A stretch of DNA of 26,181 bases from Candidatus Alcyoniella australis. Lineage in GTDB: Bacteria > Lernaellota > Lernaellaia > JAVCCG01 > Alcyoniellaceae. Made by a program: the position numbers and the translations under genes. The notes under the pieces were generated by a model that did no database searches, was not told the origin of the DNA, and saw only the letters and a program-made list of their open reading frames with translations. The stretch spans positions 1-26,181 of the forward strand of contig JAVCCG010000039.1 in assembly GCA_030765605.1 (NCBI GenBank), given 5' to 3'. How positions within the stretch are numbered: position 1 is the first letter of the stretch; each line of letters opens with the position of its first letter. Below are positions 1-26,181 of the stretch, one piece after another.

Positions 1-57
1 CGGGATCACTGGTGGTGGTACCCGGAGGAGTTCGAGAAGGGCCTGGGTCAGGCATGA
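1..57 (+). CDS. C-terminal fragment of an unidentified protein
   Basis: The first frame is open from the window edge to a TGA at 55-57. It gives 18 residues ending RDHWWWYPEEFEKGLGQA, rich in aromatic and acidic residues. Too little is left to name a family. It is called coding because it is open from the edge and is followed by a gene-free gap and then a promoter for the next operon. It could also be a chance open frame. Confidence 0.5.
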   Translation, partial: RDHWWWYPEEFEKGLGQA

Positions 58-94
58 ACTTCCGGCCCTCTTTGGATAACCTCCGAGGAACTTC

Positions 95-111
95 TTACAA
101 CGCTGTTGTAA
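95..111. other. perfect 7-bp inverted repeat (hairpin)
   Basis: TTACAAC, loop GCT, then GTTGTAA, followed by a run of A rather than T on the + strand. It therefore does not look like a rho-independent terminator for the gene ending at 57. The rest of 58-230 shows no gene. A second weak hairpin (CGGGTT/AACCCG) lies near 173-191. Confidence 0.35.
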
Positions 112-230
112 AAAAACCTGCAACCAGCCTCTAACCACCTAGCAACTTCCTAAACCCTGTTTCCTGAGATTCCGGGTTATTGCAAAACCCGCCCCCCCTT
201 ATCGCATCCCCGACCAGCCGCCTGGTTTGA

Positions 231-259
231 TTGACAGCCCGTGGGGCGCTCCATAACAT
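231..259 (+). promoter_or_regulatory. sigma-70-type promoter of the GNAT operon
   Basis: TTGACA at 231-236, a 17-bp spacer, and TAACAT at 254-259. The start point would be near 266, leaving a leader of about 26 nt that contains AAAGGGG just before the ATG at 293. Box quality and spacing are close to the vegetative sigma consensus. Confidence 0.7.
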
Positions 260-292
260 GGCTCGTCGAGCTGTTGCTCAAAGGGGCTAAAC

Positions 293-1471
293 ATGGGCCA
301 AAGGCTGGAGTATCTGGTTCGGGACGCCGACCGCGAGCAGGACAACGAGGCCCTGTGCCGGTTGTCGCTACGCACGCCGATGGAGAGCCAGGTCACGGTC
401 GCCATCGACCGCTCGCCCGAGTTTTTCTCGTTCTACGACCTGCACGGCATGTTCAACGTCGAGTTCCCCGAGGAGCTGCAGAACGACACCGAACTGGCGC
501 GCAAAATAAACTCCTACACCTGCACCGTGGCCATGCACGAGGGACGGCTGGTGGGCACGCTGGCCATCGCCCACCGTCACGTGCTGTTCAACGGCGAGCC
601 GCTGGTAATGGCCTACCCGATGGACGCGCGGGTCGACCCGGATTATCAGCACAAGGGCGTGCTGCGCTCGATCGGCATGTACCTGCCCCAGGCATACCCC
701 GAGGTCGAGATCGACTGCATCATGGGCGTGATCCTGCGCGGCAATCGCAAGGCCCAGGGCGCATCGCAGCAGACCGTGCCCCAGCACTTCATCGGCCGTC
801 CGGCCGGCTGGTTCAACCTGGTGCAGTTCTCGATGTACTGGCCCTATCGCGAGCGCAAGGGACTCAAAATCGAGCAGGCCACTGAAGACGACCTGGACGA
901 GATCGCACAGTTGCTGACCGAGTTCTACAGCGACCACAACTTCGCGCCGCGCATGGACCGCGCCTGGCTCGATGACATGCTGCAACGCTCCAAGGGCTAC
1001 AGCGTGAGCGACATCTCGCTGGTGCGCGAAAACGGACGGATCGCGGCGCTGGTCGGCCTGTGGGACCAAAACCCGATCCGCCGGATGGTCGTACTGCGCA
1101 ACACCTGGCCGATCCGACTGGGGATCTTCGCCGCCAGGCTGTTGCACCTGCTGATCCCCAGCCCGGTTCCGCCGCGCACGGGCAAGCCGATGCGCAGCCT
1201 GTTCATCAAACACATCGCCCACCGGCCGGGACACGAGCAGACCCTGCGCGAGATGCTCAAGGTGCTGCTCAACCGCACGCGGCGCGGCCGCAACCATCAC
1301 TTCGTCTGGGGCTCGTTTTACGAGAGCAGCCCGCTGCTGCCGCTGTTCAAGGGCTTCAGCGCCACGCGCTCTTACTCCCAGGCGGTCTATGCACCGTGGA
1401 ACTCCGGCTGGGACGCCACGCCCGAGCAGGTCAGCGCCAAGCCGATCTACATCGACTTCTCGATGGTCTGA
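293..1471 (+). CDS. tandem GNAT-fold acyltransferase-like protein
   Basis: The protein has 392 residues. An N-terminal GNAT-like half contains a beta strand leading into VDPDYQHKGVLRSIG (about residues 111-125). This resembles the acetyl-CoA pyrophosphate-binding motif A (Q/R-x-x-G-x-G/A) with the second glycine replaced. A second GNAT-like half begins near residue 195, with an acidic helix and a strand rich in VRENGRIAALVGLWD, so the protein is probably a double-GNAT. No signal peptide is seen, so it should be cytosolic. It is the first gene of a three-gene operon, with only 3 bp to the ATP-grasp gene. The start is ATG after AAAGGGG. The substrate is unknown; context suggests acylation of a small molecule or peptide that the next enzyme ligates. 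Confidence 0.75.
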   Translation: MGQRLEYLVRDADREQDNEALCRLSLRTPMESQVTVAIDRSPEFFSFYDLHGMFNVEFPEELQNDTELARKINSYTCTVAMHEGRLVGTLAIAHRHVLFNGEPLVMAYPMDARVDPDYQHKGVLRSIGMYLPQAYPEVEIDCIMGVILRGNRKAQGASQQTVPQHFIGRPAGWFNLVQFSMYWPYRERKGLKIEQATEDDLDEIAQLLTEFYSDHNFAPRMDRAWLDDMLQRSKGYSVSDISLVRENGRIAALVGLWDQNPIRRMVVLRNTWPIRLGIFAARLLHLLIPSPVPPRTGKPMRSLFIKHIAHRPGHEQTLREMLKVLLNRTRRGRNHHFVWGSFYESSPLLPLFKGFSATRSYSQAVYAPWNSGWDATPEQVSAKPIYIDFSMV

Positions 1472-1474
1472 GCG

Positions 1475-2728
1475 ATGGCCGCCAAGCGCGTACTGATCAC
1501 CAGCTCCCGTAGTCCCCACGCACTGTGCGCGGTGCGCGAGTTCGGCCGCCGCGGATGGGAAGTCACGGCCGCGGACTGCACGTACCTGGCCGCCGGTGGA
1601 CACAGCCGCTACACCGCGCGCCGACTGACCTGGCCAAACATGACCGAGCAGCCCGGGCGCTGGCTCGAGACCTGCCTGGCCGAGCTTAAGCGCGTCAAGT
1701 ACGACCTGCTGTTCCCGACATTCGAGGAGACGTTCCTGGTCTCGCGCTTCCGCGACGAACTGGCACGCCACACCACGGTACTGGTCGAGAGCTACGAGAA
1801 GATGATGCGCGTGCACCACAAGCTCGAGCTGACAAAGCTGGCGCAATCGCTGAACCTGGATTTGCCCGAGACCTGGCAGCCGACCGACGCGAACGAGCTT
1901 GAGCGGATCAAGGACGAGCTGCCCTACCCCGTGGTGCTCAAACTGCCGGACTCGAACAACAGCCTGGGTCTGGCGTTTTGCGACGACGCGGAATCGCTGG
2001 TCAAGACCTGGCACAAGCGGGTCAAGTTTTTCGGCCTGCAAGGCGACCGGCTGCCGATGATCCAGCGCAAGGTGGAGGGCGAGCTAATCTTCAGCCTGTT
2101 CCTGGCCGACCACGGCCGCACCGTGGGCCAGCTGATCTACGAGCCGTTGCTGATGTTCCCGGACGGCGGCGGCACCGCGTTCTATCGCCAGAGCACGCGC
2201 AACCATCAGGCCGAAAAGCTCTCGATGGAACTGCTCGAGCACTTGGGCTGGCACGGGTTCCTGGGCTTTGACTACATCATCGAACCCGGCAGCGGCCGCA
2301 CGTTGCTGATCGACGCCAACCCGCGCACCAACCCGGCGCTGATGACCGGCCAATCCGCTGAGGTCGATTTCGTCGGCCTGGCGATCGAGCTGGCTGAAGG
2401 CAAACATCCCCAGCCGCAACTCGAGCCGCGGCCGGGAGTGCGCAGCAAAATCTGGTTCGTACACTGGCTGTGGTTCAGCTTCCAACTGATGCCCGGACGG
2501 GGCTGGCGTGCCCGGCTGCGCAGCGCGCTACGGCACTTCTGGCTCAAGGGCTTCGTGCCCGACATTCATCGTCGCGACGATCGAATGCCCGGCGTGGCCA
2601 CGGCGCTGTTCGTGCCCTGGTTCATGCTCGTGATCAACGCGCTCAAGGGGCCGCGCGGCGGCTACATGTACGGCTGTAACTATGATCGGCAGGCATCCGA
2701 GAAACTCACGCTGGACGCGGAGCAATGA
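1475..2728 (+). CDS. ATP-grasp superfamily ligase
   Basis: The protein has 417 residues. The N-terminus KRVLITSSRSPHALCAVREF is the pre-ATP-grasp Rossmann-like region. PYPVVLKLPDSNNSLGL (about 150-167) gives the ATP-binding lysine strand and loop. GFLGFDYIIEPGSGRTLLID followed by ANPRTNP (about 263-290) is the metal-binding Asp/Asn segment of carbamoyl-phosphate-synthase-like carboxylate-amine ligases. A C-terminal extension after about residue 320 has hydrophobic, tryptophan-rich stretches (WFVHWLWFSFQL and a later LFVPWFMLVINAL) that may contact the membrane. This would fit the membrane protein encoded next, whose ATG overlaps this stop. It probably forms an amide or ester bond using ATP; the substrates are unknown. 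Confidence 0.8.
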   Translation: MAAKRVLITSSRSPHALCAVREFGRRGWEVTAADCTYLAAGGHSRYTARRLTWPNMTEQPGRWLETCLAELKRVKYDLLFPTFEETFLVSRFRDELARHTTVLVESYEKMMRVHHKLELTKLAQSLNLDLPETWQPTDANELERIKDELPYPVVLKLPDSNNSLGLAFCDDAESLVKTWHKRVKFFGLQGDRLPMIQRKVEGELIFSLFLADHGRTVGQLIYEPLLMFPDGGGTAFYRQSTRNHQAEKLSMELLEHLGWHGFLGFDYIIEPGSGRTLLIDANPRTNPALMTGQSAEVDFVGLAIELAEGKHPQPQLEPRPGVRSKIWFVHWLWFSFQLMPGRGWRARLRSALRHFWLKGFVPDIHRRDDRMPGVATALFVPWFMLVINALKGPRGGYMYGCNYDRQASEKLTLDAEQ

Positions 2729-3735
2729 AGATCAAGGACACGTTGAAAAAGGCGTGGTCGCACTTCCCGGCCTGGTTCGTATTCATCATGGGCTGGGGGA
2801 TCATCAACTACGAGATGGCGCGGATCAGCCCGCAGATGTGGGGCGATCACAACCGCAACCTGTTCGCGCTGACCGTGATCTTCCCGATGTTCTGGTTCCT
2901 GAGCTACTACACCCTGGCGATCCGGCGCGAGGGCGGAGCCAAGCAGCGCCGCGACCTGGTGCTGGTCTGGATGCTGGGGATCGGCGCGCCGCTGCTGACC
3001 TGGCTGATTCCGACTTACGTGTACCAGCGCAAAGGCTACCTCTCGGGCGCCGAGATCGTGCAGGTCTACGAGTACAGCCAGTTCATGTGGGTCGCGGTGC
3101 TCGCGCTGCACGCCCTGCGCACGCGCAGCTTCCAACGCATGCTGACCTTCTTTGCCGTGTGCTTTGTCTACGGCCTGCTGCTGGAGAACATGGGGATCAT
3201 CCTAGGTTACTTCAGCGAGCATCACTACACGATCTACATCTGGCTGGGCGATGTTAAGCTGCCCGCGCCCCTGTCCACGCAGTTCGGCTGGTGCATCATG
3301 TTCTACGTGGCGCTGCACCTGGCCGAGGGCTTCGGCAAGTCGTTCCCCGCGCTTGATCGGCGGCCCTGGGCCCTGGCGCTGCTGACCTCGATAATCGCCG
3401 TGACCCTGGACATGCAGATCGACCCGATGGCCAGCCTCTCGGGCGTCTGGTGGCAGTGGGATTCGCGCCTGGTGCCCGGGTTCCTGGGGGTGCCGTGGCT
3501 GAACTTCGTCGCCTGGTTCTCCGCTTTCCTGCCGCTGAGCTTCGCCTACTTCTTCTACCGTAGATCAGGGCTGAGCGAGGGGCGGCAGAACCTGCGAATC
3601 TTGGCGATTGTGCCCTGGATGCCCATCGCCTGCATGGCGGTCGGCGGAGTGCTGATGGTCGTCGTGGACCGCGGATTCAACGGCCCGACCTTTGCCATTT
3701 TCAACGAGTTCCTGCACAAGCTGATGCCCTATTAG
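2725..3735 (+). CDS. polytopic membrane protein, CruF/DUF422-like
   Basis: The protein has 336 residues and about eight or nine hydrophobic segments, for example FPAWFVFIMGWGIINYEMA near 14-32. LLLENMGIILGYF, then a segment ending QFGWCIMFYVALHLAEGF, then LDMQIDPMASLSGVWWQWD resemble the E-x-x-G, the W-x-x-M/F-Y and the D-x-x-x-D-P-x-x-x-x-G-x-W-x-W signatures of the carotenoid biosynthesis (CruF, DUF422) membrane family. The match is by eye and distant, and no carotenoid gene is nearby. The ATG overlaps the ATP-grasp TGA by 4 bp, so the two are translationally coupled. It could hydrate or bind an isoprenoid or lipid, or export the product of the two preceding enzymes. Confidence 0.65.
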   Translation: MKIKDTLKKAWSHFPAWFVFIMGWGIINYEMARISPQMWGDHNRNLFALTVIFPMFWFLSYYTLAIRREGGAKQRRDLVLVWMLGIGAPLLTWLIPTYVYQRKGYLSGAEIVQVYEYSQFMWVAVLALHALRTRSFQRMLTFFAVCFVYGLLLENMGIILGYFSEHHYTIYIWLGDVKLPAPLSTQFGWCIMFYVALHLAEGFGKSFPALDRRPWALALLTSIIAVTLDMQIDPMASLSGVWWQWDSRLVPGFLGVPWLNFVAWFSAFLPLSFAYFFYRRSGLSEGRQNLRILAIVPWMPIACMAVGGVLMVVVDRGFNGPTFAIFNEFLHKLMPY

Positions 3736-3740
3736 GGAAA

Positions 3741-3824
3741 CGGCTTAGAGGTGCGGCAAAACTCGCGCAGGACGATGGTCTTTGCTCAACGACCTTCTCC
3801 TCGTAGAGACATTGAGGGAGAAGG
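3741..3824 (+). repeat. intergenic repeat copy 1
   Basis: The box AAAACTCGCG is at 3758-3767. A hairpin GGTC/GACC follows at 3777-3794, then a third inverted repeat CCTTCTCC (3793-3800) with GGAGAAGG (3817-3824). The first hairpin is poorly preserved in this copy. Confidence 0.75.
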
Positions 3825-3827
3825 GGT

Positions 3828-3849
3828 AAAGATCGTTAAAACGATCTTT
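3828..3849. terminator. probable bidirectional terminator of the GNAT operon
   Basis: AAAGATCGT, loop TAAA, then ACGATCTTT form a perfect 9-bp stem flanked by A on the left and T on the right. It lies 93 bp after the stop of the membrane protein gene, just past repeat copy 1. The T tract is short, so termination strength is uncertain. Confidence 0.5.
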
Positions 3850-3867
3850 GTGTGTGGGCTCGCCGGG

Positions 3868-3998
3868 GCGGCTTGGAGCCGCAGCAAGGCTCGCATATTT
3901 CCCTGGTCATTTTGCGTAGACCCATGCCGCGACGCGGAGAGCATCGTCGAGCCACATGCAGGTCACGTACGCGAGTTTTGCCCCGGCTCGAAGCCGGG
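3868..3998. repeat. tail-to-tail pair of repeat copies 2 (+) and 3 (-)
   Basis: Copy 2 starts with the hairpin GCGGCT-TGG-AGCCGC (3868-3882), a diverged box (AGCAAGGCTCGC) and a GGTC/GACC hairpin. Copy 3 on the - strand has hairpin CCCGGCT/AGCCGGG (3982-3998) and a perfect box at 3970-3979. They meet at a shared near-palindrome CCGCGACGCGG (about 3927-3937). This arrangement is like REP pairs in BIMEs. Confidence 0.75.
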
Positions 3999-4131
3999 CG
4001 ACAGCTCGTTCAGCGCGTTCTCAAAGAAGTGTTGTTCATCGAAACAAAATGTTCCGCACGATTATCGGTCATAGATCGTGGCCTGGCACATGGCACCGCA
4101 AACTTCGCGCATCAGTCCACCCTCGGATGAT

Positions 4132-4261
4132 CCGGCTTGGAGCCGGCCCGAAACTCGCGCACCGCGATTGTTTTTAAACATTGATCAATCCCGCGTCGCG
4201 GAGAGGGTCGTTGGATTACAACCAGCGTACTACGCGAGTTTTGTGGCACCTCAAAGGTGCC
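4132..4261. repeat. tail-to-tail pair of repeat copies 5 (+) and 6 (-)
   Basis: Copy 5 has the hairpin CCGGCT-TGG-AGCCGG, a diverged box GAAACTCGCG and a GATTG/CAATC stem. Copy 6 on the - strand has the perfect stem GGCACCT/AGGTGCC (4245-4261), the box at 4233-4242 and a GGTTGT/ACGACC stem. The two share CCGCGTCGCGG at about 4191-4201, reproducing the layout of copies 2 and 3. Confidence 0.8.
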
Positions 4262-4331
4262 GACGCGGGGTAGGTCGTGGCATTAGGACCAGCGTACTAC
4301 GCGAGTTTTGCGGGCACCTCCAAGGTGCCGC
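4262..4331 (-). repeat. intergenic repeat copy 7
   Basis: Read on the - strand, the hairpin GGCACCT/AGGTGCC occupies 4313-4329. The box is at 4300-4309, and a GGTC/GACC stem and CCGCGTCG follow. It is tandem with copy 6 (67 bp between boxes) and abuts the stop codon of the Deg protease gene. Confidence 0.8.
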
Positions 4332-5795
4332 CTATTTGCGTAGGGTCACGCGTAGGGCCTGGCCGTTGCGGTCGATGACGAACAGCAGCTTTTCACCGCG
4401 CCGTGCGCGGTCGATGATCGCCTTGAGCGAGGCCACGTCCATCACCTTGATGCGGTCCACGGCGTGGATCAAATCGCCGACCTGCACTCCGGAGCGCTGG
4501 GCCACGGAGCCGGGCTCGATCCTCACCACCAACGCCCCGGCGCCCTGGCGCGGGTTGTAGCGCTTGACAGTGTCGGGCGTCAGGTCGGAGACGGTCAGGC
4601 CCCAGGGGATCTCAACCTGCTCGGCCACCTGAAAGCCCTCGGGCGGCATCTCGGCGATCAATACATTGAGCGTTCGTTCTTGGCCGTTGCGCGCGACCAC
4701 CACGTCGACCTTATCGCCCACCGGGGTTTGGGCCACCAACAGGGGCAACTGGGCGATGCGCGCCAGGCGCTTGCCGTCGAATTCGATCAGCACGTCGCCG
4801 GGCTTGATCCCGGCGCGTTCGGCCGGGCCGCCGGGCACGACTTTTTGCACCAGCACCGCGCCGATCGGCACCTGCTCTTCCTGCGCCTGCTTTCTGGTCA
4901 GCGGACTGAACTCCACCCCGAGCCAACCGCGCACCACGCGGCCGGTCGTGCGTAGCTGGCCGATGATCTCGCGCACCATGTTGATCGGAATGGCGAAGCC
5001 CAGGTTCTGGCCACCAGAGATAATCAGCGTGTTCACGCCCACGGCCTGACCGCGAATGTTGATCAAGGGGCCGCCGGAGTTGCCCGGGTTGATCGAGGCG
5101 TCGGTCTGAATGAAGTCGTCGTAGGGACCGGCGCCGATCATCCGGCCTTTGGCCGAGACGATGCCCGCGGTGACCGTGTAGTCCAGGCCCAGCGGGTTGC
5201 CGATGGCGATCACCCACTCGCCGACCTTAAGCGCGTCGCTGTCCCCGAGTTTGATCGCGGGCAGTGGTCGCTCGCTTTGGACTTTGATCAATGCCAGATC
5301 GCTCTTGGCGTCCGAGCCGATCAGCTCGGCCTCGAGCTCAGTGCCGTCGAGCAGCTTGACGTTGATCGTCTGCGCCGAGTCGACCACGTGGTTGTTGGTC
5401 ACGATGTAGCCCTCGGGGTCGATAATGAACCCCGAGCCCAGGCCGCGGCTGCGCCAATCGCGGTCCGGCGGCACCAGGTCGCGGAAAAAATCCCAGAACG
5501 GATCGTTGGGTGCAAACGGCGCGTTGGAGTTCGGCGCGGCAATTGTTTTAACCACGTCGATGAAGACCACGGTGGGCTTGAGCTCTTCGGCCAGGTCGAC
5601 GAAGGTGCGGTTGGCAGCCTCGAGGTTGACCTCAGGCGGCAGCGGCGCGGCCGTGCCATCGGGAAGCTCGTGCGCGGACTGCGCGTGAGCCTGACGGTGG
5701 TCGCTCCAGGCCAACGAGGTCATGGCCAGCATCAGCAGTGCGATTACGATCGGAAGAAACAAACCGGCGAACCCGGTCCTGCGTCCGTTGCGCAT
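4332..5795 (-). CDS. degP: periplasmic Do/DegP-type serine protease with two PDZ domains
   Basis: The protein has 487 residues, typical for DegP/DegQ. A signal peptide or anchor covers about residues 9-38, ending AHAQS. The trypsin-like domain shows His136 in NNHVVD, Asp166 in SDAKSDLALI and Ser240 in NPGNSGGPLIN, so the triad is complete. PDZ1 starts near WLGVEF (about 290) and PDZ2 near residue 390 (GALVVRIEPGSVAQRSGV). It degrades or refolds misfolded envelope proteins. ATG follows GGAGGAG. It is the last gene of the dnaK cluster, 37 bp after the DUF1844 gene, linking cytosolic and envelope quality control. DegP and DegQ cannot be told apart by eye, so the symbol is approximate. Confidence 0.93.
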   Translation of the reverse strand: MRNGRRTGFAGLFLPIVIALLMLAMTSLAWSDHRQAHAQSAHELPDGTAAPLPPEVNLEAANRTFVDLAEELKPTVVFIDVVKTIAAPNSNAPFAPNDPFWDFFRDLVPPDRDWRSRGLGSGFIIDPEGYIVTNNHVVDSAQTINVKLLDGTELEAELIGSDAKSDLALIKVQSERPLPAIKLGDSDALKVGEWVIAIGNPLGLDYTVTAGIVSAKGRMIGAGPYDDFIQTDASINPGNSGGPLINIRGQAVGVNTLIISGGQNLGFAIPINMVREIIGQLRTTGRVVRGWLGVEFSPLTRKQAQEEQVPIGAVLVQKVVPGGPAERAGIKPGDVLIEFDGKRLARIAQLPLLVAQTPVGDKVDVVVARNGQERTLNVLIAEMPPEGFQVAEQVEIPWGLTVSDLTPDTVKRYNPRQGAGALVVRIEPGSVAQRSGVQVGDLIHAVDRIKVMDVASLKAIIDRARRGEKLLFVIDRNGQALRVTLRK

Positions 5796-5832
5796 CTTCT
5801 CCTCCGGCCGGCCGCAGGCGTTCAGGGCCGAC

Positions 5833-6384
5833 TTAGTTGGGCTCCGGGTCCTGCCCCTTTGGCTGCTGTTTGAGCAGCTCGACGTAGCGCATGCGCAGTT
5901 GGTACAGCGCGTTGGTCATCACGTTCTGCTCGCTGGGGTCCAGGTTGCCGCGGGTCTTCTCTTCGAGCATGCCCAGGATGTCGATGGTCTGCTTGGCCAT
6001 CGGCAGATTGGCCTGCGGCTGATTGGTGAACGGGTCGGGAACGTCCCCCAGATGCACCATGGTCGAGGTCGAAAGGCTGAGCACGAAGTTGATGAAGTTG
6101 ATCTCGGGTAGCGGTCGGGAATCGTGTTCTTCCTGGTCCGGCTGTGCGGCCTGCTGCTCGGCCTCGGGCTCCGGTGCAGGCTCTGCTGCGACCTCGGGCT
6201 CTGCGGCCTCGGGCTTGGTCTTGACCTCGCCGTCGGGCTCCTGGGTAAAGCGGCGACGGTCTTTGACGGTAAAGCCCTGCTCCGCTTTCTGTTCTTCCTG
6301 CTCGGCCTGCTCGGCCTGCTCGGCCTGCTCGGCCTTGTCGGCCTTGTCGGCCTTGTCGGCCTTGTCGCTTTTATCGTTCATCAC
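5833..6384 (-). CDS. DUF1844 family protein with low-complexity charged N-terminus
   Basis: The protein has 183 residues. The C-terminal half (about 95-177) shows INFINFVLSLSTSTMVHLGD, then PMAKQTIDILGMLEEKTRGN and a helix NALYQLRMRYVEL, matching the DUF1844 family pattern. The N-terminus is a run of D-K-A and E-Q-A triplets followed by Pro/Glu-rich sequence, probably disordered. Two start ATGs lie in tandem after AGGGAG. It sits between grpE and the Deg protease in one transcription direction, so a role linked to protein quality control is possible but unproven. The family function is unknown. Confidence 0.85.
   Translation of the reverse strand: MMNDKSDKADKADKADKAEQAEQAEQAEQEEQKAEQGFTVKDRRRFTQEPDGEVKTKPEAAEPEVAAEPAPEPEAEQQAAQPDQEEHDSRPLPEINFINFVLSLSTSTMVHLGDVPDPFTNQPQANLPMAKQTIDILGMLEEKTRGNLDPSEQNVMTNALYQLRMRYVELLKQQPKGQDPEPN
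6301..6369 (-). repeat. 9-bp in-frame tandem repeat in the DUF1844 gene
   Basis: About seven or eight units of a 9-bp sequence (CTCGGCCTG, changing to GTCGGCCTT) encode the E-Q-A and D-K-A triplets. The period is a multiple of three, so copy-number change would alter only linker length. Confidence 0.8.
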
Positions 6385-6408
6385 GTTCTCCCTATGACAA
6401 CCCGTAGG

Positions 6409-7005
6409 CTAATTCGGTTCGCCCGTTTCCTGATTTTGATCGTCCTGCTCGGGCGGCTGCTTGGCCACGATCACGCGCGCGGGCCTGACCAGCCTGCCAT
6501 GCAAAGTGTACCCCGGCTCGCAGCACTCGACGATATGCTCCGGCTCGACGCCGGGCATCGGCACTGCCGAGAAGACCTCATGCACGTTGGGATCCAGCTT
6601 ACCCTGGGTCGGGATCTCCTCGAGCCCCTGGGCATGCAGGATCGTGAACGTCTGGCGCTGCAGCGTGCGCAGGCCCTCGGCCCACGGCTCCTCTATCCCG
6701 TCCACGCTGTGCACTGCGCGGTCCAGGCCGTCGAGCACCGGCATTAGGGCTTTGAGCAGCTCGGCCCGCGCCCAGTCGGCGGTCTGCGCCTTCTCGCGTT
6801 CGCTGCGCTTGCGGAAGTTGTCGAACTCCGCGGCCAGCCGCTGCAGCCGGTCGGTCAGCTCGTCGATCCGCGCCTGCGGATCAAGCGGCTGCTCCTGGGC
6901 CACGCTCTGCTCGGGCTGCTGCTCCTCGGGCTCGATCGCGACCTGTTCCGTAGCGTCCTTGACCTCTATTTTTCGTTTCTTTTTATCTTTACCTTTGTCG
7001 CTCAT
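6409..7005 (-). CDS. grpE: GrpE nucleotide exchange factor
   Basis: The protein has 198 residues. A basic then acidic disordered N-terminus (to about 45) leads to a long coiled-coil helix ([20 protein letters not shown], about 49-68). The beta-wing domain contains [14 protein letters not shown] and ends with [15 protein letters not shown], the GrpE signature. It releases ADP from DnaK. Its ATG overlaps the stop of the J-protein (ATGA), so the two are translationally coupled, and both belong to the dnaK cluster. Confidence 0.96.
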
Positions 7006-7997
7006 CCGATACCTCTGTAAAGCTCGTCGCGCGGTGATTGCGGGTTGTCGCTGCTGAACTTCTCGATCAGCTCGGCGCTGTCCTTGTCGACCTGCTTGGG
7101 GACCTCGACGGCAATCACGATTATCAGATCGCCGGGCTTGCCCTTGGGCGGCTTGACCCCCTTGCCGCGCAGGCGCAGCTTGCTGCCCGAACTGGTGCCC
7201 GGCGGGATCGTAACCGTGGACATTTTATCCAGGGTCGGGACCTTGATCTTGGCGCCGAGCACCGCCTCTTGGATGCTGATCGGCACGTCGAGCAGCAGGT
7301 CGTTGCCCTCGCGCTTGAAGTATTTGTGCGGCTCGACCTGAAGCTTGATCAGCAGGTCGCCCGCAGCCCCGCCGTAGGGGCTGGGCTGCCCTTTGCCGCG
7401 CAGGCGGATCGTTTGGCCGTCGCGTACTCCGGCGGGAATCTGCACGGTCAGCCGGTTTGAGCTGCCGTCCGGTTGTTGCAGTTCGATCTGCGTGCTCATA
7501 CCGCGTAGGGCGTCGATGAAGCCCACTGGCATCTGGTGCTGCAAATCAGCGCCGCGCGGCGGCGGTCCGCTGCGCCGCCGCTGTCCGCGCGGTCCGGCGT
7601 GCGGTCTGCCCGCTGCGTGTGCGCCGCCGAACATCTGCGAGATCACATCTTCAAAGCCCCCGCCGCCGCGGGGCCCACCGCGGCCGCCGAAGTGGACCTC
7701 GCCGAACCCGCCCAGGTCGCGCAGCACGTCGCTGAAGTCGAAACCCGAGAAGTCGAAGCCCTCGCCCTGAGGTCCGCCGGTATGGCCGAAGCGGTCGTAG
7801 CGCTTGCGGTTCTCGGGGTTGGAGAGCACGGCGTAGGCCTCGCTGATCTGCTTGAATTTCTCCTCGGCCTCGGGATTGTCCTTGTTGCGGTCGGGGTGGT
7901 ATTTCAACGCCAGCTTACGATAGGCCTTCTTCAGCTCGTCGGCGGAGACGTTGCGCTCCACTCCGAGAATTTTATAGAAGTCCTGTTTCGCTGCCAT
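7002..7997 (-). CDS. class II (CbpA-type) J-domain co-chaperone
   Basis: The protein has 331 residues. The J domain (about 5-70) has the catalytic HPD in [11 protein letters not shown] Gly/Phe-rich region follows (about 73-135). The DnaJ C-terminal domain runs about 150-325 ([16 protein letters not shown] and later [12 protein letters not shown]). There are no CxxCxGxG repeats, so this is the zinc-finger-less type that stimulates DnaK ATPase, not classical DnaJ. ATG follows AAAGGAA. It lies 98 bp after dnaK, with a hairpin between, and overlaps grpE by 4 bp. Confidence 0.93.
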
Positions 7998-8027
7998 CGC
8001 GTTCCTTTCTGTTTCCCAATCTATATT

Positions 8028-8064
8028 AAACGAGCGACGCAGGTTGTGCCCACGCCGCTCGCTT
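8028..8064 (-). terminator. hairpin between dnaK and the J-protein gene
   Basis: The arms CGAGCG (8031-8036) and CGCTCG (8056-8061), flanked by A and T, form a terminator-like stem. On the - strand the right arm is followed by TTTAATAT. It may attenuate read-through from dnaK and so set a higher DnaK level than that of its co-chaperones. Inner pairing is imperfect. Confidence 0.4.
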
Positions 8065-8095
8065 TATGGACTATTCGTCACGCTCGGTCGGGGCC

Positions 8096-10051
8096 CTAGT
8101 TGTCCTCGGTGAACTCGGCGTCGATCACGTCGTCGTCCGCTTCGGATCCAGCGCCCGCGTCGGACCCGGCGCCCGCGTCGGTCTGCGGTCCCGGCCCGGC
8201 GCTGCCGCCGGCGAATCCGCCCGGGCCCGCATCGGCCGCTGCGGCCTGTGCTCCGGCCTTTTGGTACATCGCCTCGGCGATTTTATGGCTGGCCTGGGTC
8301 AGGGTCTGCATCGCGGATTGCATCTGCTCGGTGTCGCCGGACTCCAGCGCCTCTTTGGACTGCGTAAGCGCGGTCTCGATGTTGCCGATGTCCTCGGCCT
8401 CGAGGCTCTCGCGGTTCTCGTTGAGCGTCTTCTCGGTGGTGTAGACCAAGGCGTCGAGCTGGTTGCGAGCCTCGACCTGGGCGCGCTTGGCCTCGTCGTC
8501 CTTGGACGAGCTCTGGGCGTCTTTGACCATGCCGTCGACCTCGTCCTTGGACAGGCCCGAGCTGGCGGTGATCGTAATCTTCTGCTCCTTGCCCGTGGCG
8601 CGGTCCTTGGCCGAGACCGAGACGATGCCGTTGGCGTCGATGTCGAATGTGACCTCGATCTGCGGTACGCCGCGCGGCGCCGCCGGGATGCCCACCAACT
8701 GGAAACGGCCCAGTGTGCGGTTGTCGGTCGCCATGGCGCGCTCGCCCTGCAGCACGTGGATCTCGACCGAGGTTTGGCTGTCGGCCGCGGTGCTGAAGAC
8801 CTCGGATTTCTTGACCGGGATCGTGGTGTTGCGTTCGATTAGCTGGGTCAACACGCCGCCGAGGGTCTCGATGCCCAGGCTCAGCGGGGTCACGTCGAGC
8901 AACAGCACGTCGGTCACGTCGCCGGAGAGCACTCCGCCCTGAATCGCGGCGCCCACGGCCACGACCTCGTCGGGATTGACGCCCTTGTGCGGCTTCTTGC
9001 CGAACAGCTCCTCGACCATCTGCTGGACTTTGGGGATGCGCGTGCTGCCGCCCACGAGCACGACCTCGTCGATCTCACCCGGCTGCATCTTGGCATCGGC
9101 CATCGCCTTGCGGCACGGGTCGAGTGTCTTCTCCAGCACGTCGGCTACCAGCGCCTCGAATTTGGCGCGGGTCAGGTTGAGCACCAGATGCTTGGGGCCC
9201 GCGGCGTCGGCTGTAACGAACGGCAGGTTGATCTCGGTCTCCTTGGCGGTGCTCAGCTCGATCTTGGCCTTCTCGGCCGCCTCTTTGAGCCGCTGCAGCG
9301 CCATCTTGTCGGCGCCCAGGGCGATCCCCTGGTCTTTCTTGAACTCATTGATCAGCCAATCGATGATTCGTTGGTCGATGTTGTCGCCGCCCAGATGGGT
9401 ATCGCCGTTGGTCGACTTGACCTCCACGACCTTGTCGCCCACCTCGAGAATCGAGATATCGAAGGTGCCGCCGCCGAAGTCGAAGACCGCGATCTTTTCC
9501 TCGGTCTTCTTGTCCAGGCCGTAGCTCAGGGCCGCGGCCGTCGGCTCGTTGATGATTCGGCGCACGTTGAGCCCGGCGATCTGACCCGCGTCCTTGGTCG
9601 CCTGGCGCTGGCTGTCGTTGAAATACGCCGGCACGGTGATTACCGCGTCGGTGACGGTCGCGCCCAGGTAGTCCTCAGCCGATTTCTTGAGCTTCTGCAA
9701 GATCATCGCCGAGATCTCGGGCGGCGAAAACTGTTTGCCCTTGATCTCGATCCGCGCGTCTCCGGCAGGACCGGCAACCACCTTGTAAGGCACGATTGCG
9801 ATCTCTTCGGGAACCTCGTTGAGGCGCCGTCCCATGAAACGCTTGATCGAATAGACCGTATTTTCGGGGTTACTCACGGCCTGACGCTTGGCCACCTGGC
9901 CGACCAGATGGTCGCCGTCCTTGGTAAACGCCACCACCGACGGGGTAGTTCGGCCACCCTCCTCGTTGGTGATTACCTTGGACTCTCCACCCTCCATTAC
10001 CGCGACCACGCTGTTGGTGGTACCCAGGTCGATGCCGATTATCTTACCCAT
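8096..10051 (-). CDS. dnaK: Hsp70 chaperone DnaK
   Basis: The protein has 651 residues, the usual DnaK length. The N-terminal ATPase domain opens with [20 protein letters not shown] and contains [32 protein letters not shown] and [15 protein letters not shown]. The substrate-binding domain starts near [14 protein letters not shown] (about 392). The helical lid is followed by a Gly/Ala/Asp-rich tail ending [12 protein letters not shown], typical of bacterial DnaK. ATG follows AAGGAG. It leads a - strand cluster with its J-protein, GrpE, DUF1844 and Deg partners. No CIRCE element was found upstream. Confidence 0.98.
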
Positions 10052-10082
10052 TGCCTAAATCTCCTTTGCTATGCAACTTCAA

Positions 10083-10098
10083 GGACTTATAAAAGTCC
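10083..10098. other. hairpin in the dnaK leader
   Basis: GGACTT, loop ATAA, AAGTCC form a perfect 6-bp stem lying 32 bp upstream of the dnaK ATG, inside the predicted 5' untranslated region. It could be a thermosensitive or operator-like element. It does not match CIRCE or another named motif. Confidence 0.4.
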
Positions 10099-10126
10099 GT
10101 TATTTTTAGCCTCATGTTTCATTTGG

Positions 10127-10155
10127 AACTTAACCACCCGATGGAGTCCTGTCAA
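10127..10155 (-). promoter_or_regulatory. predicted dnaK promoter
   Basis: On the - strand TTGACA (10155-10150), a 17-bp spacer and TAAGTT (10132-10127) precede a leader of about 70 nt. The -35 is perfect and the -10 moderate. No sigma-32-like CCCCAT box is seen. Confidence 0.5.
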
Positions 10156-10172
10156 CTGCAAGACCTCGATAA

Positions 10173-10201
10173 TTGACCGAAATTCAAGCTCGCCCTATAC
10201 T
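10173..10201 (+). promoter_or_regulatory. predicted promoter for the amidohydrolase gene, leaderless layout
   Basis: TTGACC at 10173-10178, a 17-bp spacer and TATACT at 10196-10201. Only 7 nt separate the -10 box from the ATG at 10209, so transcription should begin at or next to the start codon. No Shine-Dalgarno sequence is present. The in-frame TTG at 10173 is the -35 box itself and so is unlikely to be a start. Confidence 0.65.
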
Positions 10202-10208
10202 CTACAAC

Positions 10209-11210
10209 ATGTTGTTTTCACGCGGTTCGCTATTGGCATTGGTTGCGCTGCTGCCGGCCGTTGCCGCGCTGTTGTTGTGCGGATGTCGCGCAAGCGAGCA
10301 GCAGCCCAGCGACCTGCGCTACGCCGGGCCGATTGTCGACACCCACGATCACCTGCAAGGGCTTGAATTTTTGCAGGATACCTTCAATGCCATGGATGCG
10401 CACCAGATCCGCAGCATCTGGCTGATGGGCCGCGGCGAGTCGCGCTATCGCAACAGCGACACGCCCGGATTGGCCACCCTTGAGGGCAACAACGATCTGA
10501 TCCTCTCATTGGCGCGCAAATACCCCGAGCGCATCAAGGCTTTTCCGCGCATCAGACCCCTGAAACACGAGAATCCCAATGCTGCGGTCGACGAGCTGAT
10601 CGAGCGCGGCGCAGCAGGAATTAAACTCCATTTCGGCTCCAAACCACCGTCGAGCAGCAGGCCCAAGGCAGCTGACGAGCCATACATGGCGCTTTATAAA
10701 CACTGTGAGATCAACGACATACTATTGATGATCCACCTGGAGGAGCAGGCCCAGCCCGGTCAGATCGAGGCGATTGCCGCGGCCTGTCCCAACCTGCGGC
10801 TGATCATCTGCCATCTGGGACATGCGCCGCAGAACCCGGAACTATGGCACGGCCTGCTCGCGCGCCATCCCAATCTTTACACGGACTTCAGCTTCGGCTT
10901 TGAAAAGACCTACGCGGATCGCGCGGTCAAGCTTAGCCAGCACGCCGCGCGCTGGCGCGAGGTGGTCTTGGCCCACCCCGATCAGTTCCTTTATGGGACC
11001 GACATGGTGATCGGCCCGCGGGGCGTGCGATCGCGCCAATGGATCGAGGGGCGGTTCCGCGCCTATCGCAACTTATTGGAACTCAGTAAGTTTCACGATA
11101 CGCTGGTCAGCGAGAAGCGCACCTACGAGCTGGACCTGGTCGGATTGAACCTGCCCCAGGACGTGCTGCGCAAGATCTATTGGGATAATCCGCACAAACT
11201 TATCCCCTAG
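10209..11210 (+). CDS. amidohydrolase-2-like metal-dependent hydrolase, lipoprotein
   Basis: From ATG 10209 the protein has 333 residues. A hydrophobic signal segment (6-23) ends in LCGC, with Cys26 as likely lipidation site. The metal-ligand motif His46-x-His48 lies in VDTHDHLQG. GIKLHFG, LLMIHLEE, LIICHLGHAP and FLYGTDMV then supply the later His and Asp positions expected of a TIM-barrel amidohydrolase (PF04909-like). It probably hydrolyses or decarboxylates a small substrate in the envelope; the substrate is unknown. It is divergent from dnaK and convergent with the J-fusion gene. The frame extends upstream to TTG 10173, but the promoter position argues against that start. Confidence 0.85.
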   Translation: MLFSRGSLLALVALLPAVAALLLCGCRASEQQPSDLRYAGPIVDTHDHLQGLEFLQDTFNAMDAHQIRSIWLMGRGESRYRNSDTPGLATLEGNNDLILSLARKYPERIKAFPRIRPLKHENPNAAVDELIERGAAGIKLHFGSKPPSSSRPKAADEPYMALYKHCEINDILLMIHLEEQAQPGQIEAIAAACPNLRLIICHLGHAPQNPELWHGLLARHPNLYTDFSFGFEKTYADRAVKLSQHAARWREVVLAHPDQFLYGTDMVIGPRGVRSRQWIEGRFRAYRNLLELSKFHDTLVSEKRTYELDLVGLNLPQDVLRKIYWDNPHKLIP

Positions 11211-11211
11211 G

Positions 11212-11456
11212 GCACCTTTGAGGTACCTGCAAAACTCGCGAACGGACCATAATCATTGCCCAACGATGATATCCGCGACGGAAGATTGTGGAGGTTTGCC
11301 TAGGGTACGTGCAAAACTCGCGAGCGGACCATAATCATTGTCCAACGATGATATCCGCGACGGAAGATTGTGGAGATTTGCCTGGGGTGCCTGAAAACTC
11401 GCATAGTTCGCTGGTCGTAATCCAACGACCCTCTCCGCGACGAAAGATTGGGGAGG
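11212..11456 (+). repeat. tandem array of three intergenic repeat units
   Basis: Boxes lie at 11231-11240, 11313-11322 and 11394-11403 (last base changed), giving periods of 82 and 81 bp. Units 1 and 2 are almost identical. Unit 3 instead resembles copies 6 and 7, with TAGTNCGCTGGT and a GGTCGT/ACGACC stem. Unit 1 begins with the hairpin GGCACCT/AGGTACC; later units have largely lost it. Each unit contains CCGCGACG followed by GAAGATTG or AAAGATTG. The array fills the whole gap between convergent genes. Confidence 0.85.
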
Positions 11457-13841
11457 TTACCCCTCTGAATCGTCGGTCGGCGACTGCGGCATCTGGAAAT
11501 CCTCGGGCTTCCAATAATCGAGCATCTCCATCTCGCGGCGCGCCTCGAGGCTGCGCGGGTTGCGATCAAGCGCCTGCGCCATCATCTGGGCCGCGGCCTG
11601 GAGCTTGCCCTGGACCTTGAGCATCTTGCCCAGGAACAGGCAGGTCAACTCCGACTTGGGGTTCAGATCGTTGGCCAACGACAGCTCCTGCTTGGCCCGC
11701 TTGACCCGCTCTTTCTCCTCGAGACCGCGGTCGTTGAACAACGCCCATCCGAGGTAGGCGTGATACTCGGCCTCGTTGGGGAACAGCTCCAACGCCTTGC
11801 CCAGGGCCTCGATCGCCATCCGGAATTCGCCGAGCTTGAGCGCCTCGATCGCGCGTTTGAACGAGCTCTCGGCGACCAGGGTGGCCGCCTGCTTGCGTTT
11901 GCTCTCCTGGAGCCGCGCGATCAGCTCGCGGTCGTACTGATCGCGTTGCTTAGGATCGCCCAGCACCAGGAACGCCGCCTCGATGCGCTGGGTAATCGCC
12001 TCGATCTTTTCGATCAACTCCGGTTCGGTGATCTTGCCCAGGCGCTTGACGCTGAAGCGGCGCCGCATGCGGCTGTAGCTGCGTTCGATCCTCTCCAGCG
12101 TGTCGTTCTGACTTAGGCCGAGCAGTTCGTAATGGTTGACGTGCTCCAGAGTGAGGAACTTGGCGGTAATCGTCTTGGACAGCGTCTGAGCCTCGTCCGT
12201 GCGCGCTGCGCCCTTGGGCTCATCCGACGGGGGTTTAATCTCGGTCGCTTCGGCCGGGCCGACGAACCGCTCGTCAGCCGGCGGCTGCTGGTCCGCGGGC
12301 TGATCAATATCATGCTGGGCCTTGGCGATCCGTTCGCGAAGCTGCGGGTCCTGTTCCGGCGGCGCGGGTCGTTGCTCGGGCTGATCGCCGTCAGCCGGCT
12401 CCTGGGCCGATCTGAACTCGATCGGCGGGTGCTGCTTGGCCTTAAGCCTGATCTTCTCGATCAACGCGGTCGACATGTCCGCGGCGGCGCTGTCGGCCAG
12501 GCCGTCGAGGCTGCTGTAGTAGGTGTTCAGCAGCGATTTCGAGGCCGCCTGCTCCAGGCGTTCGAGCTGTTCGCGTCCCTGATCATCGACCGGCTTGAGC
12601 ACGGCCAGCGAAAGCAACCAGAACATCATCTGCAGGCTGCAGGTCAGCTCCAGCGGACTGGTAAAGACGATCTGCTCGACCGTTCGCGCGCCGTCATACA
12701 ACTTGACGAACTCGCGCTCGAGTGCGCCCAGCGACAGCGACCCGATCGGTTGCAGCGCGTTCTTGTCGATCTCGAAGCGCGCCGTCTGGACTTTATCGAA
12801 CAACGCTTTGAGATTAACGGGCTGATAGCTGCGCTCAATCCCCTTGCGGATCAAGCTCGGCGTGTCCAGGGCGAACGCAGTGTAGCGCTCGCGGCTGACC
12901 TTGCCCGGCTGCTTGAAGTAGCCGCCGGAGAACCAAGAGAACAGCGACAGCGCCTTTTCCCAGGCCTGAAGCCGCAACGCCTCCATCAACTGCAGCGGAG
13001 AAATCACGCCCATCTCGATCAGCGCGCCGCCCTGGCGCGTGGCGTAGGTGTGCATGTTGGCGATGGAGATCAAGCAGTCGCGCTCGGAGATGATCCCCTC
13101 GCGTACCAGGATCTGGCCCAGGCTCTCGCTGCGCTCCTGGGAATCAACGTAGACGATGCTGCCGTTGATCCAGATGGTTTTCTTGATCTTCTTGTTGTGG
13201 TTGAAGGTCACCTGGCCGTGGAACCCGCTCAGGTAGAGGTCGGAGAACAACTCGGGCATGCCCACGTCCTCGAACAGCCCCTTATCCGGGACCTGCGGCC
13301 GTCGCTTTTCGCGCCGTCCGCCGCTGGGCAAAGGAGGATTCCACAGGACGCGGCCCTCGTCCCCGTTGGGACCGATGTGCGTGAAACCGCTCGTGGGCAG
13401 GGGTTGCCGATCTCCATCCTGGCGTGTGTGCGCGGGCCCGCAGGTGCGCAAGGCCTCGAGCAACGGGTCGCGTCCATCGAGGATTACTCGTTCGATCTCA
13501 TGGCTCAGCTCGCGCTGCTTCAGCGGACGGCGCAGCACAATGTCGGCCTGCAACGGCTTGAGCTGCTCGTCGCTGATCTCTTTGGAGGCCAGAATCGCCA
13601 GGGGCGCCACCGCTCCCACCGCGTCCTGCCGGATCATCCGGGCCAGCTCCAGCAGCTGGGGCTCACGGGGCAGAGCATCGATCAACACCAAATCCGGCGG
13701 CGCCTGGGCGAAGCGTTCCCAGGCCGACGTGTGATCGTGCGCCAAGGTCACCGAATGTCCCATTGAGCCCAGAAACTCGGCAAGCTGCTTCCCGGTCTCT
13801 TTGCCAACGGTTACCAGCAGTATCTGTCCGCGAATGCCCAC
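11457..13841 (-). CDS. degenerate receiver - DUF4388 - J-like domain - TPR fusion protein
   Basis: The protein has 794 residues and starts at GTG. The receiver-like domain (about 5-120) keeps a possible phospho-Asp55 in DLVLIDALP. The usual acidic pair is replaced (ILLVTVGKE) and the C-terminal Lys is Arg in LRRPLK, so phosphorylation is doubtful. A DUF4388/PATAN-like region (about 190-310) contains LYLSGFHGQVTFNHNKKIKK and a GQILVREGII helix. A Pro/Glu-rich linker (about 475-550) leads to a J-like domain (567-640; NHYELLGLSQ, then FLVLGDPKQRDQYDREL) that lacks HPD. TPR-like helices run about 660-770. Such fusions occur in deltaproteobacteria, where DUF4388 proteins are linked to signalling and motility. 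Role here unknown. Confidence 0.85.
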   Translation of the reverse strand: MGIRGQILLVTVGKETGKQLAEFLGSMGHSVTLAHDHTSAWERFAQAPPDLVLIDALPREPQLLELARMIRQDAVGAVAPLAILASKEISDEQLKPLQADIVLRRPLKQRELSHEIERVILDGRDPLLEALRTCGPAHTRQDGDRQPLPTSGFTHIGPNGDEGRVLWNPPLPSGGRREKRRPQVPDKGLFEDVGMPELFSDLYLSGFHGQVTFNHNKKIKKTIWINGSIVYVDSQERSESLGQILVREGIISERDCLISIANMHTYATRQGGALIEMGVISPLQLMEALRLQAWEKALSLFSWFSGGYFKQPGKVSRERYTAFALDTPSLIRKGIERSYQPVNLKALFDKVQTARFEIDKNALQPIGSLSLGALEREFVKLYDGARTVEQIVFTSPLELTCSLQMMFWLLSLAVLKPVDDQGREQLERLEQAASKSLLNTYYSSLDGLADSAAADMSTALIEKIRLKAKQHPPIEFRSAQEPADGDQPEQRPAPPEQDPQLRERIAKAQHDIDQPADQQPPADERFVGPAEATEIKPPSDEPKGAARTDEAQTLSKTITAKFLTLEHVNHYELLGLSQNDTLERIERSYSRMRRRFSVKRLGKITEPELIEKIEAITQRIEAAFLVLGDPKQRDQYDRELIARLQESKRKQAATLVAESSFKRAIEALKLGEFRMAIEALGKALELFPNEAEYHAYLGWALFNDRGLEEKERVKRAKQELSLANDLNPKSELTCLFLGKMLKVQGKLQAAAQMMAQALDRNPRSLEARREMEMLDYWKPEDFQMPQSPTDDSEG

Positions 13842-13937
13842 GTTTACACTTCCGGGTTATTGGTAAAAAACAATGTTCTAGATCGCCTTACAAAAGATGA
13901 AGATATAGAAGTACAGCCTCGTTCGTCAACGCGGGCG

Positions 13938-14096
13938 GCTATGAGGCGCAGCAAAACTCGCGGCCGTTCCCGGCTCGTAAAACAACGAGGCTTGCCGCGA
14001 CGTAAAACAAATCGTAGGCCAACACAGCTTGGAGCTGTAGCAAAACTCGCGGCCGTTCCCGGCTCGTAAAGCAACGAGGCTTGCCGCGACGCAAAA
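13938..14096 (+). repeat. tandem intergenic repeat copies 11 and 12
   Basis: Boxes AAAACTCGCG lie at 13953-13962 and 14042-14051, an 89-bp period. Both are followed by GGCCGTTCCC, a CTCGT/ACGAG hairpin and CCGCGACG, nearly identical between copies. The first hairpin of copy 12 is ACAGCT-TGG-AGCTGT (about 14024-14038). That of copy 11 is imperfect (GCGGCT/AGGCGC). Confidence 0.82.
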
Positions 14097-14130
14097 TCTT
14101 ATTTTCCGGCTGGCATACAGATATTACGCT

Positions 14131-14159
14131 TTGCCGGAGCTAGAATCTGCTATTAGTAT
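14131..14159 (+). promoter_or_regulatory. predicted promoter of the poly-Asp lipoprotein gene
   Basis: TTGCCG at 14131-14136, a 17-bp spacer and TAGTAT at 14154-14159. A strong AGGAGG lies just before the ATG at 14194, giving a leader of about 28 nt. Confidence 0.5.
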
Positions 14160-14193
14160 TGTGCAATTCAACAACTACTTCTAGGAGGAAGGT

Positions 14194-14850
14194 ATGCAGC
14201 GTTCAATTTGGATTATCTGTCTGCTGACCGTTTTGGCGATTGTCATGGGCTCAATGGCCCTGGTCGCCTGCGACAGCGGCGGCGACGACGACGACGATGA
14301 CGACGACGACGACGACGACGACGATACTGGCGATGACGATATCGAAGACGTGCCCGACGGCGTTAACGATTTCCTGGACAGCGAGGACATTCAGGCCCTG
14401 ATCGACGCGGGCATGGACGTCTACCCGGGCGATAATCCGCCCACGGTCGATGGAACCTACGCCTTGGATTCGCTGTACATCATCTACGACGACCTGGAAC
14501 AGTATAACGCGATTGGGTACTACGAGATCACCTTCTCCAACCAGACGGCTGCCGGTGAGATCGAGGTCAACTTCGCGGGCTCGGGCGACACCGGCGGCGG
14601 AGTGGGCGCATACATCTCCGGCGACAACGGCTGCTTCACGGTCTACGACGACGTGACCGGCTACACCGAGGCCGACGCTTGCAACTACGAGATGCCGATG
14701 CTCTTCTCCGGTTGCCTGGTCACCAGCGGAATCGAGGACTTCGTGCTCGGCCTGATCATGAAGGAGCGCGAGGGCGATTGCTCGTACACCATCGAGGTCG
14801 GCCACAAGCGGATCATCGAAGAGACCGACGGCATGGCTTCCGCGATCTAA
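14194..14850 (+). CDS. poly-aspartate-linker lipoprotein of unknown function
   Basis: The protein has 218 residues. A signal peptide (1-25) ends in LVAC, with Cys26 as the lipidated residue. Residues 31-44 are 14 consecutive aspartates, followed by more Asp/Glu to about 51; this is probably an extended linker lifting the domain off the membrane. The folded part (about 55-218) is rich in Tyr, Gly and acidic residues (YALDSLYIIYDDLEQY, YYEITFSN) and contains four cysteines that could form disulfides. No family was recognised. It has its own promoter, an AGGAGG ribosome site and a strong terminator, so it is probably monocistronic. Confidence 0.85.
   Translation: MQRSIWIICLLTVLAIVMGSMALVACDSGGDDDDDDDDDDDDDDTGDDDIEDVPDGVNDFLDSEDIQALIDAGMDVYPGDNPPTVDGTYALDSLYIIYDDLEQYNAIGYYEITFSNQTAAGEIEVNFAGSGDTGGGVGAYISGDNGCFTVYDDVTGYTEADACNYEMPMLFSGCLVTSGIEDFVLGLIMKEREGDCSYTIEVGHKRIIEETDGMASAI
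14284..14325 (+). repeat. in-frame GAC microsatellite encoding 14 Asp
   Basis: Fourteen aspartate codons in a row, twelve GAC and two GAT. The two GAT codons interrupt the run into blocks of four and eight GAC. Confidence 0.9.
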
Positions 14851-14874
14851 ATCAATTTCCTGACCGACGATTGC

Positions 14875-14907
14875 AGCCCCACGGAGACCTTCCGTGGGGC
14901 TGTTTTT
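14875..14907 (+). terminator. rho-independent terminator after the poly-Asp lipoprotein gene
   Basis: AGCCCCACGG (14875-14884) pairs perfectly with CCGTGGGGCT (14892-14901) across a 7-nt loop and is followed by GTTTTT. Confidence 0.92.
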
Positions 14908-14941
14908 CATGGTGCGCGATCTTCGCTCAGGCGCGCAATGA

Positions 14942-14970
14942 TTGACTTATCTTAAGGAAAACCATACGAT
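14942..14970 (+). promoter_or_regulatory. predicted promoter of the M23 peptidase gene
   Basis: TTGACT at 14942-14947, a 17-bp spacer and TACGAT at 14965-14970. Transcription would start near 14977, just downstream of the in-frame TTG at 14971, which bears on the start choice of the next gene. Confidence 0.55.
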
Positions 14971-15948
14971 TTGTCGGCATTATGCACGGCGAGGGGAGGG
15001 CTGATTATCGCCAGGCGTCCACAACAGAAGGTGACCTTCCTGATGCTGCCCGAACAGGCGGGCAGGCCCAGGCGGTTGGCTATTTCACGGCGCGCCCTGC
15101 GTGTAATCGGCGTGCTGCTGGGCTGCATCTGCCTGCTCTTGGTCTGGACCCTGATCGACTACGTGGACGTCAAGCTCGATCGGATCCGGCTGATGCGCGA
15201 GTTGAGTACCACCACGGTCGAGCGCGACGCGCTGATCGACCACACCGCCTATCAGACCCACCAGATCGACGCGCTGTCCGGCGAGCTCAACTCGCTGGAG
15301 ACCGAGGTGCGCGAAATGGCGCGGCTCGACGCCTCGATCCGCCAGGTGACCAACCTCAAGCAACCCGACAGCGGCGCGCTGATGACCGGCGGAGTCGGAC
15401 ATCCGGCCAGCGGCGGACCTCAGGCCGCGCAGTCGGCCAACCACGACTTCAACAGCATGCACCTTAAGGTGGACGATCTGCTCGGCGACGCCCGGGCCGT
15501 GCGTTCGAGCATGTCCGAGCTCGACGCCTACTTTGCCGACCGTCGCGGCGGCTTCGCCTCGACCCCCTCGATCTGGCCGGTAAAGGGTTGGGTTTCGAGC
15601 GAGTTCGGTATTCGCAACGATCCGCTCACCGGCATTTCCTCGATGCACGAGGGCCTGGATATCGCCACGGCCTACGGCACGCCGATTCTCGCGCCGGGCA
15701 ACGGCGTGGTCTCGTTTGCCGGAGCCTGGGGAGGATACGGCAACACGGTGATGATCAACCACGGCCAGGGAGTCAGCACGCTCTACGGCCACCTCTCGGC
15801 GTGCCTGGTGCACAGCGGACAGAAGATCAGGCGCGGCGAGGCTCTGGGATTGATCGGCACCAGCGGACGCTCGACCGGCCCCCATCTGCACTACGAGGTG
15901 CAGGTCAACAACGTGCCGGTCAACCCGCGGCTCTATATCCTTCAATAG
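14971..15948 (+). CDS. membrane-anchored M23 (LytM-type) peptidase, cell-wall hydrolase-like
   Basis: The open frame gives 325 residues from TTG. A basic N-terminus is followed by a membrane segment (VIGVLLGCICLLLVWTLIDY, about 45-64), a coiled coil (about 72-125) and a C-terminal LytM domain. Zinc-ligand motifs are visible: HEGLDIA, a YGHLS strand, and PHLHYEV near the end. It should cleave, or activate cleavage of, peptidoglycan cross-links in the periplasm, as for NlpD/MepM/EnvC-like proteins. The start is uncertain. The predicted transcript begins after TTG 14971. GAGGGGAGGG (14991-15000) directly precedes CTG 15001, ATT 15004 and ATC 15007, while GTG 15031 lacks a good ribosome site. Confidence 0.88.
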   Translation: MSALCTARGGLIIARRPQQKVTFLMLPEQAGRPRRLAISRRALRVIGVLLGCICLLLVWTLIDYVDVKLDRIRLMRELSTTTVERDALIDHTAYQTHQIDALSGELNSLETEVREMARLDASIRQVTNLKQPDSGALMTGGVGHPASGGPQAAQSANHDFNSMHLKVDDLLGDARAVRSSMSELDAYFADRRGGFASTPSIWPVKGWVSSEFGIRNDPLTGISSMHEGLDIATAYGTPILAPGNGVVSFAGAWGGYGNTVMINHGQGVSTLYGHLSACLVHSGQKIRRGEALGLIGTSGRSTGPHLHYEVQVNNVPVNPRLYILQ

Positions 15949-15960
15949 CTCTATCCGGGG

Positions 15961-17127
15961 CTAACCCTCGACAACCTCAGTCAGTGCTTTGAATTCCTTG
16001 AAGTCCGGATCGACCTTGGCATGCGAGCGGAACGACTCGGAGATCGAGATCGCCTTTTTCAGGCTTTCCTTGATCTCATCGTCGCTGTAGTCGGCACCGC
16101 CGTACTCCGGCCTTTTGGCTATATTTTTATAGGCTGCCAGCAGGTAGTGAGCGCGGGCGTTGTTCGGACTGTCCCGGATCAGATTGTGGAACAGATTAAT
16201 CGAGTCCGACAATGTTTTCTTTGAGTAGGCCTCTAAATTCTTATCGGTCAGCTTGCCGTGTTTCACCAGGAAGGCGATGCGGCGGTAGATCAGCGCCTGG
16301 TTGATCAGGGCGTCATCGTTTTTCTCATCCTTCTTTTCCAGGTTTTCATAGGCCTTGATCGCACGGGCCAGGCACTTCTGATATTCGTCCCTCTGCTTTG
16401 GATCCAGTTTTTCCCAACCGGTCTTGCCCGTCTCGCCCTCCTGGTTCTTCTCGCGCTTATCGAGCTGGGAGTAAGGAATGATCTGCTCCGCGGCGATCCG
16501 GTAGCTCTCGGCCTCGGCCTGTGTGCGCTTGATATCCTGTAGTTCATCGGCCTGGCGTTTAGACTCGGAGGCAATTTTATTGGCATTGGCCGCCTGTACC
16601 TCGGCATCGCGGATTCTGTCCATCAGTTTATCGGAAACGACCCGCAGCATTTTGAGCCCGGCGAACCCCGCGGCCACGGACAGGCCGATCACGATCACCA
16701 GCGATTCGGGTCTACCTTGGGCGATCCCCTGGAAGTGCTTCCAACCGGTGAACAGCAGGTGCAGCAATCCCAGAGCAGCAAACGCCGCGGCAGTGCCGAT
16801 CAGCGCATCGCCCAGCAGCCTCCACAAACTCGTGGGGATTTTGTTGCGTAGTTCCCGCCGGTGGTCGCCGATGCCGAACGCCATGCCCCCCAGGGCGCCG
16901 AACAGGCCGATGACCACCACAATGAAGATAATCAGTAAGCACTTTTGTAACGGATCCGCATTATCGATCAGTGAAATGAGTTTCTTGACCGATGTCAGCG
17001 AGCGCGTCAGTCCGTCGCTGAGACTCCCATGCTCGCTGACTCCTGCCTGCGAAAAGGCTTGATAAGCGCGACCCAATAGACCGTCATTGAACATTAGCCC
17101 GCACAACGCGACGCAGACAGCGTTCAT
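15961..17127 (-). CDS. membrane protein with coiled coil and TPR-like C-terminus, unrecognised
   Basis: From the ATG at 17127 (AGGAGAG upstream) the protein has 388 residues; TTG at 17133 is an alternative. It has a weak N-terminal hydrophobic stretch and clear membrane segments near 65-85 (CLLIIFIVVVIGLFGALGGM), 110-130 (LIGTAAAFAALGLLHLLFTG) and 148-165. A charged coiled coil (about 168-210) and helical repeats (about 240-385; ARAIKAYENLEKKDEKNDDA, ARAHYLLAAYKNIAKRPEY) follow. Its codons look less GC-rich than its neighbours' and it is Lys/Asn-richer, which may mean recent acquisition. It converges on the M23 gene with a 12-bp gap. No family was recognised; a membrane scaffold is a guess. 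Confidence 0.8.
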   Translation of the reverse strand: MNAVCVALCGLMFNDGLLGRAYQAFSQAGVSEHGSLSDGLTRSLTSVKKLISLIDNADPLQKCLLIIFIVVVIGLFGALGGMAFGIGDHRRELRNKIPTSLWRLLGDALIGTAAAFAALGLLHLLFTGWKHFQGIAQGRPESLVIVIGLSVAAGFAGLKMLRVVSDKLMDRIRDAEVQAANANKIASESKRQADELQDIKRTQAEAESYRIAAEQIIPYSQLDKREKNQEGETGKTGWEKLDPKQRDEYQKCLARAIKAYENLEKKDEKNDDALINQALIYRRIAFLVKHGKLTDKNLEAYSKKTLSDSINLFHNLIRDSPNNARAHYLLAAYKNIAKRPEYGGADYSDDEIKESLKKAISISESFRSHAKVDPDFKEFKALTEVVEG

Positions 17128-17192
17128 TTCCAAAGCTCTCCTATCAGCTTGTCACCAGGAAACGGCCGACAATCAACCGCGCAGGTTCCTAT

Positions 17193-17221
17193 ATCATACT
17201 AACGCGCGTATGGGTTATCAA
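17193..17221 (-). promoter_or_regulatory. predicted promoter of the membrane/TPR-like gene
   Basis: On the - strand TTGATA (17221-17216), a 17-bp spacer and TATGAT (17198-17193), about 66 bp before the ATG. The gene therefore probably has its own transcript, separate from the secreted-protein pair upstream. Confidence 0.65.
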
Positions 17222-17227
17222 TCCGCA

Positions 17228-17914
17228 TTATTGAGGAGGGTTGTGCTGCGGCGTTATGCCGCCGGGCGGCGGGGTGAATTTGGTCAGCTCCCAGGTGACC
17301 GAGATCAGAAAGTTGAGCTTGACCTTGGCGCGGACAATGCCCAGTTCGGGATTCATCCAGACAATGGATCGCTGGGCAATGCCGCGATGGAATTGCTGGT
17401 CCAGCAGCGTGACGTACAGCTCGGGGTAGTCATTGAGCTGCACGTTGCGCTCGATAATGGCGAAGGTGGCCGGACCTTGGCCCAGCAGCTCGCCCGATGG
17501 ACTCAACGCGCGGCAGGTCTTGCGCACGTCCACCGGGCCGTGGTGCTCGGGATTGACGAAAAACGGAAACGGCGGATCGATGATGATCTCGAACGGCTCG
17601 CCGTCCTTGCTGGGGATAAATCCGGCGCGGTCGACCTCGAGGGTCGTGGGCGTGGGCAGCAGGTGGTAGTAGTAGGTGCCGCACTTTTCACTTGTGCGCA
17701 CGTCCATCTGGATCATCATCATGCCGCGCGGCTCGATGTAGCGCGAGCCCGAGCCGACCTTGCCAACGGCCGGAACCAGCACGTCGTAGTCCCAGCGCGC
17801 GCCGACCTTGAACGGATAGGGCAGCGGATCGTCGTCTGCGGCCACGTAAGGCGCGCAGAGCAGCAGGGCTGCCAAGGCCAACAGCAGCACGATCGGTGGG
17901 CGGCTTTGCCGCAT
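17228..17914 (-). CDS. secreted protein of unknown function
   Basis: The protein has 228 residues. A signal peptide (about 1-27; VLLLALAALLLCAPYVAA) leads to a mature part opening DDDPLPYPFKVGARWDYDV. This start resembles other uncharacterised extracytoplasmic proteins that begin with a PF-x-x-G-x-x-W-x-Y element. The rest looks like beta strands with many aromatic residues, ending in a Pro-rich tail. No catalytic motif was recognised. It starts 2 bp after the stop of the two-module secreted protein, so the two are almost certainly co-transcribed and coupled, and perhaps act together. Confidence 0.82.
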   Translation of the reverse strand: MRQSRPPIVLLLALAALLLCAPYVAADDDPLPYPFKVGARWDYDVLVPAVGKVGSGSRYIEPRGMMMIQMDVRTSEKCGTYYYHLLPTPTTLEVDRAGFIPSKDGEPFEIIIDPPFPFFVNPEHHGPVDVRKTCRALSPSGELLGQGPATFAIIERNVQLNDYPELYVTLLDQQFHRGIAQRSIVWMNPELGIVRAKVKLNFLISVTWELTKFTPPPGGITPQHNPPQ

Positions 17915-17916
17915 GA

Positions 17917-18849
17917 TCAGCGCGCTTTAGTACTGACGCTGATTGTCGTGCAATCGGAGTAGGTCACGCACACGTCGATGTTCCCCGCGTGGATGCCTTT
18001 GGCATCGGCCACGATCTCGAAGGCGACGCTGAGCTTGGCGCCGGCGGGGATGGTCTGCTTCATCGTGTAGCTCATGCTGTTGTCGACCGGAATGTGGAAC
18101 GGCTCCTGCAAACTCGGCGGATTGGTGCTGATGATTCGCATGTTGGCCAGCAGCTCGTCGTGCACGTCGATCGAATCGATGAAGATCGGCCGGTCGCCGG
18201 TGTTGGCCAGCGACAGCACCAGCTCGCTGGTCCGGCCCACCTTGATCTTTGACGGGATGCTGGAGGTCACGTTGAGCAGATCCAGATCGGCCGCGTTGTG
18301 ACGTTCGTCGCCGCTTGAGCTTTCTTCACCGAACAGGCCCGAGATATCCAGCTCGGTATACTCGCCGCTGGGCAGGGTCACGTCCGGCGGAACCACGCCG
18401 GTGATCACCGTGGTGATCGGCACCGGCTGGCACTCCACGGCGGTGGTGCATACGTCGAGGTTGCCGGTGAACGTGCCGGCCTGGGCGCCGATTACGCGGA
18501 ACGTGACCGACAGCGTTCCGTTGGCCGGGATCTCGCGCTTGAGTGTGAAGCTCACGCTGTTGTCGATGGGGATGTGGAACAGCTCCTGGATGCTCTCCGG
18601 ATCGGAACTGACGATGCGCACCCCGGCCAACCATTCGTCGTGCACGTCGATGCTGTCCAATGTCAACGGCTGATCGCCGGAATTGCCGGCGTTGACGATC
18701 ACATCGAACTCCTTACCGGCCTCGACCTGCGACGGCGCCTCGATGGTCACGGTCAGCAGGCTCAGATCGCTGGACTGGGCCACGACGGCCGCCGGCACCA
18801 GCAGCAAGCTCAGGGCCGCGACCAAAATTGCGAAACGATGCGGCTGCAT
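17917..18849 (-). CDS. secreted protein with two copies of a CARDB/DUF11-like beta module
   Basis: The protein has 310 residues. Signal peptide about 1-24, ending AAVVAQ. Two modules (about 30-150 and 195-310) each contain the pattern DSIDVHDE-W/L-LA, then a FHIP-I/V-DNS-V/M-S-F/Y-T segment, then an IPA-N/G-G/A strand and GN-L/I-DVC-x-T. The opening strands and the phrase N-S/T-GD-x-P are like CARDB or DUF11 beta-sandwich adhesion modules. A Pro/Gly/Ser linker (about 150-190) separates them. ATG follows AAAGGAG. The two modules are more alike to each other and to the next upstream gene than to anything recognised, implying local duplication. A surface or adhesive structural role is a guess. 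Confidence 0.85.
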   Translation of the reverse strand: MQPHRFAILVAALSLLLVPAAVVAQSSDLSLLTVTIEAPSQVEAGKEFDVIVNAGNSGDQPLTLDSIDVHDEWLAGVRIVSSDPESIQELFHIPIDNSVSFTLKREIPANGTLSVTFRVIGAQAGTFTGNLDVCTTAVECQPVPITTVITGVVPPDVTLPSGEYTELDISGLFGEESSSGDERHNAADLDLLNVTSSIPSKIKVGRTSELVLSLANTGDRPIFIDSIDVHDELLANMRIISTNPPSLQEPFHIPVDNSMSYTMKQTIPAGAKLSVAFEIVADAKGIHAGNIDVCVTYSDCTTISVSTKAR

Positions 18850-18946
18850 TTCAGCTCCTTTATGCGTAAATTAAGATGAGCATAGCGTGTAGTATTCGTT
18901 CGATTTCGTCAACGACGGCTTTGCCTTGCTTTGACGCAGACAAGAC

Positions 18947-18980
18947 AACGGCCGTACCGGTATATGCCGACACGGCCGTT
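18947..18980 (-). terminator. terminator-like hairpin after the single-module secreted gene
   Basis: AACGGCCGT (18947-18955) pairs perfectly with ACGGCCGTT (18972-18980), with an inner CGG/CCG extension. It sits 28 bp past the stop of the gene ending at 19009. No long T run follows on the - strand. Confidence 0.65.
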
Positions 18981-19008
18981 TCGATCGTAGCTTATCCGCT
19001 AAGCGTCG

Positions 19009-19485
19009 TTATTTAACGTTGACGCTCACCGGGATGTACTTGCAGTCGGCGTAGGTCACGCAGATGTCGACGTTGCCCGAGGCTGTGCCGGTCTTGGTCC
19101 CCTCACAGGTGAAGACCACCAGCAGGGTGCCCTTGGCCGGGATCGTCTGGCGCATGGTGTAGCTCATGCTGTTGTCGATCGGAATATGGAACGGCTCCTC
19201 CAGCGAGGGGGGATTGACGGCCTTGATGCGGATGCCCGCCAGCAGCTCGTCGTGCACGTCCATCGAGCCGACGAAGATCGGACGGTTGGCGCTGTTGCTT
19301 AAGGTGAGCTTGATTTCGAACGTCTCGCCGACTCCCACCACGGATTTAGACACGGCGGTGCCCACCGAGAGGAAGTTCACGTCTGCCGGATTATGCTGTT
19401 CGGGTTGCGCAACGGCGGGCGATGCGCCCAGTACAAGAGCCAGGGCGGCGACCAAGGCCACTATTAAGGTTCCGCGTCTGAACAT
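19009..19485 (-). CDS. secreted single-module protein, paralog of the two-module protein
   Basis: Start ATG at 19485 is preceded by AAGGAG and gives 158 residues; the open frame continues 20 codons upstream without a ribosome site. A signal peptide (MFRRGTLIVALVAALALVLG and on to PAVA) is followed by one module with SMDVHDELLAGIRI, EEPFHIPIDNSMSYTMRQTI and GNVDICVTYADC. It matches the second module of the downstream gene most closely. It has its own terminator. Two conserved cysteines in VC-x-TY-x-DC may form a disulfide. Function unknown. Confidence 0.86.
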   Translation of the reverse strand: MFRRGTLIVALVAALALVLGASPAVAQPEQHNPADVNFLSVGTAVSKSVVGVGETFEIKLTLSNSANRPIFVGSMDVHDELLAGIRIKAVNPPSLEEPFHIPIDNSMSYTMRQTIPAKGTLLVVFTCEGTKTGTASGNVDICVTYADCKYIPVSVNVK

Positions 19486-19594
19486 GACTGCTCCTTCATA
19501 GCTATGTTGGGAGACTAGGTTCACAGATATTATCATCGGATTCAAGGAAAATAAAAATCGCCTTTAAAACGTAACGGTCTCTCGACGCAGTGCG

Positions 19595-19624
19595 TTGACA
19601 GAACGACTAAGGCCTCGCTAATAT
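19595..19624 (+). promoter_or_regulatory. predicted pckA promoter
   Basis: TTGACA at 19595-19600, an 18-bp spacer and TAATAT at 19619-19624. A GAGGAGAGGAGG ribosome site follows before the ATG at 19655. Confidence 0.7.
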
Positions 19625-19654
19625 CAACGGCTATTTGCGAGGAGAGGAGGTTGG

Positions 19655-21235
19655 ATGACAAACAGAGTACCCTTCGACGGCTTGATCGATCTGGGAGAGG
19701 TTCACTGGAATCTGTCGGTCCCCGTGCTCTACGAGCACTGCGTCAAACGCGGCGAGGGCCAGGTCTGCCAGGACGGCCCGCTGCTGGTGATGACCGGCCA
19801 GTACACCGGTCGCTCTCCTAAAGATAAATATTTCGTCCGTAATGCGGCCACGGCCAACAAGGTCTGGTGGAGCGATGACAACCAGCCGATCACCCGTGCG
19901 GTCTACGACCGGCTCGAGGCCAAGGTGCGCGCCTTTCTGCACGGCCGCGACGTCTACGTCCAGGACTGCTACGTCGGCGCGGACCCCAAATATCGCGTGC
20001 CGCTGAGGGTGATCAGCCAGAAGGCGTGCCACAGCATCTTCGCGCGCCACATGTTCATCAACGAGACCGACCGCCGCAAGCTCTCCACGTTCCAGCCCGA
20101 GTACACGGTGATCGCCGTACCCGATCTCAAGGCCGTGCCCGAGCTCGACGAGATGCGTACCGAGGTCTCCGTGGCGATCAACACCGAGCGCCGCACGCTG
20201 CTGGTGGCGGGCAGCGGCTACGGCGGCGAGATTAAAAAATCGGTGTTCACCCTGATGAACTACTTGCTGCCCCAGCGCAACATCCTGAGCATGCACTGCT
20301 CGGCCAACGTCGGCGAGGCCGGCGACACGGCGATCTTCTTCGGCCTGTCGGGCACGGGCAAGACCACGCTGAGTTCCGATCCGGAGCGGCACCTGATCGG
20401 CGACGACGAGCACGGTTGGAGCGACGACGGAGTGTTTAATCTCGAGGCCGGGTGCTACGCCAAGGTGATCAACCTCTCGGCCAAGGCCGAGCCGCAGATC
20501 TGGCAGGCGACCCACCGTTTCGGTGCGATGCTCGAAAACGTGGCGGTCAACCAGCGCACCCGCAAGATCGACATGTCCGACCCGCGCTACACGGTCAACA
20601 CCCGCGCGATGTACCCCATCGAGTTCATTCCCGGCTCGGTGCACAGCGGCATGGGCGACCACCCTAAAAACATCGTGATGCTCACCTGCGACGCCTTCGG
20701 CGTACTGCCGCCGATCGCCAAGCTCGACTCGGCCCAGGCGATGTACCACTTCATCTCGGGCTACACCGCCAAGGTCGCGGGGACCGAACGCGGCATCACC
20801 GAGCCCCAGGCCACGTTCTCGACCTGCTTCGGCGCGCCGTTCATGTCGCTGCACCCCACGGTCTACTCCAAGCTGCTCGGCGCCAAAATCGCCAAGCACA
20901 AATCCGTTTGCTGGCTGATCAACACCGGCTGGACCGGCGGCCCCGACGGCATCGGCCACCGCATGCAGATCGCGCATACGCGGGCGATGGTCTCGGCCGC
21001 GCTCTCGGGTAAGCTAGACGCCGTGGGCTACGATGTGGACCCGACCTTCGGCATGCTGGTGCCGCGTTCGTGCCCCGACGTGCCCCAGGAGCTGCTTACG
21101 CCGCGCAACACTTGGAAGAACAAACGCGCCTACGATGATAAGTCCCGGGAGTTGGCCCACAGCTTCAATAAGAACTTCGAACGCTTCGCCTCCCAGGCTT
21201 CCAAGAGGACCCGGATGGCAGGGCCCAAAATCTGA
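19655..21235 (+). CDS. pckA: ATP-dependent phosphoenolpyruvate carboxykinase
   Basis: The protein has 526 residues, normal for ATP-type PEPCK. The substrate region TGQYTGRSPKDKYFVR lies near 47-62. The kinase-1 P-loop GLSGTGKTTLSSDP (about 230-243) and the metal-binding LIGDDEHGW follow at once, then IEFIP and a C-terminal adenine-binding region. It converts oxaloacetate and ATP to phosphoenolpyruvate, CO2 and ADP, the entry step of gluconeogenesis, and may run in reverse in anaerobes. It has a strong ribosome site and its own promoter. The thioesterase gene follows after 7 bp, so the two are probably co-transcribed. Confidence 0.97.
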   Translation: MTNRVPFDGLIDLGEVHWNLSVPVLYEHCVKRGEGQVCQDGPLLVMTGQYTGRSPKDKYFVRNAATANKVWWSDDNQPITRAVYDRLEAKVRAFLHGRDVYVQDCYVGADPKYRVPLRVISQKACHSIFARHMFINETDRRKLSTFQPEYTVIAVPDLKAVPELDEMRTEVSVAINTERRTLLVAGSGYGGEIKKSVFTLMNYLLPQRNILSMHCSANVGEAGDTAIFFGLSGTGKTTLSSDPERHLIGDDEHGWSDDGVFNLEAGCYAKVINLSAKAEPQIWQATHRFGAMLENVAVNQRTRKIDMSDPRYTVNTRAMYPIEFIPGSVHSGMGDHPKNIVMLTCDAFGVLPPIAKLDSAQAMYHFISGYTAKVAGTERGITEPQATFSTCFGAPFMSLHPTVYSKLLGAKIAKHKSVCWLINTGWTGGPDGIGHRMQIAHTRAMVSAALSGKLDAVGYDVDPTFGMLVPRSCPDVPQELLTPRNTWKNKRAYDDKSRELAHSFNKNFERFASQASKRTRMAGPKI

Positions 21236-21242
21236 GCCCCCG

Positions 21243-21671
21243 ATGACGCTCAAGCTGCGCATTCCGCCTCCCTGTCACGCTTTTTTGCAATCCGAGATCC
21301 TCAAGCTCGACAACGGCTCGGTGGTGGTGCGCTTCAGCCCCACCGACGAGATGGCCAATCCTTTCGGCACGGTCCAAGGCGGGATCCTCGCCGGAATGCT
21401 CGACAACTGCATCGGTCCGGCCCTGGTCTCGGCCGTTCCCGACCGCCAGGCCTCGCTGGTTCAACTTTCGGTGAGCTACCTGGGGGCCGCGCGGCCCGGA
21501 CAGACGCTGATCGGCAGAGCCCGGGTGGTCAAACACGGCCGCACCCAGGCGCTGATCGAGGCCGGCCTCGAGACCGAGCTCGACGGTAAGCTGTTGGTCA
21601 AAGCCCTGGCCACCAACGTGTTTCTCGACACCGCAGTCCAGCCCGTGGACCTCGACTCAATTAAAAGCTAA
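21243..21671 (+). CDS. PaaI-type hotdog-fold thioesterase
   Basis: From ATG 21243 the protein has 142 residues, typical of the family. NPFGTVQGGILAGMLDNCIG (about 38-57) is the hotdog helix with the GG and the catalytic-type Asp of PaaI/YbgC thioesterases. A following LSVSYLGAARPGQTLIGRAR strand pair completes the fold. It probably hydrolyses an acyl- or aryl-CoA. The ribosome site is weak (the start lies 7 bp after the pckA stop), suggesting translational coupling. The frame is open further upstream but that part overlaps pckA and is not believed. Confidence 0.86.
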   Translation: MTLKLRIPPPCHAFLQSEILKLDNGSVVVRFSPTDEMANPFGTVQGGILAGMLDNCIGPALVSAVPDRQASLVQLSVSYLGAARPGQTLIGRARVVKHGRTQALIEAGLETELDGKLLVKALATNVFLDTAVQPVDLDSIKS

Positions 21672-21742
21672 GCGCCTGGTAAATCAACTCTGCCGGTTTA
21701 GAGCTTTGGTTCGACCGCAGACCCATTGGTACGAATTGCTTG

Positions 21743-24181
<2,439 letters not shown>

Positions 24182-24208
24182 TAATCGGGTCCTTTGAGAA
24201 GCTAAAAA

Positions 24209-24237
24209 ATAATAGCATAAATCGGCCTTCGCCGCAA
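24209..24237 (-). promoter_or_regulatory. predicted gyrA promoter
   Basis: On the - strand TTGCGG (24237-24232), a 17-bp spacer and TATTAT (24214-24209), giving a leader of about 20 nt with AAAGGA. The -10 box is strong and the -35 moderate. Confidence 0.6.
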
Positions 24238-24354
24238 CGCGTCGAAGAAGGAAAAAACGCAATGTATTAAGGTACCTAGAGCGCCACGATATCACTTTTT
24301 GTGCAGGCGCCGTCTCAGGGCCGGGCAGCCTCTGTGCGGCCGGGAAATCAGTTT

Positions 24355-24383
24355 TTGAAACACGGGGGCGTTGGGGTTAGACT
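24355..24383 (+). promoter_or_regulatory. predicted promoter of the lyase gene, leaderless layout
   Basis: TTGAAA at 24355-24360, a 17-bp spacer and TAGACT at 24378-24383. Only 8 nt lie between the -10 box and the ATG at 24392, and no ribosome site is present, so the transcript should begin at the start codon. Confidence 0.55.
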
Positions 24384-24391
24384 TGCGGTCT

Positions 24392-26181
24392 ATGACTCCT
24401 CGCTCGAGCCGGTTGCTGCTGCTGATTTTACTCTTGGCGCTGGTCTGTCTGGGCGCCTGCGACGCTGATTCAAACCACGATCAACTCGACCACGCGCCGG
24501 ACGACGATCACGACGCGGACGACGACGACTCCGGGGCTGATGACGATCTTGGCGACGACGATGATGCGCCTTGGGATCCAGATGGCCCCTGGAATCCGGA
24601 GCTGACCGGCCATCCGCGTCTGGAGTTCGGGCCCGAGGATCTAGCAAGGCTGCGCGAGCGCGCCACGGCGGAGCCCCACTCAACGCTGCTGGACCGTCTG
24701 CGCTCCAAGGCGGCGCGCAATCCCCGGCCGCGCGGCGATTTTTACGACGCCTCGCTGGAGTACGACTACGCCAACGTCTGCCGCGCCGCGGCCTTCGTCT
24801 ATTTGATCGACGGCGACCAGCAGCTGCGCGACAAGGCGTTGCAGATGTTGCTCGAGCTGGCCACGGAGCTGGTGCCGCCGGACCTCGAGATGATCATGGA
24901 CGACATCCACGTGGCCGAGGCGATCCAGGGCTGGGTCTTTGCCGCGGACTACCTGCTCGACGATCCGGCGCTGAGCGACGAGCAGCGCGAGCTGATCCGC
25001 TGGCGGCTGGGACGGCTGGGCGAAAACTTCTTCGATCTGATGGTGCGCACGGCCTATCCGGCGCGGATGTTCAACCCCAACAACCACGAGATCAAGACCG
25101 CCTGCGCCCTGGGCCTGCTGGCGATGCTGCTCCCGGACCATCCGGACTCGCGGCGCTGGATCAACTACGCGGCGACCGCCGTTGACCTGCTGTGCACGGT
25201 GCAGACCACCGACGGCGGGGCCGACGGCACGGACGTGGGCTGGGCCGAGGGGCCGTACTACTACATGTACACCACCGTCAACCTGCTGCCGTTCTGGGCC
25301 GCGTACCAGCGGCTGGTGGGCGAGGACCGCACCTGGCATCTGCGCTCGTGCGACTTCTTCGGCAACAACTGCCGCTGGGAGCCCTACGAGGTGGTCAACT
25401 ATTTGGACAACCCGCGCTGGCTCGAGCTCAACCTGTGGGCGCTGAGCATCCGCATGCCCGACGGACTGCGCCCGGCTCTGGACGACAGCCTGCACCGCAA
25501 CAACTTCGGCGTGCTGCTCGCCGCGCTGTACGACGAGCCGCTGTTCGCCTGGGATTGGCTTACCAGCCCAGCGCATCCGTGGTTCACCATCTGGTGCGCC
25601 GACCTGGCCGCCGACATCTACACATTGTGGGACGGCCGCAGCGAACCGCCCGCAGCGACTTTCGGGCCCTCGTTCTATTTCCCGGAAGCGGGCAACGCGG
25701 TCTTTCGCTCCGACTGGTCCCAAGGCGCGGTCTACGGATTCTTCATCGCGGAGCACGGCCGGATCCGCGAGCACGGCTACAGCCACGAGCACGCCGACGG
25801 CCTGAGCCTGATCGTCCACGCCCACGGCGAGCTGTTCGCCATCGACTCGGGCTACGGCGACTACTCGCAGCACGACGAGCTCAACCAGGGGCGCGATCAC
25901 AACCTGATCCTGGTCGACCAGATCGGACCCGCCGGGCCCAACCGGGTCGGCTATGGCGGGGACGACGCGTTTCTCGACCGCTGGTTCGACCTCGGGGCGC
26001 TGCAATACGCCCGCGGCAGTTCGTCCTACGCCGGGGTCCAAATCGAGCGCCACGTGGCGTTCGTGGACCGCGCGCGCTTCGTGGTCTTTGACCGCGTCGC
26101 GTCGGACCAACAGCACGACTACGATCTGCTGTGGCACCTACTCGCGGGCGGCGATACAGCCAACCTCTACTCCCAGCGACC
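24392..26181 (+). CDS. heparinase II/III-like polysaccharide lyase lipoprotein (3' end outside window)
   Basis: The frame runs open from ATG 24392 to the window edge (596 codons, incomplete). A signal peptide with lipobox LGAC (Cys23) is followed by an Asp/His-rich linker (about 28-60). HPRLEFGPEDLARLRERA (about 70-87) is the usual opening of heparinase II/III-type lyases. An alpha/alpha toroid follows, with DGGADGTDVGWAEGPYYYMY (about 272-291) carrying candidate catalytic tyrosines. SHEHAD (464-469), LSLIVHAHG and FAIDSGYGDY then match the C-terminal beta-domain zinc-site signature. It should cleave uronic-acid polysaccharides by beta-elimination at the cell surface; the substrate is unknown. 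Confidence 0.88.
   Translation, partial: MTPRSSRLLLLILLLALVCLGACDADSNHDQLDHAPDDDHDADDDDSGADDDLGDDDDAPWDPDGPWNPELTGHPRLEFGPEDLARLRERATAEPHSTLLDRLRSKAARNPRPRGDFYDASLEYDYANVCRAAAFVYLIDGDQQLRDKALQMLLELATELVPPDLEMIMDDIHVAEAIQGWVFAADYLLDDPALSDEQRELIRWRLGRLGENFFDLMVRTAYPARMFNPNNHEIKTACALGLLAMLLPDHPDSRRWINYAATAVDLLCTVQTTDGGADGTDVGWAEGPYYYMYTTVNLLPFWAAYQRLVGEDRTWHLRSCDFFGNNCRWEPYEVVNYLDNPRWLELNLWALSIRMPDGLRPALDDSLHRNNFGVLLAALYDEPLFAWDWLTSPAHPWFTIWCADLAADIYTLWDGRSEPPAATFGPSFYFPEAGNAVFRSDWSQGAVYGFFIAEHGRIREHGYSHEHADGLSLIVHAHGELFAIDSGYGDYSQHDELNQGRDHNLILVDQIGPAGPNRVGYGGDDAFLDRWFDLGALQYARGSSSYAGVQIERHVAFVDRARFVVFDRVASDQQHDYDLLWHLLAGGDTANLYSQR

Follow-up and report, generated by a model that had tools for sequence, protein, structure and literature searches.

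The window, which is the whole stretch of DNA analysed here, is the complete 26,181-bp contig C39 of the draft genome of Candidatus Alcyoniella australis (4.29 Mb in 157 contigs, 98% complete). A profile search found 11 copies of a repeat unit of about 67 nt in it, and our gene calls, which come from a predictor written for this analysis and are approximate, place all of them in three intergenic regions (3736-4331, 11211-11456 and 13842-14193). Each unit is built from a first hairpin (GGCACCT-TTG-AGGTGCC, with the stem variants GGCGGCT, GGCAGCT and CCCGGCT), the box CAAAACTCGCG, a short spacer of about 10 nt, a second hairpin, typically GGTCGT...ACGACC, and a terminal CCGCGWCG. A preliminary description of this DNA had counted about 12 copies in one layout; the layout holds and the count becomes 11, while its closing box, present as CCGCG[A/T]CG, is corrected to CCGCGACG or CCGCGTCG. 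The box AAAACTCGCG is found exactly in 8 of the 11 units and with at most one mismatch in 10 places inside real units; an eleventh match, at 416, is unrelated to the units. Dinucleotide-shuffled versions of the window contained 2.1 matches on average, and none of 100 shuffles reached 11. The units and the modules that accompany them in the window are as follows.

3741-3803, plus strand: unit 1, a few nt past the TAG stop of the plus-strand gene ending at 3735; hairpin 1 imperfect; profile score 54 bits
3813-3867, plus strand: module B, a shared flank module (alignment A4) made of a G-rich tract, the hairpin AAAGATCGTTAAAACGATCTTT (3828-3849) and GTGTGTGGGCTCGCCGGG
3868-3934, plus strand: unit 2, left arm of the tail-to-tail pair 3868-3997 (130 bp)
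3930-3996, minus strand: unit 3, right arm of the pair 3868-3997; CCGCGACGCGG is common to units 2 and 3
3998-4131, minus strand: module D, a long palindromic module with one arm truncated at the start of unit 4 (profile match 3995-4151)
4133-4198, plus strand: unit 4, left arm of the tail-to-tail pair 4132-4260 (129 bp)
4194-4260, minus strand: unit 5, right arm of the pair 4132-4260; covariance model score 90.7 bits
4261-4328, minus strand: unit 6, 3 nt past the TAG stop of the minus-strand gene 4332-5795, head-to-tail with unit 5
11212-11280, plus strand: unit 7, 1 nt past the TAG stop of the plus-strand gene ending at 11210
11310-11362, plus strand: unit 8, partial, hairpin 1 decayed; tandem copy of unit 7
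11386-11442, plus strand: unit 9, partial, hairpin 1 decayed
13935-14002, plus strand: unit 10, within the divergent gap 13842-14193
14025-14091, plus strand: unit 11, tandem copy of unit 10

Number and Arrangement of the Units in the Genome

Searching the 4.29-Mb genome with a covariance model built from 96 aligned units confirmed that extra copies exist outside the window and returned at least 151 of them, a lower bound because only about 150 candidates were scored genome-wide. In the 732 kb surrounding these copies, a sample biased to loci with units, a profile search identified 254 units, complete or partial, of which 196 are essentially full-length. Half-units of 28 bp, comprising hairpin 1 and the box, also occur, including in tandem, and both half-units and single units are common. 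Thirty tail-to-tail pairs were found, most of them 130 bp and nearly all between 128 and 132 bp long, in which the two arms overlap in the 11-bp palindrome CCGCGWCGCGG and are usually of different sequence types. Contigs C98 and C119 carry head-to-tail arrays, each with six to eight units. Pairs and tandem arrays of this kind resemble BIMEs. Several contigs (C4, C5, C36, C104, C115, C116, C119 and C132) stop inside units or modules or close to them, the assembly having probably been interrupted by the repeats.

Placement of the Units Behind Genes

Coding regions make up 88.6% of the sequence, yet 244 of the 254 units lie outside predicted genes. The gaps that hold them are convergent in 38 cases, tandem in 30 and divergent in 8; the units prefer convergent gaps and avoid divergent ones. 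A unit lies within 7 nt of the gene in 49 of 106 gene 3' flanks, compared with 28.1 expected under uniform placement (a count as high was reached in 0 of 20,000 simulations), and in none of 46 gene 5' flanks. In 47 of these 49 units it is hairpin 1 that lies closest to the stop codon, and in some genes the stop codon itself falls inside hairpin 1. This positioning at stop codons was overlooked in the preliminary description, as was the larger palindromic mosaic described below. Genes followed by units end in TAG more often (32/62 versus 193/594, p = 0.0014), and TAG is rare before units away from genes (2/90). Since it is absent before most of the latter, neither TAG nor GTAG was accepted as a general target of insertion. 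Units often have neighbouring genes that contain long aspartate-rich (GAC/GAT) tracts, as at 14280-14340 of the window and in the flanks of L035, L045, L047, L097, L100, L103 and L105.

Of 67 gene ends that have a unit no more than 20 nt away, none shows a recognisable intrinsic terminator within the first 150 nt, compared with 16 of 171 other gene ends, and several convergent gaps without units carry clear intrinsic terminators. The unit was rejected as an intrinsic terminator in its own right, as no T-run follows hairpin 1; judged from sequence, the absence of terminators near units would be compatible with a role of the units at transcript ends. Convergent gene 3' ends without units also fold strongly (median -22.0 versus -22.5 kcal/mol), so strong 3' structure is not special to the units.

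Covariation and Mismatch Types in the Two Stems

In the 96-unit alignment both sides of a pair were changed in 107 cells, compared with 50 in shuffles, and this number fell to 37 or fewer when the partner was shifted by one to three columns. Under a tree-based null written for this analysis and modelled on the idea of R-scape, two pairs of stem 1 ranked top (E = 0.017 and 0.083), and about five branches carried double changes at each of three stem-1 pairs. In stem 2, which is paired in 77% of cells, no pair was significant in this test. The covariation previously claimed for both stems is therefore seen in stem 1, where the best E is about 0.02, and does not reach significance in stem 2. A candidate outer helix, TCGCG/CGCGA, was discarded, being either invariant or broken and without support.

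The mismatches differ between the two stems. Stem 1 has nearly equal numbers of G·U and A·C mismatches (15 and 17, respectively), whereas G·U mismatches outnumber A·C in stem 2 (111 versus 63), although 53 of these G·U cells are of a single pair type, which may be common to related copies. Because G·U does not outnumber A·C in stem 1, its covariation does not point to selection on RNA, and the equality argues against selection on the RNA strand alone. Palindrome-repairing DNA processes are a possible source of the stem-1 covariation, and the stems appear to change in blocks of adjacent pairs. Compensatory changes can arise without selection from template switching during DNA replication (PMC8794818), so the step from paired change to selection on RNA or single-stranded DNA structure, which the preliminary description had taken, is unsafe and is not upheld by the stem-1 mismatches.

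A Larger Palindromic Mosaic Around the Units

Once the units were masked, their flanks were found to share further modules, B, C, D and E. Module B combines a G-rich tract with an AT-rich hairpin that exists in at least four stem versions; in a profile rescan 481 of 487 pair cells of its hairpins were Watson-Crick and of several pair types, although both the alignment (A4) and the rescan profile were built from perfect hairpins. Module C has long stems with arms 123-137 bp apart, and module E is a strong GC-rich hairpin (GGCGGCGCGATGGC...). Module D spans about 160 bp, with 28-bp arms about 104 bp apart, and 11 of its 28 pairs have changed on both sides; modules B and D covary, as does stem 1. 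Mismatches in the module D stem are 9 G·U versus 7 A·C, and the copy in the window matches the D part of locus L046 at 91%. Stacks of modules B, C, D and E flanking units, with covarying stems, were noted at 3813-3867 of the window, at L046 6113-6790 and at L050 6480-7110. The 600-800-nt intergenic regions fold at about -0.45 kcal/mol per nt, a value computed without a shuffled control. An identical search of mononucleotide-shuffled intergenic sequence returned no long inverted repeats, and the density of plain inverted repeats failed to set the window apart from relatives. A second intergenic palindrome family, with arms of the TATTCATGA / TCATGAATA type, was observed at L038 1181-1361, L104 5968-6148, L097 6688-6961 and L034 7449-7625 and in L121 (gap after a gene).

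Distribution and the Single RAYT Gene

With the covariance model the units were absent from 59 other genomes, including six of the same class; a weak match in one of them (G009, 24.9 bits) was put aside as chance. A pattern scan of 84,980 species genomes gave two matches, in Thermoanaerobaculia and Acidobacteria MAGs, which is about the number estimated for chance; both are weak (21.4 and 19.5 bits, respectively) and their stem-1 pairs are broken. No Rfam covariance model matched the unit. With hundreds of units in the genome, this lack of an Rfam family and the covariation of stem 1, the earlier view of a dispersed, structured, REP-like family is borne out.

The genome has a single RAYT gene (C95:13478-13834; NCBIfam NF047646, 143 bits), whose surroundings contain neither a unit nor an inverted repeat, contrary to the suggestion that a RAYT gene flanked by the box might be found. 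Among same-class genomes 9 of 19 RAYT loci tested are flanked by inverted repeats. The units carry neither GTAG nor CGTC tags, and the foot of hairpin 1 lacks a GTAG-like tetranucleotide. Apparent REPtrons, consisting of RAYT genes with flanking inverted palindromes, were observed in same-class genomes (L135 1286-1916, L129, L133 and L145), and a same-class genome (G001, L150 10881-11167) contains 65-bp tandem intergenic repeats of other sequence and similar unit size.

Discussion

REPs are 20-40 bp in size and form a single hairpin. The units described here have the habits of REPs and not their tags, size or single-hairpin form, and we consider a lineage-specific, untagged and oversized REP/BIME-like family the most probable reading (roughly 0.7). 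Like the GTAG REPs and BIMEs of E. coli, Pseudomonas and Stenotrophomonas, they are intergenic hairpin elements of high copy number near gene 3' ends, occupy convergent and tandem gaps, and form inverted dimers and clusters; the 30 inverse-orientation pairs and the arrays are likewise BIME-like. Unlike GTAG REPs, the unit has 67 nt, two hairpins, a strongly conserved internal box and no GTAG tag, the RAYT of the genome is not flanked by units, and the units are embedded in longer palindromic modules. The lack of tags and of a copy-flanked RAYT, the larger unit and its two hairpins were all counted against the REP reading.

GTAG- and CGTC-tagged REPs are located in convergent or unidirectional gaps and adjoin gene 3' ends, occur as inverted homo- or heterodimers, and occasionally nest in other palindromes; the ends of GTAG REPs can provide a TAG stop codon, and CGTC REPs have no linked transposase (Di Nocera and colleagues, PMC3733652). 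We compared alignment A2 with the description of CGTC REPs in section 6 of that work. Like dRS3, RPE-4, RPE-6 and others of this class, the present units form inverted dimers including heterodimers and lie behind genes, and the opposite strand of some of them starts with CGTC; the RAYT, the transposase class searched, is not linked to them. Unlike those REPs, they lack an 8-9-bp stem starting with A-T pairs beside the tag and a CCA tail, their tag base varies (CCGCGACG/CCGCGTCG), and their pairs overlap in the 11-bp palindrome. The family is not filed as a GTAG or a CGTC REP. In contrast to the dRS3 mosaics of Neisseria and the GTAG-15 dimers in long palindromes of Anabaena variabilis, several module families are involved here, with modules of up to about 160 bp stacked into 600-800-bp regions. 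Mitochondrial double-hairpin or repetitive hairpin elements are also dispersed and intergenic and have two adjacent hairpins (PMC2800124), but they are mitochondrial and no sequence match links them to the present units; in the sponge examples the stems are conserved and the loops vary, the opposite of what is found here.

A possible alternative, though a clearly less probable one, is that the units are functionless palindromes evolving neutrally, their arms being homogenised by template switching and gene conversion among copies. The equal G·U and A·C mismatches of stem 1, the very few mismatches of module B together with its several Watson-Crick pair types, the apparent change of stems in neighbouring-pair blocks and the compensatory changes reported for template switching (PMC8794818) speak for such a process; by itself, however, it leaves the 47:2 orientation and the placement at stop codons unexplained, unless selection removes copies elsewhere.

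That orientation speaks for another possibility, a structured RNA family: the unit or the whole mosaic would function as a small RNA or a 3'-UTR element, with its stems held in pairing by selection for the RNA fold. Stem-1 covariation, the G·U excess of stem 2 and the folding energy of the 600-800-nt regions agree with it, but stem 1 has no G·U excess and module D no clear one, stem 2 has no significant pair and only 77% pairing, about half of its G·U cells belonging to a single pair type possibly shared by related copies, no Rfam model matched, and the copy number, arrays and half-units resemble the spread of a repeat. We regard it as unlikely. An explanation of about equal standing is that the units are non-autonomous copies mobilised by the single RAYT. 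Inverted pairs and hairpins are the typical substrates of such enzymes, the units provide both, a gene for a REP-associated tyrosine transposase exists in the genome, and units are found about 3.8 to 9 kb from it on the same contig. This gene has neither a unit nor an inverted repeat at its flanks, whereas inverted repeats are present at nearly half of the same-class loci tested, and hairpin 1 lacks a GTAG-like foot, both of which make this explanation doubtful.

Still less likely, in our judgement, is that the mosaics go beyond REPs and BIMEs, as organised, lineage-specific nested palindromes in which larger stems enclose small hairpins, all of them varying in sequence without losing their pairing, and which are built and repaired by palindrome copying and serve as large 3'-UTR or chromosome-structuring elements; a search of the literature on nested palindromes or double-hairpin elements with compensatory change retrieved nothing. 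MITEs of a classical DNA transposon, with the 130-bp pair as the element, are very improbable, since the nearly uniform length and inverted arms of the 30 pairs are outweighed by the many single units and half-units, by the lack of a consistent flanking target duplication in the pair list when inspected by eye, and by the failure of a non-exhaustive search to find a parent transposon.

In E. coli, REPs block 3'-5' exonucleases, assist transcription termination or delay ribosomes at the stop codon. If the present units are indeed a REP/BIME-like family, they may spread as folded single-stranded hairpins that are copied during replication, through template switching or a trans-acting enzyme, while the inserted copies would be tolerated only behind stop codons. 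There they would be transcribed as the start of 3' UTRs, in which hairpin 1 might act in any of these ways. REPs lying no more than 15 nt from a stop codon affect translation (PMC12306157). The present units probably act as 3'-UTR structure.

In summary the family is ordinary in kind and unusual in form, a two-hairpin REP-like family set in nested palindromic mosaics, and it extends the REP-like repeats by a two-hairpin unit that has neither a tag nor a linked RAYT transposase. With hundreds of paired stems in a single genome, one can ask whether selection on RNA or the repair of DNA palindromes gives rise to compensatory change in repeats; the balance between G·U and A·C mismatches seen in stem 1 is a first test of this. 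Given the 47:2 orientation bias at stop codons, a 3'-UTR function can be tested directly.
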